Shown here one piece after another: positions 1 through 64,000 of a stretch of DNA of 64,000 bases (positions within the stretch are counted from its first letter, which is position 1; each line of letters opens with the position of its first letter). The notes beneath the pieces were generated by a model, which saw only the letters and a program-made list of their open reading frames with translations, searched no databases and was not told the origin of the DNA. Source of the stretch: Persephonella marina EX-H1 (GTDB lineage: Bacteria; Aquificota; Aquificia; Aquificales; Hydrogenothermaceae); the NCBI RefSeq assembly GCF_000021565.1, contig NC_012440.1:310001-374000 (forward strand). The letters run 5' to 3'. Both the position numbers and the translations under genes were made by a program.

Positions 1-1515
1 CTGCTCTCATTAAAGCCGCAGATGGCAAGAATTATAGTTGATAGAAAGGAGTTAGAGATACCTGCTGAGAATGTTGTTGTTGGTGATATTGTTGTTGTCC
101 GTCCTGGAGAGAAGATACCTGTTGATGGTGTTGTTGTTGAAGGTGAGTGTGAGGTTGATCAATCAATGATAACAGGAGAACCTCTTCCTGTTCTCAAGAA
201 AGAGGGAGATACTGTTATAGGTGGAACCGTAAACAGGACAGGTGTGATAAAGGTAAAAGCTTTAAAAACAGGAAGGGATACAGTCTTATTCCAGATTATA
301 AAGCTGCTTTCGGAAGCCCAGGGGAAAAAACCGCCGATAGGGAGACTTGCTGACAGGATAACAGCGTATTTTGTTCCACTTGTGCTTATCTTTTCAGTTG
401 TGGTTTTTGATCTCTGGTATCTGATAGGAAATGATATTCAGCTTGGTTTTATAGCTTCAGTTTCTGTTCTTATTATTGCCTGCCCGTGTGCACTTGGTCT
501 TGCAACACCTATAGCTGTTGTTGTCTCTGTTGGAAGAGGGGCCAAAGAAGGTATGCTTATAAAAAATCCAGAGATCGTTGAGACTGTCGGGAGGGTAAAT
601 ATAGCTGTATTTGACAAAACAGGAACACTTACAGAGGGAAAGCCTTCTGTTACAGACTCAAAAGTTTATAAACAGGATTTTTTAGGCTATATCTCAGCTT
701 TACTTAAAAACAGTAATCATCCTTTATCCAGAGCTGTTTATGAGTATATAGGAGATACTGAAGGGGAGGTTAAGGATTTTCAGCAGGTTGCAGGTAAAGG
801 TGTGAAAGGTGTTGTAAATGGAAAAACTGTTGTTGTTGGAAATCTCAGGTTTTTAAAGGAGTCGGGTGTTAATACTGAAAATATCTCAAAAGGTGATCAG
901 ACCGTTGTTTACGGTGCTGTTGATGGTGAGGTTGTAGCTGAGTTTTATATATCTGACAGATTGAGGGATGAGGCGTTTTATGTTGTTAAAAAGCTTAAAG
1001 AAAGAGGTATAAAAACGGTTCTTCTGACAGGGGACAGTAAAAAAGTTGCTGAGAAAATAGGTGAAGAGCTTGGTATAGATACCGTTTATGGGGAGCTTAT
1101 GCCTGAAGAGAAATACCGGATTGTTGAGAAACTCCAAAATGAGGGCAATGTTGTTATGTTTGTTGGAGATGGGATTAATGATGCTCCATCAATGGGAAAG
1201 GCCGATGTTGGGATTGCTGTTTCTGGTGCAACTGATATAGCAAGGGAGGCTGGAGATATACTACTTCTGAAAAATGATCTCAGGCTTGTGATAAAAGGTA
1301 TAAAACTTTCAGAGGAAACATTAAAGATTATAAAACAGAATCTTTTCTGGGCTTACATATACAATATGCTTGGTATTCCTGTTGCAGGTGGAATACTTTA
1401 TCCGTTTACAGGATTTCTTCTCAAACCTGTTTTTGCAGGTATAGCTATGTCCTTCTCATCTGTATCTGTTGTATCAAATGCCTTAAGACTTCAGTTTAAA
1501 AAACTTGGAGAATAG
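1..1515 (+). CDS. copA: Copper-type P1B ATPase, C-terminal part (5' end outside window)
   Basis: Membrane pump that uses ATP to export a soft metal, most likely Cu(I). The reading frame is open to the window edge and the first visible residues already match the family, so the gene starts upstream; the in-frame ATG at 22 is internal. Visible in order: the actuator-domain TGEP motif (about residue 57), the metal-binding CPC in a membrane helix (161-163), the phosphorylated Asp of DKTGTLTEG (205), the nucleotide-binding SNHPLS motif, GDGINDAP (389-396) and two final membrane helices. CPC together with the HP motif indicates the P1B heavy-metal group (family knowledge). Cu(I) specificity is inferred, because the N-terminal metal-binding domain is not visible. 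The next gene starts 1 nt after the stop codon. Confidence 0.93.
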
Positions 1516-1516
1516 T

Positions 1517-2230
1517 ATGGATATACTAAAAACACTTTCAAGAAAGCCTTTTTCTGTTGTAGGTCACAGGGGAGCGAAAGGAAGAAGACCAGAAAACACT
1601 GTCTCTGCTATAAAGTTTGCTATAGATTGCGGCGCTGATATTGTTGAGGTTGATGTAAGATCAACAAGGGATGGGGAGCTTATACTTCTTCATGATCCTG
1701 ATTTTAAAAGGGTATCCGGAAAGGAGATATCTCCATCGCAGCTTGATTTCAGATCTATAAGGGAGAGTATAACAGTTTATGGAGAACCTGTTGCAACGCT
1801 TGATGAGGCTTTAGAAACTGTTAAGGATAAAATCTGTATATTTGTTGAGATAAAAGAGATAGATACTGTTGAGAAGGTGATGGACAGGATCAGAACTTTT
1901 AAATGTGAAAATCAGACAGCAGTAATATCCTTCTATGAGGAGGCTTTATCAAGAGTAAAAGAGATAAACCCACAAATAACAACAGGTCTTATATACGCCA
2001 AACCTCCTGGAAAGATAATAGAGGCAAAGAAGTTAAAAGCAGATATAGTTCTTCCAGGTTACTGGCTTGCAACAGAAAAAGCTGTCAGCTTTGCCCACAG
2101 GATGGGTCTTAAGGTTGTTTCATGGGTTATAAATGATGAGGAGCATTTAAGATTGGCTGTATCAAGGAAGATTGATGCTGTTGCCACAGATTACCCTGAT
2201 CTGATTGTGAAGCTTAGAGAGAAGTTCTGA
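1517..2230 (+). CDS. ugpQ: Glycerophosphodiester phosphodiesterase
   Basis: Hydrolyses glycerophosphodiesters to glycerol-3-phosphate and an alcohol, so it recycles phospholipid head groups. The 237 residues fit the short cytoplasmic type. Visible motifs are GHRG (His17, catalytic), PENT (25-28), the metal-ligand pair in VEVDV (Glu44, Asp46) and LLHDPD (His59). I chose the ATG at 1517 because GGAG lies 5 nt upstream; an in-frame TTG at 1505 would overlap the ATPase gene and lacks a binding site. There is no signal peptide. The gene probably shares a transcript with the copper ATPase, but no functional link is evident. Confidence 0.9.
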   Translation: MDILKTLSRKPFSVVGHRGAKGRRPENTVSAIKFAIDCGADIVEVDVRSTRDGELILLHDPDFKRVSGKEISPSQLDFRSIRESITVYGEPVATLDEALETVKDKICIFVEIKEIDTVEKVMDRIRTFKCENQTAVISFYEEALSRVKEINPQITTGLIYAKPPGKIIEAKKLKADIVLPGYWLATEKAVSFAHRMGLKVVSWVINDEEHLRLAVSRKIDAVATDYPDLIVKLREKF

Positions 2231-2272
2231 TATAATAATTTTCTAATTTCTATAAATTTATCCGGAGGATCC

Positions 2273-3418
2273 ATGTTTATAAAGGAGAGACTTTTTACAC
2301 CTGGACCTGTTCCATTACCTCCACAGGTTATTAAGGCACTTGGACAGCAGATAATACACCATAGAACACCTGAGTTTACACAGATCTTTTTAGAAGCAAG
2401 GGAAAATCTTCAGAAGCTTTTAAAAACAGAAAGGGATGTTATTATGTTTGCCTCTTCGGGGACAGGGGCTATGGAGGCTTCGGTGGCCAACTTTTTCAGG
2501 AAAGGCGATAGAGTTCTCATTATAAACGCAGGTAAGTTTGGACAGAGATGGAAGGAGCTTGCGTCCGTTTACCAGCTTAAGATAGTTGATTATGAGATAG
2601 AGTGGGGAAAAACCTACGATAAAGAGAGGATATTACAGATCATCTCTGAATTTCCCGATATTAAAGGTATATTTGTACAGCATTCTGAAACATCAACAAC
2701 AACATACCATGATGTAAAATACCTTGGGGATATAGCAAAGAAGCTTGATGACTGTCTTCTTGTCGTTGACGGTATCACATCTGTAGGTGTTTATCAGGTT
2801 TATCCTGAGGAGCTTGGTATTGATGTTCTTGTTACAGGATCCCAGAAAGCATTAATGCTTCCTCCAGGACTTTCTGTTCTTTACTTCAGTGAAAAAGCTG
2901 AAGAGAGAGCTTCAAAATCTGATATGCCGAGATACTACTTTGATGTTTTGAAAGAGGCAAAAAAACAGTCTAAAGGACAGACAGCTTACACACCTGCGAT
3001 CAACCTGATTATAGCTCTGAATGAGAGTCTGAAGCTCATTCTTGGAGAAGGTCTGGATAATCTTGAGGAGAGACACAGGATAATGGCTGAAGCAACAAGG
3101 GAGGCTGTTAAAGAGATAGGTCTTAAGCTCCTGTCTGAAAGTCCATCAAACTCTGCAACAGGTGTTTACTCACCTGCAGGTATAGATGCTGATCAGCTTA
3201 GAAAAGAGCTGTTAAAACTTGGCTTCAGAGTTGCAGGAGGACAGGATCATCTTAAAGGAAAGATATTCAGGATAGCACATATGGGATACTTTGATTTTAT
3301 GGATGTTGTTCAGGTTATAGCAGGCCTTGAGATGGCTTTAAAAAGAATAGGTTATGAGATAGAGATAGGTAAAGGTGTTAGAAAAGCTCAGGAAGTTATA
3401 CTGGAAAATTTAGGTTAA
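2273..3418 (+). CDS. Class V aminotransferase (serine/alanine-glyoxylate or phosphoserine type)
   Basis: PLP-dependent aminotransferase of 381 residues, the usual length for the alanine-glyoxylate/serine-pyruvate group. It opens with the LFTPGPVPLPP motif, carries SSGTGAMEAS (61-70) for cofactor phosphate binding, VVDGITS (Asp166 faces the pyridine nitrogen) and GSQKALMLPPG (Lys192 forms the Schiff base). A GGAGG site precedes the ATG. The gene is 17 nt upstream of a PspA-like phosphoserine phosphatase, so it may make phosphoserine or interconvert serine and glyoxylate. The family call is firm; the substrate is inference. Proteins of this group have also been annotated as soluble hydrogenase small subunits, which the aminotransferase motifs argue against here. 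Confidence 0.88.
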   Translation: MFIKERLFTPGPVPLPPQVIKALGQQIIHHRTPEFTQIFLEARENLQKLLKTERDVIMFASSGTGAMEASVANFFRKGDRVLIINAGKFGQRWKELASVYQLKIVDYEIEWGKTYDKERILQIISEFPDIKGIFVQHSETSTTTYHDVKYLGDIAKKLDDCLLVVDGITSVGVYQVYPEELGIDVLVTGSQKALMLPPGLSVLYFSEKAEERASKSDMPRYYFDVLKEAKKQSKGQTAYTPAINLIIALNESLKLILGEGLDNLEERHRIMAEATREAVKEIGLKLLSESPSNSATGVYSPAGIDADQLRKELLKLGFRVAGGQDHLKGKIFRIAHMGYFDFMDVVQVIAGLEMALKRIGYEIEIGKGVRKAQEVILENLG

Positions 3419-3435
3419 AGGAGGTTTTGCTTTAG

Positions 3436-4074
3436 ATGGCAGTAAGGATTATATATGTGAGACATGCAGAGAGCCTGTGGAACCCTATAGGAAAGTATCA
3501 GGGAAGACTTGATCCCGAGCTGAGCGAAAGAGGTCACAAACAGGCTGAACTTCTAGCGAAGATACTGAAAAAATACGAACCATCAGCACTTTACTCAAGC
3601 CCTTTAAAAAGAACTTATATGACAGCTGAGTACATATCTAAGGAGCTTGATCTTCCAATAAATATAGATGAGGATATTATAGAGATAGACCACGGTGAGT
3701 GGTCTGGAATGCTTGTTGAAGAGGTTAAGGAAAAATACCCTGATCTATTCAGACAGTGGCTTTATGAACCTGAAACGATAAAATTCCCACATGGGGAAAC
3801 ACTTATAGATGTTTACAACAGGGTAAAAAGGTTTCAGGAGAGAATGCTTGAGAAACATGAGGGTGAGACCATCATAGCTGTTTCTCATACAGTTCCTATA
3901 AGAGCTTCATTTGTGGCAGGACTTGATCTTCCACTTGCTAAGTTCTGGAGTTTTGGGTGTGATAACGCTTCATACTCAATACTAGATTATGAGAAGGTAA
4001 GACCTATTCTTTACAAACTTAACAACACATACTTTTTAGGTGACCTTTTTATACCTGCTTTAGATGCACTTTAA
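3436..4074 (+). CDS. pspA: Histidine phosphatase superfamily protein, probable metal-independent phosphoserine phosphatase
   Basis: The 212-residue protein carries the RHAES phosphohistidine motif (His10), LDPELSERG, SSPLKRTYMTA, an acid residue in IDHGEWSG and the second histidine in AVSHTVPI near residue 150. These mark the phosphoglycerate-mutase-like histidine phosphatases. In the related Hydrogenobacter thermophilus such a protein, PspA, is a cofactor- and metal-independent phosphoserine phosphatase that makes serine (established knowledge). The upstream aminotransferase gene supports that role. Mutase or alpha-ribazole phosphatase activity are the main alternatives. AAGGAGG occurs just before the ATG, with a rather long spacer. 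Confidence 0.82.
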   Translation: MAVRIIYVRHAESLWNPIGKYQGRLDPELSERGHKQAELLAKILKKYEPSALYSSPLKRTYMTAEYISKELDLPINIDEDIIEIDHGEWSGMLVEEVKEKYPDLFRQWLYEPETIKFPHGETLIDVYNRVKRFQERMLEKHEGETIIAVSHTVPIRASFVAGLDLPLAKFWSFGCDNASYSILDYEKVRPILYKLNNTYFLGDLFIPALDAL

Positions 4075-4081
4075 GGAGAAG

Positions 4082-5344
4082 ATGTTGAATATAGACATCC
4101 CAGCTGGTGTTAGGGTTTACAATAGGATAGAAACATCGCAGATAAAATACATTCAGGACAGGATATCTGAGATATTTGAAAGATGGGGATATGAAGAGAT
4201 AACACTGCCATCTTTTGAGTTTTTTAGCGTTCACAGCAGAGGTTTTGGAGAGGAGATAGAGAACAGGGCTTTTAAGTTTATTGATAGAAACAGTGGAGAG
4301 ATACTAACATTAAGGGCTGACTTTACATCACAGATAGCGAGATACTTTGCCTCATTAAAAAAGAAGACCGTTCCAAAGAGGTATTACTACAGTGGCGATA
4401 TTTTCAGGTATGTGATTCCTAAAGCTGACAGGCTGTGGGAAAGAAAACAGATGGGAGTTGAGCTTATAGGTGTTAAAGAACTGGAAGCTGATGCTGAGGT
4501 TATAGCTGTTGCTGTTCAGTCACTTGAAAATCTCGGTATAAAAAATTACCAGATTGATATTAACAATGTGAAGATATTTGACACTGTAAAAGATCTGCTC
4601 GGTCTTGACAGGGAAAGTTTTATAACGTTTATGGATTATGTCAGGAAGAGGGAAGTATACAGTATAGAGAGATTTATATCTGATTTTGATGTAGAAGATA
4701 GGCTTAAAGAGTTTGTAGTTCGTATCCCCGAGATACAGGGAGATATAACTGTAATACAGAATCTTAAGGAAGAGCTAAAAGATTTTCCTGAACTTATAAA
4801 ATCTCTGGAGAGTATTGAGAAGGTTTACAATATACTTTCAGACTACGGTATATCTGACAGGGTTATATTTGATATTGGTGAACCGAAGGAGTTCTCATAC
4901 TACACAGGTATCGTTTTTGAGATCTTTATCAGGGATTACTCCAGACCAATAGGACAGGGTGGAAGATACGACAGCCTGATATCAAAGTATGATGGAAATA
5001 TTCCTGCAACAGGATTTGCTTTTGATCTGCTCAATATATGGGAATATATGAAACTTTCAGGTAGAATACATGAGATTAAGAAGAAGGATTTTTTCATAAT
5101 AGATCTTACACGGGAAAAAAGATCAGCTTACAGAATTGGAAAGATACTCAGAGAGAAAGGTTACTCTGTAGGAAGGGATATAGTTAAAAGGGAGTTTAAA
5201 AAATCCCTGGAGTTCGCTTTTGAAGAGGGTTACAGTAAGGCCATCGTAATAGGACTGGACAGCACAGAAAAAGACATATATATTTATTCATCTATGGACA
5301 GTTTTGAAAAACTGAATTTAGAGGAGTTTTTGAGAAAAATATAG
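4082..5344 (+). CDS. hisZ: ATP phosphoribosyltransferase regulatory subunit
   Basis: Histidyl-tRNA-synthetase-like protein of 420 residues that acts as regulatory partner of short-form HisG in the first step of histidine synthesis. It has class II synthetase core segments (YEEITLPSFE, LTLRADFTSQIAR, YYYSGDIFRY, QMGVELIG, YYTGIVFEIF, GGRYDSL). LTLRADFT replaces the LRPEGT-like motif of true HisS, which points to HisZ. There are three candidate starts: ATG 4064 (overlaps pspA, no site), ATG 4082 (GGAG 3 nt upstream) and TTG 4085 (better spacing). I chose 4082. The call implies that a short HisG is encoded elsewhere in the genome; hisIE of the same pathway lies at 20.5-21.1 kb. Confidence 0.87.
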   Translation: MLNIDIPAGVRVYNRIETSQIKYIQDRISEIFERWGYEEITLPSFEFFSVHSRGFGEEIENRAFKFIDRNSGEILTLRADFTSQIARYFASLKKKTVPKRYYYSGDIFRYVIPKADRLWERKQMGVELIGVKELEADAEVIAVAVQSLENLGIKNYQIDINNVKIFDTVKDLLGLDRESFITFMDYVRKREVYSIERFISDFDVEDRLKEFVVRIPEIQGDITVIQNLKEELKDFPELIKSLESIEKVYNILSDYGISDRVIFDIGEPKEFSYYTGIVFEIFIRDYSRPIGQGGRYDSLISKYDGNIPATGFAFDLLNIWEYMKLSGRIHEIKKKDFFIIDLTREKRSAYRIGKILREKGYSVGRDIVKREFKKSLEFAFEEGYSKAIVIGLDSTEKDIYIYSSMDSFEKLNLEEFLRKI

Positions 5345-5383
5345 CACTAAAAGGTGCTAAATACACATAAAGGAGTAATTTTC

Positions 5384-5872
5384 ATGAAAGCCACATCAAA
5401 CAAAGTAGTATCATTTCACTACACACTTAAAGACAAGGAGACAGGTGAAGTTCTTGACAGCAGTCAGGTTCACGGCCAGCCTCTAACAGTTCTCTTTGGA
5501 GCTAACAATATCATTCCAGGTCTTGAGTCAAGAATGGAAGGTATGGAGGTTGGAGAGACAAGAACTATAGAGGTTCCTGCAGCTGAAGCTTACGGTGAGA
5601 AGGATCCAAACCTCATCCAGCAGGCACCAAGAGAGTATTTTCAGGGTGTTGAGCTTGAGAAAGGTCTTCCACTTCAGGCACAGACTCCTGAAGGACAGAT
5701 CATCAATATGATTGTTGTTGATTTTGATGAGAACACTGTAACTGTTGACCTTAACCATCCACTTGCTGGAAAGGATCTCATCTTTAAGGTTGAGGTTACA
5801 GATGTAAGGGATGCCTCACTTGAAGAGATAAAACACGGTCACGCACACGGTGAAGGCGGACACCATCATTAA
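5384..5872 (+). CDS. slyD: FKBP-type peptidyl-prolyl isomerase, SlyD-like, with His-rich tail
   Basis: Cytoplasmic prolyl isomerase and chaperone of 162 residues. It starts with the typical YTLKDKETGEVLDSS and GQPLTVLFGANNIIPGLE segments, has the insert-in-flap region around residues 65-120 (AAEAYGEKDPNLIQ onwards) and ends with AGKDLIFKVEVTDV. The C-terminus is rich in histidine (HGHAHGEGGHHH), as in SlyD proteins that bind nickel and hand it to hydrogenase maturation (known for E. coli). hypA 2.3 kb away fits that theme. The ATG at 5384 has AAAGGAG 7 nt upstream, so the in-frame ATG at 5354 is rejected. A strong terminator follows. Confidence 0.92.
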   Translation: MKATSNKVVSFHYTLKDKETGEVLDSSQVHGQPLTVLFGANNIIPGLESRMEGMEVGETRTIEVPAAEAYGEKDPNLIQQAPREYFQGVELEKGLPLQAQTPEGQIINMIVVDFDENTVTVDLNHPLAGKDLIFKVEVTDVRDASLEEIKHGHAHGEGGHHH

Positions 5873-5879
5873 ATAAACT

Positions 5880-5900
5880 GGGGCTTTTCAGCCCCATTTT
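5880..5900. terminator. Bidirectional terminator between slyD and kamA
   Basis: GGGGC (5880-5884) and GCCCC (5891-5895) form a hairpin, followed on the plus strand by ATTTTAT. It lies where slyD (+) and the kamA-like gene (-) converge and contains the kamA stop codon, so it can serve the slyD transcript and possibly both. Confidence 0.7.
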
Positions 5901-7024
5901 ATATCAGTTTTTACTATCTCTCCTTCATAATTTCTGAATACTGTTGATTTATCGTTTATCTCAACAATATACTCAGGGAGTAGAGGAACCTTTCCCTTTC
6001 CCTCGGGAAGATCAACAGCATAGGTCGGTATTCCAAGTCCAGACAGCCTTCCTCTTAGATACTCCATAATCTCTATACCTTTTTTGATATCAGTTCTGAA
6101 ATGTAAAACACCTTTTGTTGGATCGCAGAAAAAAAGGTAGTAGGGCTTTATCTTTACTCTCAGTAATGATCTCATAAGTTCTTCAATAATGTATTTATCA
6201 TCATTTATCCCTTTTAAAAGGACTGTCTGGTTTAGAACAGGTGTTCCTGTTGAGAGAATATTTTTTACAGCTTTTTTTGTCTCCTGTGTTATCTCATTTG
6301 GATGGTTAAAATGTGTTACTATCCATAACTTGTCGTATCTTTCAAAAAGCTCAAGCAGGTTCTCATCATAAAATCTGAAAGGGTTAACAACAGGTTCTCT
6401 GCTTCCTATCCTTATGATGTCAACATGCTTTATACCCTGTAACCTGCCGAGTATATAATCTAACTTTTTATTTGGAAGTGTTAAAGGATCACCACCTGAT
6501 ATAAGAACTTCCCTTATACTCCTGTTTTTCCTTATGTATTCAATCATTATATCAATATCTTTTTTAGATTTAGCTCTTTCCCCGTATATAAAGTTCCTCT
6601 TTCTCATACAGTGTCTGCAATAAACAGAACAGAAAGTTGTGACCCTGAATAGAACCCTGTCAGGATATCTGTGTGTTATACCTTCTACAGGTGATCTCTC
6701 TTCATTAAATGGATCATTACTCCCATTATTCTGGATATCGGGATCTATCTCTTCAAAGGATGGAAATATCTGTCTGAAAACAGGGTCTGTATAGTCAGGT
6801 TTTTTAACAAGGGAGATATAATACGGGGTTGTTCCAAAATGGAATACTGGGGAGACCTTCTGGAATATCTCCTTCTTTTTTTTGTCTATACTGAAGACCT
6901 TTTCTAATTCCTGAATACTTTTTATTCTGTTTTTTAACTGCCATTTCCAGTTATTCCAGAGATTTTCATCTATATCTTTCCACAGATCAAACCTCTGCCA
7001 GTATCTTTCAGGAAGGAAGTTCAT
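5888..7024 (-). CDS. kamA: KamA/YodO-family radical SAM lysine 2,3-aminomutase
   Basis: Radical SAM and PLP enzyme of 378 residues. The CSVYCRHC motif (Cys132, Cys136, Cys139) binds the 4Fe-4S cluster. SGGDPLTLP (about 197-205) is the glycine-rich SAM segment, and the Lys in GKGKVPLLPEY near residue 346 should bind PLP. The N-terminal WxNWKWQLKNR region matches KamA. Members make beta-lysine from lysine for osmolyte or antibiotic use, and the shorter EpmB proteins act on elongation factor P. Length and motifs favour the KamA side, but I see no partner gene that decides the role. The ATG follows the stop of the upstream gene directly, with GGAGAG as binding site, so the two are translationally linked. 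Confidence 0.85.
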   Translation of the reverse strand: MNFLPERYWQRFDLWKDIDENLWNNWKWQLKNRIKSIQELEKVFSIDKKKKEIFQKVSPVFHFGTTPYYISLVKKPDYTDPVFRQIFPSFEEIDPDIQNNGSNDPFNEERSPVEGITHRYPDRVLFRVTTFCSVYCRHCMRKRNFIYGERAKSKKDIDIMIEYIRKNRSIREVLISGGDPLTLPNKKLDYILGRLQGIKHVDIIRIGSREPVVNPFRFYDENLLELFERYDKLWIVTHFNHPNEITQETKKAVKNILSTGTPVLNQTVLLKGINDDKYIIEELMRSLLRVKIKPYYLFFCDPTKGVLHFRTDIKKGIEIMEYLRGRLSGLGIPTYAVDLPEGKGKVPLLPEYIVEINDKSTVFRNYEGEIVKTDIKWG

Positions 7025-7435
7025 CTACTCTCCACGTAATGTGTGTATGATGATCTCATTACTGATAAGGTTTGTTATAACTGTGGTAAGGTAGAGAAAT
7101 ATATAGACTGTTGCTATTCTCTCATTATCCCTTACAAGCAGGTATGACCTTAAAGCCAGTATCAGCAGGAATAAACCAGTAAGAAGTGTTCCTGTTACAA
7201 TATGGAAGCTGAATCTATTTATGTTCTCACTTGCGGCCTTCAGGTAGTTATACTCTATAAATCCTGTAAAACCTGCAAGTAATGCGAGAATACTGCCGAG
7301 TATAACAAGGTATCCAGAAAACTTAAAGAGAATATCCTTATGAGATATTAATGCTCCTATCTCAAAAAACAGACCAAGCAGTGGTATCAGTACTCCAAAC
7401 CTACCGAAGAAAGCATGAACAAGATTGAGTTCCAA
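7025..7435 (-). CDS. Four-helix membrane protein resembling DUF2231
   Basis: The 136-residue hydrophobic protein has about four predicted membrane helices (residues 10-30, 38-60, 79-98, 106-127), and His residues lie at positions 7, 77 and 131. Pattern and length resemble the DUF2231 membrane family, whose function is unknown to me. The start is TTG at 7435 with GGAG 6 nt upstream. The stop codon abuts the start codon of the KamA-like gene, so they form a two-gene unit. No role can be given from sequence alone. Confidence 0.7.
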   Translation of the reverse strand: MELNLVHAFFGRFGVLIPLLGLFFEIGALISHKDILFKFSGYLVILGSILALLAGFTGFIEYNYLKAASENINRFSFHIVTGTLLTGLFLLILALRSYLLVRDNERIATVYIFLYLTTVITNLISNEIIIHTLRGE

Positions 7436-7512
7436 AATCAGCTCCGCTGTTATTTTTATGATAAATTTTAATTATAAAAATTTAGAATGTAAAAACAAGG
7501 GGATATATCATA
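7436..7512. promoter_or_regulatory. Divergent A+T-rich intergenic region
   Basis: These 77 bp separate the leftward kamA unit from the rightward LOG-like gene and must hold both promoters. The stretch around 7452-7485 is almost pure A/T with several TATAAA/TATAAT-like hexamers. I cannot assign a single -35/-10 pair with confidence. Confidence 0.35.
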
Positions 7513-7953
7513 ATGAAGCAGGTAACTGTAATAGGAGGATCGCAGGTAAACAGAAACTCAGATGAGTATATATTCGCCTATAAACTTGGTAAACTCCTTG
7601 CTGAGAATGGCTGTATCGTTGTTTGCGGTGGAAGGACTGGTGTGATGGAGGCTGTCTGCAAAGGAGCTAAAGAATCTGGTGGAACGACAGTTGGCATTAT
7701 GCCTTCTTATGAAGGTTATGAGGCAAACCCTTATGTTGATATAAAGATAAATACAGGTATGAACTGGAACAGGAATCCTATAGTTGTTGCCTCAGGCGAT
7801 CCTGTTATAGCTGTAGGTGGAAATTACGGGACACTTTCAGAGATAGCATACGCTTTTATCCTTGGAAAGAGGGTTTTAGGTTATAAAACACATAAGATTG
7901 AAGGGATTATTACTGTCAATAAACCTGAGGATGTTCTGGAATTTTTAAGATAA
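7513..7953 (+). CDS. LOG/TIGR00725-type nucleotide-binding Rossmann protein
   Basis: The 146-residue protein belongs to the 'lysine decarboxylase-like' fold that includes LOG cytokinin-activating phosphoribohydrolases. It shows VTVIGGSQV at the N-terminus, VVCGGRTGVMEAVCKGA (about 36-52), VGIMPS and AVGGNYGTLSEIAYA (about 106-120). The last motif is a variant of the PGGxGTxxE nucleotide site, with VGGNYGT in place of PGGxGT. The likely activity is hydrolysis of nucleoside monophosphates, but this subgroup is uncharacterised as far as I know. It stands alone, with two leftward tRNA genes immediately downstream. Confidence 0.78.
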   Translation: MKQVTVIGGSQVNRNSDEYIFAYKLGKLLAENGCIVVCGGRTGVMEAVCKGAKESGGTTVGIMPSYEGYEANPYVDIKINTGMNWNRNPIVVASGDPVIAVGGNYGTLSEIAYAFILGKRVLGYKTHKIEGIITVNKPEDVLEFLR

Positions 7954-7954
7954 A

Positions 7955-8029
<75 letters not shown>

Positions 8030-8030
8030 A

Positions 8031-8106
8031 TGGTGAGCCGCCTGGGGGTCGAACCCAGGACCACCGGTTTAAAAGACCGGTGCTCTACCAACTGAGCTAG
8101 CGGCTC
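8031..8106 (-). tRNA. tRNA-Lys (anticodon TTT), CCA encoded
   Basis: A 76-nt cloverleaf on the minus strand: acceptor GAGCCGC/GCGGCTC, D-arm with AGCTCAGTTGGTAGAGC, anticodon stem CCGGT/ACCGG with loop CTTTTAA (TTT), T-loop GTTCGACCC, discriminator A and a genomic CCA. Unlike the adjacent tRNA-Glu, the CCA end is encoded. Confidence 0.95.
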
Positions 8107-8122
8107 ATAAAAACAGAAAAAT

Positions 8123-8151
8123 ATTATATGTGTAATTACGGTTATTGTCAA
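8123..8151 (-). promoter_or_regulatory. Near-perfect sigma-70 promoter for the tRNA-Lys/tRNA-Glu unit
   Basis: On the minus strand TTGACA (8151-8146), a 17-bp spacer and TATAAT (8128-8123) reproduce the bacterial consensus exactly. Predicted transcription starts about 10 nt before the tRNA-Lys 5' end at 8106. This is the best promoter in the window and shows that the housekeeping sigma factor uses the standard consensus here. Confidence 0.88.
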
Positions 8152-8207
8152 CCGCTGTTTATGTTAAAATTTAGGTTTATCTGACAAAATTACTGAAGGT
8201 GTTTATC

Positions 8208-8552
8208 TTGCATGAGTTTTCTATTGTTCAGAGCTTGTTAGACCTTATTGAGAAGAATGTGAGAGAAAATAACGGGAAGTATGTAACAAAGGTTGTTGTC
8301 AAAATTGGGAAGATGTCCGGTGTTGAGCCTCATCTTCTAAAAATAGCCTTTGATACATTCAAAGAGGGAACTGTATGTGAAAAAGCCAGAATGGAGATGA
8401 TAGTACAGGATGTTATCGCAAGATGTAAAAGCTGTGGTAAAGAGTTTACAGTTGATAATTACAGCTTTGTCTGCCCCGGGTGTGAAGGGACAGACATTGA
8501 TATTGTAGATGGAGAGGATATGTATCTTATAAGTCTTGAGATGGAAGTCTGA
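8208..8552 (+). CDS. hypA: Hydrogenase/urease nickel incorporation protein HypA
   Basis: Delivers nickel, together with HypB, to [NiFe]-hydrogenase during maturation. The 114-residue protein begins MHEFSIVQSL, in which His2 is the nickel ligand, and has the structural zinc site CKSC/CPGC (Cys73, Cys76, Cys89, Cys92). This start requires the TTG at 8208 (GAAGGTG 6 nt upstream); the in-frame GTG at 8199 would bury His2 and is rejected. No hydrogenase gene is in the window. The stop is directly adjacent to the stop of the convergent polyferredoxin gene. Confidence 0.93.
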   Translation: MHEFSIVQSLLDLIEKNVRENNGKYVTKVVVKIGKMSGVEPHLLKIAFDTFKEGTVCEKARMEMIVQDVIARCKSCGKEFTVDNYSFVCPGCEGTDIDIVDGEDMYLISLEMEV

Positions 8553-9968
8553 TCAGTGGTGGTGACCTGTATGTCCAAAGTATCTTACGTAAAGTATAAA
8601 TACCGTAAGCCCGAGATAGAATATAATTATTCCCGATGATAGTATATATGAAACTATCTTTTTAAAACCTTTTACCTCGAAAAATCCAAGCCTTCTCCAC
8701 ATAATATACCCGCTCCAGAATGCTGCTATAAATGGGAATATATTAAATATCCTGAGCCACGTATCTTTTCTGTCTGCTAGAGGTTCAACTCTGAAATCAA
8801 GGAAGAAAGCCTGAGCAAAACCGTTTATAACCTCATGGTAGTAATGGGTGAAAAAGAAATGGCAAACATGGGAAAGACTACCAACGATCATCAATGGGGC
8901 AAGTGCGTATCCTAAATTAAGGAATACATCCCTGTATGATCTGTTTATAATCCTTGAGGTCAGATAAAATCCTCCTAGAACAAGAGATAGGGTTATGAGT
9001 AGAGCCATTATTAATGCTGTTAGGCCTACAAAATCAAAAGGTTTTCCTATGCCTGTAGTTTCCTGAAGCCATTTTCCGATTATCACCCAGGGAAGGCTCT
9101 CTTTAACAGGTGAGTGTCCAAGTCCGTGGTGAAATCTCATTGTTATCGTTATAACAGCAAGGAGAATAATATACACCCATACTTCCCAGCTCTGGGGTTT
9201 TGGTATCTTTTTTAAAAGACTGTGAGACCATCTCCTGACTGAGAGCTTAACACCTTCACAGCTATTTGCACATTCCATACATAATGTACATGTATCCATA
9301 GAGTTATTCTTATCAAACTTTAATGGACTGAGCTTGTAAGGACATGCAAATGCGCAGTCAGGTTTATCGCATTTACTGTCACACAGTTCCCTGTTATACG
9401 TTGAGAGCCAAGTAAAACCTACCCTTGCAAAAGCAGGAGCTACCCTTCCTATAGGACAGAAATACCTGCAGTATGCTCCATTTGTAAAAATGAGTGAGAC
9501 AGCTATCGCAAGTAGTGTGAAGAAAAGAAAGAAAAGAGCTGTGACTAAAGGCTCTCTCAGTACTCCAGGAAATGTGTAAAGTATAAACCAGTAAAGTATA
9601 ATGTTAAGACCAAGACCTATATAAGGATTTTTTAAACCTTTTGGAAGATTCAGCTTTAATCCTGATTTACTTAACTTTCTTGATAAAAATCCATGGGGAC
9701 ATACCATACAGAAAAAGTTTCCCACTGTTGGAAGAGTTATGACCATAAAAAAGGGCCAGAACAGCCCCCAGAAGAGGGCTGTCGTAAATATATTTTCCTT
9801 ACGGTCAGGATGAATAAGCCCAAAAAAGATAGCATAAAGGGTTAGCAGCAGCAGAGATGCCCTGAGTATATTTAAAAACTTCACATTACCAAAGGTTGAT
9901 CTGAAAAGTTTAAATCTCAGCAGATCATTCTTTTCTCTTATGAGTGGGAAATCTGAAAACTTTTTCAT
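8553..9968 (-). CDS. NapH/NosR-type membrane polyferredoxin
   Basis: Membrane electron-transfer protein of 471 residues with about 8-10 helices. It carries the paired CxxCP and CxxxCP motifs (Cys87, Cys90 and Cys167, Cys171) typical of NapH, NosR and CcoG relatives, then eight ferredoxin-like cysteines (196, 200, 205, 209 and 227, 230, 233, 237). His residues in later helices (VCHFFFTHYYHE) could bind heme. The tail ends GHTGHHH. It is 16 nt downstream of a TonB receptor gene, so it may reduce the imported metal or its chelate at the inner membrane (inference). It is not linked to nap or nos genes, which makes nitrate or nitrous oxide respiration less likely. Confidence 0.8.
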   Translation of the reverse strand: MKKFSDFPLIREKNDLLRFKLFRSTFGNVKFLNILRASLLLLTLYAIFFGLIHPDRKENIFTTALFWGLFWPFFMVITLPTVGNFFCMVCPHGFLSRKLSKSGLKLNLPKGLKNPYIGLGLNIILYWFILYTFPGVLREPLVTALFFLFFTLLAIAVSLIFTNGAYCRYFCPIGRVAPAFARVGFTWLSTYNRELCDSKCDKPDCAFACPYKLSPLKFDKNNSMDTCTLCMECANSCEGVKLSVRRWSHSLLKKIPKPQSWEVWVYIILLAVITITMRFHHGLGHSPVKESLPWVIIGKWLQETTGIGKPFDFVGLTALIMALLITLSLVLGGFYLTSRIINRSYRDVFLNLGYALAPLMIVGSLSHVCHFFFTHYYHEVINGFAQAFFLDFRVEPLADRKDTWLRIFNIFPFIAAFWSGYIMWRRLGFFEVKGFKKIVSYILSSGIIIFYLGLTVFILYVRYFGHTGHHH

Positions 9969-9984
9969 AGTTTATCCCCTGTTT

Positions 9985-12117
9985 TTAAAATTTGTAAGAT
10001 GCTCTCAGCATGTAAGTTCTTGGTGGTGCTGGATATATGTTGTATCCCCAGTCTGTTTTCAGATACTGTGATGCGTACTTTTTATCAAAAAGATTTCTTA
10101 TATCAAGTGAGATCTCAAATTTGTCTCCTTTCTCATAACCGATCATAACATTTGTTATATTCTTGTAATCGCTGTACTTTTCTGTATTTGCATCATCGGC
10201 ATAGTAAGACCCCCATGTATTCAGCTCTATCCTGAACTTAAAACCAGCAGGAAGTTTTCCTACAGTGTATAGACTGTACATATAGTCCGGTATGTAGTGC
10301 ATCTTGTTTCCGCTGTAGTCGTATCTGTTTCCGTCACTATCTGTATAAACAAAAGTTTTATATTTGAAATCGTAGTATGTGTAAGAACCACCTATAAATA
10401 CCCCTTTTAAAACTTTTAACTTGGCATCAAGCTCAAATCCCTTTTTATGTGTCTTTCCAGCATTCAGATACATTCTGTCTCCTTCCGCTGTGTATGTTCT
10501 GACTATCTCATTTTCAGTAACCATAAAGTAGACAGCACTGCTGAGGTAAAATCTACTTCCTGCAGCTTTAAGGCCCGCTTCGTAATTCACAGTGTTTGAT
10601 GCGTCCAGGTCTGGATTAACTAGAAGCTCACTGTCCTGTGGTGTCTGGAAGCCTGTAGAGACTGTTGCGTATGTTGAGAGATCAGGTGTCCATTTATAAA
10701 CGACGCCAACCCTTGGGCTTATATAGTTCCATGTTTTTGATGCTTTTTCTTTGATAGGAGATGTGTATTTAATATAGTAGGGTCCGTAATACCTGTATGT
10801 TCTGTTGTAAACGTAATCAAGATCAAAGTATGAGACCTTCTCAATATCAAACTTGACGGTGTCAATCCTTATTCCAAGATCAACGATAGTTTTTCTTGTA
10901 GGTTTTAAAGTTTCCTGTGCAAATACGCCAAGACTGTAATTTCTATTTTTCTGATCATCATAAAGAAGTCCTCTATCATCAGTGAGTACATACTCTATCT
11001 GGTTGTCAGCTGTTGCATTGGAACAGTAATCAATATCTCCATTTATAAGCTTACACAGCTGGTAGGTGTACCTTTTTGAGTTGTAATGGTCGTATCTTCC
11101 CTGAATTCCTGTGATCAGAAGAGAGTCTTTACCGAAGAGCTTATGTTTCAGCTCAATCTGTGCATCTATACCACCAACGTATGAACCACCATCATTAACT
11201 CTCCCGAAAACAGGATGGTAATGTGTCCACCTCTGCAGATAAACAGTTCCCTTTAATGTCAGATTCTCTGATATCTCATTTGTGTATCTGTTACTCCAGA
11301 AAAATATCCTTGAGTATCTTCCTGATCTTCTCCAGGGGCTTGATGTCTGCTGTGAAGGATCCTGTTCAAACTCATCCTTATCAAGACTCCCCGGAAGCTG
11401 AAGATCAGACTTTGTGAAGCTTACAGTTGTTTCAAAGGAAGATGAGTCATCTATGAGCCAGCCTAACTTTGTTGTGGTCTGGAAAGTCTCAAATCTGTTC
11501 CACTCCCTCCAGGAGTCAGACTTTCTGTAAGAGATTGATGTGTTATAAAAAAGACCTCTCCCGTTGTTCCCTCCATAAAGAAGTCTGTACATATACGTTC
11601 CGTAATTTCCATATCCAGCTCTTACCTTAAATCCCTGAAATTTAAAAGGGTTTATTGTTATAAAATTGACAACACCACCGGCTGAGTTTGCTCCGTAAAG
11701 TGTTGAGTTTGGACCTTTAACAATGTCTATCTGTTCAAGCAGTTGTGGATCCACAAAATCAAGTCTTGTAAGTCCGTCTGGATCTGTTATTGGTACTCCA
11801 TCAAGTAGTATATTTATCTCCCTTACAGCATAAGGGGCCTTCAGTCCTCCACCTCTTATAATCAGTCTTACGTCATACCCTCCATTTTTTGTTGTTGCCT
11901 GAACACCAGGCAGACCTTCAAGAACCTCGCTTATGTTGTACTGCCTTTCCATCTCTATCTCTTCTTTTGTGACAGTCTCAACACCGGCAGGTATGTCAAG
12001 CTCTGCCCTTTCAACCCTTGTTGCTGTTATCTGTGTTTTCTCGAGTTTTATAACTTCCTGAGCTGAGACAAGACCTGTGATTAAAAGTGCTGATAGTAGC
12101 GGTAAACCTTTCCTCAT
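9985..12117 (-). CDS. TonB-dependent outer membrane receptor
   Basis: Outer membrane gated channel for active uptake of a metal complex or other scarce solute. The 710 residues comprise a signal peptide (MRKGLPLLSALLITGLVSA), a TonB-box-like ITATR segment (about 29-33), a plug domain (LEGLPGVQ, RGGGLKAP, ILLDGVPITDPDG, IDIVKGPNSTLYGANSAGGVVNF, about 45-155) and a beta-barrel rich in aromatic strands that ends RASYKF with a terminal Phe. AGGAGGG precedes the ATG. The paired polyferredoxin gene and nearby hypA and slyD hint at iron, copper or nickel; the substrate cannot be read from the sequence. No TonB-ExbBD genes are near. Confidence 0.92.
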   Translation of the reverse strand: MRKGLPLLSALLITGLVSAQEVIKLEKTQITATRVERAELDIPAGVETVTKEEIEMERQYNISEVLEGLPGVQATTKNGGYDVRLIIRGGGLKAPYAVREINILLDGVPITDPDGLTRLDFVDPQLLEQIDIVKGPNSTLYGANSAGGVVNFITINPFKFQGFKVRAGYGNYGTYMYRLLYGGNNGRGLFYNTSISYRKSDSWREWNRFETFQTTTKLGWLIDDSSSFETTVSFTKSDLQLPGSLDKDEFEQDPSQQTSSPWRRSGRYSRIFFWSNRYTNEISENLTLKGTVYLQRWTHYHPVFGRVNDGGSYVGGIDAQIELKHKLFGKDSLLITGIQGRYDHYNSKRYTYQLCKLINGDIDYCSNATADNQIEYVLTDDRGLLYDDQKNRNYSLGVFAQETLKPTRKTIVDLGIRIDTVKFDIEKVSYFDLDYVYNRTYRYYGPYYIKYTSPIKEKASKTWNYISPRVGVVYKWTPDLSTYATVSTGFQTPQDSELLVNPDLDASNTVNYEAGLKAAGSRFYLSSAVYFMVTENEIVRTYTAEGDRMYLNAGKTHKKGFELDAKLKVLKGVFIGGSYTYYDFKYKTFVYTDSDGNRYDYSGNKMHYIPDYMYSLYTVGKLPAGFKFRIELNTWGSYYADDANTEKYSDYKNITNVMIGYEKGDKFEISLDIRNLFDKKYASQYLKTDWGYNIYPAPPRTYMLRASYKF

Positions 12118-12302
12118 TCTGCCCTCCTGAGTTAATCTTATGATAATTTAACAAAATATATAACATAAAACTAACGTGAAAAATAATAAAAAGTCAAGTG
12201 TAAATATCAAAATCTCAGAAGTAAGGCAGGTTTAGAAATGGAGGTTTTTACTGTTAGTGTGCTAACAGTTTATGATTTCCTGGCAGGATAAAAGCTGATT
12301 TA
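12118..12302. promoter_or_regulatory. Upstream region of the TonB receptor operon
   Basis: These 185 bp hold no gene I can support. On the minus strand TTGACT lies at 12198-12193, a possible -35, but no good -10 follows at the normal distance. An A+T-rich segment closer to the gene (12133-12155) is a possible Fur-type operator, which is weak. A perfect inverted repeat is listed separately. Confidence 0.35.
12250..12269. repeat. Perfect 8-bp inverted repeat
   Basis: ACTGTTAG (12250-12257), spacer TGTG, CTAACAGT (12262-12269). It sits 34 bp downstream of the lysine-rich orphan gene and about 130 bp upstream of the TonB receptor start. It could be a terminator stem without a T-tract, or a dyad operator. 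Confidence 0.6.
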
Positions 12303-12854
12303 TCAGATGTTGTATATCTTTTTCAGCTTTGTGTATATCAGGCTCTTTATTACCTTCTTTGGATCTATATTCTGTGCTACGAACTTTTTTTTGATCTCTC
12401 TCTTTGCCTCTTCCTGAAGTTTTTTCTTCTCATTTTCAGGGAGATTTTTCCACAGATAACTCACAACTCTCCTTTCTATCTCAAAATCCCTGAAAGCACT
12501 TTCAACCTTTTCTACATTCAGTATCTCTGGTGGAATGTTCAGTCTTTCAATAACTTTTTTCCATCTGTTATTGCTCTCTTCTTCTGATCTTATCTTTCTT
12601 TGTGGAGGACTGTTTTTCTGGTGTGAAAGCTTCTTCTCAATACTCAAAACTGAAAACTTTTTTCTCTTAGATTGTGGATAGGAGATTATCTCTGACTCTA
12701 TAATTTTTTTTAATCTCTCTAGGGGTATATTTTCTGAGTAAAACTTTTTTATTAATGATTTTTCCTTACTTGAAAGAAATCTGTTTATGCCGGTTTTTTC
12801 TTTTATAAAATCTGTCAGCTCTTTTATGTAAGCTTCCTGTGTGATCTTATCCAT
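12303..12854 (-). CDS. Lysine-rich hypothetical protein
   Basis: I do not recognise this 183-residue protein. It is highly charged (many Lys and Glu), predicted mostly helical, has no membrane segment or signal peptide, and has a disordered-looking middle (about 65-95, rich in Ser, Gln and Lys). It lies 9 nt downstream of lpxI at the end of the arsR-trxA-lpxA-lpxI run. Codon use resembles its neighbours. No clear ribosome binding site precedes the ATG at 12854, so translation may depend on coupling to lpxI. Confidence 0.6.
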   Translation of the reverse strand: MDKITQEAYIKELTDFIKEKTGINRFLSSKEKSLIKKFYSENIPLERLKKIIESEIISYPQSKRKKFSVLSIEKKLSHQKNSPPQRKIRSEEESNNRWKKVIERLNIPPEILNVEKVESAFRDFEIERRVVSYLWKNLPENEKKKLQEEAKREIKKKFVAQNIDPKKVIKSLIYTKLKKIYNI

Positions 12855-12863
12855 ACATAAAAT

Positions 12864-13670
12864 TTAGATCCTGAATCCAATTACAGCAATACCGAATTTT
12901 TCTGCAAGTTTTTTAAATTTTTCTCTCTCTAAAAGGAATGTTTTGCCAGCTTCCACAGCCAAAAGTCTGGCTTTTGCCTTTTTCATACTTTTTAATGTTT
13001 TTGTTCCTATAACAGGGACATCGTATCTCATATCCTGATTTTTCCTTGCAACTTTACATACCACAGTTCCCTCTCCACCAAGTTCACCACCTCTGATTAT
13101 ACATTTATCAGTTCCTTCTATTCCCTCAACGGCAATAACTATCCCATCTTTAACAACTACAGTCTGTCCTATATCAAGCTGGGCTATCTCCTTTGCTATC
13201 TTTAGACCAAAAAGGGCGTCATTCATAAGCCTTTTGTCCTCAATTCTACCTGCTATCAGGCCTTCTTCTATTAAAAGATTTTCCAGATATGGTGTTGGGT
13301 CTATAAAGCTGAATCCTTCCTTTGAAAGCTCATCCATTACAGCTTCAAGTATTGTTTTTGCTCTTTTGTCTTTTAATTTTGAGAAGAACTCCCTGGCCCT
13401 TTTATCAAGTTTGTGCAGAGAGAATATAAGTGAGTAATGTTCAATCTTTCCTAACATTACAAGATCTTTTATACCCTCTTTTTTTAAGAGATCTATAAGT
13501 TTTTGAGCCTCTCCAAAGTTGAGCCAGTGGGTTTTTCCATATTTCTCAATATTTCTGTCTGTGGTCTTTTTAATGGCGAGTACTGTTACATGGATTCCTT
13601 TTTCAGATGCTGATCTTGCAAACTCTAAAGGCAGTTCTCCTGAACCTGCAATCAGACCAACTTTTCTCAT
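12864..13670 (-). CDS. lpxI: UDP-2,3-diacylglucosamine pyrophosphatase LpxI
   Basis: Fourth step of lipid A synthesis: cleaves UDP-2,3-diacylglucosamine to lipid X and UMP. LpxI replaces the unrelated LpxH in many bacteria, including Aquifex. The 268 residues begin KVGLIAGSGELPLEFAR, typical of the family (formerly DUF1009), and contain GKIEHYSLIF, EEGLIAGRI, VVKDGIVIAVEGIEGTD and the conserved KxxxDMRYDVPVIG segment near the C-terminus. The ATG overlaps the lpxA stop as ATGA, so translation is coupled to the preceding step of the pathway. Confidence 0.92.
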   Translation of the reverse strand: MRKVGLIAGSGELPLEFARSASEKGIHVTVLAIKKTTDRNIEKYGKTHWLNFGEAQKLIDLLKKEGIKDLVMLGKIEHYSLIFSLHKLDKRAREFFSKLKDKRAKTILEAVMDELSKEGFSFIDPTPYLENLLIEEGLIAGRIEDKRLMNDALFGLKIAKEIAQLDIGQTVVVKDGIVIAVEGIEGTDKCIIRGGELGGEGTVVCKVARKNQDMRYDVPVIGTKTLKSMKKAKARLLAVEAGKTFLLEREKFKKLAEKFGIAVIGFRI

Positions 13671-14464
13671 CCTCTCTTGGATGCCTCAGGGGCTATACCT
13701 CTTTTTGACGTTTTTACGAACTCTATAAGATTCTGGATCTCAGGTGTGCTTGGAAGCTTTTCTTCAACCTCTTTTATCCCTTCCTGGATCGTTGCTGATT
13801 TTCTAAAGAGTATCCTGTATGCTTCTTTCAGTATCTTTATCTGTTCAGAACTGAAACCTCTCCTTCTAAGTCCTACAAGATTAAGACCGTAAAGAAGAAC
13901 ATGGTTTTTTGCAGCTCTTGTGTAAGGTGGTATATCCTTATCAACAGCAGAGGCTCCGCCTACCATAGCATAATCACCAACCCTGCAGAACTGATGGATA
14001 GGTGTAAGGCCACCTATAAATACGTAGTTTCCTATCTTTACATGTCCTGCCAGTGTAACAGCGTTTGCGAGTATAGTATCGTGACCAACTTTACAGTCGT
14101 GTGCTATATGAACATAGGCCATAAGATAACTGTTGTCATCTATCTTTGTTATACCATCATCAAATGATGTTCCCCTGTGAATAGTTACATACTCTCTTAT
14201 AGTTACATTATTTCCTATTCTGACGTACGTTTCTTCACCTTTAAATCCTAAATGCTGTGGGATTCCCCCTATAACTGAACCTTCATGGATCTTACAGTCT
14301 GATCCGATTGTTGTGTATCTTTTTACTGAGACATGGGATTCAAGTTCTGTGTTATCTCCTATCTCAACATCTTCCTCAATAACACAAAAGGGGCCAATCT
14401 TTACATTGACCCCTAGTTTTGCTTTTGGACTTACAATACTTGTTGGATGTATTTCTACGCTCAA
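13667..14464 (-). CDS. lpxA: UDP-N-acetylglucosamine acyltransferase LpxA
   Basis: First enzyme of lipid A synthesis: transfers a hydroxyacyl chain from ACP to UDP-GlcNAc. The 265 residues show the left-handed beta-helix hexapeptide pattern (IHPTSIVSPKAKLG, VKIGPFCVIEEDVEIGD and later turns) to about residue 185 and then a helical tail. YVHIAHDCKVG holds the catalytic His, and the IGGIPQHLGFKGEE loop is diagnostic. The start is TTG at 14464 with AGGTG upstream. Together with lpxI it shows a lipopolysaccharide-bearing diderm envelope. Confidence 0.95.
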   Translation of the reverse strand: MSVEIHPTSIVSPKAKLGVNVKIGPFCVIEEDVEIGDNTELESHVSVKRYTTIGSDCKIHEGSVIGGIPQHLGFKGEETYVRIGNNVTIREYVTIHRGTSFDDGITKIDDNSYLMAYVHIAHDCKVGHDTILANAVTLAGHVKIGNYVFIGGLTPIHQFCRVGDYAMVGGASAVDKDIPPYTRAAKNHVLLYGLNLVGLRRRGFSSEQIKILKEAYRILFRKSATIQEGIKEVEEKLPSTPEIQNLIEFVKTSKRGIAPEASKRG

Positions 14465-14473
14465 TTAAACACC

Positions 14474-14791
14474 TTAAACAAGGAGGCTTTTTAATACTTC
14501 CTTGGGCTGAACGCCAACTTTTGTATCAACAACCTGACCGTTTTTGAATACCATTATTGTTGGTATAGCCCTTATTCCATATTTCATTGCGATATTTGGA
14601 TTTTCATCTGTGTTGAGTTTGCATATTTTTGCCTTTCCCTCAAGCTCTTCTGCAAGTTCTTCTATAACAGGAGCTATTAATCTACAAGGTCCACACCATG
14701 GTGCCCAGAAATCAACAAGAACAGGTAATTCAGAATTGAGAACTTCCTGCTCCCAGTTGGATTCATTTACTATGCATACTTTGCCAGCCAT
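14474..14791 (-). CDS. trxA: Thioredoxin
   Basis: Small disulfide reductase of 105 residues, the normal length. The active site is WCGPC (Trp32-Cys36), with the conserved VDFWAPW before it and the cis-proline segment [14 protein letters not shown]. It is cytosolic, without a signal peptide. AGGAGG precedes the ATG. The gene is 3 nt after arsR and 9 nt before lpxA, so it sits in a run headed by a metal- or redox-responsive repressor. A link to lipid A genes may be only transcriptional. Confidence 0.95.
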
Positions 14792-14794
14792 ATT

Positions 14795-15106
14795 TTAATC
14801 CTCCTTTAGTAATAGCTTATAGATTTCAAGAGCTTTTTTGTTCTTTATGTAGTAACAAACGATAGAACCTTCTCTTTTATACCCTAGTATACCCTTATTT
14901 CTAAGTACAGACAAGTGCTGTGAAACGTTCGGCTGGGGCAGGTCAAGAGCTTCCCAGATATGCTTCACACATTTCTTACCTGAGCTTAGAAATCCTATGA
15001 TCTTGAGTCTGCTTGGATGGGCGAGGGCTTTTAAAAGATCAGCATTCTCCTCTAAAAATTCTTCATCCTGCCATCTGTTGTTTTCAAAGGTTTGTTCTTC
15101 CATCAT
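14795..15106 (-). CDS. ArsR/SmtB-family transcriptional regulator
   Basis: Winged-helix repressor of 103 residues. The N-terminal half has LLKALAHPSRLKIIGFL, followed by a helix with Cys near residue 50 (KKCVKHIWEAL) where ArsR proteins hold the metal- or thiol-sensing Cys, then the recognition helix LPQPNVSQHLSVLRNKGIL and the wing YKREGSIVCYYI with a second Cys. It could sense a metal, metalloid or sulfur species. It heads the run with trxA and the lpx genes. A perfect dyad 43 bp upstream is a likely autoregulatory operator. GGTGAT lies upstream of two adjacent ATG codons (15106, 15103); either may be used. Confidence 0.88.
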   Translation of the reverse strand: MMEEQTFENNRWQDEEFLEENADLLKALAHPSRLKIIGFLSSGKKCVKHIWEALDLPQPNVSQHLSVLRNKGILGYKREGSIVCYYIKNKKALEIYKLLLKED

Positions 15107-15148
15107 GGCATCACCTTCTACAATTTATTATATTAGAATAAGCTTAAT

Positions 15149-15167
15149 TTTATTATAATATAATAAA
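15149..15167. promoter_or_regulatory. Candidate ArsR operator (8-3-8 inverted repeat)
   Basis: TTTATTAT (15149-15156), centre AAT, ATAATAAA (15160-15167) is a perfect A+T dyad upstream of the arsR start. On the minus strand it contains TATAAT, so a bound repressor would cover the -10 element. ArsR-family operators are typically A+T-rich dyads of this size. Confidence 0.5.
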
Positions 15168-15215
15168 GTATATTAATGCAAATGCAAGATATTTATCTGA
15201 AATTAAGAAGATAAG

Positions 15216-15236
15216 AGGGGGAGAAAAACTCCCCTG
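15216..15236 (-). terminator. Probable terminator of the frdB-frdE unit
   Basis: GGGGAG (15218-15223), loop AAAAA, CTCCCC (15229-15234), 8 nt beyond the frdE stop. On the minus strand the stem is followed by a C/T-rich tail rather than a clean T run, so efficiency is uncertain. Confidence 0.55.
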
Positions 15237-15241
15237 GAGAT

Positions 15242-16126
15242 TTAAGCTACTTTCTGAATTATATCTGCTGTTGAAACTATATGTTTATTGAGACCTAACT
15301 CCTCAGGTTTGAATCCTATAGCAAGGCCTATCATCTGTGGCAGATGGAGAACAGGCATTCCTATCTGTGTTCCCATTCTTTCCTCAGCTTCTGGCTGCAT
15401 AGCATCAAGCTGTGTATGACATAAAGGACATGGTGTTACCATAAAATCAGCTTTTTCTCTTTTTGCAGATTCAGCATCCATAGCTGTCAGTTTTAATGTT
15501 ACCTTTTCTTCAGCTGACCAGAATGAGTGGAATCCACAGCATGCAAGTTTGGCCTCGTGGTCTGTTGGATTTCCACCTAAAGCTTCTATAAGCATCTCAA
15601 TGGATTTTGGATTGTCAGGATCTTCATAACCTATAAGATAAGGAGGTCTTATTATATGACATCCGTAAAATGGGGCTATCTTAAACTCTTTTAAGGGTCT
15701 TACCACCATCTCTTTTATCTTGTCCAGACCTACGCCATCTATAAGTTCCCACAGGAAGTGGGTAACCTCTGATGTTCCTTTATATTCAAGACCCGCTTCC
15801 TTTAATACCTCATTAACAGCATCTTTCAGTTCCGGATCATTATCAAGCTTGAACTTTGTTTCTCTCAGCATAACTGTACATGTGTTACATATCGTCAGAA
15901 GATCAAGCCCTAACTCCTCTGCCAGGGCTAAATTCCTCGCATTTATCGTTAATGCCAGGAACTCATCCTTTTCCTGGACAGCTCCTGCTCCACAGCATGT
16001 TGCAGCCTCAAGTTCTATAAGCTCCATCCCAAGCTTTTCTGCCACAAGTTTTGTTGAGTTGTAAAGCTCGGGAGCTACCCCTTTTGCTGAACATCCTGTA
16101 TAAAATGCGTATTTAAGCTCTGCCAT
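15242..16126 (-). CDS. HdrB-like CCG-domain subunit of fumarate reductase/succinate dehydrogenase
   Basis: The 294-residue protein resembles heterodisulfide reductase subunit B and the SdhE/FrdE subunit of non-classical succinate:quinone oxidoreductases. Two CCG domains are visible: TCCGAGAVQ (Cys44-Gly46) and ACCGFHSFW (about 196-204), each with further cysteines (GCS, CNTC, GCH, CPLC). These bind non-cubane iron-sulfur clusters in relatives. It lacks membrane helices, and such subunits attach the enzyme to the membrane or to a thiol substrate. It overlaps the frdB stop by 1 nt. In this group fumarate reductase serves the reductive TCA cycle (inference). No flavoprotein subunit is encoded nearby. 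Confidence 0.82.
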
Positions 16127-17190
16127 TACTCATTACCTCCAGTTTCAGTAAAATTAGCCCTTTTTCTTGTTTTCCTTTTATCCTCATAAACAACACCCAT
16201 AATCTGTGGGAGTTTTATTTTTACCTCTTTTTCCTTCTCTTTTGCCTTCTCATATATCTTCTGGACCTCTTCAAGTCTCTTTATCTTGTGACCTCCAAAG
16301 AAATCAGCAAAGTTTACCTTTCCTTTTACCATCATTCTTATTCCAAATGGAGCTCTTTTGATTGCTCCAAGTATCCCTTCCTGCTTCATTGGAAGGAGCA
16401 TCTCATTTAAGAGACCTCTGTTCAGGATGTCCTTCTCAAATATCTCAGCATGTATCTCCCCAGGTGTTTTATAACCTTCCTCAGCAGCCATAATTCTCAG
16501 TCTTATTATATTTTCAAAAGGCTGAACCTCTTTTGGACATCTTGTTGTACATTCCCAGCATCTTACGCACCACTCAAGGTTAAGATCATCAAGAACAGCA
16601 TCAAGTCTTTCTTCCTTCGCTCCATCCCTTGTATCAGCGGCAAATCTGTAAGCTTTTGATAGAACCATAGGGCCGTGGTAATCCTTGTTAGCTTTTAATG
16701 CGTTACAGTCTGACATACATGATGCACACAGAATACAGTCTGATGCAAAATCTATTCTGTGATGGTCGTAAGGATCCTGTCTGTACTCTGTTCCGTCAGA
16801 TGGTGGAGGCTCTTTGGGTATAAACCAAGGCTTTATTCTCTTCAGTTTATCAACAAGCCAGTCCATATCGTATATAAGATCCTTTAAAGGTCTTACATTT
16901 CCTATAGGATCAACTGTTATCGTGTCTGTCTCATACTTCTGGAGTATATGTGTTACCTGAACCTTACAGGCTAGTGTTGCGTGCCCGTTAATTCTTACCG
17001 CACAGGAACCGCATATAGCAGCTCTACAGTTGTATCTGAATGATATTGATGGATCCTGCTCCTCTTTCGCCTTAAAAAGGGCTGCGAGAACTGTCATTCC
17101 CTTTTCTACAGGGAGTTCATAGGTTTTGTAGTAAGGGTTTGTATCTTTTGTGGGATCGTACCTGAATATACGTAGTTTAAATTTTTCCAT
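16126..17190 (-). CDS. frdB: Fumarate reductase/succinate dehydrogenase iron-sulfur subunit with C-terminal extension
   Basis: Electron-transfer subunit of 354 residues. The plant-type ferredoxin domain has Cys55, Cys60, Cys63 and Cys75 (CRAAICGSC...C) for 2Fe-2S. The C-terminal ferredoxin has [11 protein letters not shown] (152-162) and [12 protein letters not shown] (208-218) for the further clusters. About 100 residues after the core form a charged, basic tail, longer than classical FrdB and similar in outline to the B subunits that pair with CCG-domain subunits. I chose ATG 17190 with AGGTGA upstream; the GTG at 17199 lies within the binding site. Co-transcribed with the HdrB-like gene. 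Confidence 0.88.
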
Positions 17191-17329
17191 TCCTCTCACC
17201 TCTTAACCTCTTTGATCTGAGAAGTTTGTTTAATTTTAAAACAAAAAATCTAAAATTAAAAGTCAAAATATATTTTTTATAGTTCTGATAATTAGATTAA
17301 TTCATTTTAAATGAAACTGCAAACCTGTC
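17191..17329. promoter_or_regulatory. Upstream region of frdB with two dyads
   Basis: The 139-bp A+T-rich region between queF and frdB (both leftward) contains a perfect 10-bp inverted repeat, TTTAATTTTA (17229-17238) and TAAAATTAAA (17251-17260) with a 12-bp spacer, and a 7-1-7 dyad TTCATTT/AAATGAA (17301-17315). The second may belong to the queF 3' end. TTGACT occurs on the minus strand near 17263 as a possible -35. Confidence 0.5.
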
Positions 17330-17716
17330 TCATTTACCCTGTTCTTCCGATGATATTTTTATAACAGTTTTCACATTCCCCCTTGGATTCCAGTCCCCTA
17401 TAACCTCCAGAAATCTTGGTTTTAAGAGATTGTAAAGATCGTCGTAAATTTTGTTTGTAGCTTCCTCATGTGAGATATACTGGTTTCTGTATTTATTTAG
17501 GTAGAGTTTTAATGATTTTAGCTCTACTATATACTGATCCGGAACATAGGTTATCTTTATTGTGGCAAAATCAGGATAACCTGATCTTGGGCAGAGGCAT
17601 GTGAACTCTGGAAATGTTATGTTTATTGTGTAGTTCTTTTCAGGGTTAGGGTTTGGCCACACCTCAAGTTTTGCTTCCTGAATCTCCTTCTCTCCGTACT
17701 TTAACTCTCCCGACAT
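17330..17716 (-). CDS. queF: NADPH-dependent 7-cyano-7-deazaguanine reductase QueF (short type)
   Basis: Reduces preQ0 to preQ1 for queuosine in tRNA. The 128 residues match the unimodular type. [13 protein letters not shown] contains the catalytic Cys (Cys42) and the proton-donor Asp49; [15 protein letters not shown] contains the NADPH-binding ESLK-like motif (here ELKSLK) and SHEEATNKI follows. Last gene of the rplS-rnhB-yraN-ispA-queF run; its ATG begins 1 nt after the ispA stop. Confidence 0.95.
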
Positions 17717-17717
17717 A

Positions 17718-18590
17718 TCATACCTCTCTGTTTATAATAAATTTTGCTATCTCAATCAAGATCTCAGGTCTTTTCAGTTTTTCAACCTCAGACACAGCTT
17801 TTTCAACATACTCCCTTGCTATCCTTTTTGATTCTTCAATCCCGTAAATTGAAGGGTATGTGAGCTTGTTTTTATCCCTGTCCTTCTTTGTTTTTTTACC
17901 TAACTTCTTCTCATCTCCTATCTCATCAAGAATATCATCCTGTATCTGGAAGGCAAGTCCTATGTATAGACCATAGTTTTTAAGTGATATCTCCTCCTCC
18001 TCTGTGGCATCTGCAAGAACTCCTCCCATCTGGCAGCATGACTGTATAAATTTTGCTGTTTTGTGTGTATGTATGAAATTGATATCATTAAAGGAGTTCT
18101 CCTTTTCATGCAGTATATCAGCAGCCTGTCCACCAACCATCCCGTATATCCCTGTTCCATGGGAGAGTATATTAATAACCTTCAATAATTTATCCGGTGG
18201 TACAGTTCTGTTTTTTGATATCAGTTCAAAAGCATACGACTGGAGACCATCTCCGGCCAAAATTGCTATAGCCTCACCGTAAACTATATGACATGTAGGT
18301 TTACCCCTTCTAAGTTCGTCATCATCCATTGCAGGAAGATCGTCATGGATAAGTGAGTATGTGTGTATAAACTCTGTTGCTACAGCTATATCCACAATAT
18401 CCTTTATATCTTCCATACCTACAGCTTTTGCAGACTCTAAAACAAGAATAGGTCTTAACCTTTTCCCACCTGCTGAGAGACTGTAAGCCATTGCATCAAA
18501 GAGCTTCTCAGGTATACCTGATGGTGTAAGCCTTTTTATCTGTTCATTAATAAAAACCGACTGTTTTGCTAAGAAATGTTTGACATCCAT
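17718..18590 (-). CDS. ispA: Polyprenyl diphosphate synthase (farnesyl/geranylgeranyl type)
   Basis: Condenses isopentenyl diphosphate with an allylic diphosphate to give C15 or C20 chains for quinones and undecaprenyl carriers. The 290 residues include [12 protein letters not shown], the first Asp-rich motif [17 protein letters not shown] (83-99), HKTAKFIQ, and the second Asp-rich motif [12 protein letters not shown] (about 215-226). Product length cannot be fixed by reading. It supplies the substrate for UppS, encoded at 29.2 kb. It is placed between yraN and queF without gaps. Confidence 0.93.
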
Positions 18591-18941
18591 TCAGTAATCC
18601 AGGTCAAAAGCATTTTTTATATGGAATATATTATTATTCACAATTGAGATAATATCAAACCTTACCTGTTTTCCTTTTATATCTCTTTTTAAAAGATAAA
18701 ACTGGGCTGTTTTTATTATCTTTCTCACCTTTTTATGGTCTATACTCTCCTCTGGATAGCCGTAACCTGTACTTCCCTTACTTCTCACCTCAACTATAAC
18801 AATAGTCCCGTTATCCTCAGCTATTATATCTATCTCACCAAACCTTGACCTGAAATTTCTCTCCAGAATACGGTATCCTGAGTTTCTCAAGTACTCAACA
18901 GCCTTATCCTCACCTTCTTTTCCCTTTATCCATGAGAACAA
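18591..18941 (-). CDS. yraN: YraN/UPF0102 family nuclease-fold protein
   Basis: The 116-residue protein has the family pattern GKEGEDKAVEYLRNSGYRILERNFRSRFGEIDIIAEDNGTIVIVEVRSK split over a Holliday-junction-resolvase-like fold (GEIDII, VEVRSK catalytic-type residues). Function is unsettled. It adjoins rnhB, the common arrangement of the family. The start is TTG at 18941 with AGGTG upstream, and its stop is immediately followed by the ispA start. Confidence 0.9.
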   Translation of the reverse strand: MFSWIKGKEGEDKAVEYLRNSGYRILERNFRSRFGEIDIIAEDNGTIVIVEVRSKGSTGYGYPEESIDHKKVRKIIKTAQFYLLKRDIKGKQVRFDIISIVNNNIFHIKNAFDLDY

Positions 18942-18949
18942 AAGAGCAC

Positions 18950-19546
18950 CTATATATTGAGTCTGTACTGTATATCTATTTTAAAGGATTTTCTGTGTAT
19001 TGGTGTGAGACCGTATCTTATGATCTCTTCTCTGTGAAGCTCTGTAAGATACCCCTTGTGTTTATCAAATGAGTGGGGATAGTATTTTGAAAACTCCTCC
19101 ATAATTCTGTCTCTGAAAACCTTTGCTATTATGGAAGCAGCAGCTACAGAGAGGCTTTTTTCATCAGCTTTTTTCAGTGATATATGGGGATAAGGATCAA
19201 ACTTAACATAATCGGTGATAAGATAATCAAAGTTATGGTTCATATCCTCAATAGCTCTTTTCATAGCGAGTTTTGTTGCGTTGTATATATTTATCCTGTC
19301 TATAACTGAGTTATCAACGATACCTATACCGACAGCTAAAGCTCTCTCTTTTATCTGTGTGAAAAGCTCTTCTCTCTGTTTTTTTGTGAGTTTTTTTGAG
19401 TCTTTAAATATGAAAGGCTCTATATTCTGGGGAAATATTACAGAAGCTGCAACAACGGGACCTGCAACAGGTCCCCTTCCAGCTTCATCTATACCTGCGA
19501 TATTTTTAAATCCTTTACTCCACAGCTCTTTTTCAATCTGGAGCAT
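18950..19546 (-). CDS. rnhB: Ribonuclease HII
   Basis: Cleaves RNA in RNA-DNA hybrids and removes misincorporated ribonucleotides. The 198-residue protein has the signature IAGIDEAGRGPVAGPVV (Asp20, Glu21 catalytic), DYVKFDPYPH and SLSVAAASIIAKVFRDR. The reading frame is open far upstream, but those 51 extra codons lie inside rplS in another frame and are highly charged. The ATG at 19546, 4 nt after the rplS stop, gives the normal family N-terminus and is chosen. Confidence 0.93.
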   Translation of the reverse strand: MLQIEKELWSKGFKNIAGIDEAGRGPVAGPVVAASVIFPQNIEPFIFKDSKKLTKKQREELFTQIKERALAVGIGIVDNSVIDRINIYNATKLAMKRAIEDMNHNFDYLITDYVKFDPYPHISLKKADEKSLSVAAASIIAKVFRDRIMEEFSKYYPHSFDKHKGYLTELHREEIIRYGLTPIHRKSFKIDIQYRLNI

Positions 19547-19550
19547 ACAT

Positions 19551-19949
19551 CTACTGGTTTTCTTTTGCAGCTTTAGACTCTTCAGCTCTCTTTCTGATCT
19601 CCCACTCTTTGATCTCTCTGATTCTTGCAGCTTTACCTCTTCTCTCTCTGAGGTAGTAGAGTTTAGCTCTTCTAACCTTACCTCTCTTTGTAACCTCAAC
19701 TTTGTCTATTGATGGGCATGCGAAAGGGAATATCCTCTCTATCCCTACACCGTAAGACTCTTTTCTGACTGTGAATGTTTTTCCTGTTCCGCTTCCTTTT
19801 ATTCTTATAACAACGCCTTCAAAGACCTGTATTCTTTCCTTGTTTCTTTCCTTAACCTTAACATGAACCCTTACTGTATCCCCTACTCTGAACTCAGGGA
19901 AGTTCTTAGGCATGTATGCCTGCTCTATCTCTCTGATAAGTGCGTTCAT
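19551..19949 (-). CDS. rplS: 50S ribosomal protein L19
   Basis: Large-subunit ribosomal protein at the 30S-50S interface, 132 residues. The start [10 protein letters not shown], followed by [29 protein letters not shown] and [16 protein letters not shown], is diagnostic. ATG 19949 is preceded by GGAGGA with good spacing, while in-frame starts at 19961 and 19976 would place the binding site inside the gene. The C-terminus has a charged extension (about 20 residues) beyond bacterial averages. First gene of the rnhB-yraN-ispA-queF run. Confidence 0.95.
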
Positions 19950-20014
19950 TTCTTCCTCCATTAATGAATTTAGCAAAACAATAGTTTATTACAAAAATCT
20001 TCCCAGTTCAATAT

Positions 20015-20497
20015 CTAACCGATCAGTCTTTCAAGCTCCTCAACAACTTTCTGGACATGACCTTTTGCCTTAACATTCTTCCATTTTTTAACGATCTTAC
20101 CTTCTGGGGAGATTATGTATGTTGATCTTATAACACCTTTTGTTACCTTTCCGTACATCTTTTTCTCTCCGTAGGCGTCATAAAGCTGGAGAACATTCTT
20201 CTCAGGATCACTCAGCAGATAGAAGTTAAGACCGTATTTCTCTTTGAACTTTTTATGACTTTTTATACTGTCTGGACTTACACCGGCTACTACAGCTTTA
20301 TCTCCTATAACATTGAGATTGTCTCTAAAATCACATGCCTCAGTTGTACATCCCGGTGTGTTGTCCTTTGGGTAAAAGTAAAGGACCAGATACTTACCTT
20401 CAGATAGGAGATCTTTAAGGCATACCTCCTTTTCGTTACCCTCAGGATCTAAACCTTCAAGACAGAAATCCGGTGCTTTATCTCCTTCTTTAACCAT
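20015..20497 (-). CDS. bcp: Bcp/PrxQ-type peroxiredoxin
   Basis: Thiol peroxidase of 160 residues that reduces peroxides with thioredoxin-like donors. FYPKDNTPGCTTEACDFRD holds the peroxidatic Cys50 and the resolving Cys55, the five-residue spacing of the alpha-type Bcp/PrxQ group. GVSPDSIKSHKKFKEKYGL and STYIISPEGKI also match. Cytosolic. It lies 11 nt downstream of hisIE, probably co-transcribed. Confidence 0.95.
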   Translation of the reverse strand: MVKEGDKAPDFCLEGLDPEGNEKEVCLKDLLSEGKYLVLYFYPKDNTPGCTTEACDFRDNLNVIGDKAVVAGVSPDSIKSHKKFKEKYGLNFYLLSDPEKNVLQLYDAYGEKKMYGKVTKGVIRSTYIISPEGKIVKKWKNVKAKGHVQKVVEELERLIG

Positions 20498-20508
20498 CCT
20501 GTTTCCTC

Positions 20509-21138
20509 CTATTTATATCTTTTTAAAAGCTCTTCCTGTATATCTTCAAGTTTAACCCCTGAATCAACAAGGGCTATTAAAAGATGGAATACAAGGTCTG
20601 ATGCCTCGTAAACTATCTCATTTTTATCCCTGTTTTTGAGGGCTATAACAGTCTCAACAGCCTCCTCTCCGACCTTCTGTATTATCTTGTCTGATCCTTT
20701 ACTGAAAAGTTTTGCGACATATGATCCTTCAGGTCTTTTCTCCTTCCTTTCCTCTATCTTTTTATAAAGTGCGTGCAGTATCTCGTATGGATCAGGTTTC
20801 TCTTTCTCTTTAAAATCTATATCCCTGTAAAAACAGCTTTCCTTTCCTGTATGGCATGCAACGCCGTAATCAACAACTAGATAAAGAACAGAGTCACCAT
20901 CACAGTCCACTCTTATATCCACTACTCTCTGTTTATTTCCTGATGTCTCTCCCTTTATCCAGAGCTCATTTCTTGATCTTGAGTAGTAGGTTGCAAAACC
21001 TGTTTCTACAGTTTTAAGGATTGCCTCCCTGTTTGCATAGGCCTGCATAAGAACCTTCCCTGAGTAGTAACTCTGTGTTATGACAGGAACAAGCCCTTTT
21101 TCATCAAATCTGATCTGATCTATATTGATCTCTGTCAA
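20509..21138 (-). CDS. hisIE: Bifunctional phosphoribosyl-AMP cyclohydrolase / phosphoribosyl-ATP pyrophosphatase
   Basis: Catalyses steps 2 and 3 of histidine synthesis. The N-terminal HisI domain (about 1-110) contains [34 protein letters not shown] and [10 protein letters not shown] metal and active-site segments. The C-terminal HisE domain (about 115-209) contains [22 protein letters not shown] and the [11 protein letters not shown] metal-binding helix. The start is TTG at 21138 with AAGGAG upstream. Other histidine genes are scattered (hisZ at 4.1 kb). Confidence 0.95.
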
Positions 21139-21159
21139 AGTAAATCTCCTTCTATAAAA

Positions 21160-21188
21160 TTAGACTTATTTCTTATAAGTATTATATT
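21160..21188 (+). promoter_or_regulatory. Likely dxs promoter
   Basis: TTAGAC (21160-21165), 17-bp spacer, TATATT (21183-21188), about 37 bp before the dxs ATG. A leftward TATAAT (21186-21181) for hisIE overlaps it, so the divergent promoters share their -10 region. Confidence 0.55.
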
Positions 21189-21224
21189 ATTTTAGGACTG
21201 AATATCATAATAAATGGGGATGGT

Positions 21225-23120
21225 ATGAAAGAGTTTAGGGTATTGGACAGGGTGGAAGACTTCAGAGATCTTAAAGATCTTTCAGAGGAAGAGCTTAAAC
21301 TGCTTGCACAGGATATAAGGGAGTATATCATAGATGTTACCTCAAAAAATGGTGGACATATAGGTCCTTCCCTAGGTGTTGTTGAGCTTACCATAGCTCT
21401 TTTGAGAGCTTTCAATCCAGAAGTTGACAGGATTATATGGGATATAGGTCATCAGGCATACTCTTACAAGATCCTTACAGGAAGAAAGGAACAGTTCAAA
21501 ACATTAAGACAGTATGGTGGAATTTCTGGATTTCTAAAGATAAAAGAGAGCCCTTACGATCATTTTGGTGCTGGCCACAGCAGTACATCAATATCGGCAG
21601 CTCTTGGTATGAGGGTTGCTAAGGATCTGCTGAAAAAAGAGGGCTACACGATAGCTGTTATCGGTGATGGTGCAATGACTGCAGGTCAGGCCTTTGAAGG
21701 TCTGAATCATGCAGGATGGCTTGATCCATCAAAATTTATTGTGATACTGAATGATAACCAGATGTCTATCTCTCCAAATGTTGGAGCTATATACACATAC
21801 TTCAACAAGATAATCACAAACGAGGTTTACCAGAGATCAAGACAGAAACTGAAGGATGTTCTGAAAAAGGTTTTTGGTGAGTCAGGTGCGAAATTTGCGA
21901 GGAAGTTAGAGGAGTATGCAAAGGGTCTCTTTACACCTGGAGTTATATTTGAGGAGCTTGGTTTTACATATGTTGGAACTATTGACGGACACAGTATAAC
22001 AGATCTTGAGCAGACGCTTAACAATGTTAAAAAGATGAGAGGTCCCATCCTTGTCCATGTTATAACGCAGAAAGGGAAAGGTTATAAACCTGCCGAGGAG
22101 AATCCTACACCATTCCATGGTATATCACCTTTTGACAAGATAACAGGTGTTCCTATTAAAAAGTCTGTTGAGAAGCCGTCGTGGAGTAAGGCTTTTGGTG
22201 AGGCTCTTGTTGAACTTGCAGAAAAAGATGAGAAGATAGTTGCCATAACTCCTGCCATGAGGGAAGGTTCAGGACTTACAGAATTTTCAGAGAGATTCCC
22301 TGACAGATTTTTTGATGTTGGTATAGCTGAACAGCATGCTGCAACTTTTGCCGCAGCACTTTCAAAGGAAGGTATGAAGCCTGTTGCATCATTCTACTCA
22401 ACATTTCTCCAGAGGGCTTATGATCAGGTTGTTCATGATATAGCTATTCAGGGACTTCCTGTTGTTTTAGCCATTGATAGAGCCGGTATTGTTGGGGAAG
22501 ACGGACCAACACACCATGGGGTGTTTGATATCTCCTTCTTAAGGTCTGTACCTGATATTGTTATATCAGCTCCTAAGGACTGGCAGGAGCTTAGAGATCT
22601 CCTTTATACCGCTGTTAATTCTGGAAAAATATTTGCTATAAGGTATCCTAGGGGAACTGTTACAGGTGATAAGAAGGAAGGGTTCAGTGAGATAAAGATA
22701 GGAAGCTGGGAGAAGATATCTGAAGGAAGGGATATAGCCATACTTGCTGTTGGTAAGTATGTTCAGAGAGCTGTTCAGGTGAAAGAGCTACTGAAAAAGT
22801 ACGGCTACAATGTAACTGTGATCAATGCAAGATTTATAAGACCTATGGATATAGAAATTCTGGATGAAACTCTAAGGACTCACAAGTATATAATAACGAT
22901 GGAAGATGGTTCATTAAACGGCGGATTTGGATCTGCAGTTGGAGAGTACATACTGGATAACTCCTACACAAATGCTCTTTTAAGATTCGGTATTCCTGAT
23001 AGGTTTATAGGGCATGGAAAGATAGAGCTTTTAGAAAGAGATTTAGGCCTTTTACCTGAACAGATGGCAGAAAAAATAAAAGAGTTTATTTCACAGGAAA
23101 ATTACAAGGTTGTAGGCTAA
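21225..23120 (+). CDS. dxs: 1-deoxy-D-xylulose-5-phosphate synthase
   Basis: First enzyme of the MEP isoprenoid pathway: condenses pyruvate with glyceraldehyde-3-phosphate using thiamine diphosphate. The 631 residues have the transketolase-like layout: GGHIGPSLGVVELTIAL, IWDIGHQAYSYKILTGR, the ThDP motif GDGAMTAGQAFEGLNHAG (about 146-163), IDGHSITDL, the glutamate in GIAEQHAATFAAALS, and IDRAGIVGEDGPTHHG. It is consistent with ispA and uppS downstream in the pathway. The 3' end overlaps the convergent DUF2203 gene by 4 nt. Confidence 0.96.
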   Translation: MKEFRVLDRVEDFRDLKDLSEEELKLLAQDIREYIIDVTSKNGGHIGPSLGVVELTIALLRAFNPEVDRIIWDIGHQAYSYKILTGRKEQFKTLRQYGGISGFLKIKESPYDHFGAGHSSTSISAALGMRVAKDLLKKEGYTIAVIGDGAMTAGQAFEGLNHAGWLDPSKFIVILNDNQMSISPNVGAIYTYFNKIITNEVYQRSRQKLKDVLKKVFGESGAKFARKLEEYAKGLFTPGVIFEELGFTYVGTIDGHSITDLEQTLNNVKKMRGPILVHVITQKGKGYKPAEENPTPFHGISPFDKITGVPIKKSVEKPSWSKAFGEALVELAEKDEKIVAITPAMREGSGLTEFSERFPDRFFDVGIAEQHAATFAAALSKEGMKPVASFYSTFLQRAYDQVVHDIAIQGLPVVLAIDRAGIVGEDGPTHHGVFDISFLRSVPDIVISAPKDWQELRDLLYTAVNSGKIFAIRYPRGTVTGDKKEGFSEIKIGSWEKISEGRDIAILAVGKYVQRAVQVKELLKKYGYNVTVINARFIRPMDIEILDETLRTHKYIITMEDGSLNGGFGSAVGEYILDNSYTNALLRFGIPDRFIGHGKIELLERDLGLLPEQMAEKIKEFISQENYKVVG

Positions 23121-23539
23121 GGGGTCAGCCTGTTCTTATCCTTACCTGTCTGTTCTGAGAGTAATGATATATGCTTTCTGCCTGCAAAACCTTCAGAGGC
23201 TTTATGCCAGTACTCTATCTGTTCTTCACCTTCCTGCCAGCACAGGTATATCTGTTCGCCGTTATACTCTGATGGGAAATCTACCAGAAATGGATCAAGA
23301 CCTTTAACATATGCACCGAAACTCTCAATTATATCTATCAACTCATTTATCTCGTCATTCATCATCGTGATCTCTGTCTTGAGATACATTATCTCAAGCT
23401 CATCATTCTGGTTTTCTATCTCTTCCTCATAACTTTCTATAACATTGTACAGCTTATCCCTTTTGTCTTTTATCTCATCTACTAAAAGTTTTATCTGAGG
23501 CAGAATGCTGTTTGCTTCATGCAGGCTAAAATACTTCAT
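23117..23539 (-). CDS. DUF2203 family protein
   Basis: Small acidic protein of 140 residues. The first two thirds form long helices, probably coiled coil (HEANSILPQIKLLVDEIKD onward). The C-terminal part has VDFPSEYNGEQIYLCWQEGEEQIEYWHKASEGFAGR in family-typical order: LCW, GEExIxYWH and F.GR. DUF2203 has no assigned function that I know of. The gene has its own GGAGGATAT site before the ATG and is convergent with dxs. Confidence 0.8.
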   Translation of the reverse strand: MKYFSLHEANSILPQIKLLVDEIKDKRDKLYNVIESYEEEIENQNDELEIMYLKTEITMMNDEINELIDIIESFGAYVKGLDPFLVDFPSEYNGEQIYLCWQEGEEQIEYWHKASEGFAGRKHISLLSEQTGKDKNRLTP

Positions 23540-23687
23540 AATATCCTCCGGATACTTTCTATTACATTATATACGAAAAGAGATCAGTAACAACTAATTT
23601 ATATCATACTTGAAAAAAACTGAAATATTTATATTTTTCATAATAAGAAAATATGATAATAGATTTATTAAATTTGGAGGTTTAAAG

Positions 23688-24275
23688 ATGATACAGGTTA
23701 AGGTTAAAAATATAGGGCTTGATTCTTTAACAGGATCCCCAATTCTAATTCTTGCAGATATAAACAATGAGGAAGATGTGTACCCGATATGGATAGGTGT
23801 TTCAGAGGCTGAAGGAATTATAATAAAACAGAGCGGTGTGGAGACACCAAGACCTTTAACTTATGATCTTATGAAGAATATAATTGAAAGCCTTGGTGGA
23901 AAGGTTAAAAAAGTAGCTATTATAGACCATAAGGATAATGCTTATATAGCAGAGATTGTTATTGAAAAAGATGGTGAGGAGATCAGTATAGACTCAAGAC
24001 CAAGCGATGCTATAAATATAGCTCTAAGGTTTGATGCTCCTATCTTCTTAAATGAGCAAGTTGTTAAAAAGGTCAATATTAAGGAGCTTAAAGAAAAAGA
24101 AGAAGAGAAGGAAGATATAAAGACTGTTGAGGATTTAGAAAGCTATACTGAAGATCAAAATGAACAGAATGTTGAACAGGATAAAGAGCTTGAGGAGTTC
24201 AGAAAACTTCTTGAGAATATTAAACCTGAGGATTTTGCCTTAAAACCTGATGACAAAAATAAGAAAAGGGGTTAA
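23688..24275 (+). CDS. DUF151 bifunctional nuclease family protein
   Basis: The 195-residue protein starts MIQVKVKNIGLDSLTGSPI and contains LPIWIG-like YPIWIGVSEAEGI, TPRPLTYDLM and DSRPSDAINIALRFDAPIFLNEQV, the hallmarks of DUF151. Plant and archaeal relatives have nuclease activity on DNA and RNA. Beyond residue 125 there is a charged, Glu/Lys-rich helical tail. I chose ATG 23688 with GGAGG 7 nt upstream; the 26 extra codons from 23610 are hydrophobic and unlike the family. It is followed by a strong terminator. Confidence 0.88.
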   Translation: MIQVKVKNIGLDSLTGSPILILADINNEEDVYPIWIGVSEAEGIIIKQSGVETPRPLTYDLMKNIIESLGGKVKKVAIIDHKDNAYIAEIVIEKDGEEISIDSRPSDAINIALRFDAPIFLNEQVVKKVNIKELKEKEEEKEDIKTVEDLESYTEDQNEQNVEQDKELEEFRKLLENIKPEDFALKPDDKNKKRG

Positions 24276-24287
24276 TCCCCCTTTTCC
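24262..24287. terminator. Bidirectional terminator after the DUF151 gene
   Basis: GAAAAGGGG (24263-24271), loop, CCCCCTTTTC (24277-24286): G+C core flanked by A and T runs on both sides, at the junction of the convergent DUF151 and ankyrin genes. It can work for both transcripts. Confidence 0.8.
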
Positions 24288-25642
24288 TATCTGCTCTGTG
24301 CTTTTGCTTTAAGCAGTATCTTCTTTATCTCTTCAACTTTTGCATAATCAAGTGGTGTTTTTCCTCTTAGATCCTTTGCATTAACATCTGCCCCATGTTT
24401 TATAAGCAGTTTTACCATATCTGTATGTCTTCTAAGTACAGCAAGATGCAGGGGAGTTTCCTTGTATTTCCCTTTAACATTTGGATCAGCACCTTTTGTC
24501 AGAAGGAGAATAGCAACCTTTATCTTTCCTGCCATAGCAGCTTTAAAAAGAGGTGTCCATCCTTTATTATTTTTAGCATTTATATCAGCTCCATGATCTA
24601 TGAGCAGTTTTGCGACTTTAAAATGTCCTTCAAGTGATGCTGCATGTAAGGGGGTGTTTCCATACTCATCTCTAACATTCACCTTCGCACCGTTTTTTAA
24701 AAGGAGTTTTGCTATTTCCTCATTACCATTTCTTGCTACAACATGTAAAACATAGTCTCCGTACTTGTTGTCCCTTGCATTTACATTTGCTCCTTTCTCA
24801 AGCAGTTTTTTAACAAATCCTATATGTCCCCTAAAGGTTGCTTCATGAAGTGGTGTCCATCCGTCGTTGTCTTTTGCATTTATATCTGCACCTTTCTGGA
24901 TGAGAAAGTTTACAGTTTTCTCATCTACCCCTGATATAGCTATAAGGAGAGGGGTTTTTCCGTTTTTATTCCTTGCGTTTATGTAGGCTCCTTTTTCAAC
25001 AAGGTATTTTGTAACATTGAATTTCCTCTGGGATACGGATTTGTGAAGGGGTGTCTCTTCATCTTTGTCCTTTATGTTCAGTTCAGCACCCTTTTCTACC
25101 AGTATCTTTACCGTTTCAAGTTCACCTTTGTAGGCTGCGAAATGTAGAGGTGTCCATCCTTCACTGTTCTGTTCATTTATGTCAGCCCCGTACTCAATGA
25201 GTATCTCAACAGCATCAGGATAACCGCTCATAGCTGCCATATGGAGAGGGGTGTTTCCATTTCCGTTTTTTGCATCAATCTCAGCACCGTTATCTAAAAG
25301 TAGCTTTATAACCTGTGCATACCCAAAAAATGCAGCCTCATGTAGCGGCGTCCATCCTTCAAGGTTTTTTGCGTTAACATCAGCTCCACTTTTTATCAGC
25401 TCTTTAACAAGATTTATATCACCTTTCATTGATGCTATATGTAGCGGTGAGTTTCCTATAATATTTTTTATATTAACACCTGCACCTTTTCCTATAAGTT
25501 CCTTTATCTTCGGTATATCTTCTTTAGATATCGCTTCTGTGAGCTGTTTGTTCAGTTCTGCTCTTGTTGCTCCAATGGATGGTGAGATAAATGTAAGGCT
25601 GAAGATCATACCTGCCACTACAAAACTTACTGCTTTGCCCAT
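24287..25642 (-). CDS. Exported ankyrin-repeat protein (about 12 repeats)
   Basis: The 451-residue protein has a signal peptide (MGKAVSFVVAGMIFSLTF..., cleavage near GAT-RA) followed by an N-cap and about twelve 33-residue ankyrin repeats (TPLHxAAxxG...LLxxGADxNAKD) to the C-terminus. Repeat 8 is the least regular (DYVLHVVARNG). Such solenoids bind proteins. The exported location suggests a periplasmic or outer-surface partner. I chose ATG 25642 because GGAGG precedes it and it starts the signal peptide; an ORF extension to 25708 overlaps the upstream gene. Last of three tandem ankyrin genes, and its C-terminal three repeats closely resemble those of the next gene upstream, indicating duplication. 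Confidence 0.88.
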   Translation of the reverse strand: MGKAVSFVVAGMIFSLTFISPSIGATRAELNKQLTEAISKEDIPKIKELIGKGAGVNIKNIIGNSPLHIASMKGDINLVKELIKSGADVNAKNLEGWTPLHEAAFFGYAQVIKLLLDNGAEIDAKNGNGNTPLHMAAMSGYPDAVEILIEYGADINEQNSEGWTPLHFAAYKGELETVKILVEKGAELNIKDKDEETPLHKSVSQRKFNVTKYLVEKGAYINARNKNGKTPLLIAISGVDEKTVNFLIQKGADINAKDNDGWTPLHEATFRGHIGFVKKLLEKGANVNARDNKYGDYVLHVVARNGNEEIAKLLLKNGAKVNVRDEYGNTPLHAASLEGHFKVAKLLIDHGADINAKNNKGWTPLFKAAMAGKIKVAILLLTKGADPNVKGKYKETPLHLAVLRRHTDMVKLLIKHGADVNAKDLRGKTPLDYAKVEEIKKILLKAKAQSR

Positions 25643-25679
25643 TTTATCCTCCGTTTTGTTTGTAATATAAAATTTGTTG

Positions 25680-26486
25680 TTATATATCGCTTCCTTTTTT
25701 TCCTCCAACAGATTGAAGTATTTTCTTTATATCTTCAATCTTAGCATAGTCAAGAGGTGTTCTTTTTCTTATATCCTTTGCATTAACATCAGCACCATTT
25801 TCAATTAAAAATACTACCATTTTTTTCTGTTTTCTAAGAACTGCGAGGTGTAATGGTGTTTCTTTAGACCTTCCTCTAACATTAACATCTGCTCCATGTT
25901 CTATCAGTATTCTGGCCACATTAACCTTACCTGTTAAGGCTGCTTTATGAAGGGGAGTCCATCTTCTGTTGTTTTTTACATGGATATCAGCCCCATTCTG
26001 TATAAGGATCTTCACAATATCCTCGTGACCCTCTAAAGCTGCAAGATGTAGAGGTGTATCTCCATATTTATCTCTACAGTTAACATCAGCGCCTTTTTCT
26101 ATCAGATATTTAAGTATGTCTGGAAAGCCTTTTATTGCCGCTAAATGTATTGGGGTGTACCCGAAAAAGCTCTCCTTTGCATTTATGTCAGCCCCTCTGT
26201 CTATAAGTAGCTTTACTATCTCAAGCTTTCCTTTTGATACCGCCTTATGCAGAGGTGTGTAATTTGATTTATCTCTTGCATTAACATCTGCTCCCTTGTC
26301 CAAAAGTTCTTTAACTTTATCTACATCGCCTGCTTCTATCGCTTCAAAAAGTTTTCTGTTTAGTTTCTCCCTTGTTTCAGCAGAAGACCTGTAAATTAAA
26401 TGTCCGTCAGGGTTTTTTATTATAGATACGTACAGAGATACAGATATTAATAAGAATATAGAAAGGATATAACCTTTTTTTAACAT
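25680..26486 (-). CDS. Exported or membrane-anchored ankyrin-repeat protein (about 7 repeats)
   Basis: 268 residues: an N-terminal hydrophobic segment (about 4-22), a linker, then about seven ankyrin repeats with consensus TPLHxAA and GADVNAKD. The first segment lacks a clear cleavage site, so it may stay anchored. The last repeats and the ending TPLDYAKIEDIKKIL match the paralogue downstream almost residue for residue. It follows the third ankyrin gene by 1 nt, so it is surely co-transcribed with it. The partner is unknown. Confidence 0.87.
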   Translation of the reverse strand: MLKKGYILSIFLLISVSLYVSIIKNPDGHLIYRSSAETREKLNRKLFEAIEAGDVDKVKELLDKGADVNARDKSNYTPLHKAVSKGKLEIVKLLIDRGADINAKESFFGYTPIHLAAIKGFPDILKYLIEKGADVNCRDKYGDTPLHLAALEGHEDIVKILIQNGADIHVKNNRRWTPLHKAALTGKVNVARILIEHGADVNVRGRSKETPLHLAVLRKQKKMVVFLIENGADVNAKDIRKRTPLDYAKIEDIKKILQSVGGKKGSDI

Positions 26487-26487
26487 C

Positions 26488-27204
26488 TTACTTTCTTCCC
26501 TTTTCTTTTTCTGCTTTCTCCAGTATCCTCAGAATTGCTGGATCTTCTGTGTAATCTTCAGGTTTTTTCCCAAACTTATCCTTAATTGTAGGGTCAGCTC
26601 CATTTGCGATCAAAATCATAACTATATCCTTTCTGTTTCTTGCAGTTGCTTCGTGTAGAGGTGTATTTCTATCGTCGTCAAGTGCGTTTACATCTGCACC
26701 TTTTTTTATCAGATACTTTACAACAGATAGGTTTCCTCCTCTTGCTGCGTAATGTAAAGGTGTTCTACCTTTTTTGTTCCTTGCGTTTATATCCGCTCCA
26801 TGTTTTATAAGAAACTTCACCATATCAAGATGGCCTTCTGATGAGGCTATATGTAAAGGTGTTTCTCCGTCGTTATCTTTTGCGTTAACATCAGCTCCTG
26901 CTTCTATCAGTATCTTTGCTATCTCTGTGTAACCTTTAAATGCAGCTTCGTGTAATGGTGTCCAGCCTATAATATCCTTGCTGTTAGGGTCCTCTCCTTT
27001 TTCTAAAAGGATTTTAACCAGCTTTATATCTCCTTTGGAGACAGCTCTATTTAAAGGTGGTTTTTTAACCTTTTTCTCAAGTCTTTTTTTTAGAACTTCA
27101 ATCGTTGAAGACTGGCTGTAGGCTGGATTGAAATAGATTATGAGACTCATGAGAATAAAAGGAAAAAAAATAAACCTTCTAACACTCTTAAAAAAAGGAA
27201 ACAT
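26488..27204 (-). CDS. Exported ankyrin-repeat protein (about 6 repeats)
   Basis: 238 residues: a basic N-terminus and hydrophobic core (about 10-27) ending in PAYSQ-SS, a plausible signal peptidase site, a charged linker, then about six repeats (LNRAVSKGD, TPLHEAAFKGY, TPLHIASSEGH, TPLHYAARGGN, TPLHEATARNR, final half repeat). First gene of the ankyrin run. Its upstream region (27205-27274) is A+T-rich and probably holds the common promoter. Confidence 0.87.
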   Translation of the reverse strand: MFPFFKSVRRFIFFPFILMSLIIYFNPAYSQSSTIEVLKKRLEKKVKKPPLNRAVSKGDIKLVKILLEKGEDPNSKDIIGWTPLHEAAFKGYTEIAKILIEAGADVNAKDNDGETPLHIASSEGHLDMVKFLIKHGADINARNKKGRTPLHYAARGGNLSVVKYLIKKGADVNALDDDRNTPLHEATARNRKDIVMILIANGADPTIKDKFGKKPEDYTEDPAILRILEKAEKEKGRK

Positions 27205-27274
27205 CCCTTTCCCCTCATAGAAATAAAGATAATATTTTAATATATATGATTATAGAAAAATATTCCATATATTT

Positions 27275-28288
27275 TTATATAAGTTCGTACTCAACAAGAA
27301 GTTCAGCTATCTGGACTGCATTTGTGGCTGCTCCTTTTCTTAGGTTGTCAGCTACCACCCACATGGAAAGGCCATTTTCAAAAATGAAATCTTTTCTTAT
27401 TCTTCCAACAAAGACCTCATCTTTTCCTGCAACATCTATAGGCATAGGATATACATTGTTTGAAGGATCGTCTTCAACGATAACACCGGGTGCCGATCTG
27501 AGTATCTCCCTTGCTTCTTCTGGAGTTACAGGTTCCTCAGTCTCAATTACAACTGTCTCACTGTGACCGTAAAAAACAGGAACCCTTACGCATGTCGGTG
27601 AAACTTTTATATCTGGAGCATGCATGATCTTTCTTGTCTCATTTACCATCTTCATCTCTTCTTTTGTGTAATCATTATCAAGGAAAACATCAATATGTGG
27701 GATAACATTGAATGCTATATGTGCCGGTAGAGCTTCCGGATAATAATACTTACCCTCAAAGTAAGCTTTTGTCTCTTCCTCAAGATCCTTTATAGCTGTT
27801 GCTCCTGCACCTGAAACAGCCTGGTATGTTGAGACAAAAACATTTTTTATCTTTTTAGCCCTGTGTATCGGGTTAATAGCAACGACCATCTGTATGGTTG
27901 AGCAGTTCGGGTTTGCGATAATCCCCTTATGCCATTTAACATCCTCTGGATTAACCTCAGGAACAACAAGTGGAACATCATCATCCATCCTGAAAGCTGA
28001 TGAGTTGTCTATAACAACAGCTCCTTTTTCAACAGCAACAGGTGCCCACTCTTTACTTCTACTTCCACCTGCTGAAAAAAGGGCTATATCTATTCCTTCA
28101 AAAGCTTCTGGGGATACGGCCTGAACCTTGTATTTTACTCCCATATACTCAAGTTCCTGTCCTGCTGATTTTGGAGAGGCGAGAAGTCTTATCTCATCTA
28201 CAGGAAAGTTCCTCTCCTCGAGGACCCTGAGCATAGTCTGTCCAACAGCCCCTGTAGCTCCTAATATAGCAATGTTATAATATCTCAT
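27275..28288 (-). CDS. asd: Aspartate-semialdehyde dehydrogenase
   Basis: Makes aspartate semialdehyde for lysine, threonine, methionine and diaminopimelate. The 337 residues include the Rossmann motif ILGATGAVGQTML (8-20), LLASPKSAGQ, FSAGGSRS, NSSAFRMDDDVPLVVPEVN and the catalytic ANPNCSTIQ (Cys129). H-bonding His and Arg lie in CVRVPVFYGHSE. GGAGG precedes the ATG. Single gene, unrelated to the neighbouring ankyrin genes. Confidence 0.96.
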   Translation of the reverse strand: MRYYNIAILGATGAVGQTMLRVLEERNFPVDEIRLLASPKSAGQELEYMGVKYKVQAVSPEAFEGIDIALFSAGGSRSKEWAPVAVEKGAVVIDNSSAFRMDDDVPLVVPEVNPEDVKWHKGIIANPNCSTIQMVVAINPIHRAKKIKNVFVSTYQAVSGAGATAIKDLEEETKAYFEGKYYYPEALPAHIAFNVIPHIDVFLDNDYTKEEMKMVNETRKIMHAPDIKVSPTCVRVPVFYGHSETVVIETEEPVTPEEAREILRSAPGVIVEDDPSNNVYPMPIDVAGKDEVFVGRIRKDFIFENGLSMWVVADNLRKGAATNAVQIAELLVEYELI

Positions 28289-28348
28289 CTACTCCTCCTT
28301 ATTTCTGACATGAAAAATATTTTACAATATTTGGTAGAGGGGGTTAAG

Positions 28349-28537
28349 ATGAAAAAGAGAAATCCATTTACGGCTATTCTTATTCTGACAGGATTAATGC
28401 TTTTACCTTTTATGGCATTTCTTTTTGACAGGTTTTTACTGAAGTTAGATAACACTTTCCTGATTTTTGCCGAAATGTTAATATTAAGTCTTGGGGTACT
28501 TTCTGGTTTTTTAATTTATATATTTTTCTTTAAATAG
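28349..28537 (+). CDS. Small two-helix membrane protein
   Basis: Not recognised. The 62-residue protein has a basic N-terminus (MKKRNPF) and two predicted membrane helices (about 8-26 and 36-60). ATG 28349 has a GAGGGGG site upstream, while the in-frame start at 28310 lacks one. It precedes the CpoB-like gene by 9 nt and belongs to the run with uppS and cdsA, which suggests an envelope role. No motif decides it. Confidence 0.6.
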   Translation: MKKRNPFTAILILTGLMLLPFMAFLFDRFLLKLDNTFLIFAEMLILSLGVLSGFLIYIFFFK

Positions 28538-28546
28538 GAGGTAGAT

Positions 28547-29233
28547 ATGAAAAGAATTATTTATATACTTCCAGCGTCATTTATACTGTTTGCAGGCTGT
28601 GTTAAAAAGGAGGATATAAATCTTCTCCAGAGGGAGATAATATCACTCAAAAAGGAGGTTGCCCAGATAAGGGAAGGTCAGGAAGAGATTAAAGGAAGTC
28701 TTAATGATCTTTCTAAAAGGGTGGATAATGTCTCACAGATAGCATCAAAAAACTCACTTGAGATTGAGAAGATAAAGCTTGCTCAGAAACCAGAAACTGT
28801 AGAGACCATTGAAAAAGAAGGTGCTGAAAAGGTAAGAATACCCGACAATCCAAAGGAGCTTTATAAGTATGCTTTAAATGCATACTATAAGGGGAAGACT
28901 GAAGAGGCGAGAAAGTATTTCCAGATCTTTGTTGAAGAGTATCCAGGTTCGGATATGTATGATAATGCACTTTTCTGGATAGGGCAGACATACTACACAG
29001 AAGGAGATTATGAAAAAGCTATAGAGGCTTTTGATAGGCTTATTAATGACTGTGAAACAGGTAAGGCTCAGGAATGTAACAAATATCCTGTAGCTATGTT
29101 AAAGAAGGCTTACAGTTATATAAAACTTGGTGAGATTGAGGAGGCTAAAAAGCTTCTTAAAGAGATAGTAAGAAGATTTCCTGATACTGAAGAGTCTGAA
29201 CTGGCATCAAGAAAGTTAGAGGTGCTTGAATGA
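28547..29233 (+). CDS. CpoB/YbgF-like periplasmic lipoprotein with coiled coil and TPR
   Basis: 228 residues: lipoprotein signal with lipobox FAGC (Cys17), a coiled-coil stretch (about 22-85, heptads with Leu and Ile), then TPR-like repeats (ELYKYALNAYYKGKTEEARKYF... and FWIGQTYYTEGDYEKAIEAF...). This order matches the Tol-Pal-associated protein YbgF/CpoB, which coordinates peptidoglycan synthesis with outer membrane constriction; those are usually secreted rather than lipidated. No tol genes are near. It overlaps uppS by 4 nt (ATGA), consistent with a cell-envelope run. Confidence 0.78.
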   Translation: MKRIIYILPASFILFAGCVKKEDINLLQREIISLKKEVAQIREGQEEIKGSLNDLSKRVDNVSQIASKNSLEIEKIKLAQKPETVETIEKEGAEKVRIPDNPKELYKYALNAYYKGKTEEARKYFQIFVEEYPGSDMYDNALFWIGQTYYTEGDYEKAIEAFDRLINDCETGKAQECNKYPVAMLKKAYSYIKLGEIEEAKKLLKEIVRRFPDTEESELASRKLEVLE

Positions 29234-29931
29234 TAGATCTTCTGTATAAGATACCAGAACACGTTGCTGTAATTATGGATGGAAATGGTAGATGGGCAAA
29301 GAGAAGAGGGCTGCCCCGCGTTTTTGGTCACAGAGAAGGAGCAAAGGCTGTTGAGAGGACACTGAAGATAGCAAATGATGTTGGTATAAAATGGCTTTCC
29401 GTATTTGCTTTCTCAACTGAGAACTGGGGAAGACCAAAAGAGGAAGTGAACGCTATAATGTCTCTTCTTGTTGAGTATATAAATACGAAAGTTCCCCATC
29501 TTGTAAAGGACAACATAAGACTGAGATTTATGGGAAGGAGAGATGGTCTTCCTGAGATGATACTGGAGAGCATGTATGAAGGAGAAAAGGCTACTGAAAA
29601 ATGTGACGGTATGAACTTTGTTGTTGCATTAAATTACAGCGGGAAAGCTGAGATTGTTGATGCTGTAAAAAAAATAATAAGCAGTGGAAAAAGGGAGATA
29701 GATGAAGAGGAGTTCAGAGAGTATCTGTACATTCCCGAGATGCCTGAGCCTGATCTTTTAATAAGAACGAGTGGTGAGAAAAGGATATCAAACTTTATGT
29801 TGTGGGAGCTTGCCTATACAGAGCTTTACTTTACAGAAGTTCTCTGGCCTGATTTTAATGAGGAGGAGTTTTTAAAGGCACTTTACTTCTATCAGAGTAG
29901 AGAAAGAAGGTTTGGAAAGGTTACTGTATGA
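29230..29931 (+). CDS. uppS: Undecaprenyl diphosphate synthase
   Basis: Cis-prenyltransferase that elongates farnesyl diphosphate to the C55 carrier used for peptidoglycan and polysaccharides. The 233 residues include HVAVIMDGNGRWAKRRG (Asp17 catalytic), GHREGA, FAFSTENWGRP, and the C-terminal PEPDLLIRTSGEKRISNFMLWELAYTELYF segment read in pieces. Normally the motif has RISNFLLWQ; here it is RISNFMLWE. Overlaps the genes on both sides by 4 nt. Confidence 0.96.
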   Translation: MIDLLYKIPEHVAVIMDGNGRWAKRRGLPRVFGHREGAKAVERTLKIANDVGIKWLSVFAFSTENWGRPKEEVNAIMSLLVEYINTKVPHLVKDNIRLRFMGRRDGLPEMILESMYEGEKATEKCDGMNFVVALNYSGKAEIVDAVKKIISSGKREIDEEEFREYLYIPEMPEPDLLIRTSGEKRISNFMLWELAYTELYFTEVLWPDFNEEEFLKALYFYQSRERRFGKVTV

Positions 29932-30701
29932 GGGAGCTTTCTTTAAGGATAGTATCAGCTGTAATTCTTGCTGTCATAGCTATAAGTGCCGTTCTTTACT
30001 TTCCTGTATGGCTTTTTAAAACTGTTGTTGCTGTTCTTTCCTCTATTGCAACATGGGAGGTTGCTCACCTTTTAAAGAAAAAGTATGAAGAGATAAATCC
30101 GATTAATGCTGGTATCTTTGGTTTTTTTGTATCTCTCTCTCTGCTTTTTTTTTCACCTTATCTCTCTGTTCTTCTAGTATTTCTTTACAGTTTTTATTAT
30201 GCCCACAGAGTTTATGATATAAACTACCTGACCTCGTATGTTTTCGTATATCTTTACGGTGTTTTCTTTGTTTCCTCACTGGGACTTTTACATGAGATGG
30301 ACAGGTATCTGATATTTGTTCTGTTCGCAACTGTTTGGGCTGGAGATACTGCAGCCTATTTTGTAGGTAAGGCGATAGGGAAACATAAGTTTGCCCCAAG
30401 ACTTTCACCTAAAAAAACATGGGAAGGGGCTGTAGGAAGTTTTTTCGGCTCTGTTACAGCAGGTGGTGTTTTTGCTTACTACTTCCAGTTTTATGATGCA
30501 TTTATACCGATACTGATATCAGCCTTTCTGCTCCAGATAGGAGATCTTTTTGAGAGTTTTATAAAAAGGCAGGTTCAGGAGAAGGATTCTTCACATCTCA
30601 TTCCGGGACATGGTGGCCTTCTGGACAGGATTGATGCCCTTATATTTGCAGGAATGGTATTCCTTGTTTACTACCAGTTGAGGATTTATATAAACTTTTA
30701 G
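29928..30701 (+). CDS. cdsA: Phosphatidate cytidylyltransferase
   Basis: Forms CDP-diacylglycerol for phospholipid synthesis at the inner membrane. 257 residues with about 7-8 membrane helices. The signature near the C-terminus is HLIPGHGGLLDRIDALIF, preceded by the SPKKTWEGAVGSF and GDLFESFIKR segments. Its ATG overlaps the uppS stop, the common uppS-cdsA pair. The 3' end overlaps the convergent mqnC by 4 nt. Confidence 0.96.
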   Translation: MRELSLRIVSAVILAVIAISAVLYFPVWLFKTVVAVLSSIATWEVAHLLKKKYEEINPINAGIFGFFVSLSLLFFSPYLSVLLVFLYSFYYAHRVYDINYLTSYVFVYLYGVFFVSSLGLLHEMDRYLIFVLFATVWAGDTAAYFVGKAIGKHKFAPRLSPKKTWEGAVGSFFGSVTAGGVFAYYFQFYDAFIPILISAFLLQIGDLFESFIKRQVQEKDSSHLIPGHGGLLDRIDALIFAGMVFLVYYQLRIYINF

Positions 30702-31810
30702 TCAAAATACCGGATTATATTGTAGTATGTATCCCTCTGGGCAGGTCTAAAACCTGCTTCTTTTATTATCTTAGCCATCTTTTCAGGTCTGGGTGATGCG
30801 ACCTTCCATCCTGTAGATGCAACAACGTTCTCCTCTATCATTGTGCTTCCCAGATCATTAGCACCAAAATGAAGTCCAACAGGACCTATCTTCATTGTCT
30901 GTGTTACATGTGATGACTGAATATTATCAAAGTTATCAAGAAATATTCTTGAGATTGATAGAACCTTAAGATAGTAAACTGTAGTTGCTGTTTCTATATG
31001 ATCAAGTCTTGTTCCACCTTTCTGGAATGTCCATGGTATAAATGCTGTAAAATACCCTTTTTTATTCTTTAATGAGTCATCCTGCAGTTTTCTTATATGT
31101 GAAAGATGCTCTATTATATGCTCAGGTTCTTCAATATGTCCGCACATCATTGTTGCTGTTGTTTTCATACCAAGGTTATGCGCTGATCTGTGAACCTCAA
31201 GCCATACCTGTGTTGATACTTTATTACTTGATATCTTTGATCTTACCTCATCAGAAAGTATCTCTGCTCCACCACCTGGAAGGCTGTCAAGTCCTGACTG
31301 GTGAAGTATTTTAAGAACTTCCGGTATAGGTATACCTTCAATCTTTGATATGTAGTATATCTCTGAAGCGGAAAGGGAGTGTATCTGTATATCTGGAAAT
31401 CTCTCTTTTATACCTTTGAAAAGATCGGTGTAAAAATCAATTCTGAGGTCTGGATTCAGTCCACCCTGCATGAGGAGTGTTGTTCCACCCCACTGGACAA
31501 GCTCCTCTATCTTTCTGTATATCTGATCAAAATCAAGTGTGTATGCATCTGGACTTCCTTTCTTTGTCTGGAATGCACAGAACTTACACCCTGCAACACA
31601 GACATTTGTGTAGTTAACATTTCTGTCAACAACAAATGTAACAATATTCTCGGGATGTTTTTTCCTTCTTACATAATCAGCCAGTCTCCCTAATGTAAGC
31701 AGGTCTGCCTCTTTAAAAAGTTTAAGCCCTTCCTCTTCAGTTATCCTATCTCCTTTTATGATCTTATCTATAACAGTATTCAGATCCAGATCGGTCTTAT
31801 ATATTTCCAA
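30698..31810 (-). CDS. mqnC: Cyclic dehypoxanthinyl futalosine synthase MqnC
   Basis: Radical SAM enzyme of the futalosine menaquinone pathway that forms the cyclic intermediate from dehypoxanthine futalosine. The 370 residues have CVAGCKFCAF (Cys71, Cys75, Cys78), the GGTTLLMQGGLNPDL and SLSASEI segments, DSLPGGGAEILSD and TTATMMCGHIE, all typical. The homologue MqnE has a different N-terminus, and the CofH family is the main alternative. TTG 31810 with GGAG upstream is the start. The gene implies menaquinone or a related thioquinone as respiratory quinone; no other mqn gene is here. Confidence 0.9.
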   Translation of the reverse strand: MEIYKTDLDLNTVIDKIIKGDRITEEEGLKLFKEADLLTLGRLADYVRRKKHPENIVTFVVDRNVNYTNVCVAGCKFCAFQTKKGSPDAYTLDFDQIYRKIEELVQWGGTTLLMQGGLNPDLRIDFYTDLFKGIKERFPDIQIHSLSASEIYYISKIEGIPIPEVLKILHQSGLDSLPGGGAEILSDEVRSKISSNKVSTQVWLEVHRSAHNLGMKTTATMMCGHIEEPEHIIEHLSHIRKLQDDSLKNKKGYFTAFIPWTFQKGGTRLDHIETATTVYYLKVLSISRIFLDNFDNIQSSHVTQTMKIGPVGLHFGANDLGSTMIEENVVASTGWKVASPRPEKMAKIIKEAGFRPAQRDTYYNIIRYFD

Positions 31811-31876
31811 TGTAAACTCCAGAAGTATTTTTGAAATAATTATTAAATATATTTCTGATTTTGTAAATGTCCTGTA

Positions 31877-32725
31877 TCATTGGATATCTGAGCATCTATC
31901 ATCATCAACTTTTGACAGGAAAAATTTACCACTGCACCCGATAGAACCCCACTCACCTGATATTTTGTTTCTGTCTATCTTACCTTCAAGCGTGGACGAT
32001 ATACCAAATGTGGAAGGTATATCTATTGATAGATCTTTGTACGAAAGAATTCCAGATATTGAGCTATCTCCAAGATTGCCTTTTATAAGTCCGTCACTGT
32101 AAATAAGAATTTTTATTGATGAGTTATTTACATTACAGAAAGTTTCTAATGTTTTTTCCGTTACGGTGAGATTTCCTTCATAACAGCCTGAGAGTTTGTC
32201 CATTATTGATTTGTAGCTATTTTGAAAGTGGGATCCAGCTAAGTTTATATTCTTGGAGATTATATCTTTTATATCTTGAGGACATTCATCCTTAAATATA
32301 CACTCAGTTAACATTCCGTTAAATGTTACATTTTTAAGTTTATCCTCGTCAACAGTAATAACAAAGTCTGTGACATCTGGATCAAGGTAGAGAAAGAATG
32401 AAACCAGATTTAAAATTAAAGGATCGTCAGGACGTATGTCATTTTTATAACCTTTGAAAAGATCGATAGGGGAGATAATAAAATCTCCCGTAACCTCACC
32501 TATGAGAATGTTCCCTGCGTAAAACTTTATAATATCTCCTTTTCTGTAAAAGAACTTACCTGAGCTGTCCGTTTTACCTTCAACACCTGATGATGTTTTG
32601 TATCTGAGATTTTCAACAGGAGAGTCATAAAAATACCCGACCAAAAGCTCACCCTCTGATGATCCTCCGCCTCCACCACATGAAAAGATAAAAACAGCTG
32701 TTAGAAGAAGGATTAATTTTCTCAT
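31877..32725 (-). CDS. Hypothetical lipoprotein, 282 residues
   Basis: Not recognised. It has a lipoprotein signal (MRKLILLLTAVFIFSC) with Cys16 followed by a GGGGGSS linker typical of surface lipoproteins. The rest is rich in beta-strand and Asp/Ser/Gly. Residues 27-60 (VGYFYDSPVENLRYKTSSG, TDSSGKFFY) resemble an SdrD/Cna-B-like or carboxypeptidase-regulatory-like beta-sandwich, which is a weak impression. Four or more further cysteines (CIFKDEC, SGCYEG, TFCN, IGCSG, RCSD) may form disulfides. It stands alone between mqnC and comM, with a possible separate promoter in 32726-32760. Confidence 0.65.
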   Translation of the reverse strand: MRKLILLLTAVFIFSCGGGGGSSEGELLVGYFYDSPVENLRYKTSSGVEGKTDSSGKFFYRKGDIIKFYAGNILIGEVTGDFIISPIDLFKGYKNDIRPDDPLILNLVSFFLYLDPDVTDFVITVDEDKLKNVTFNGMLTECIFKDECPQDIKDIISKNINLAGSHFQNSYKSIMDKLSGCYEGNLTVTEKTLETFCNVNNSSIKILIYSDGLIKGNLGDSSISGILSYKDLSIDIPSTFGISSTLEGKIDRNKISGEWGSIGCSGKFFLSKVDDDRCSDIQ

Positions 32726-32820
32726 TTTTTAATTCCTTAATAATTATTTATTAAATATAATTTTTTGTGTTCTCAAATTCAATACAATACTGTATTATTT
32801 TTAGAAAAAGGGGGATTTTT

Positions 32821-34341
32821 ATGCTTTCAGTTGTAAAAAGTGGAGGGGTTATAGGTGTTGACGGTTATTCCGTTCATGTTGAGGTAAATATATCACAGGG
32901 ATTACCACAGTTTATAACTGTTGGTCTTCCTGATGCTGCTGTAAAGGAAAGCAAGGAGAGGGTAAAATCCGCTATAAATAATATTGGGATCTCATTTCCT
33001 CTCAGAAAGATCGTTGTCAATCTTGCCCCTGCAGATATACTTAAGCAGGGAACCCTTTATGACCTTCCCATAGCTGTAGGGATACTTACAGCCTCTGGAC
33101 AGATCTCACAGAAAATTCTTAAAGACTTTGCTTTTGTAGGGGAGCTCGCCCTTGACGGGAGTCTAAGAAAGATAAAAGGAACTCTTCCCATTGTCTTGAA
33201 GCTAAAGGAAGATGGGATAAGGAATGTTATACTCCCTGAGGAGAATGGAAAGGAAGGGGCTCTTGTTGAAGGTGTTAATATTTACGGTTTCGGATCCTTA
33301 AAGGAGATTGTTGAATTTCTCAATGGAGATATAAAAACTGAGCCTGTAAAGGTTAACAGGGAAGATATATTCAGCTCACACTCTGTTTATCCGGATTTTT
33401 CAGAGATAAAAGGACAGTACACAGTAAAAAGGGCCCTTGAGATAGCTGCTGCTGGTTTTCATAACATTCTTATGATAGGATCTCCAGGCTCTGGAAAATC
33501 AATGATGGCAAAGGCTTTTCCATCAATAATGCCCCCTTTAACATTTCAGGAGGCTATTGAGACAACAAAGATACACAGTGTTGCAGGTGTTCTTGACGAT
33601 TTTGTTATCAGAGAGAGGCCTTTTGTTGTTGCACACCACACAACTTCTGATGTGGCTGTTGTTGGAGGTGGAAATATACCAAAGCCCGGTCTTGTAAGTC
33701 TCGCTCACAACGGAACATTTTTTATGGATGAGCTTCCTGAGTTTAAAAGAAATGTTCTTGAGTCTTTAAGACAGCCTATTGAGGATAAGGTTGTAACAGT
33801 ATCAAGAGCATCCGGAAGTTACACATTCCCTGCAAAATTTCAGCTGATAGCTGCTGCAAACCCCTGTCCCTGTGGATACAGAAATGATCCTAACAGGGAG
33901 TGTAAATGCTCTCCAAGAGATATTAAGAGATATATGGGGAAGTTATCAGGTCCTGTTGTTGACAGGATAGATATGATCTGCTGGGTAAGTTCTGTTGATC
34001 CTGAGGATCTTTCAAAGATGTCAACAGGAGAAAGTTCGTCAGTAATAAGGGAGAGGGTTATGAAAGCTGTTGATATACAGAGGGAGAGATTCAAGGAGAC
34101 AGGTATTAACTTTAACAGTGAGATGAGCCCATCAATGCTTGAGAAGTTTGTAAAGCTTGATAGCTCAGCTGAAAACGCTCTTTTAACAGCCACAAAGAAG
34201 TACAGATTTACAGCGAGAAGCTATCACAGAATACTTAAGCTATCAAGAACTATTGCTGATCTTGAAGGATCTGATATAGTAATGTTAAAACATATAGTAG
34301 AGGCTGTAAATTTTAAGCTTTCCGAGGATATTTACAGCTGA
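32821..34341 (+). CDS. comM: YifB/ComM-family Mg-chelatase-like AAA+ ATPase
   Basis: Hexameric AAA+ helicase; ComM promotes branch migration during natural transformation. The 506 residues comprise an N-terminal Lon-protease-like domain (VEVNISQGLPQFITVGLPDAAVKES...), the Walker A motif MIGSPGSGKSMMAKAFP (about 218-234), Walker B with FMDELPEFKR, a zinc-type segment CPCGYRNDPNRECKC, and a C-terminal Mg-chelatase domain. I chose ATG 32821, with GGGGGA upstream, rather than the start at 32767. It suggests DNA uptake or recombination capacity. Confidence 0.9.
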   Translation: MLSVVKSGGVIGVDGYSVHVEVNISQGLPQFITVGLPDAAVKESKERVKSAINNIGISFPLRKIVVNLAPADILKQGTLYDLPIAVGILTASGQISQKILKDFAFVGELALDGSLRKIKGTLPIVLKLKEDGIRNVILPEENGKEGALVEGVNIYGFGSLKEIVEFLNGDIKTEPVKVNREDIFSSHSVYPDFSEIKGQYTVKRALEIAAAGFHNILMIGSPGSGKSMMAKAFPSIMPPLTFQEAIETTKIHSVAGVLDDFVIRERPFVVAHHTTSDVAVVGGGNIPKPGLVSLAHNGTFFMDELPEFKRNVLESLRQPIEDKVVTVSRASGSYTFPAKFQLIAAANPCPCGYRNDPNRECKCSPRDIKRYMGKLSGPVVDRIDMICWVSSVDPEDLSKMSTGESSSVIRERVMKAVDIQRERFKETGINFNSEMSPSMLEKFVKLDSSAENALLTATKKYRFTARSYHRILKLSRTIADLEGSDIVMLKHIVEAVNFKLSEDIYS

Positions 34342-34364
34342 TAAATAAAAAAGAGGTTATCTGA

Positions 34365-35129
34365 TTGGGTATTATTGAAAGTATTATCTTAGGTATTGTT
34401 GAAGGTCTAACAGAGTTTCTCCCTGTCTCTTCAACTGGTCATCTTATCCTTGTTTCAAAGCTTTTAGGACTGGAGCAGACAGATGCCCATAAGGCTTTTG
34501 AGGTTGCTATTCAGTCCGGAGCTATTCTTGCTGTTGTTTTTCTTTACAGGGAAAAACTTACACACAGTATCGATCTGTGGAAAAGACTTATTATAGCCTT
34601 CATACCTACAGGTATTCTTGGTTTCCTGCTTTATAAGATAATAAAAGGTCTATTCAGCCCATACATTGTAAGTATCATGCTTATAGTCGGTGGTCTGGTG
34701 TTTATAGCTGTTGAGTTTTTTTATAAAAAGAGTGAACACCAGATAGATGATATTCTGAAGATACCGTATTATAAAGCTTTTTTTATTGGTGTATTTCAGT
34801 CAATAGCCATGATCCCTGGGACATCAAGATCAGGGGCCACGATAATAGGCGGTCTTCTTCTCGGTCTTGATAGAAAGACAGCGGCCGAGTTCTCTTTCCT
34901 TCTTGCTGTTCCAACGATGTTTGCCGCAACATCTTATGACATAATGAAGAACTATCATCACTTTCATATTGAAAACTGGATAGCTCTACTGACAGGATTT
35001 GTAACAGCTTTTGTGTTTGCTGTCTTGGCTATTAAGCTTTTTATAGGTTTTGTTTCAAGGTATAACTTTGTACCTTTCGGGATATACAGGATAATACTTG
35101 GATTTATATTCCTGCTTTTTGTACTCTGA
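34365..35129 (+). CDS. uppP: Undecaprenyl-diphosphatase
   Basis: Recycles undecaprenyl diphosphate in the membrane for cell-wall synthesis and gives bacitracin resistance. 254 residues with about 8 helices. Two signatures are visible: GIVEGLTEFLPVSSTGHLIL near the N-terminus and SIAMIPGTSRSGATIIGGLLLG in the middle, the latter with the catalytic Arg-Ser. The start is TTG at 34365 with AGAGG upstream. Functionally joins UppS and CdsA in this region. Confidence 0.95.
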   Translation: MGIIESIILGIVEGLTEFLPVSSTGHLILVSKLLGLEQTDAHKAFEVAIQSGAILAVVFLYREKLTHSIDLWKRLIIAFIPTGILGFLLYKIIKGLFSPYIVSIMLIVGGLVFIAVEFFYKKSEHQIDDILKIPYYKAFFIGVFQSIAMIPGTSRSGATIIGGLLLGLDRKTAAEFSFLLAVPTMFAATSYDIMKNYHHFHIENWIALLTGFVTAFVFAVLAIKLFIGFVSRYNFVPFGIYRIILGFIFLLFVL

Positions 35130-35133
35130 TAAT

Positions 35134-35161
35134 TTGAAAATTAGATTAATTAGGATATAAT
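35134..35161 (+). promoter_or_regulatory. Promoter of tRNA-Ser
   Basis: TTGAAA (35134-35139), 16-bp spacer, TATAAT (35156-35161). Start of transcription would fall near 35168, about 8 nt before the tRNA 5' end. Confidence 0.8.
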
Positions 35162-35175
35162 ATACTCTGCTCTTT

Positions 35176-35265
35176 GGAGAGGTGGCCGAGCGGTCGAAGG
35201 CGGCTCCCTGCTAAGGAGTTGAAGCGGTATCCCCGCTTCCGAGGGTTCGAATCCCTCCCTCTCCG
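35176..35265 (+). tRNA. tRNA-Ser (anticodon GCT)
   Basis: A 90-nt class II tRNA: acceptor GGAGAGG/CCTCTCC, anticodon loop CTGCTAA (GCT) on stem GCTCC/GGAGT, a long variable arm (GCGG...CCGC, around 35223-35238), T-loop GTTCGAATC and discriminator G. No CCA is encoded. Confidence 0.95.
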
Positions 35266-35266
35266 C

Positions 35267-35467
35267 TTAAAGATTTGCAGTCTCTTTAACAAATAAAATC
35301 TTTACTGATGAGATCTCTGTAGATCCGTATAACTTCGCTATCTCAAGAAAGTTTTTTATAGCCTCTTTCTTTGTTTTTCCTATCCCCTGAAGATTTTTCT
35401 CATCAGGAGATGTTGCCCTGTATATACCACCAGACCTGTAAATCTCTATGGTTAATATCTTTTCCAT
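35267..35467 (-). CDS. Small HicB-like protein, 66 residues
   Basis: The pattern LTIEIYRSGGIYRATSPDE, GIGKTKKEAIKNFLEIAKLYG resembles the ribonuclease-H-like fold of HicB antitoxins and their solitary relatives. There is no HicA toxin gene beside it and no DNA-binding domain, so it is more likely a stand-alone protein of the family than half of a toxin-antitoxin pair. The stop lies 1 nt beyond the convergent tRNA-Ser. The ATG has no strong binding site. Confidence 0.6.
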   Translation of the reverse strand: MEKILTIEIYRSGGIYRATSPDEKNLQGIGKTKKEAIKNFLEIAKLYGSTEISSVKILFVKETANL

Positions 35468-35521
35468 AATATCTGCCTTCTGGAAGGTTTGATTACATTT
35501 TCGTTGATTTCTGGGAAAAGT

Positions 35522-36445
35522 TTACTGTTTTAATGAGAGTTTTTTATTTGATTGTCTTCTTTTTATGGCTTCATCTATAGCGTTTAAAACTTCCATCTTT
35601 CTTTTTGAGGTACACCAGTCTGGGGAGATAAGTTCCTCTTCTGTTGCCTCTCCTGTAAGCCTGTGGACGATAATATCGTCAGGAAGTATATCTAAAAGGT
35701 GGGCTACTATATCAGCGTACTCCTCAAGTGTTAATGTTTTTATCTGTCCTCTGTAGAACTGTTTTTCCATTATTGTGTGTTTAACTATATGTAATGGGTG
35801 TATCTTTATACCTTCTATCCCTAAGGCCGCTATAAGTTTTGCTGTTTCTACATAATCTTCAAATGTATCACCGGGAAGACCGACGATCATATGGGCACAG
35901 ACCTTAATACCTGCCCTTTTTTTTGTTCTGAGAACAGCATCTACAAACTCAGAAACACCGTGACCTCTGTTTATCTCCCTTAATGTTTTTATATTTGCTG
36001 TCTGAAGACCGTACTCAATCCATATCTCAGGTTTGTAGGCTGTGTATGTTGCTATAAGATCAAGGGCCTCATCAGGTGCAACATCAGGTCTTGTTCCTAT
36101 GGACATTCCTATTATCTCATCATACTCCATAGCCCTGTCATAAATCTCTTTAAGTTTGCTTACAGGTGCGTATGTGTTTGAAAATGCCTGGAAGTAAGCT
36201 ATAAAGCCCTTTATATTTTTGAATCTTTTTTTGTAAAAATCTATGGATTTTTCTATCTGATCCTCAACTGTCTGTTTTGACATTGCATATGGACTGAATG
36301 AGGCGTTATTACAGAATGTACAGCCTCCATGTCCTTTAAAACCATCCCTGTTTGGACATGTAAATCCTGCATCTATAGATATTTTCTGAATTCTTCCACC
36401 GTATTTTTCCTTTAAGTACTGATTAAATCTTATGTAATTTCCCAA
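35522..36445 (-). CDS. YhcC/TIGR01212-family radical SAM protein
   Basis: Radical SAM protein of 307 residues with the family motif ISIDAGFTCPNRDG followed by GCTFCNNASF, which supply the cluster cysteines in the long-spaced CxxxxxxxCxxC form seen in this group. KGFIAYFQAFSNTYAPV, IGTRPD, WIEYGLQTA and AHMIVGLPGDT also match. The reaction is not known to me. The start is TTG at 36445 with GGAG upstream. Confidence 0.85.
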   Translation of the reverse strand: MGNYIRFNQYLKEKYGGRIQKISIDAGFTCPNRDGFKGHGGCTFCNNASFSPYAMSKQTVEDQIEKSIDFYKKRFKNIKGFIAYFQAFSNTYAPVSKLKEIYDRAMEYDEIIGMSIGTRPDVAPDEALDLIATYTAYKPEIWIEYGLQTANIKTLREINRGHGVSEFVDAVLRTKKRAGIKVCAHMIVGLPGDTFEDYVETAKLIAALGIEGIKIHPLHIVKHTIMEKQFYRGQIKTLTLEEYADIVAHLLDILPDDIIVHRLTGEATEEELISPDWCTSKRKMEVLNAIDEAIKRRQSNKKLSLKQ

Positions 36446-36497
36446 GTCAGCTACTCCAAGGCTTTTTAGTTATTTAATTATACTGTAATATAGACAT

Positions 36498-38564
36498 TTA
36501 TGGTAATTTGTCTATAGGCTTACCTATATAGTACCCCTGCACATAATCAACACCGAGATCCTTCACAATCTCATATATGCTGTCATTGTGAACAAACTCC
36601 GCTATCGTTTTTATCCCAAGTTTTGACGCAAATGTTATTATTGTTGATACAACTACCTGTGAGTATATGTCCTTGTCTATATTTTTTATAAGGGACGCAT
36701 CTATCTTTATATAATCAGGTTCAAGATTCAGAACATGTGAGAAGTTTGAGTACCCGCTTCCAAAATCATCAATAGCTATCTGGACGCCACACATTTTTAC
36801 CTTTTTTACAAACTCATGACTGTCCTCATAATTCCCTGCACTTTCACTCTCAAGTATCTCCAGTGTAAGTCTTTCTGCAAGCTCCCTTTTTGTTATTATC
36901 TTCTCGTATATAAAATCCCTTGTGTCAGGGTCCATAATATCTTCAATTGATAGATTTATTGAAAATCTGTAAGGGTACTCCTCTATCAATTTTAAGGTTT
37001 TTTCTAGGACGGTCCTTGTTATATATCCGTAATATCCACTTTCCTTTGCAATAGGTATAAATACGTTAGGTTCTATTATGTTACCTTCCCTGTCTTTTAT
37101 CCTTACAAGGACCTCATACTTGTCAATCTTTTCATCCTTAACAGATTTTATAGGCTGGAACACAAAGAATATTCTTTCACTTTCAATAGCATCCTTTATG
37201 ATTGAAAGTATTTTCAGGTTGTTTCCGATATCCTTGGCAAGATCAAGTTCCTCGTTGTAAACGAGATATTTTTTCTTCAGCTCTTTTATACGCTTTAATG
37301 CCATGTCAGCCTTTTCAAAAAGAGGTCTTTCTGTTGATATACCGGCTGAAACATTTATAAAAAGATCAATATCTGCAAGTTTAAATCTATGTTTTTCTAT
37401 TCTTGTTAAAAGCTGTTTCGTTATATGTTCAACATTATCCGTATTGTCCTCAACGAGTATCCCAAAATCGTCTGCTCCTATCCTGTAAACTGTCCCTTTT
37501 ATATTCTTCTCCTTTATAAATCTTGATATTATCTCCCCCACCTTCACAAGAACAAAATCCCCTGTATCTGTTCCGTAAAAATCGTTTATCTGCTTGAAGT
37601 TGTCTATATTGATAAGTATAAATGCTGGATTCTTTGATATTTTTTTGTCTATATTAAATGCAAGCCTGTTTGGAAGTCCTGTAAGTTCATCTGTTGTTAA
37701 CGCCTTTTCCAGGTTCTTCTTCAGTTTTAAAAGTGTTATATTCTTCCTGTCAAGTGAGATCATAAGGTAGGCAACTATAGCAAGACCTACGAGAAATACT
37801 ATACTGAGTAATGTTGAAAAAACTGTGATAAACTTTGTCTCTTCCTTTGAACTGTTTATGAATGTTTTCTTTGTTTCTGAGAGGAAGTATATATCCTTTT
37901 TCTTATTTAGTATGTAATCAAGTATGTACTGGTACTTTGTGAAATTTTCTATAAAAACCCTTATATGTGATAGGTAAACCTCATTGAACTCGTTAAGTTT
38001 TGGGTCTTTAAATCTGAAACTTTCAAGTTTTTTTATCTTTTCCTCCAGATCATCAATAAAATCCTCATCAAGACTGTTTTTTGCAAGGTATATAGATGAG
38101 GCTATACTTGATATAAGGTAGAAGTATTCGTTGTTCTCATGTTGAGCTATCTCAATGTATCTTAAAACGAGTGAAGGTATAAATGTCTGTGTATTTTTTA
38201 TGATGGAGTTTATGGTCTCAAAGTCGTGAATATACTCCTCTTTCTCCTTAAAAGCATTTTCAAAGGCGAGAAGATATTTGTATGTCTCACTGTACTGATC
38301 CTTTGTCAGATAACCATTTTTAAGCTTTTCTATCTTTTTGTATATATCCTCAATCAGCTCATAGATAATATCATGGTTGTAGTAAAGCATAAAGCTGTTT
38401 TTGAGTATCTCGTTGTTTAGCTGGTACTCAAGAGATTCAATATCCTTTATAAGACTCAATGTAAAGGCTGTTTTTTCTACGTATCTTCTTGTGAAGTTAT
38501 TGAAAAAAACGATACTCAGACTGAATACAATGGCGAACAGTATTGTGATATAGACCTTTCTCAT
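36498..38564 (-). CDS. Membrane GGDEF-EAL protein, probable c-di-GMP phosphodiesterase
   Basis: 688 residues: membrane helix (about 4-24), extracytoplasmic helical sensor domain (25-245), second helix (246-270), GGDEF domain (about 285-440) and EAL domain (about 450-685). The GGDEF site reads RIGADDF (363-367), a degenerate form likely inactive or only regulatory. The EAL domain has EVLVRI (484-489), the NLS motif, AIDDFGSGYSNF (597-608), an IDASLIKNI segment and VQGYYIGKP, all expected for catalysis, so the likely output is c-di-GMP breakdown. The ATG overlaps the diheme peroxidase stop as ATGA, which links the sensor to periplasmic redox chemistry. Confidence 0.9.
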   Translation of the reverse strand: MRKVYITILFAIVFSLSIVFFNNFTRRYVEKTAFTLSLIKDIESLEYQLNNEILKNSFMLYYNHDIIYELIEDIYKKIEKLKNGYLTKDQYSETYKYLLAFENAFKEKEEYIHDFETINSIIKNTQTFIPSLVLRYIEIAQHENNEYFYLISSIASSIYLAKNSLDEDFIDDLEEKIKKLESFRFKDPKLNEFNEVYLSHIRVFIENFTKYQYILDYILNKKKDIYFLSETKKTFINSSKEETKFITVFSTLLSIVFLVGLAIVAYLMISLDRKNITLLKLKKNLEKALTTDELTGLPNRLAFNIDKKISKNPAFILINIDNFKQINDFYGTDTGDFVLVKVGEIISRFIKEKNIKGTVYRIGADDFGILVEDNTDNVEHITKQLLTRIEKHRFKLADIDLFINVSAGISTERPLFEKADMALKRIKELKKKYLVYNEELDLAKDIGNNLKILSIIKDAIESERIFFVFQPIKSVKDEKIDKYEVLVRIKDREGNIIEPNVFIPIAKESGYYGYITRTVLEKTLKLIEEYPYRFSINLSIEDIMDPDTRDFIYEKIITKRELAERLTLEILESESAGNYEDSHEFVKKVKMCGVQIAIDDFGSGYSNFSHVLNLEPDYIKIDASLIKNIDKDIYSQVVVSTIITFASKLGIKTIAEFVHNDSIYEIVKDLGVDYVQGYYIGKPIDKLP

Positions 38565-39550
38565 CTTCTGTCCTTGAGATCTTTTTTGAGAATCTCAGGA
38601 AGTTCGCCTGTTAGTGTTTTGAGAAATGCTACTATCTTTCTTACCTCCTCTTCCGATAGTTTAAAACCGAGATTATGGTATGCCATTGTTCTGATAGCAT
38701 CCTCAAGGGTCTGGACACTACCATCATGGAAGTAAGGGTATGTACACTCTATATTTCTCAGTGAAGGAACCTTATACCTGTTTTTATCAAACTCTCTTTT
38801 TGTTAGCTGATATCTGTCTGGGTTTTCTGGACTCCACGGGAAAGGTTTTATAGCTCCTATCTTCTGAAAGGAGTTCCCACCAACATTTATACCGTTATGA
38901 CATGTTATACATCCAAACTTTTTAAAAAGCATGTACCCTTCTTTTTCCTCTTTTGAAAGTTTTACCTCACCTCTGAGATATCTATCAAACTTGCTGTTCG
39001 GTGTTATCAAAGCCTTCTCAAACTCAACTATCGCATCAATAACTATATCGTAAGTTATTCTGTCTGCATTATAAATCTTTTTAAACATTTTTCTGTAAAA
39101 GGGAATACTGTTCAGTCTTTTCTCTATCTCCCTTTTGCTCATTCCCATCTCAATGGGATTATGTATAGGGCCTTCAACCTGCTCTTTTAGATTCTTTGCC
39201 CTTCCGTTCCAGAACTGTCTGAAATTGAAAAATGTGTTGAAAACTGTTGGAGCGTTAACGTTACCAACCTTCCCCCCAACCCCAACAGAGGCTTTTCTAT
39301 GATCGGTTCCCCATTTTTCGTAAACATCATGGCATGATGCACAGGATACAGACCTGTCCCTTGATAGTATAGGGTCGTGGAACAGTATCTTACCGAGCTC
39401 GGCTTTCTCTCTATTGTACTCAATACGTATTGGTATAGGCTGTATAGGTTCAATCCCATACGACAGTTTTATTAAGACCAATACTAACCCTATCCAGAAA
39501 ATATTCAGCACCCCTCTCCGGTTATATTTTTTAAAAATTTTACCACACAT
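38561..39550 (-). CDS. Diheme cytochrome c peroxidase (MauG/CcpA family)
   Basis: Periplasmic diheme protein of up to 329 residues that reduces hydrogen peroxide with electrons from the c-type pool, or carries out a MauG-type oxidation. Heme sites are CASCH (70-74) and CITCH (214-218). LGKILFHDPILSRDRSVSCASCH and the YFHDGSVQTLEDAIRTMAYHNLG segment are typical. The N-terminus has a basic stretch and hydrophobic core (signal). The start is unclear: ATG 39550 has no binding site and abuts a TATAAT, whereas GTG 39511 has GGAGAGG but removes the basic stretch. Coupled by overlap to the GGDEF-EAL gene. Confidence 0.9.
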   Translation of the reverse strand: MCGKIFKKYNRRGVLNIFWIGLVLVLIKLSYGIEPIQPIPIRIEYNREKAELGKILFHDPILSRDRSVSCASCHDVYEKWGTDHRKASVGVGGKVGNVNAPTVFNTFFNFRQFWNGRAKNLKEQVEGPIHNPIEMGMSKREIEKRLNSIPFYRKMFKKIYNADRITYDIVIDAIVEFEKALITPNSKFDRYLRGEVKLSKEEKEGYMLFKKFGCITCHNGINVGGNSFQKIGAIKPFPWSPENPDRYQLTKREFDKNRYKVPSLRNIECTYPYFHDGSVQTLEDAIRTMAYHNLGFKLSEEEVRKIVAFLKTLTGELPEILKKDLKDRR

Positions 39551-39576
39551 ATTATAAAATCATGTTAAATTAACAT
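39551..39576 (-). promoter_or_regulatory. TATAAT and 15-bp palindrome before the peroxidase gene
   Basis: On the minus strand TATAAT lies at 39556-39551. Directly upstream is the perfect dyad ATGTTAA-A-TTAACAT (39562-39576), in the position of a -35/-10 spacer. No good -35 is visible, which suits an activator-dependent promoter. If this -10 is used, the peroxidase must start at GTG 39511. Confidence 0.5.
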
Positions 39577-39586
39577 ATATTAATGT

Positions 39587-40660
39587 TTAAATATGTTCAA
39601 TTATAGCCTCTGTCATCTCCTTTGTATTTACTTTTTTTGTTCCCGGTGACCATATATCCCCTGTTCTGTAACCTTCATTGAGAACCTTCTCAACAGCATT
39701 TTCTATATCCCTTGCTGCCTGTGGAACTTTACATGTTATATCAAGCATCATAGCTGCTGAAAGTATCATGGCTATCGGGTTTGCGATACCCTGACCCGCT
39801 ATATCAGGTGCTGAACCGTGAACAGGTTCGTAAAGTGCATACCTCTCACCTATACTTGCTGATGGAAGCATTCCGAGACTTCCTGTTAAAGCTCCTGCTT
39901 CATCTGAGAGGATATCACCGAAAAGGTTTCCTGTAACGATAACATCAAAATCCTTAGGTCTTCTAACAAGCTGCATAGCACAGTTATCCACATACATATG
40001 TTCAAGCTCAACATCCTGATAATCAGAGTGTGTTTCTGTTACTATCTCCCTCCACAGGGCAGAAACCTCTAAAACATTTGCCTTATCAACGCTTGTTACT
40101 TTCTTCTTTCTTCCCCTTGCTATCTCAAAGGCAAGTTTTGCTATCCTTTTTACCTCATGTTCATAGTAGATCATCGTATTGAATCCTACTTTCTCACCTT
40201 TCCTTTCCTCTATTCCCCTTGGTTCTCCAAAGTATATCCCTCCAGTCAGCTCTCTTATAACAACAAGATCAACACCTTTTATAAGTGTTTCCTTGAGAGG
40301 TGAAGAGTCCAGAAGTGCTGTGTAAGCCTTTCCAGGTCTGAGGTTTGCAAAAAGCTCAAGCTCCTTTCTTATCCTGAGCAGTCCCTTCTCAGGTCTTTTA
40401 TCTGTAGGAAGATTATCCCATTTCTCACCACCTACAGCAGCAAGTAGAACAGCGTCACTCTCTTTCGCTATCTTTAATGTTTCATCAGGCAGTGGATCAC
40501 CTGTTGCATCAATCGCAGCACCACCTATCAGGCCTTCCTTATACTCAAACTGTAAATCATACTTTTTAGAAACAGCGTTCAGAACCTCAATAGCTGCTTC
40601 CATAATCTCAGGTCCAATTCCATCTCCTGGTAAAACCGCGATCTTGAAAGTTCTTTTCAT
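39587..40660 (-). CDS. leuB: 3-isopropylmalate dehydrogenase
   Basis: Third step of leucine synthesis: oxidative decarboxylation of 3-isopropylmalate with NAD+. The 357 residues include [27 protein letters not shown], the substrate segment [16 protein letters not shown] (short pieces LRxxxxLFANLRP), [46 protein letters not shown] and [16 protein letters not shown]. Full length. GGAGG precedes the ATG. The other leu genes are elsewhere. Confidence 0.96.
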
Positions 40661-40683
40661 TTAGTTTCCTCCTGTTATGTATT

Positions 40684-41511
40684 TTATATTTTCATACTCA
40701 GATCAAGCCATCTGCTTGAGTGTATTATTGATCCTGATGATATAAAATCCACACCTGTAAGGGCAACATCTCTTACATTTTCAACAGTTATATTTCCGGA
40801 TGCTTCCAGTAAAACCTTTCCGTTAACAATATTGACGGCCTCTTTAAGCATCTCTAAACTCATATTGTCAAGCATTATGATATCTACATTAAGTGAAAGA
40901 GCTTCCTTTAACTGATTCAAATCGGACACCTCAACCTCTATCTTAACCATAGGTGAGACATTTTCCCTTATCCTGTTCACAGCTTTTGTTATCCCCCCAC
41001 AGACGGCGATATGGTTGTCCTTTATCATAACCATATCGTACAGAGCGAATCTGTGGTTTGAACCTCCACCAACTTTAACAGCATACTTCTCAAAGGCTCT
41101 AAATCCTGGGGTTGTCTTCCTTGTGTCAAGTATCCTGGTTTTAAGATCCTTGATCTTCTCTGCGTATCTTGACGCTGTTGTTGCTATGCCTGAAAGTCTC
41201 TGAAGAATATTGAGGGCTACCCTTTCACCTTTCAGAACAGAAACGGCAGAACCTTCAACACTCAATACAGTGTCACCTTTTTTTACCTCTGATCCATCCT
41301 TTAAAGAAAATGGAAATCTGATATCTCTGTCCAGTATCAGAAAAACCTCTTTTGCGAAATCAATCCCAGCTATTATTCCATCTTCCTTTGCAATAACTGA
41401 GGCTTTTATATCTTTACTGATACCAAGATTATCACTGGTTAAATCAGAATAACCGATATCCTCCATTAAAAACTGTTCAATCTTTTTCCTAACGTAAAGT
41501 CTGTCTAACAT
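40684..41511 (-). CDS. nadC: Nicotinate-nucleotide pyrophosphorylase (quinolinate phosphoribosyltransferase)
   Basis: Converts quinolinate and PRPP into nicotinate mononucleotide in NAD synthesis. The 275 residues have EDIGYSDLTSD, AKEDGIIAGI, LNILQRLSGIAT, ILDTRKTTPGFRAFEKYAVKVGGGSNHRFALYD (read in short motifs DTRKTTPG, KYAV, GGGxNHR), KIEVEV, DIIMLDNMS and LEASGNIT. All active-site segments are intact. Located between leuB and hemJ on one strand with short gaps. Confidence 0.96.
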   Translation of the reverse strand: MLDRLYVRKKIEQFLMEDIGYSDLTSDNLGISKDIKASVIAKEDGIIAGIDFAKEVFLILDRDIRFPFSLKDGSEVKKGDTVLSVEGSAVSVLKGERVALNILQRLSGIATTASRYAEKIKDLKTRILDTRKTTPGFRAFEKYAVKVGGGSNHRFALYDMVMIKDNHIAVCGGITKAVNRIRENVSPMVKIEVEVSDLNQLKEALSLNVDIIMLDNMSLEMLKEAVNIVNGKVLLEASGNITVENVRDVALTGVDFISSGSIIHSSRWLDLSMKI

Positions 41512-41520
41512 ATCCTTCCT

Positions 41521-41949
41521 TTAGAATGGTTTTACAACTGCAAGTGATACTATAATTATCATCAGTATTGTGGGTATCTCATTGTACATTCTGAAAAACT
41601 TTCCGGATCTGTCACACTGATCAGCCTCAAGCTTCCTTCTAAGAACAGCTGTGTATATGTAGTAGCCTATTAAGAGTGAAACGAAAAGTAGTTTTGCGTG
41701 AAGCCATCCCCCTGATTTGAAAAGATCAGGGTTCATAACTATAAGTAAACTCCCTGTTATAACCGTTCCCCAGAATGCCGGAATACCTATATATTTGTGA
41801 AGTTTGTACTCCATTATCTTTACAACAGATACAAACTCCTTTTTATCCCTGTTCTCAGCGTGGTAAACGAAAAGTCTTGGAAGATAGAAAAGAACAGCAA
41901 ACCATGATATCACAGACATTATATGTAAAGCTTTTATCCAAAGGTACAT
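41521..41949 (-). CDS. hemJ: Protoporphyrinogen oxidase HemJ
   Basis: Membrane protein of 142 residues that oxidises protoporphyrinogen IX late in heme synthesis. YLWIKALHIMSVISWFAVLFYLPRLFVYH shows the family His and Arg residues (His9 and others), followed by KLHKYIGIPAF, WLHAKL and YNEIPTI. About four membrane helices. Heme demand is clear from the many c-type cytochromes. It lies 9 nt upstream of nadC on the minus strand and is divergent from a small Cys-rich gene. Confidence 0.88.
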   Translation of the reverse strand: MYLWIKALHIMSVISWFAVLFYLPRLFVYHAENRDKKEFVSVVKIMEYKLHKYIGIPAFWGTVITGSLLIVMNPDLFKSGGWLHAKLLFVSLLIGYYIYTAVLRRKLEADQCDRSGKFFRMYNEIPTILMIIIVSLAVVKPF

Positions 41950-42063
41950 TACATTCCTCCGTCCTTTTATATTATTTTATCAGGAAATCTGATCAAATCT
42001 GATTTTTGTTATACAAAATCTGGAAAAAAGTATTAATTTAAGATTAAAAAAGATGGTGATGAG
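41950..42063. promoter_or_regulatory. Divergent region with three AAATCTG direct repeats
   Basis: AAATCTG occurs at 41985, 41995 and 42016. The steps are 10 and 21 bp, i.e. about one and two helical turns, in the region between hemJ (-) and the small Cys-rich gene (+). This could be a binding array for a regulator, but the repeats are short. Confidence 0.4.
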
Positions 42064-42210
42064 ATGAGTGTAGCTGATATAGTGATACTTTCCTTACTCG
42101 TTGGTGGTTCTGTGTTTTACCTTTATAAGAAATTCAGAAAGGATATACAGAAGGGTAAGTGTGCAAGCTGTCCTGTTTACGGTGAGTGTGAAAGTGAGAA
42201 AAAGGTTTAA
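42064..42210 (+). CDS. Small Cys-rich membrane protein resembling FeoB-associated proteins
   Basis: A 48-residue protein: one membrane helix (about 4-21), a basic stretch (KKFRKDIQKGK) and a C-terminal CASCPVYGEC motif. This layout matches the 'FeoB-associated Cys-rich membrane protein' type often found beside ferrous iron transporters. No feoB is next to it; neighbours are hemJ and the Fe-S carrier erpA, still an iron-related setting. GGTGAT precedes the ATG, and a strong terminator overlaps its end. The ORF is short, but codons, site and terminator support it. Confidence 0.75.
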   Translation: MSVADIVILSLLVGGSVFYLYKKFRKDIQKGKCASCPVYGECESEKKV

Positions 42211-42232
42211 AGGGGCTTTTAAGCCCCTTTTT
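42209..42232. terminator. Bidirectional terminator between the Cys-rich gene and erpA
   Basis: AAAGGGGCTT (42209-42218) and AAGCCCCTTT (42221-42230) form a 10-bp stem followed by TT. A and T runs at both sides serve both converging transcripts. Confidence 0.88.
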
Positions 42233-42234
42233 AT

Positions 42235-42576
42235 TTAACAGGAAAAAGAGTTTCCACATCCACAGGAGTTTGCTGCGTTTGGATTCTTTATTGTGAATCC
42301 ACCTCCCATAAAGTCCTGAACGTAATCTAAAACAGCACCACCTATATACGGAGCGCTGAACTCATCAATAGCGATCTTAACGCCATTTTCAAGCTCAACA
42401 ACCTTATCATTTTCTGTTATCTCCTCATCAAATCCCATAGCATACTGAAAACCTGAACATCCACCAGGAACGACCCTAACCCTTAAGATAGGATTTTCTA
42501 TTCCCTGTTCGTCAGCTATCTTTTTGATCTCATTGGCAGCGGTTTCAGTTACTGTAAAATTAACTGTTGATTGCAT
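42235..42576 (-). CDS. erpA: A-type iron-sulfur carrier (ErpA/IscA family)
   Basis: Carries Fe-S clusters to apoproteins. The 113 residues have VTETAANEIKKI, RVRVVPGGCSGFQYAMGFD (Cys40) and the C-terminal NSCGCGNSF pair, the three-cysteine pattern of the family. I chose ATG 42576, with GGAGG upstream, over an in-frame TTG at 42591 that overlaps the binding site. ErpA versus IscA cannot be settled by motif. Many Fe-S clients are encoded in this window (radical SAM enzymes, FrdB, polyferredoxin). Confidence 0.92.
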   Translation of the reverse strand: MQSTVNFTVTETAANEIKKIADEQGIENPILRVRVVPGGCSGFQYAMGFDEEITENDKVVELENGVKIAIDEFSAPYIGGAVLDYVQDFMGGGFTIKNPNAANSCGCGNSFSC

Positions 42577-42643
42577 TTTTAAAACCTCCAATTAATGTTT
42601 TTTTTATTTTATACAACAGCACCCTTATCAGTTATGATTATTA

Positions 42644-43471
42644 TCAGAATGAGAGCATATAGTAAATCCCCGAAGGTGTTATTATACTGTTCATATCGGA
42701 GTTTAAAAGTTTTTCAAGAATATTTTTTCTCTTTCCTAACTTTATGATCACAACATGTCTGTCTTCTAAACCTGCAAGTTTCCTCGCCTCATTTACAGCA
42801 TCCTGTATATTCCCAAGTTTATCAACAAGCTTTATCTTCTTTGCCTGTCTTCCGCTGAATATTCTTCCATCTGCATAAGGTCTCAGCTGATCCTTTGTGA
42901 TAGGTCTGTATCTGACAATCGCCTCAAGGAACTGATCGTAAACATCTTTTATTGTATCTTCTATAAGCTTTTTCTGTTCAGGTGAGAGGCTTTTGTTTGG
43001 ATAGAGAATGTCCTTGTTTTTACCGCTTTTGATATTCTCAACCTTTATACCTAACTTATCCAATACCCTTGATAGATCCATATGCTGTATGATAACACCT
43101 ATACTTCCTGTTATTGTTCCCGGGTTTGCGTATATCACCGATGCAGGGGCACTTATATAGTATCCTCCCGATGCTGCAACATTACCCATTGACACAACAA
43201 CAGGTTTCTTTGTTCTCAATCTCTCAATAGCCCTGTATATCTCCTGTGCAGCCCCTACAGTTCCTCCAGGACTGTCAACAGAAATAACAACAGCTTTTAT
43301 TGAATCATCAGACTCTGCAGACTCAATATTCTGTATATGGGAGTAAAAATCTGAGATAACCCCGTGTATCTCAATAATCGCTATCTTTGGTGTTGCTCTG
43401 TAAGAGAAGAAAGATATAAGGTATATTATTATCAGAAATAGAACTACCCCTATGGCTATCTTTTTCTTCAA
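42644..43471 (-). CDS. sppA: Signal peptide peptidase SppA (short type)
   Basis: Membrane-anchored serine protease of 275 residues that degrades cleaved signal peptides. One N-terminal helix (about 4-22), then IAIIEIHGVIS, SVDSPGGTVGAAQEIYRAI, MGNVAASGGYYIS with the nucleophile Ser101, TITGSIGVI and a lysine in SGKNKD (about 149-154) for the Ser-Lys dyad. This is the half-length bacterial form. The start is TTG at 43471 with AGGAGGG upstream. Confidence 0.93.
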   Translation of the reverse strand: MKKKIAIGVVLFLIIIYLISFFSYRATPKIAIIEIHGVISDFYSHIQNIESAESDDSIKAVVISVDSPGGTVGAAQEIYRAIERLRTKKPVVVSMGNVAASGGYYISAPASVIYANPGTITGSIGVIIQHMDLSRVLDKLGIKVENIKSGKNKDILYPNKSLSPEQKKLIEDTIKDVYDQFLEAIVRYRPITKDQLRPYADGRIFSGRQAKKIKLVDKLGNIQDAVNEARKLAGLEDRHVVIIKLGKRKNILEKLLNSDMNSIITPSGIYYMLSF

Positions 43472-43485
43472 AATGACCCTCCTGT

Positions 43486-43788
43486 TTAGACAAGTATAGG
43501 TAGATCTTCCGCAAGAATAAACTTAAACTTTGGAACCTTTCTTATCTTTATCCTGTTCCCAACAAGATGTCTTATATAACCGCTTTTCTGGTTCAGCTGT
43601 TCAACAACATCCTGTCCATTCTTTAAAGCTGATACATAAACCTTTGCCTCGTTAAGGTCTGATGTTGCCTCAACCCTGAGAACTGTAACTATGTTGTCCT
43701 GCTGGACAGGAATCTCCGTTAGAAATATCTCACTTAAAACCCTCTTCAGCTCGTTGTTCACCTTTTCCATTCTGTGTGATCTTTTCAT
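43486..43788 (-). CDS. rbfA: Ribosome-binding factor A
   Basis: 100-residue factor needed for 16S rRNA 5' end processing and 30S maturation. It starts SHRMEKVNNELKRVLSEIF and has VTVLRVEATSDLNEAKVYVSAL, LNQKSGYIRHLVGNRIKIRKVPKFKFI in typical order (short motifs TSDLxxAKVYVS, RHLVGxRIxxRxxPxxxF). The ATG overlaps the upstream DUF503 stop by 4 nt; the pair ylxP-rbfA is common in bacteria. Confidence 0.95.
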   Translation of the reverse strand: MKRSHRMEKVNNELKRVLSEIFLTEIPVQQDNIVTVLRVEATSDLNEAKVYVSALKNGQDVVEQLNQKSGYIRHLVGNRIKIRKVPKFKFILAEDLPILV

Positions 43789-44066
43789 ATCAGCTCCTTG
43801 TAAACGTTTATATGTATATCCGGGTAGTTGTTCTCAACAAAGTTTATAACATTCTGAACTACCTTTTCAGCCTGTTTTCTGTCAGGTGCTACAGTGACTA
43901 CAGCCACCTGGGCAGACTGCCATTTATCAAGATCTCCAATCTCTGAGACAGATACGTTAAACTTGGATTTAAGCTTTTCTTTAACCGATCTTACAACCAT
44001 CCTTTTCTCTTTTAATGATCCAGCATAGGGTATATGAATCTCAAAAACAACACTGCCTATAATCAT
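43785..44066 (-). CDS. ylxP: DUF503/YlxP family protein
   Basis: 93 residues, starting IIGSVVFEIHIPYAGSLKEKRMVVRSVKEKLKSKF, with EIGDLDKWQSAQVAVVTVAPDRK, the family signature in short motifs (SLKxKRxV, NVSVxExGxxDxWQ). YlxP is linked to translation factors and RbfA by conserved neighbourhood; its activity is not established as far as I know. Coupled to rbfA by overlap. Confidence 0.88.
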   Translation of the reverse strand: MIIGSVVFEIHIPYAGSLKEKRMVVRSVKEKLKSKFNVSVSEIGDLDKWQSAQVAVVTVAPDRKQAEKVVQNVINFVENNYPDIHINVYKELI

Positions 44067-44101
44067 CTTTCCCCGTGAAAAATTTTTTGTAAGATTTTAT
44101 A

Positions 44102-44890
44102 TCATTCTAATATTTTATCAACAATTATATTCTCATATTCTTCTATTTTAAAAAGCCTTTTTGCATTCCTGTCAGTTATCTTCTCAAGCTCTTCACTGCT
44201 TATTCCAAGAAGTGATGAGACATAATCAAGTGTGTAGTATATATATGAAGGCCTGTTAGGCTTTCCCCTTTTCTTCTGTGGTGATAAAAATGGGCTGTCT
44301 GTCTCTAGTAAAAGTCTGTCAAGAGGTGTATTTTTCAGAACCTCTCTAAGACTGTCAGCTTTAGGGTATGTTACATTTCCTGCAAATGATATATAAAAAC
44401 CCATATCAACCGATGCTCTCATCATATCAATGCTTCCGCCGAAGCAGTGCATAACTCCCGATGCCGGATAAGGGTAATACTTTTCCAATATCTCAACTGT
44501 CTCTTTATCAGCTGACCTTGAGTGGACAACTAATGGTAGTTCAAGTTCCTTTGAGATCTGTATCTGCTTTTCAAAAAAGTATATCTGTCTATCTTTAGGT
44601 GTTATATCTCTGTAAAAATCAAGTCCTGTCTCTCCTATAGCAACGACCTTTCTTTTTTCAACCGCTAAGCTCCTGAGATTATCAAGATCTTTATCATCTA
44701 TACCGTTAACGTCGTAAGGATGAAAACCTATAGAAGCATAAACATTCTCAAATTTTTCAGCTAACTCTATAGCCCTGTATATCTCTTCTTTATCACAGCC
44801 TATAGTGATTATATAGTCCAGTTTCTCTACACTTTCTAAAAGATCTTCCTCAGATTTCAGCATATCAAGATGAGCGTGTGTGTCTATCAT
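44102..44890 (-). CDS. tatD: TatD-family metal-dependent DNase
   Basis: TIM-barrel hydrolase of 262 residues. MIDTHAHLDM has the metal-binding HxH, IGETGLDFY the metal Glu, VVHSRSADKE and MHCFGGS further histidines, and LLETDSPFLSP the catalytic Asp. I chose ATG 44890, just after the ftsH stop, rather than TTG 44899, because HxH follows directly in the family. TatD proteins are 3'-5' DNases or D-aminoacyl-tRNA deacylase-like enzymes. Confidence 0.93.
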   Translation of the reverse strand: MIDTHAHLDMLKSEEDLLESVEKLDYIITIGCDKEEIYRAIELAEKFENVYASIGFHPYDVNGIDDKDLDNLRSLAVEKRKVVAIGETGLDFYRDITPKDRQIYFFEKQIQISKELELPLVVHSRSADKETVEILEKYYPYPASGVMHCFGGSIDMMRASVDMGFYISFAGNVTYPKADSLREVLKNTPLDRLLLETDSPFLSPQKKRGKPNRPSYIYYTLDYVSSLLGISSEELEKITDRNAKRLFKIEEYENIIVDKILE

Positions 44891-44891
44891 A

Positions 44892-46775
44892 TCAGTCAAC
44901 CTGTCCTGCTGGAACTTCAGGTGCTGATGAGTCAGATATTACTTCAACCACAGACTTTCTACATCTGTTTACAACAGGAACACCGTACTTCTCAAGTATA
45001 GAGAGCATCTCCTCACATGTTATCGTTTCCTTGTCTATAAGAAGCTCAACAACAGCTGTGACAGCGTCTTTATAGTTCTCTATTATCTGTTTTGCCCTTT
45101 CGTAAGACTCCCTTAAAAGCCTGCTTACCTGCTCATCTATCTTTCTTGCTGTCTCCTCACTTATCTCAGGACCCTGTGAAGGTGTAAATGGGTTGTTTCT
45201 TGAAGTTGATACATGTATAGGTCCAAGCTCATCTGTCATTCCCCAGGATGCAACTATTCTGTATGCAAGCTCCGTTGCCCTCATAAGATCATTTTCAGCT
45301 CCTGTTGTTATGCCATCTTTTCCGTAGAAAACCTCCTCAGCAGCTCTTCCACCAAAAAGCTGATGAAGTCTCGCCATAAGATCCTTTTTAGAGTAAAGAT
45401 GTCTGTCTTCCTCAGGGAGATTTACAGTAACGCCAAGGGCCATTCCCCTTGGTATGATTGAGACTTTATGTAATGGATCAGACTCTTTAAACATCATACC
45501 TACAATAGCATGTCCAACCTCATGGTAGGCTATCTTCTCTTTTTCAGCAGGTGTTATTGCCATTCCCTTTCTCTCAAGACCCATCATTATCCTGTCCATA
45601 GCGTCCTCAAACTCTCTCATACCAACCTTCTCTTTTCTTCTCCTTGCAGCAAGCAGTGCAGCTTCATTTACAACATTCGCAAGATCAGCCCCTGAAAATC
45701 CTGGTGTTCCCCTTGCTATAACCATAAGATCAACATCATCACCTAACGGTATATTTTTCTTTTTAACGTGAACCTTAAGTATCTCGTATCTTCCCTTAAC
45801 ATCAGGTTTTGGAACTGATATCTGTCTGTCAAATCTGCCAGGTCTTAAAAGTGCTGGATCAAGTATGTCAGGTCTGTTTGTTGCTGCTATAACTATAATA
45901 CCTTCACTTGAATCAAAACCATCAAGCTCAACAAGAAGCTGGTTAAGCGTCTGCTCCCTCTCGTCATGTCCTCCACCAAATCCAACACCACTTCTTGCTC
46001 TACCTACGGCGTCAATCTCATCTATGAAAACAAGACATGGTGCATGTTTTTTTGCTGTCTCAAAAAGATCCCTTACCCTTGCTGCACCTACACCAACAAA
46101 CATCTCAACAAAATCTGATCCTGATATGGATATAAAAGGAACATTTGCCTCACCTGCTATAGCCTTTGCAAGTAATGTTTTACCTACACCAGGATCACCG
46201 TAAAGAAGGATACCTTTTGGTGCTCTTCCACCTAACTTCTGGAATCTCTGAGGCTCTTTAAGGTAATCTATAAGCTCTTTGACCTCTTCCTTTACCTCGT
46301 CCATGCCGGCAACATCATCAAGTTTCACATTAGGTTTTTCCTCTAAATATACCTTTGCCTTTGATTTTGCGAATGAGAAAGCCCTGTTACTTCCACCTGA
46401 CATCTGTCTCATCATGAAGATCCACAGACCTATAAACAGGAGAATAGGAAGCCATGATATCAGAAGTGTTGCAAGCCATCCGCTTTTCTCCTGAGGAACA
46501 ACGGTTATCTGGACGTTATTCTCAGAAAGTATGTCGTATATCTTATCGTAACCTTCAGGTATAACTGTCTCTATCTTTTTCCCATTTTCTGAGATGGCAA
46601 CGATCTCCTCACCTTTAACTGTGGCCTCTTTAATCTTTCCTTCATTTACCATCTCAACAAACTCAGTAAAGGACACTTTATGTTCAAATGAAGGTTTTGC
46701 ACTGAACATATTAAAGGCAAATATCATTAAAGCCCCTATTAGAAACCATATTAAAAGGCTTTTTGAAAACTGCAT
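44892..46775 (-). CDS. ftsH: ATP-dependent zinc metalloprotease FtsH
   Basis: Membrane AAA+ protease that degrades misassembled and short-lived proteins such as LpxC. The 627 residues have two N-terminal helices (about 6-24 and 102-121) around a periplasmic domain, Walker A GDPGVGKT (193-200), Walker [12 protein letters not shown], the second-region-of-homology arginines in [19 protein letters not shown] (in short pieces), and zinc site HEVGH (418-422). The ATG directly follows the tilS stop, with GAGGAGG inside the tilS end. tilS-ftsH adjacency is a common bacterial arrangement. Confidence 0.97.
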
Positions 46776-48134
46776 CTATACCTCCTCTAATTCAAAACAT
46801 ATTAACTTTTTACCTTTTTCCGTTACAGGAAAATATGCCGATCTCTTATATCCTGCAATCCACAATATTTTATTTCCATAAACAACAAGCGGTATGTTCT
46901 CTCTCATATCTGAGGGTATTTTTAAGTCTATCATAACATCCTTCAGTTTTTTCTCCTTTTTTCTACCAAAAGGTATAAACCTATCACCTTTTCTTCTGTT
47001 TCTCACAACAAACTCAGCATCTTCCATACTTTCAATCTGGAAGCATACCTTTTTCCTTTCATCTTTTAATTTATCTAATGTGTAGTCTGTTTCAATATAG
47101 GATTTTATATACAGATTAGCCTCTTTTACAAAGATCTTTTCCCCTGGTTTTATCCTGTACTGGTAAGGCTCTGTTTTTTCCTTTACCTTCTCTATATATA
47201 ATGTGCTGTATCTCCTTATAAGGTTGTACTCTGGACTTAATCTTATACTCTTTGTTCCCTCTTTTTTTTCTATAATCTCCATAATATCCATAATCTGCCT
47301 GTATGAAGGGTATACTCCAGTTTTTCTGTAGATCCAGTTCTGAATAGCTCTGTAAACCAGGGCTTTATCGTAAACTAAAAGCTCCTCTAATTCTATCTTA
47401 CCGTTGAGAAATTTCTGTGAAATCTTTTCAGACTCTTCCTCAAGATACTGATCATCTAATGATAGGAAGTATGAGAGTGTAAGCAGAGATCCTTCAAGTG
47501 ATGGGTTTATCCCTTTTATATGTGGGATAATATTGTGCCTTATCCTGTTTCTCAGAAAGTCTGTCTCAAAGTTTGTGATATCTATCCTGTACTCAATTCC
47601 TTTTTCCCTGGCGTAGTTCTCTATCTGATCCTTGTTTATCAGGTATAAAGGTCTGATTATATCCCTCTCTTTAGGTCTGAACCCTTTTATTCCTTTCCTG
47701 TTCCCCTGTATGAACCACATTATCATGGTCTCCACAAGATCGGAAAGATGGTGTCCTGTAGCGAGTCTGTTAATTGATCTTTCTTCCATAACCTTCCTGA
47801 AAAAGCTGTACCTTTCCTCCCTTGCCTTCTGCTCTATGGATTTTTTCTCCTTTTCGGCAAGTGATTTTATATCAACCTTTTTTGTGAATATCTCCAGTCC
47901 ATACTTTTTTGCGAAATCTTCACAGAATCTCTGATCCTCGTCAGACTCTTTTCTTAAGGAGTGGTTTAGATGGGCTAGATAGATATCAGATATTTTAAGA
48001 TGATCCCTGAATTTTATTAGAAGATATGTGAGAACAGTGGAATCTATACCTCCAGAGAATGCAACGAGTATTCTATCCCCTTCAGAGATGAGACTGTATT
48101 TTTTTACAGCTTCTAAGAACTTTTTCTCAACCAA
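46776..48134 (-). CDS. tilS: tRNA(Ile)-lysidine synthase
   Basis: Converts the wobble C of tRNA-Ile(CAU) to lysidine so that it reads AUA as isoleucine. The 452 residues include the PP-loop ATP site ILVAFSGGIDSTVL (SGGIDS at 27-32), ATGHHLSDLVETMIMWFIQG, IRPLYLINKDQIENYA, NRIRHNIIPHIK, and a C-terminal KxxDVMIDLKIP domain for substrate handling. The start is TTG at 48134, without a visible Shine-Dalgarno site but just after a hairpin that follows a CAU tRNA gene. That tRNA may be its own substrate (see findings). Confidence 0.93.
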   Translation of the reverse strand: MVEKKFLEAVKKYSLISEGDRILVAFSGGIDSTVLTYLLIKFRDHLKISDIYLAHLNHSLRKESDEDQRFCEDFAKKYGLEIFTKKVDIKSLAEKEKKSIEQKAREERYSFFRKVMEERSINRLATGHHLSDLVETMIMWFIQGNRKGIKGFRPKERDIIRPLYLINKDQIENYAREKGIEYRIDITNFETDFLRNRIRHNIIPHIKGINPSLEGSLLTLSYFLSLDDQYLEEESEKISQKFLNGKIELEELLVYDKALVYRAIQNWIYRKTGVYPSYRQIMDIMEIIEKKEGTKSIRLSPEYNLIRRYSTLYIEKVKEKTEPYQYRIKPGEKIFVKEANLYIKSYIETDYTLDKLKDERKKVCFQIESMEDAEFVVRNRRKGDRFIPFGRKKEKKLKDVMIDLKIPSDMRENIPLVVYGNKILWIAGYKRSAYFPVTEKGKKLICFELEEV

Positions 48135-48140
48135 GGCAAC

Positions 48141-48157
48141 AGGCGGGAAACCGCCAT
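48141..48157 (-). other. Hairpin between the CAU tRNA and tilS
   Basis: On the minus strand GGCGG (48155-48151), loop TTTC, CCGCC (48146-48142) forms a 5-bp G+C stem 7 nt before the tilS TTG. The left arm plus flank, ATGGCGGT (48157-48150), is also complementary to the 3' acceptor strand of the upstream tRNA and identical to its 5' end, so alternative pairings exist. Confidence 0.6.
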
Positions 48158-48172
48158 CTGATTTTATTAAAA

Positions 48173-48246
48173 TGGCGGTGGCAGGACTCGAACCTGCGAC
48201 TCCGCGGATATGAGCCGCGTGCTCTAACCAGCTGAGCTACACCGCC
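48173..48246 (-). tRNA. tRNA with CAT anticodon (elongator Met or Ile2)
   Basis: 74-nt cloverleaf on the minus strand: acceptor GGCGGTG/CACCGCC, D-arm AGCTCAGCTGGTTAGAGC, anticodon stem CGCGG/CCGCG with loop CTCATAT, T-loop GTTCGAGTC, discriminator A, no CCA encoded. The G1-C72 pair excludes the initiator. CAT may be elongator methionine or the lysidine-modified isoleucine tRNA; position beside tilS favours the latter but does not prove it. It is 8 nt downstream of rpsT and transcribed with it. Confidence 0.9.
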
Positions 48247-48254
48247 ATACTTCT

Positions 48255-48533
48255 TTACTGTGATAAAGATGCTTTAGCAGCGTTAACTTTTCTGTATATT
48301 CTTGAGACCCTTCTTGCTGCCTCGTTTTTGTGTATGGCCCCTTTAGCAGCAGCTCTGTATGCCAGCTTCTGAGCGAGAGGTAAAAGTTTTTCAGCTGTTT
48401 CTATATCTTTATTTTTAAGAGCTTCTGTTATTCTCTTTATAGCTGTTTTCATTCTTGATATATGGTACCTGTTAAGCAGTCTTCTCTTTTCTGCCTGTCT
48501 TATTCTTTTCTTAGCTGAACGTGTATGAGCCAT
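48255..48533 (-). CDS. rpsT: 30S ribosomal protein S20
   Basis: 92-residue basic helical protein that binds 16S rRNA. MAHTRSAKKRIRQAEKRRLLNR, followed by MKTAIKRI, KAAAKGAIHKNEAARRVSR-type segments (here AAKGAIHKNEAARRVSRIYRKV), is diagnostic. AGGAGG precedes the ATG. It heads a long leftward run of tRNA, tilS, ftsH, tatD, ylxP, rbfA, sppA and perhaps erpA. Confidence 0.96.
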   Translation of the reverse strand: MAHTRSAKKRIRQAEKRRLLNRYHISRMKTAIKRITEALKNKDIETAEKLLPLAQKLAYRAAAKGAIHKNEAARRVSRIYRKVNAAKASLSQ

Positions 48534-48696
48534 GAAAACCTCCTTTTTTTCTTAAGCGGTTAAATAATTTATCCCAAATACAGTTAAAAATCAAGAATCA
48601 AGACTAATATTATAGAACATTCATAACAAGTTGTAAACATTAAAAAAATATATTATTCTAATATCTTCTCTTAAAAATTAATCTGGAGGTTTTAAA
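48534..48696. promoter_or_regulatory. Divergent rpsT/metK promoter region
   Basis: On the minus strand TTTACA (48637-48632), a 17-bp spacer and TATAAT (48614-48609) form a good rpsT promoter, giving an untranslated leader of about 70 nt where S20 autoregulation could act. For metK on the plus strand the region 48631-48660 is A+T-rich (TTGTAA, TATATT), but no pair has normal spacing. Confidence 0.65.
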
Positions 48697-49899
48697 TTGG
48701 CAAAGATCGCTGTTGGAACCCTTGAATTTCCAAAAGTTTCAGATCTGCCTGTTGAGATTGTTGAAAGAAAAGGTATTGGACATCCTGACACTATATGTGA
48801 TGCTCTTGCTGAGGAGCTTTCCATAGCTTTATCCGAGCTTTACAGAAAAGAGTGCGGTGCTATTATGCACCATAATGTTGATAAAGCACTTTTAATAGGT
48901 GGTATAGCGGATCCCAGGTTTGGCGGCGGTCATATGGTTGCTCCTATTGAGGTTTATCTTACAGGAAGGGCTATAAACGAGCTTAACGGGAAGAGGCTTC
49001 CTGTTGAGGAGCTTGCTATAGAAACTGCTCACAGATGGTTAAAGGAGAATATACCAAATATAGATATATCAAACCATATAATCATCCATCCCAAGCTAAA
49101 ACCTGGAAGTAAGGATCTTGTAGAACTTTTTGAGAGATTTCAGATAAAGGGAGAGATACCGCTGGCAAATGATACATCATTCGGTGTTGGTTATGCACCT
49201 TTCAATGATATAGAAACTATCGTTTACGAGCTTGAGAAGGCTTTAAACAGCAAGGAGTTTAAAAAGGAACACCCGTATGTTGGTGAGGACATCAAGATTA
49301 TGGGTGTTAGAAATGACGATTATATAAGGATAACTATAGCTATGGCTTTCGTTGACAGGTATGTTAAGGATGTTAACGATTATATGGAAAAGAAGGAGAT
49401 AGTTACAAACTATGCTTATTCCCTTGCTAAAAAGCTTACAGACAGAACTGTTGATATATTCATAAACACTGCAGATGATCCGGATAATGAGTCTGTATAC
49501 ATCACAGTTACAGGAACATCAGCTGAGGCTGGTGATGACGGACAGGTCGGAAGAGGTAACAGGGTTAATGGTCTTATAACACCTTACAGACCTATGAGCC
49601 TTGAAGCTGCTGCTGGTAAAAATCCGGTTTCCCATATAGGAAAGATATACAACACAGCAGCTATGGATATGGCAGAGAGGATAGTTTCAGAGATAGAGGA
49701 GATTGAGGAGGCTTACTGTTATCTTGTTAGCCAGATAGGAAAACCTATTACAGAACCTCAGGTATGTGATGTTAAATTAAGAATAAACAAGGATATAAAA
49801 GGTATTGAGGAAGAGGTAAGAAGGATAGCCCAGGAAGAGATAGATAAACTCCCAGAGACATGGAACAAATTCCTTAAAAGACATTTCAGACTCTATTAA
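48697..49899 (+). CDS. metK: S-adenosylmethionine synthetase, archaeal type
   Basis: Makes SAM from methionine and ATP. The 400 residues match the archaeal MAT family rather than bacterial Met[67 protein letters not shown] and [38 protein letters not shown] (as short motifs). The bacterial GHPDKxxD and GAGDQG motifs appear here as GHPDTICD and [10 protein letters not shown]. It starts with TTG at 48697 after GGAGG. Aquificota are known to carry this archaeal form, presumably from transfer. SAM is needed by the radical SAM enzymes here. Confidence 0.95.
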
Positions 49900-49905
49900 A
49901 ACTCT

Positions 49906-49926
49906 GAGGGCTTATGCCCTCTTTTT
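49906..49926 (+). terminator. Rho-independent terminator of metK
   Basis: GAGGGC (49906-49911), loop TTAT, GCCCTC (49916-49921), then TTTTT. It begins 7 nt after the metK stop. Confidence 0.92.
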
Positions 49927-50006
49927 ATCTAAAGTTATTTCTCTTCTTAGACGATAATTTATATCAAAATTCCCTTTATATCTGCCACTGTTTTAAGGAG
50001 GTCTAT

Positions 50007-52001
50007 ATGTATTTTTTCTCTAATCTCTCAATAAAGACAAAACTACTTATACTTTCATTAGTTCCTGTTCTGGTCATACTTTTTTACTCAGGATTAATAT
50101 TCAATGGAAACTACAATAAATACAGAGAGACCCAATCTTTAGAACATGCTGTTAATCTTTCTGTTAAGCTATCTGCTGTTGTTCACGAAGTCCAGAAAGA
50201 GAGAGGAAGAACCGCTGGTTTTCTTGGTAGTGAGGGAAAGGAGTTCAGATCTGAGCTTTCAGCCCAGAGAAAATTAACTGATAAAAAGGTAGATGAGTTA
50301 AAAAGTTATATAAGAAAGATAGACCTTTCCCATCTTCCCGAAGGCTTGAAGATGGAGATAAATGTTATCCTTGAGAAGGTAGATACGATCCCGCAGATAA
50401 GAAGAGAGGTTGATGATTTTAGCATAACATTGAGAGAAGCTATAAAGTTATACACCGATATAAACACAAAATTACTACATGCCATCGGTTCAATAGCAAA
50501 GTACAGCTCTGATGCGAAGATAACAAGGGAACTTGCAGCATACGTGAACTTCTTATTAGCAAAGGAAAGAATGGGTATTGAAAGAGCTGTTCTTTCAGCT
50601 GTTTTTGCAAGGGATTCTTTTAATGAACATCTCTACCAGAGGTTTCTTTCTTTACTTTCGGAACAGAGAGCCTTTCTTACAGGCTTTAAGATGCTTGCAA
50701 CAGACAAATTCCTTAATTTCTACAAAAAAACGATGGTTGGAAAAGCTATAAAAGAAGTAGAAAGGATGGAAAATATAGCCCTTGAAAAGGCGTCTGTAGG
50801 CGCGTTTGGAATAGATCCGTCATACTGGTTTGATACGATAACTGAAAAGATAAACCTTATGAAGAAGGTTGAAGATTATATGTCCGACAGCCTGATAAAT
50901 GATATATCTGCTGCAAAGGAGAGTGTTTTTAGAAGTCTGATTTTAGAGACAGCCTTTTCAGCGGTTATTATATCAGCTATTTTACTCCTTGGATTCGTTA
51001 TACAGAGATCAATTAACAGGTCTATACAAGTTATAAAGGAAAGTGTTGATTATATAGCCCAGACAAAAGATTTCACGAAAAAGATTTACCTTGACTCAAA
51101 GGATGAGATGCATGATATAGCTGATGCTGTAAATAACTTCCTTGAGGCGTCAAAGAAGGCTATAGAGCAGGCTAAGATCTCTGCAGAAGAGAATGCTTCT
51201 ATAGCATCAGAGCTTTCAGCAACAGCTGTTGAGATAGGAAAAAGGGCGGAAGAAGAATCAAAAATAGTGATGGAAACAACTGAAAAAGCCCTTGGAACAC
51301 AGGAACCTTTAAGAAATCTCGTAAGTAAACTTGATGAGACAAAAGAAGAGATAAAGAAGGCAAACGGGATACTTAACAGGGCAAGTAACCAGATAAATGA
51401 GCTTATAGTTACAGTTAAAAGAAGTGCTGAAGAGGAGATGGATATTGTCAGGGAGCTTGAAACACTTAAAAGAAGCACAGATAAGACACAGGAGGTTCTT
51501 AAACTTATAGAGGATATAGCTGACCAGACGAACCTTCTCGCTTTAAATGCTGCGATTGAGGCTGCAAGGGCAGGTGAGGTTGGAAGGGGTTTTGCTGTTG
51601 TTGCAGATGAGGTAAGATCACTTGCTGAGAAATCAAGGGAGTATGTTGACAGTATAACCGAGACAATATCCGAACTTATAAATGAGATAAACCTTATAAC
51701 AGAAAAAATATCCTTTAATGCAGAGAATATAACAAGACTGACGGAATCGTCATCACATGTTGAAAGGGATGTGGATGAGGTCACATCCGTTATGGATCAG
51801 ACTGTCAGGATGGCTGAGGACGCCTCTGTAAGTGTGAGATCTATAGTTTCTGAGATAGAGGAGATAATAAAAGATATAGAAAGGATTAATGAGATATCTG
51901 GAGCTAATGCGAGAAGTGTTGAGGAGATAGCAACAGCCACGGAACATCTGTACAAACTTATAGAGAATCTGAACAAGATACTTGAGGAGTTTAAAACATG
52001 A
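50007..52001 (+). CDS. Methyl-accepting chemotaxis protein with NIT sensor domain
   Basis: Transmembrane chemoreceptor of 664 residues. N-terminal helix (about 9-29), a large periplasmic helical region (30-310) with [20 protein letters not shown] and [16 protein letters not shown], the two arginine-containing pieces typical of the NIT nitrate/nitrite-sensing domain; second helix (about 312-335), HAMP (336-390) and signalling domain with [40 protein letters not shown] (short motifs). Nitrate or nitrite as ligand is an inference from the domain. I chose ATG 50007 with AAGGAGG upstream. Its stop abuts the convergent reverse gyrase. Implies motility, though no che or flagellar genes are seen. Confidence 0.9.
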
Positions 52002-55000
52002 TCACTCCTCATAACTGTACTTACCTATCTCTACTTTGAAGAAAAGCTTTTTCTCCTCAAGCTCCTTAAACAGTTTTTCCAACTCTTTTTCATAGTCTGC
52101 CTTACCCTGCTCAATCCTGTCCATTAAGCTTTCAAGCTCTTTAGTAAAGCTCTCATTTACAAATCTATAGATATCTTCCCTTCTCTTTATAAGCTCCATA
52201 ACCTGTCTTCCAAGTTTTGTTGGAAAGAGATATCCTCTTCTCTCAATTATGTAATGTCTGTCCAGAAGTTTCTGAACAGTTATTGCGTATGTTGATGGTC
52301 TTCCTATTCCTTTTTCTTTCATCTCCTTAATTATCTCACCAAATGTGTAGTATGAAACCTTAGGCTTGAGATGGTAGCTTTTTTTCTTAATATCTACCTT
52401 TCCTTCTGGAAGTTTATCTGTGCGGATTGGGAGGATAAGATCATAACCATGCTGGATTATATCTGTTATAAGATCAGTCTCAACCTCTTCATCAAAAGCT
52501 CTCACACTGTATACCACCTTTTCAACAACAGCCTCTCTCATCTGCGAAGCTATAAACTGCCTGAATATAAGATCATAAAGCCTTATATGTTTCCTTGTTA
52601 TTCCCTGAAGGTTCATTGTGTATACCATTGATCTAAGTTCATCTGCATCAACAGCCCTTGTTGGTCTTATACATTCATGAGCTCCTTCGTATGTTGAGTA
52701 TGTTCTTATCTTTATATACTCACTGCCAAAATTCTCCTGTATATACTCTTTGGCAACAAAAACACCTGCATCAGAGACCCTTATACTGTCAGTTCTGTGG
52801 TATGTTATAAGACCAGCCTCAAACAGATCCTGTGCAAGGCTCATTGTCTCCTGTGGTGAAAAACCAAGCTCCCTTGCTGAAGCTGTGAGCATTGTGTCAG
52901 TTGAGAAAGGTCTTACAAATAACTTTTCTTCCTTTTTTTCTTTAACTGAGACGATAACAAACTGTATATTCTGGTAGAACCATTTTGCCCTGTTTCTGTC
53001 TTCAAAACTGAACTCAACAGGAATGTTATCTATAAAGACTCTCACAACAGCTATCTTCTGCTTTGCCTGGTCTGTTCTTTCTATTATCCATTCCAGAACA
53101 GGTGTCTGTACTCTACCTGCTGATAGATAATGTCTGTGAAGCTTCTCCTGAACATACTGTGATATTGTAAAACCTATCCATCTGTCTGAGATTCTCCTTA
53201 AAAGCTGTGCTTTTACAAGGTTTTTGTCAATATCTCTGTAGTTCTCAACAGCCTCTAAAAATGCTTTCTTAGTAACCTCGTGGAACTCTGCTCTTTTTAC
53301 ATTAAAGTTGTAAGGCTTACTTAATAGGTATAGATCGTAGCTTATCTTCTCACCTTCAGTATCAGGGTCTGTTGCTATAAAAACCTCCTGAACCTCAAGA
53401 TCAAGCTCCCTTATACCTTCTATAATATGTTTTCTGCCTTCATCAATAGGTTCAAATACAGGTATGAAATGACTGTTCTTCCTGACGCCAAAGTACTCCT
53501 CTTCTTTGTTAAGATCAAATATATGACCTTTACTGGCTATGATCGTTAAGAATTTATCTCCTATAGCTATCTCGTAGGCGTCTATACCTTTGAGCTTTCT
53601 TCTTAATGGCTTACCAAAGAAGTTTGCTATTGTTCTTGCCTTATTAGGTGATTCCACGATAACAACAGTTGTTTTAAAGGACTGCCTCTCCTCAACGATT
53701 ATCTCACCTGAAAGAACCTTCCTGACATTCTCCCTGTCCTGATCTATCTCTTTCAATATCTTTTCAAGATCAACCTGATCTGCAGGTTTAAACTGGATGT
53801 CCTCACTGAACCATCTTACTTTTTTCTGGAGTGAGTAGAAGGCTTTATCATCATCAACAAGAAGATATGCAAGACCTTTTGTTAGACCTCCAGCATAAAG
53901 CCTTGATGTTCTCCCTGAAGCCTGTATATAACCTGTTACATCCGCTGTTATAAGTATGAATCCCTCATCAGTTTTTTTAAGTGTTATTTCCGGTGAATCT
54001 TTTATCTGGTCAAAAACCTCGGGTTTCTCAACAATACTTTTTACATATACCTGTATCTCCCTCAATCTTTCAGCCTTTTCTCTGTCTAACTTCTCTTCAG
54101 GTATGAAGGCGTATACCTTCAAAAAGTTTATATACTCGTAAAGCTGTCTGACTTCCTGTGGATCTATAAGTTTTTTCTTTATAAGAAATGGGGTTAGAGT
54201 CAGCATAAAGTAGTAAAGATGTATAAACTCCTCCTCAAATCTTATGTTGAACTGTAGTTTTGGAACACCTACAAATAACGCATATCTTATAACATCAGGA
54301 AGATCAAGACCTCTTGCTATCGGGTTTCTGTAGCTTGCAAAACCAACAACTACAGGTATCTCACCTGATCTGAACTTCTCTAAACTGTCCATAAGGTCTT
54401 CATACGAGATAGCATTTATACCTTTCTCATTTAAGAACTTAACATACCTTTCTAATGTCTCTCTTGTTTCAGATGATGAGAGGAAAACAAGCCCTCCAGA
54501 TCCAAGTTTTTTTATCCTCTCAACGGAAGTTTCCCATACATCATCAGGCTTCTCATAAAGATCTTCAATATTTCTGAGTGTCAGGGAAGGTCTTCCAACC
54601 TCAAATCCAAGAAGCTCTCTGAAAAGGTTTACCCTTTTTGATCTTGGGTTTGATGTGGCTGAGGATACTATAAGAACACCTTTTCTCTTCTGACTTATCC
54701 TGTTTATCTTTTCCTGCCATCTGTTGAATATCTCAAGATCTTTCTCTTCTGGCTGACCCTGTCTGAAAATTTTCTGTTTAAATGTTATGAACTTTAATGT
54801 ATCCTGTATATCCTCTTCTGAAAAACCAAGTAGCATAAGTATCTTGTCTATATTCTTTGCACTTTTTAACACGCTATCAACATCATCAACAAAGACAAGT
54901 GAGAACTCACCTTTTGGAATTATGTCTATATTTTTGTACAGGAACATAGTTGTTGTTATCAGAATATCAAACTGGTTATTTTTTATCTTCTCTTTAAGCT

Positions 55001-55496
55001 CCTCCTGTTTTTTCTTTGTTTTTGCAAATTTTGTGCTGTAAGCCAGAAGTTTTTCAGGATCCATACCAAATGATACAAGCCTGTCATAAGCCTGATTAAC
55101 GAGAACCTGCGTTGGGAATATAAGGTATGTTTTTTTACCTTCCTTTTCTGAAAGATATTTTGAAAGAACAAGACCAAATGTTGTTTTCCCTATCCCTGTG
55201 GGTGCTAAAAGTGCGTATGATATATTCAGAAAAAACCTTTTGGTCCATGTTTCCTGTATTGACCAAAGATCGTTATTTATTATCCCTTTAAAATAACTTT
55301 TAAAATCATTTACCTTATCCCATAGCTCACATATTGAAACAAACCTGCCGTAACCTAATATACCGCATATATCTTCCCTTGGTATCTCCTCAGGCAGACA
55401 GCTTTCACATAGAAGACCTTTTTCTAATCTTTCAGCTGTTATCTCCCCTCCGCAGTTTGGACAGATATCCTTATAAACAATAGGAATTGCAGACAA
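52002..55496 (-). CDS. rgy: Reverse gyrase
   Basis: Introduces positive supercoils; hallmark of high-temperature life. The 1164 residues are a helicase-topoisomerase fusion: Cys4 zinc finger (Cys12, 15, 30, 33), Walker A APTGIGKT (98-105), motif II VDDVD (203-207), SSATSNPR, QASGRTSR motif VI (525-532), TOPRIM VIVESPNKARTIANFFG (Glu615) with DPDTEGEK (711-718), and catalytic Tyr899 in GLITYHRTDSIRVSD. The second zinc finger usually found inside the TOPRIM part is absent: residues 672-700 have no cysteines. The start is TTG at 55496 with GGAGGG upstream. Full length and apparently intact. Confidence 0.96.
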   Translation of the reverse strand: MSAIPIVYKDICPNCGGEITAERLEKGLLCESCLPEEIPREDICGILGYGRFVSICELWDKVNDFKSYFKGIINNDLWSIQETWTKRFFLNISYALLAPTGIGKTTFGLVLSKYLSEKEGKKTYLIFPTQVLVNQAYDRLVSFGMDPEKLLAYSTKFAKTKKKQEELKEKIKNNQFDILITTTMFLYKNIDIIPKGEFSLVFVDDVDSVLKSAKNIDKILMLLGFSEEDIQDTLKFITFKQKIFRQGQPEEKDLEIFNRWQEKINRISQKRKGVLIVSSATSNPRSKRVNLFRELLGFEVGRPSLTLRNIEDLYEKPDDVWETSVERIKKLGSGGLVFLSSSETRETLERYVKFLNEKGINAISYEDLMDSLEKFRSGEIPVVVGFASYRNPIARGLDLPDVIRYALFVGVPKLQFNIRFEEEFIHLYYFMLTLTPFLIKKKLIDPQEVRQLYEYINFLKVYAFIPEEKLDREKAERLREIQVYVKSIVEKPEVFDQIKDSPEITLKKTDEGFILITADVTGYIQASGRTSRLYAGGLTKGLAYLLVDDDKAFYSLQKKVRWFSEDIQFKPADQVDLEKILKEIDQDRENVRKVLSGEIIVEERQSFKTTVVIVESPNKARTIANFFGKPLRRKLKGIDAYEIAIGDKFLTIIASKGHIFDLNKEEEYFGVRKNSHFIPVFEPIDEGRKHIIEGIRELDLEVQEVFIATDPDTEGEKISYDLYLLSKPYNFNVKRAEFHEVTKKAFLEAVENYRDIDKNLVKAQLLRRISDRWIGFTISQYVQEKLHRHYLSAGRVQTPVLEWIIERTDQAKQKIAVVRVFIDNIPVEFSFEDRNRAKWFYQNIQFVIVSVKEKKEEKLFVRPFSTDTMLTASARELGFSPQETMSLAQDLFEAGLITYHRTDSIRVSDAGVFVAKEYIQENFGSEYIKIRTYSTYEGAHECIRPTRAVDADELRSMVYTMNLQGITRKHIRLYDLIFRQFIASQMREAVVEKVVYSVRAFDEEVETDLITDIIQHGYDLILPIRTDKLPEGKVDIKKKSYHLKPKVSYYTFGEIIKEMKEKGIGRPSTYAITVQKLLDRHYIIERRGYLFPTKLGRQVMELIKRREDIYRFVNESFTKELESLMDRIEQGKADYEKELEKLFKELEEKKLFFKVEIGKYSYEE

Positions 55497-55569
55497 TATG
55501 ATCCCTCCTTTACCTTGATCTCTTAATATTAAGATATACTCAGGCTTTCAGATTTTCACTTTCTGAGGT
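55497..55569 (-). promoter_or_regulatory. Reverse gyrase upstream region with a 14-bp palindrome
   Basis: TCTTAATATTAAGA (55521-55534) is a perfect palindrome 25 bp before the TTG start, in the position of a -10 region or operator. Reverse gyrase expression may thus be regulated; no -35 is evident. The epimerase stop is at 55570, so read-through from that gene is also possible. Confidence 0.45.
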
Positions 55570-56574
55570 CTATATATTCTGTTTTCCCTCTTCAAGTTTT
55601 ATATCTTTAAGCCATTCTCTGTTCTCAATATACCACTGGACAGTTCTTTTTAACCCTTCATCAATACTTATCTCAGGACGCCATCCAAGTATTTTTTCAG
55701 CTTTCTCAATATCAGCCCATGTCTCCTTCATATCAGCTTTATGAAAAGGTCTGTACTCTATTACAGCCTTCTTTCCAAGTAGATCTTCTATCTTCTGGAT
55801 GATACTTTTTAAAGAGATTGGGTTTTTACCCCCACCGAGATTTATGATCTCATACCCGAGATTTTTCATTGCCAGAACTGTCCCCTTGGCTATATCATCA
55901 ACATATGTAAAATCCCTTGCCTGTGATCCGTCCCCGAAAAGCTTTATAGGTTTTCCCTCGTCTATCCATTTTATAAACCTGAATATACTCATATCAGGTC
56001 TTCCTGCGGGACCGTAAACTGTGAAGTATCTTACAACTGTTATATCGAGACCGTAAAGATAATGGTAAGTGTAGGCCATAACTTCGGCAGCCTTTTTTGA
56101 AGCAGCGTAAGGTGATATAGGTGTATTTACAGGTAGGTCTTCCTTGAAAGGCATAGGCTGTCCGGCGTAAAGAGATGATGTTGAAGCTAAAACCATCTTT
56201 TTTATACCGTGATCTTTCATCATCTCAAGTAGATTTAATGTTCCCTGTGCGTTTGTCTGGAGGTAAACATGTGGATTCTCCATTGAGTATCTAACACCTG
56301 CCCTTGCTGCGAGGTTCAAAACAGCATCAAACTGGAAGCTATCAAAAAGAACCCTCAAAGCTCCTAAATTTTCTATATCAATATGGAAAAACCTGAAGTT
56401 TTCATACCTTTCAAGATCTTTCTTTCTCCACTCTTTAAGGCGGACATCATAGTAGCTGTTCATATTGTCAATCCCAACAACATTAAAACCGCCTTCAAGG
56501 AGTAGTTTTGATGTTTTCCATCCAATAAATCCCGCTGCTCCTGTTACAAGAACTGTCTGACCTTTTGCTTGCAT
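55570..56574 (-). CDS. NAD-dependent sugar-nucleotide epimerase (UDP-glucuronate 4-epimerase-like)
   Basis: Extended SDR enzyme of 334 residues. NAD-binding TGAAGFIG (11-18), GIDNMNSYYDVRLKEWR, typical of UDP-glucuronate epimerases, NLAARAGVRYSMENP, the catalytic STSSLY (131-136) and YAASK (Tyr156, Lys160), VRYFTVYGPAGRPDM, and RDFTYVDDIAKG. It likely makes UDP-galacturonate or a related sugar for surface polysaccharide. It is divergent from a glycosyltransferase gene, which fits. Exact substrate is inferred. Confidence 0.87.
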   Translation of the reverse strand: MQAKGQTVLVTGAAGFIGWKTSKLLLEGGFNVVGIDNMNSYYDVRLKEWRKKDLERYENFRFFHIDIENLGALRVLFDSFQFDAVLNLAARAGVRYSMENPHVYLQTNAQGTLNLLEMMKDHGIKKMVLASTSSLYAGQPMPFKEDLPVNTPISPYAASKKAAEVMAYTYHYLYGLDITVVRYFTVYGPAGRPDMSIFRFIKWIDEGKPIKLFGDGSQARDFTYVDDIAKGTVLAMKNLGYEIINLGGGKNPISLKSIIQKIEDLLGKKAVIEYRPFHKADMKETWADIEKAEKILGWRPEISIDEGLKRTVQWYIENREWLKDIKLEEGKQNI

Positions 56575-56630
56575 CTGTTAGCTCCTGATATAATTTGAAA
56601 CAAACAAATTATAGCACCGGGAGAAGATAT

Positions 56631-57740
56631 TTGAAAAAGGATATAAGGATACTTGAGATAATAGACAGCCACGGCTGGTGTGGAACAAAGGAGCAGACAT
56701 ATCTCATAACAAGGGAGCTGTCAGGATATTTCCATGTTGATCTTGCACTTGCTTTTGATCATAAAGAGATGATAGAGAGGCTTGATAAAAAAGTCCCTCT
56801 GAAATTTTACGAGATAGACAACGGGAGCAAAAGAAGGTTTAATATAAAAAACTACAGAAGGCTTTACAGAATAATAACCGAAGGAAATTACGATGTTGTA
56901 ATTCCAAACTCCTCGTGGTCTTTTAACTACCTCAGGATCATTTACCCTTTTCTGAAGAAAAAACCAAAAGTTATAGCAATGAGAAGATCGGGATATATCC
57001 CTTCATTTGTCTCGAAGTATCTCAAGTACTCAATAGCTGACAGAATTGTTGTTGTTTCAAAGGATGTTGCAAAGCAGCTTGCTGAAAATGGTTTCTTCCC
57101 CGAAAAACTTGTGACTATAGAAAGCGGAATAGACCTTTCAAGGTTTAAACCTTATGATGAGTTCAGAGATGCTGTAAGGGAAGAACTTGGGATATCTGAT
57201 AGGGAAAAAGTTTTCATAAATGTTGCAAACTGGCAGCCGTGGAGAAAAGGCCAGGACATACTTTTAAAAGCTTTCAAGGATCTTAACTGTGAAAACTGCA
57301 GGCTGATACTTGTAGGAAACGATACAGATGGTGAGGAAGCAAAGAGTATGATAGATCAGCTTGGACTTAAAGATAAGGTTATTACACTTGGTTTCAGACC
57401 TGATGTTGACAGGCTTCTTCAGGGAGCTGACTTTTTTGTTCTATCATCAAACTCTGAAGGGATAGCAGGTGCTCTCCTTCAGGCTATGGCTTCTGGAAAG
57501 GTGGTCTTATCTACACTTGCTGGAGGTATAGCTGAATATCTAAAGGATGGGTACAACGGTTTTTCTGTTCCTGTTGGCGACACAAAAGGTCTTGAGGAAA
57601 AGATGAGACAGATGCTCAGCCTATCGGATGATCAGTACAGAGCCATATCAAAAAATGCTGTTGAGACAGCAAAAAGATACTCTATAGAAGAGACAACGAA
57701 AAAATGGGTTAAACTGATAGAAGAAGTTGTGAACAGCTGA
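56631..57740 (+). CDS. GT4-like glycosyltransferase
   Basis: Retaining glycosyltransferase of GT-B fold, 369 residues, probably acting on lipopolysaccharide or a glycan. The N-terminal half begins ILEIIDSHGWCGTKEQTYLITREL. The C-terminal half has NVANWQPWRKGQDILLKAF, LILVGND, VITLGFRPDVDRLLQGADFFVLSSNSEGIAGALLQAMASGKVVL with the EGxxxxLLxAMA nucleotide-sugar motif. TTG 56631 with GGGAG upstream is the start; 12 more codons to 56595 lack a site. The donor and acceptor are unknown. Divergent from the epimerase. Confidence 0.88.
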   Translation: MKKDIRILEIIDSHGWCGTKEQTYLITRELSGYFHVDLALAFDHKEMIERLDKKVPLKFYEIDNGSKRRFNIKNYRRLYRIITEGNYDVVIPNSSWSFNYLRIIYPFLKKKPKVIAMRRSGYIPSFVSKYLKYSIADRIVVVSKDVAKQLAENGFFPEKLVTIESGIDLSRFKPYDEFRDAVREELGISDREKVFINVANWQPWRKGQDILLKAFKDLNCENCRLILVGNDTDGEEAKSMIDQLGLKDKVITLGFRPDVDRLLQGADFFVLSSNSEGIAGALLQAMASGKVVLSTLAGGIAEYLKDGYNGFSVPVGDTKGLEEKMRQMLSLSDDQYRAISKNAVETAKRYSIEETTKKWVKLIEEVVNS

Positions 57741-57782
57741 TACTTTTTCTGATATTATTGATTAAAAAATAGAGGTAGAGGA

Positions 57783-58745
57783 TTGGAAGGTAAAGCTGTT
57801 CCACTTAAAGACCCACTTTCTTATGAACTTTTTGGTATAAAGTTTAAAAACCCTGTATGGACTGCTTCAGGCTGTTTTTCCTACGGTCTTGAGGTTGCCC
57901 AGAACCTTTACGATATATCAGAGCTTGGTGCTGTTGTTGTAAAGGGCCTTTCCTACAGGCCAAGGGAAGGAAATCCACCTCAGAGAATAGTTGAGACACC
58001 ATGTGGTATGCTTAACTCAATAGGTCTCCAGAATCCCGGGGTTGAGTACTTCATCAAAAATATACTTCCTCAGTTAAGGGAGTACGACACGGTTATAGTT
58101 GCAAATGTTTTTGGTGAGGACGAGGATGAGTATCTGAAAGTAGCAGAAGTTTTAAATAAAGCTGATGGGGTTGATCTACTTGAGCTTAACGTCTCATGTC
58201 CAAACGTGAAAAAAGGTGGAATAGCCTTTGGTTCTGATCCAGAAACACTTTTCAATCTCGTTTATAGACTGAAGCAGGTAATGGAAAAGCCTCTTCTTGT
58301 TAAGCTGAGTCCAAATATCACAGATATTTTAGACACAGCGACAGCCTCAGTTGAGGCAGGTGCTGACGGCCTTGTTCTTATAAACACACTTCTCGGTATG
58401 GCTATAGATATTGATAAAGAAGAGCCTATTATCGGTATGAGGACAGGTGGTCTTTCAGGGCCTGCTATACTTCCTGTTGCTGTCAGAATGATATACCAGG
58501 TCTATGAAAAGTACGGCTCATCTGTTCCTATTATTGGGGTAGGTGGAATAACTACAGCTCAGGATGCTCTCCAGCATATACTTGCAGGAGCTGTTTCTGT
58601 TCAGATAGGAACAGCAAACTTTTATGATCCTTACTCACCATTAAAGGTTATAAAGGGCTTAAAGGAACATCTTGACAAAAAAGGTTATGACCATTTCCTC
58701 CAGCTTGTTGGTAAAGCCCATAAAATAAAGATAAAGGAGGTATGA
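57783..58745 (+). CDS. pyrD: Dihydroorotate dehydrogenase, class 1B type
   Basis: Oxidises dihydroorotate to orotate in pyrimidine synthesis. The 320 residues show [66 protein letters not shown] with catalytic Cys139 (Cys marks class 1; Ser would mark class 2), [23 protein letters not shown] and [21 protein letters not shown]. Class 1B enzymes use a PyrK electron-transfer subunit, not seen here. TTG start at 57783 with GAGG upstream. Its stop is directly followed by the peptidase start. Confidence 0.92.
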
Positions 58746-60731
58746 ATGTTTCCTGAGTTTACAGTATCGGACGAAAATATAGATCAGCAGAAAGAGGCTG
58801 TTTTAAAACAGATAGAGGAAAATAAAAAAGAGATAGAGAAGTTATTGGAGATTAAGGATAAAACCTATAAAAACTTTGTGAGACCATACCAGTTACTTCA
58901 GGAGAAGTTAGGCTGGCTTTTCAGCCCTATATCACATCTGAATTACGTAAAGAACTCAGAAAAGACACAGGAAGCTTATACATCTGTACTTCCCGCTCTT
59001 ACAGAGTACCATACATCTATTTCTCAGGATGAGAGGCTTTACAGAGCTTTTAAACAGATATATGAGAATGAGAAGGACACACTCAATCAGGAACAGAAAA
59101 AGGTTCTTCAGGATCTTATAAGGGATTTTGAGCTTTCAGGTGTGGGTCTTCCTGAAGATGAGAGGAAAAAGATAAAAGATATAAATATTAAGCTATCACA
59201 GCTCCAGAACAGCTTTGCCCAGAATATACTCAACGCAACCGACAGTTACGAGATGATAATTGAAGATCCTGATGATGTAAAGGAGCTCCCAGAGATAGAA
59301 AAGGATAACGCAAAAATAGAAAGAGATGGCAGAGAGGTCTACAGATTTACACTTCACCAGCCAAGTTATATAGCCTATATGACCTATGGATCAAACAGGG
59401 AGAAAAGGGAGCAGCTCTACAGAGCCTATGTTACTAGAGCACCTGAAAATGAGAAGATACTTGAGGAGATACTGAGCCTTAGGTATGAAAAGGCAAGAAT
59501 TTTAGGTTTTAAAAACTATGCTGAGCTTTCACTGGCAACAAAGATGGCAAAATCACCACAGCAGGTTATAGATTTTCTCAGAGAGCTTGCAAGAAAGAGC
59601 AGACCCCAAGCAGAAAGAGAGTATGAGGAACTTAATGAGTTTGTAAAAGATCTTGGTCTTAAAGACGATGTTCAGGCTTACGATTTTGCATACTACAGCG
59701 AAAAACTGAAGAAAGAAAAGTTTAACGTTGATGATGAAGAGTACAAGCCTTACTTTGAGAAAAACAGTGTGGTTGAAGGACTTTTTAAATTCCTGAACAG
59801 ATTTTTAAAGCTTGATTTTGAAAAGGTAGATGTTCCTGTTTGGGATGAGACAGTTGATGTTTACCATATTTACAGAAAAGGATCGTTAATAGGAAGGCTC
59901 TATCTTGATCTTGAGGCGAGAGAAGGAAAGAGAGATGGTGCATGGATGGATGAGTGGGTATCCCACCATGAAGACGAAAAAGGTAATATAATCCCACCTG
60001 TTGCATTTATTGTTGCCAACTTCTCACCATCTACAGACAAAAATCCATCACTTCTCAGACCTTACGATGTTGAGACCTTATTCCATGAGATGGGACACGC
60101 TCTACACCATCTTTTGAGTGAAGTAAAGGAACCATTTGTAAGCGGGATAGCAGGTGTTGAGTGGGACGCTGTTGAGTTTCCTTCACAGTTCTTTGAGAAG
60201 TTTGCCTATGACAGGGAAGTTTTAAAGCTTTTTGCAAAACATTACAGAACCGGAGAGCCCATGCCTGAAGAGATGATGGACAGGCTGAAAAATGCTAAAA
60301 ACTTCCAGTCTGCACTTGCTATGGTAAGACAGCTTGAGTTTGCACTTTTTGATATGCTTATACATCTTGACAGGTATACAGCAGAGGATGTTCAGAAGAT
60401 ACTGGATCAGGTCAGGGAAGAGGTTTCTGTTATTAAACCTCCTTCTTACAATAAGTTCCAGTGGTCTTTCAGCCATATATTTGCCGGTGGGTATGCTGCA
60501 GGATACTACAGCTACAAATGGGCTGAGGTTCTTTCAGCTGACGCTTACTTTATGTTCATAGATAACGGTATATACAACGATGAGCTATCAGAGAGTTTTT
60601 ATACAGAAATACTCTCAAAAGGTGGAAGCAGACCTGCAGATCAGCTTTTTAGAAATTTTGCAGGAAGAGAGCCTGATATAGATGCATTACTAAGACTTAG
60701 TGGAATAAAAAACGGACAGGAGGTTTCGTAA
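58746..60731 (+). CDS. prlC: M3-family zinc oligopeptidase (oligopeptidase A-like)
   Basis: Cytosolic zinc peptidase of 661 residues that cleaves short peptides, including signal-peptide fragments. The zinc motif is TLFHEMGHALHHLL (His447, Glu448, His451), with the third ligand in EFPSQFFEKF (Glu about 475), and the family segment YSYKWAEVLSADAY near the end. It is fully coupled: the ATG follows the pyrD stop, and its stop is followed directly by the next ATG. SppA in the same window makes substrates of this kind. Confidence 0.93.
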   Translation: MFPEFTVSDENIDQQKEAVLKQIEENKKEIEKLLEIKDKTYKNFVRPYQLLQEKLGWLFSPISHLNYVKNSEKTQEAYTSVLPALTEYHTSISQDERLYRAFKQIYENEKDTLNQEQKKVLQDLIRDFELSGVGLPEDERKKIKDINIKLSQLQNSFAQNILNATDSYEMIIEDPDDVKELPEIEKDNAKIERDGREVYRFTLHQPSYIAYMTYGSNREKREQLYRAYVTRAPENEKILEEILSLRYEKARILGFKNYAELSLATKMAKSPQQVIDFLRELARKSRPQAEREYEELNEFVKDLGLKDDVQAYDFAYYSEKLKKEKFNVDDEEYKPYFEKNSVVEGLFKFLNRFLKLDFEKVDVPVWDETVDVYHIYRKGSLIGRLYLDLEAREGKRDGAWMDEWVSHHEDEKGNIIPPVAFIVANFSPSTDKNPSLLRPYDVETLFHEMGHALHHLLSEVKEPFVSGIAGVEWDAVEFPSQFFEKFAYDREVLKLFAKHYRTGEPMPEEMMDRLKNAKNFQSALAMVRQLEFALFDMLIHLDRYTAEDVQKILDQVREEVSVIKPPSYNKFQWSFSHIFAGGYAAGYYSYKWAEVLSADAYFMFIDNGIYNDELSESFYTEILSKGGSRPADQLFRNFAGREPDIDALLRLSGIKNGQEVS

Positions 60732-61058
60732 ATGATAGTAATTATGACAAAGTTCTTCGTTAATCCAAAACACAGGGAGGATTTCAAGAAAAGAGCTATA
60801 GAAGGCTTTGGAGAAAAAGGGATAAAGGGACAGAAAGGCTTTATAAAGATGAATGTTCTTGAACCTAAAAATTTTGAGGGTATGCCTCCTAATGATGTTT
60901 TTATTATAGAAACATACTGGGAAAGTGAGGAGGATTTTATAAGATTTACAGAAAGCGAAGCATTCAAAAAGGCACATGAGGAACCACCACCAAAAGAGTG
61001 GTTTACAACATTTCCTGTTGTTGAAGTTTACGAGGTTATAAAAGAGGTTAAGGAGTAA
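60732..61058 (+). CDS. Antibiotic-biosynthesis-monooxygenase (ABM) fold protein
   Basis: 108 residues with the small dimeric alpha-beta barrel pattern: VIMTKFFVNPKHREDFKKRAI, KGQKGFIKMNVLEP, FIIETYWESEEDFIRFTESEAFKKAH. ABM proteins include heme-degrading HmoA/IsdG, quinol monooxygenases and many unknowns. The WESEEDFxxFTxSEAFKxAH part matches the HmoA-like branch best, but the exact activity is open. AGGAGG precedes the ATG and it directly follows the oligopeptidase gene, with which it must be co-transcribed. Confidence 0.78.
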   Translation: MIVIMTKFFVNPKHREDFKKRAIEGFGEKGIKGQKGFIKMNVLEPKNFEGMPPNDVFIIETYWESEEDFIRFTESEAFKKAHEEPPPKEWFTTFPVVEVYEVIKEVKE

Positions 61059-61115
61059 GTAGATTAATTTAAAACAGGACATTAAATTTAATAAATAAAA
61101 ACTGTGGTGCCTGTT

Positions 61116-62288
61116 ATGAATTTTATTGAGGCGACTTATATTCTCAGATCAAAAAAGGATAAAGGTCCAGATTATATAAACAGATTTCTGGAGAGTATAT
61201 CAATCTTCAACGGAAAAAATTTAACGGATAAAAAATATCTTCCTCAATTAGTGGAGACAGACATTTTTTATGATGAGAGTAGAAAAATATATGAGTATAT
61301 ATTCAAGATAGGATTTCCGATTGTACTTTTTGAACACAACATCTCTTCCATAATCAGTATTCTTAGAAAGGTTACTGCACATTCAGGTGAGGATGAGATC
61401 GTTATAGTAAACATAGATATTCCATCATGCTATACAGATCATTTCTCCGGTCCAAAGTATGGAACTGACAGGATCAAAAGGATTTTAGAGATTGAACATG
61501 AACCTGTTATTGCAGGACATATTTTTCCTTTCGTAGGTGTTGGTCCTGAAGTATATGTAGATCTATTTGAAAAGTTAGCTGTAAACGGTGTTGATATTGT
61601 TATAGAGGATACATCCTTTATAGATGACAGACTTATTCCATTTGATAAAAGGGTTGAGCTTTGCCTGAAAAAAGCTGAACAGATAGAGAAAGATACAGGG
61701 AGAAAGATAATCTATATTCCTGTTCTAACAGGAAGTGTTGGAGAGGTATTTGAAAAAGCAAGATTTGCTGAAAGTATTGGTATACACGGCTTTCATATAG
61801 ATATAGATCCGTATGGTATGGAATTTTTAAGATCACTTTCAGATGGAACTGAAGGAATACTTGCGGTTTCAGGTAGCGTTTTCAGCAATAGATATCTTGA
61901 AGGACAGGTTTTTGTGAAGCTTTTAAGACTGTCAGGTGCTGATATTCTTAATATACCATCACCGTTTAACGAAAATAGATACACACTGAGCAGGGTGTAT
62001 GAGCTTATAAGAGAGGCTACAGATAGATGGGAAAATATAAAACCAGTGTTTCCCATGCTTTCAGGTTATACAAAACCCTCAGATATCCCGGATATATACA
62101 GGGAGTTTGGAAATCAGGTGATAATCAATATAGAGGAAAGTTATTACAATCATCCAGAGGGACTTCAAGCTGGAGTAAGGGCATTTAGGGAGGCTTTAGA
62201 TTGCGTAATTAAAGGTATATCACTTGATGAGTGCAGAAAAAAGAGTAGAGATCTTGATCTGGCTCTGTCAAAATGGGGGAGTCATTGA
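61116..62288 (+). CDS. RuBisCO-like protein (MtnW-related) with altered active site
   Basis: 390 residues with the large-subunit pattern: N-terminus FIEATYILRS as in MtnW (ATYLL), SGPKYGTDRIKRIL (111-124), a TIM-barrel region (130-340), HPEGLQAGVRAFREALD (346-362) and the ending DLALSKWG shared with MtnW. Catalytic positions differ strongly: the KPK/FKG loop is HIFPFVGVG (135-143); the carbamylated Lys of VDxIKDDE is Ile163 in VDIVIEDT (159-166), and the metal Glu is Thr166; the GGG phosphate loop is EES (340-342). So it cannot use the normal carbamate-Mg chemistry. It overlaps mtnX by 16 nt. ATG 61116 is chosen because it gives the MtnW-like N-terminus; GTG 61104 is an alternative. Confidence 0.8.
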   Translation: MNFIEATYILRSKKDKGPDYINRFLESISIFNGKNLTDKKYLPQLVETDIFYDESRKIYEYIFKIGFPIVLFEHNISSIISILRKVTAHSGEDEIVIVNIDIPSCYTDHFSGPKYGTDRIKRILEIEHEPVIAGHIFPFVGVGPEVYVDLFEKLAVNGVDIVIEDTSFIDDRLIPFDKRVELCLKKAEQIEKDTGRKIIYIPVLTGSVGEVFEKARFAESIGIHGFHIDIDPYGMEFLRSLSDGTEGILAVSGSVFSNRYLEGQVFVKLLRLSGADILNIPSPFNENRYTLSRVYELIREATDRWENIKPVFPMLSGYTKPSDIPDIYREFGNQVIINIEESYYNHPEGLQAGVRAFREALDCVIKGISLDECRKKSRDLDLALSKWGSH

Positions 62289-62935
62289 AAGATCCCGCTG
62301 TATTTTCTGATTTTGATGGAACAATCACGCAGAGAGATGTGATCATCTCTATTATGGAACAGTTTGCCCCTGAAGAATGGAAAAAGATCCACTCAGACCT
62401 TATGACAGGTGTGATAGATGTTGATCTAGGAATAAAAAAGATGTTCAATCTTATACCATCTGAGAAAAAGGACGAGATAGTCCAGTGGTGCAAAGAAAAT
62501 GTAAAGTTAAGAGATGGTTTTGAGGATTTTCTTTTATTTCTGAAGAAAAGGAATATACCTTTCATTATCCTCAGTGGTGGTGTTGATTTTTACATATATC
62601 CTATTATGGAACCTTATATGGATCTGATCACGAAGATATACTCCAACAGGGGTATCTTCTCAGGTAATTATATAGATGTTGATTTCATATATAAATGTAA
62701 CTCACTCTGCAAAAGACACTGCGGCATATGTAAGCCCTATATACTAAAGAATTATAAAGATAAAAACAGCCTGATTTATATAGGAGACGGTATAACGGAC
62801 TTGGATGGAGCCCTTTATAGTGATATAATTTTTGCAACTGGCTATCTTGTCGATTATTTACAGAAATTGCATATTAAATATAATGAATATTATAATTTTT
62901 ACGATATAAAGATAAAGCTGCAGAGATTGCTATAA
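62273..62935 (+). CDS. mtnX: 2-hydroxy-3-keto-5-methylthiopentenyl-1-phosphate phosphatase MtnX-like
   Basis: HAD phosphatase of the methionine salvage pathway in Bacillus-type organisms, where it follows the RuBisCO-like MtnW. The 220 residues show FSDFDGTITQRDVII (Asp13 nucleophile, Asp15), MEQFAPEEWKKI, FIILSGGVDFYIYP, CNSLCKRHCGICKP (an MtnX-specific Cys cluster) and IYIGDGITDLDGALYSD, aligning with MtnX throughout. ATG 62273 lies within the upstream gene; TTG 62285, with GGGGGAG before it, is an equally good start. Overlap with the RuBisCO-like gene ties the two functions. No other salvage gene is in the window. Confidence 0.87.
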   Translation: MGESLKDPAVFSDFDGTITQRDVIISIMEQFAPEEWKKIHSDLMTGVIDVDLGIKKMFNLIPSEKKDEIVQWCKENVKLRDGFEDFLLFLKKRNIPFIILSGGVDFYIYPIMEPYMDLITKIYSNRGIFSGNYIDVDFIYKCNSLCKRHCGICKPYILKNYKDKNSLIYIGDGITDLDGALYSDIIFATGYLVDYLQKLHIKYNEYYNFYDIKIKLQRLL

Positions 62936-63085
62936 CACAAAGGCAGGAATATGGAGAGGGGAAATCATGTTAATTTTCTGTGAAAATCCCGAAAAATTAA
63001 AATCTTGCCTTTGGAGTAATCTGTTTATAGAATGATGATTTAAATCATAAATTTTTGACTTAAATCAATTTTAGGAGGTAACCTT
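62936..63085 (+). promoter_or_regulatory. Upstream region of the cytochrome gene with two linked palindromes
   Basis: ATGATTTAAATCAT (63035-63048) and TTGACTTAAATCAA (63055-63068) share TGAyTTAAATCA and have centres exactly 20 bp apart. The second fits the FNR/CRP-family pattern TTGAY-N4-RTCAA. A weak -35/-10 pair, TTGCCT (63005-63010) and TATAGA (63026-63031) with a 15-bp spacer, lies upstream, so bound protein would cover the start of transcription. AGGAGG (63073-63078) then precedes the ATG. AAAGGCA (62938-62944) and TGCCTTT (63006-63012) could also pair. Confidence 0.6.
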
Positions 63086-63847
63086 ATGGGAGAAAACACA
63101 GCCGTTAAATGGGTGCTGTTCTTCTTCTTCCCGGCGCTGTTTATCTATGGTCTGTTGCATGTTTACTCCTCAAAGCCAGCACAGGCTAAGAGAACAGCAG
63201 AGCTGACGGCAGAAGAAGAAGCAGGGAGAAAGGTTTACAACAAATTCTGTGTGGGATGTCATGGTGTTAATGGAGATGGAAATAGTGAAGCAGCAAAATT
63301 CTTCAAAAACAAACCACCAAACTTCCACACAGCTGTATTCAGATGGAAATCTACACCTGAGGGTACACTTCCAACTGATGACGATCTAATGCATGTATTA
63401 AACTGGGGTATTCCTCAAACTCCAATGCCATCTTTCAAGCTCGTACCTGAAGTTCAGAAAAGAGCTGTTATAGCTTATATCAAAACTTTTTCTGACAGAT
63501 GGGAGAAGGAAAAACCTGGAAAATCTGTTTATGGAAGCATTCACAGACCAGACTGGTTCGGTTCTCCAGAATCTATACAGAAAGGTAAAGAACTTTACGC
63601 TACAAACTGTACATCATGTCACGGCGAAAAAGGAGAAGGTGATGGTCCTTTAGCATCAACACTGCCAGTTCCTCCTACAGATCTTACATACCCTGTTAGA
63701 GCTGCTGGTCCAAAACCTGAGGACACATTCAGAGTTCTTACTGTAGGACTTGAAGGATCTCCAATGCCAGCGTTCAACTATCTCTCAGAAGAAGACAGAT
63801 GGCATCTTGTTTCTTACATCGCTTACCTGATGAACAAAGGTAAATAA
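63086..63847 (+). CDS. Membrane-anchored diheme cytochrome c
   Basis: 253 residues: N-terminal membrane helix (about 8-26), then two class I cytochrome c domains with CVGCH (55-59) and CTSCH (175-179), distal Met candidates in TPMPSF and SPMPAF. Anchored in the inner membrane and facing the periplasm, it should pass electrons to a terminal oxidase or reductase, in line with the membrane protein gene 15 nt downstream. It resembles CcoP-type or SoxX-like diheme proteins in layout, but I cannot assign one. AGGAGG site before the ATG; likely regulated by the paired palindromes upstream. Confidence 0.88.
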   Translation: MGENTAVKWVLFFFFPALFIYGLLHVYSSKPAQAKRTAELTAEEEAGRKVYNKFCVGCHGVNGDGNSEAAKFFKNKPPNFHTAVFRWKSTPEGTLPTDDDLMHVLNWGIPQTPMPSFKLVPEVQKRAVIAYIKTFSDRWEKEKPGKSVYGSIHRPDWFGSPESIQKGKELYATNCTSCHGEKGEGDGPLASTLPVPPTDLTYPVRAAGPKPEDTFRVLTVGLEGSPMPAFNYLSEEDRWHLVSYIAYLMNKGK

Positions 63848-63862
63848 TAAGGAGGGTTAAAA

Positions 63863-64000
63863 ATGGCAGAGAACAATACACAACTGCAAAACCTGGTCAA
63901 CTATGGGTTAGTCAAAGCCCATGTTGCGATGGGTCTTATATTCTTTATCATCGTTGCTTTAATGGGATTCTTATACTCACTCCAGCTTGATGGTATATAT
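63863..64000 (+). CDS. Membrane protein, N-terminal 46 residues only; possible heme-copper oxidase subunit I
   Basis: ATG 63863 follows a GGAGGG site 15 nt after the diheme cytochrome gene, and the frame is open to the window end. The visible part reads as a short polar N-terminus and a membrane helix (about 20-39), with VKAHVAMGLIFFIIVALMG. This resembles the first helix of heme-copper oxidase subunit I proteins of the cbb3/NorB-like kind. The proposal rests on that resemblance and on the cytochrome neighbour; catalytic histidines are outside the window. Confidence 0.55.
   Translation, partial: MAENNTQLQNLVNYGLVKAHVAMGLIFFIIVALMGFLYSLQLDGIY

Follow-up and report, generated by a model that had tools for sequence, protein, structure and literature searches.

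An MtnW-derived RuBisCO-like protein of Persephonella marina without the carbamate lysine

The window—the whole 64,000-nucleotide stretch of DNA that was analysed, from the thermophilic vent bacterium Persephonella marina EX-H1—encodes a RuBisCO-like protein (RLP) descended from MtnW, the 2,3-diketo-5-methylthiopentyl-1-phosphate (DK-MTP-1-P) enolase. To judge from its residues, this protein appears no longer to form a lysine carbamate or to bind Mg at the old site. We regard it as evenly balanced that, freed by the redundancy of another enzyme, MtnC, the protein has ceased to be a carbamate/Mg enolase and has been retained, most likely to serve the phosphatase MtnX as a partner without catalysis of its own.

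The reading frame of the RLP is intact over 390 codons (Table 1). Pfam RuBisCO_large (PF00016) matches the protein at 1e-22 (81.3 bits; cut-off 30.1) and PDB entry 2oek, the MtnW of Geobacillus, at 1.5e-38. NCBIfam MtnW models match at 2e-50, with scores far under their curated cut-offs: 142.5 versus 513.6 bits for the equivalog TIGR03332, and 171 versus 409 for PRK09549. Homology to RuBisCO and RLPs is thus beyond doubt, and the match to the catalytic domain, together with a predicted structure that comprises the N-terminal domain and the (beta/alpha)8 barrel, places the protein in the RuBisCO superfamily among the form IV RLPs. By HMM, PDB match and fold, the nearest family is MtnW. AlphaFold2, supplied with 53 related sequences, returned a model with pLDDT 92 and pTM 0.90 in which the RuBisCO/MtnW fold is retained; its best structural neighbors are MtnW structures, a likeness to be expected in part since the alignment includes MtnW, while the confidence values apply to the window sequence itself. 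Family members begin MNYIEATYLL, which makes the ATG at 61116 a likelier start than the GTG at 61104. A RuBisCO-family search found no second RuBisCO or RLP gene in the P. marina genome.

Table 1. Genes of the RLP locus and altered sites within the RLP (positions in the window)
Feature	Position	Strand	Basis or remark
M3 family oligopeptidase	58746..60731	+	conserved neighbor in most relatives
ABM-domain (HmuQ-like) protein, 108 aa	60732..61058	+	directly upstream of RLP wherever contig reaches
RLP (MtnW-derived), 390 aa	61116..62288	+	intact ORF, profile and PDB matches
F137-P138-F139	61524..61532	+	F137 at position of RuBisCO K175 / MtnW barrel-entry Lys; alignment
I163-E164-D165-T166	61602..61613	+	replaces K-D-D-E (carbamylated Lys and Mg ligands); alignment
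Residues 248-253, short strand-5 region	61857..61874	+	AHPA segment with MtnW H294-equivalent deleted; alignment
S316-G317-Y318	62061..62069	+	replaces MtnW S-A-G (RuBisCO S-G-G, 379-381); alignment
E340-E341-S342	62133..62141	+	replaces phosphate-binding G-G-G, E340-E341 = G403-G404; alignment
C363 and C373	62202..62234	+	pair conserved in Hydrogenothermaceae clade (C-terminally truncated L015 not counted), not in MtnW
mtnX-like HAD phosphatase	62273..62935	+	overlaps RLP stop by 16 bases; TIGR03333 219 bits (cut-off 303), 2fea 185 bits

To map the active-site columns, we aligned the protein to RuBisCO of forms I and III, 25 MtnW loci and other RLPs. I163 occupies the column of the carbamate lysine (K201 in spinach RuBisCO, K173 in Geobacillus MtnW), and in the model it lies where that lysine belongs, at the C-terminal end of barrel strand 2 (residues 161–164). 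T166 stands in the E204 column, so the metal glutamate is gone, and a deletion covers the H294 and R295 columns. The Lys98 column, which we take from work on the Geobacillus enzyme to hold the MtnW-specific general base, is filled by V86; K85 adjoins it and a 2-residue insertion lies nearby, making the position ambiguous. Among the RuBisCO residues K175, K177, K201, D203, E204, H294 and K334, only D203 is present, as D165. The replacements that a preliminary description had read from the sequence at the carbamate lysine (Ile163), the metal glutamate (Thr166) and the phosphate-binding glycines (EES for GGG) all hold in this alignment. Its statement that the carbamate lysine, most metal ligands and the phosphate loop have been lost likewise stands, with the proviso that D165 survives at the metal site. 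It had also set FPF against a KPK-type loop; FPF is correct, but KPK is the wrong yardstick. MtnW enolases carry only the first of the two lysines (FK[GSQA]), and F137 is therefore a meaningful loss, whereas position 139 is not. Toward the C-terminus, the two clade-specific cysteines, ten residues apart, may form a disulfide or belong to an interface.

Stages in the loss of this site can be read across genera, here labeled g2, g3, g5 and g7. The carbamate motif is KDDE in g2 and g3, KENE in g5, RE(S/N/D)E in g7 and IEDT in the window RLP, and the Lys98 position is occupied, in the same order, by K, R, E and V. Of the core catalytic columns (K98, K175, K201, D203, E204 and H294), g2 and g3 keep 23/24, g5 4/12, g7 17/48 and the window RLP 1/6; for other MtnW-conserved columns the figures are 63%, 55%, 43% and 42%. 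Along the series, the core columns thus shift from better kept than the background to worse kept. Taken singly, the window RLP shows no significant difference between core plus phosphate columns and the rest (p = 0.31); in g7 the same comparison gives p = 0.017, from sequences that are not independent. Since two genera with the same gene neighborhood still carry KDDE, we take the lineage to be MtnW-derived and the site to have been lost stepwise. Where the metal site used to be, all g7 members share the residues E98, R201, E204 and N294, while other pocket positions vary, and these four residues might constitute a charged cluster in place of the carbamate/Mg center. The same four positions in the window RLP are mostly apolar (V or K, I, T, and deleted).

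Within Aquificota, the family occurs in 19 of 136 genomes, all of them Hydrogenothermaceae. In a tree built without IV-Photo and DeepYkrW sequences, the Hydrogenothermaceae RLPs are monophyletic (100/99) and sister to the MtnW of Firmicutes and Methylomirabilis (97/98)—beside the sampled MtnW enolases, that is, and not inside them. The window RLP groups with g7 as its sister, at moderate support (90/86), and has a long terminal branch (1.11). A near-canonical member of the clade, the RLP of G001, scores 274 bits against 2oek, 164 against the Chlorobium RLP and 134 against R. palustris RLP2, so the clade is MtnW-like and not IV-Photo-like. A distinct and possibly undescribed branch of RLPs, as had been suggested, is therefore borne out as far as the separate clade goes, and a literature search, with the core RLP reviews outside its reach, found no published account of the Persephonella RLP; the lost site, on the other hand, does not define the branch.

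Loss of the carbamate lysine has not been followed by decay in the sister genus g7, for dN/dS between pairs of its RLPs, all of which lack that lysine, is 0.05–0.18. These values, measured in g7 and not on the window gene, are simple Nei–Gojobori counts with some dS near saturation; they are similar to those of near-canonical g3 pairs (0.09–0.14) and exceed those of most neighboring genes. The RLP is the fastest gene of its cluster, with 31–40% identity to relatives versus 64–97% for the peptidase, dihydroorotate dehydrogenase (DHODH) and cytochrome neighbors. Within the set, dN/dS peaks at 0.18, in the comparison of G020 with the RLP L015/L030 (G032), which has a shorter C-terminus and a degraded HP/HK-G stretch, conserved elsewhere. 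In G064 (contig C10, 1530–2644), the RLP is interrupted by stops and frame changes; this genome is 55% complete and its matches to mtnX and mtnD are likewise fragmented, and the break is probably an assembly error, possibly decay.

Gene order around the RLP is largely conserved: DHODH, M3 peptidase, ABM protein, RLP, mtnX, cytochrome c/b. In almost every case, RLP and mtnX either overlap or are separated by no more than a few bases. In the MtnX copies examined, the HAD motifs (DxDGT, SGG, CK and GD(G/S)ITD) are intact. The pairing is not obligatory: G003 and G011 have mtnX but no RLP, and the RLP of G002 (L019) has no adjacent mtnX. Elsewhere in the window, an ORF of 1164 aa (52002–55496, minus strand, TTG start) was recognized by eye from its sequence as reverse-gyrase-like.

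The P. marina genome also encodes mtnA, mtnB and mtnD, the last two side by side, and the bifunctional enolase-phosphatase MtnC. MtnW plus MtnX, and MtnC, are described in general as two alternatives (PMC6302742). MtnC is common in Aquificota and present in 36 of 41 genomes of the family; RLPs of this type are not widespread, and MtnW plus MtnX was therefore probably an added, redundant route. Given mtnA, mtnB, mtnD and MtnC, the RLP is probably dispensable for methionine salvage, and the presence of MtnC weakens the idea that the enolase step depends on it. MtnC is absent from G017 and G002, while G001 has both MtnC and a near-canonical RLP, and G010 has a piece of MtnC at a contig end; a complementary distribution of MtnC and near-canonical RLPs is suggestive only.

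These observations can be accommodated as follows. The common ancestor of these Hydrogenothermaceae genera would have had a canonical MtnW-type enolase paired with MtnX. Because MtnC, a single protein, covers both the enolase and the phosphatase reaction, the RLP would have been free to lose its carbamate/Mg site, and would then have lost it stepwise across the genera. The window RLP, presumably without MtnW catalysis, would have been kept as a pseudoenzyme, either a subunit or a regulator; MtnX, with which its gene is paired, is the most likely candidate for its partner. The preliminary description had left the choice between other chemistry and a non-catalytic partner undecided; the evidence leans toward a protein that would be non-catalytic for phosphosugar enolization, given that both the Gly-Gly that binds phosphate and the lysine of the barrel are missing and that MtnC makes the enolase step redundant.

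The main rival, which we consider unlikely, is a new enzyme: the barrel would have been remodeled to act on some other substrate without a metal, and MtnX would remove the phosphate from the product or an intermediate. Strong purifying selection on g7, the intact motifs of MtnX and the fact that the pair is mostly retained together are all consistent with such an enzyme, as is the invariance of E98, R201, E204 and N294 in g7 amid other pocket positions that vary: this set could be a new active site, and to that extent counts against the non-catalytic reading. The window RLP, however, lacks the set. Loss of the phosphate-binding residues speaks, moreover, against the pocket having simply been taken over for a different sugar phosphate; with the Gly-Gly site and K175 gone or variable, any phosphorylated substrate would need a new mode of binding.

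It seems improbable that the RLP persists as a weak DK-MTP-1-P enolase, or as a holder of that substrate, in an otherwise preserved order of MtnB, RLP, MtnX and MtnD. Spontaneous enolization at high growth temperature might relax the need for the carbamate/Mg site, and the genome has mtnA, mtnB and mtnD, mtnX next to the RLP, and no other RuBisCO-family gene that we could find; but MtnC already supplies both steps, the phosphate-binding residues are lost, and the argument from spontaneous rates is itself conjecture. Least credible is a gene no longer under selection in P. marina and simply drifting: the very long terminal branch, the fastest rate of the cluster and the unprotected catalytic columns would suit decay, but the frame is intact despite about 60% divergence, MtnW-conserved residues are kept as in g7 (40% versus 41%), where dN/dS is about 0.1, the full fold is predicted with confidence and the overlap with mtnX is preserved—and a pseudogene or frameshift was rejected as the main reading in view of that frame, that fold and the sister-genus dN/dS of 0.05–0.18.

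Metal-free enzyme or pseudoenzyme partner of a phosphatase, we are slightly inclined to believe that a RuBisCO-fold lineage has here left carbamate/Mg chemistry altogether, under selection, with living intermediates in sister genera. The stepwise loss can be read from living genera at one conserved locus, where relatives without the lysine are still selected, and this provides a natural series in which to follow the dismantling of an ancient, well-known active site and to ask what the fold can do afterwards.

Among known systems, MtnW (TIGR03332; PDB 2oek, 2zvi and 4nas) is the closest to the window RLP, as the best match in sequence and, with TM 0.86–0.90, in fold. The genomic context of the enolase is matched too, by the neighboring mtnX and by mtnA, mtnB and mtnD in the P. 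marina genome; the window RLP differs in having neither carbamate Lys, metal Glu, barrel Lys nor strand-5 His, and Glu-Glu for Gly-Gly. RuBisCO forms I and III share the superfamily and fold, but their carboxylase residues are absent from it. MtnC (TIGR01691), encoded elsewhere in the genome, performs the steps of MtnW and MtnX and is an unrelated HAD-type protein. A large ocean survey lists N123, K177, D198, F199, H327 and G404 as the poorly conserved active-site residues in sampled RuBisCO homologs; it names neither the carbamate lysine nor the residues that bind metal with it (PMC1821046). The near-canonical Hydrogenothermaceae RLPs (G001, G017, G010 and G002) belong to the same clade, lie in a similar neighborhood and are 37–40% identical to the window RLP, but they keep K98, K175 and KDDE, and are for that reason plausible, if predicted, working enolases; the phosphate-site glycines are altered in three of the four. 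The Arg-type RLPs of g7, the sister group, lack the carbamate lysine as the window RLP does, but have Arg in its place and Glu at the Lys98 position, and they keep the metal Glu.
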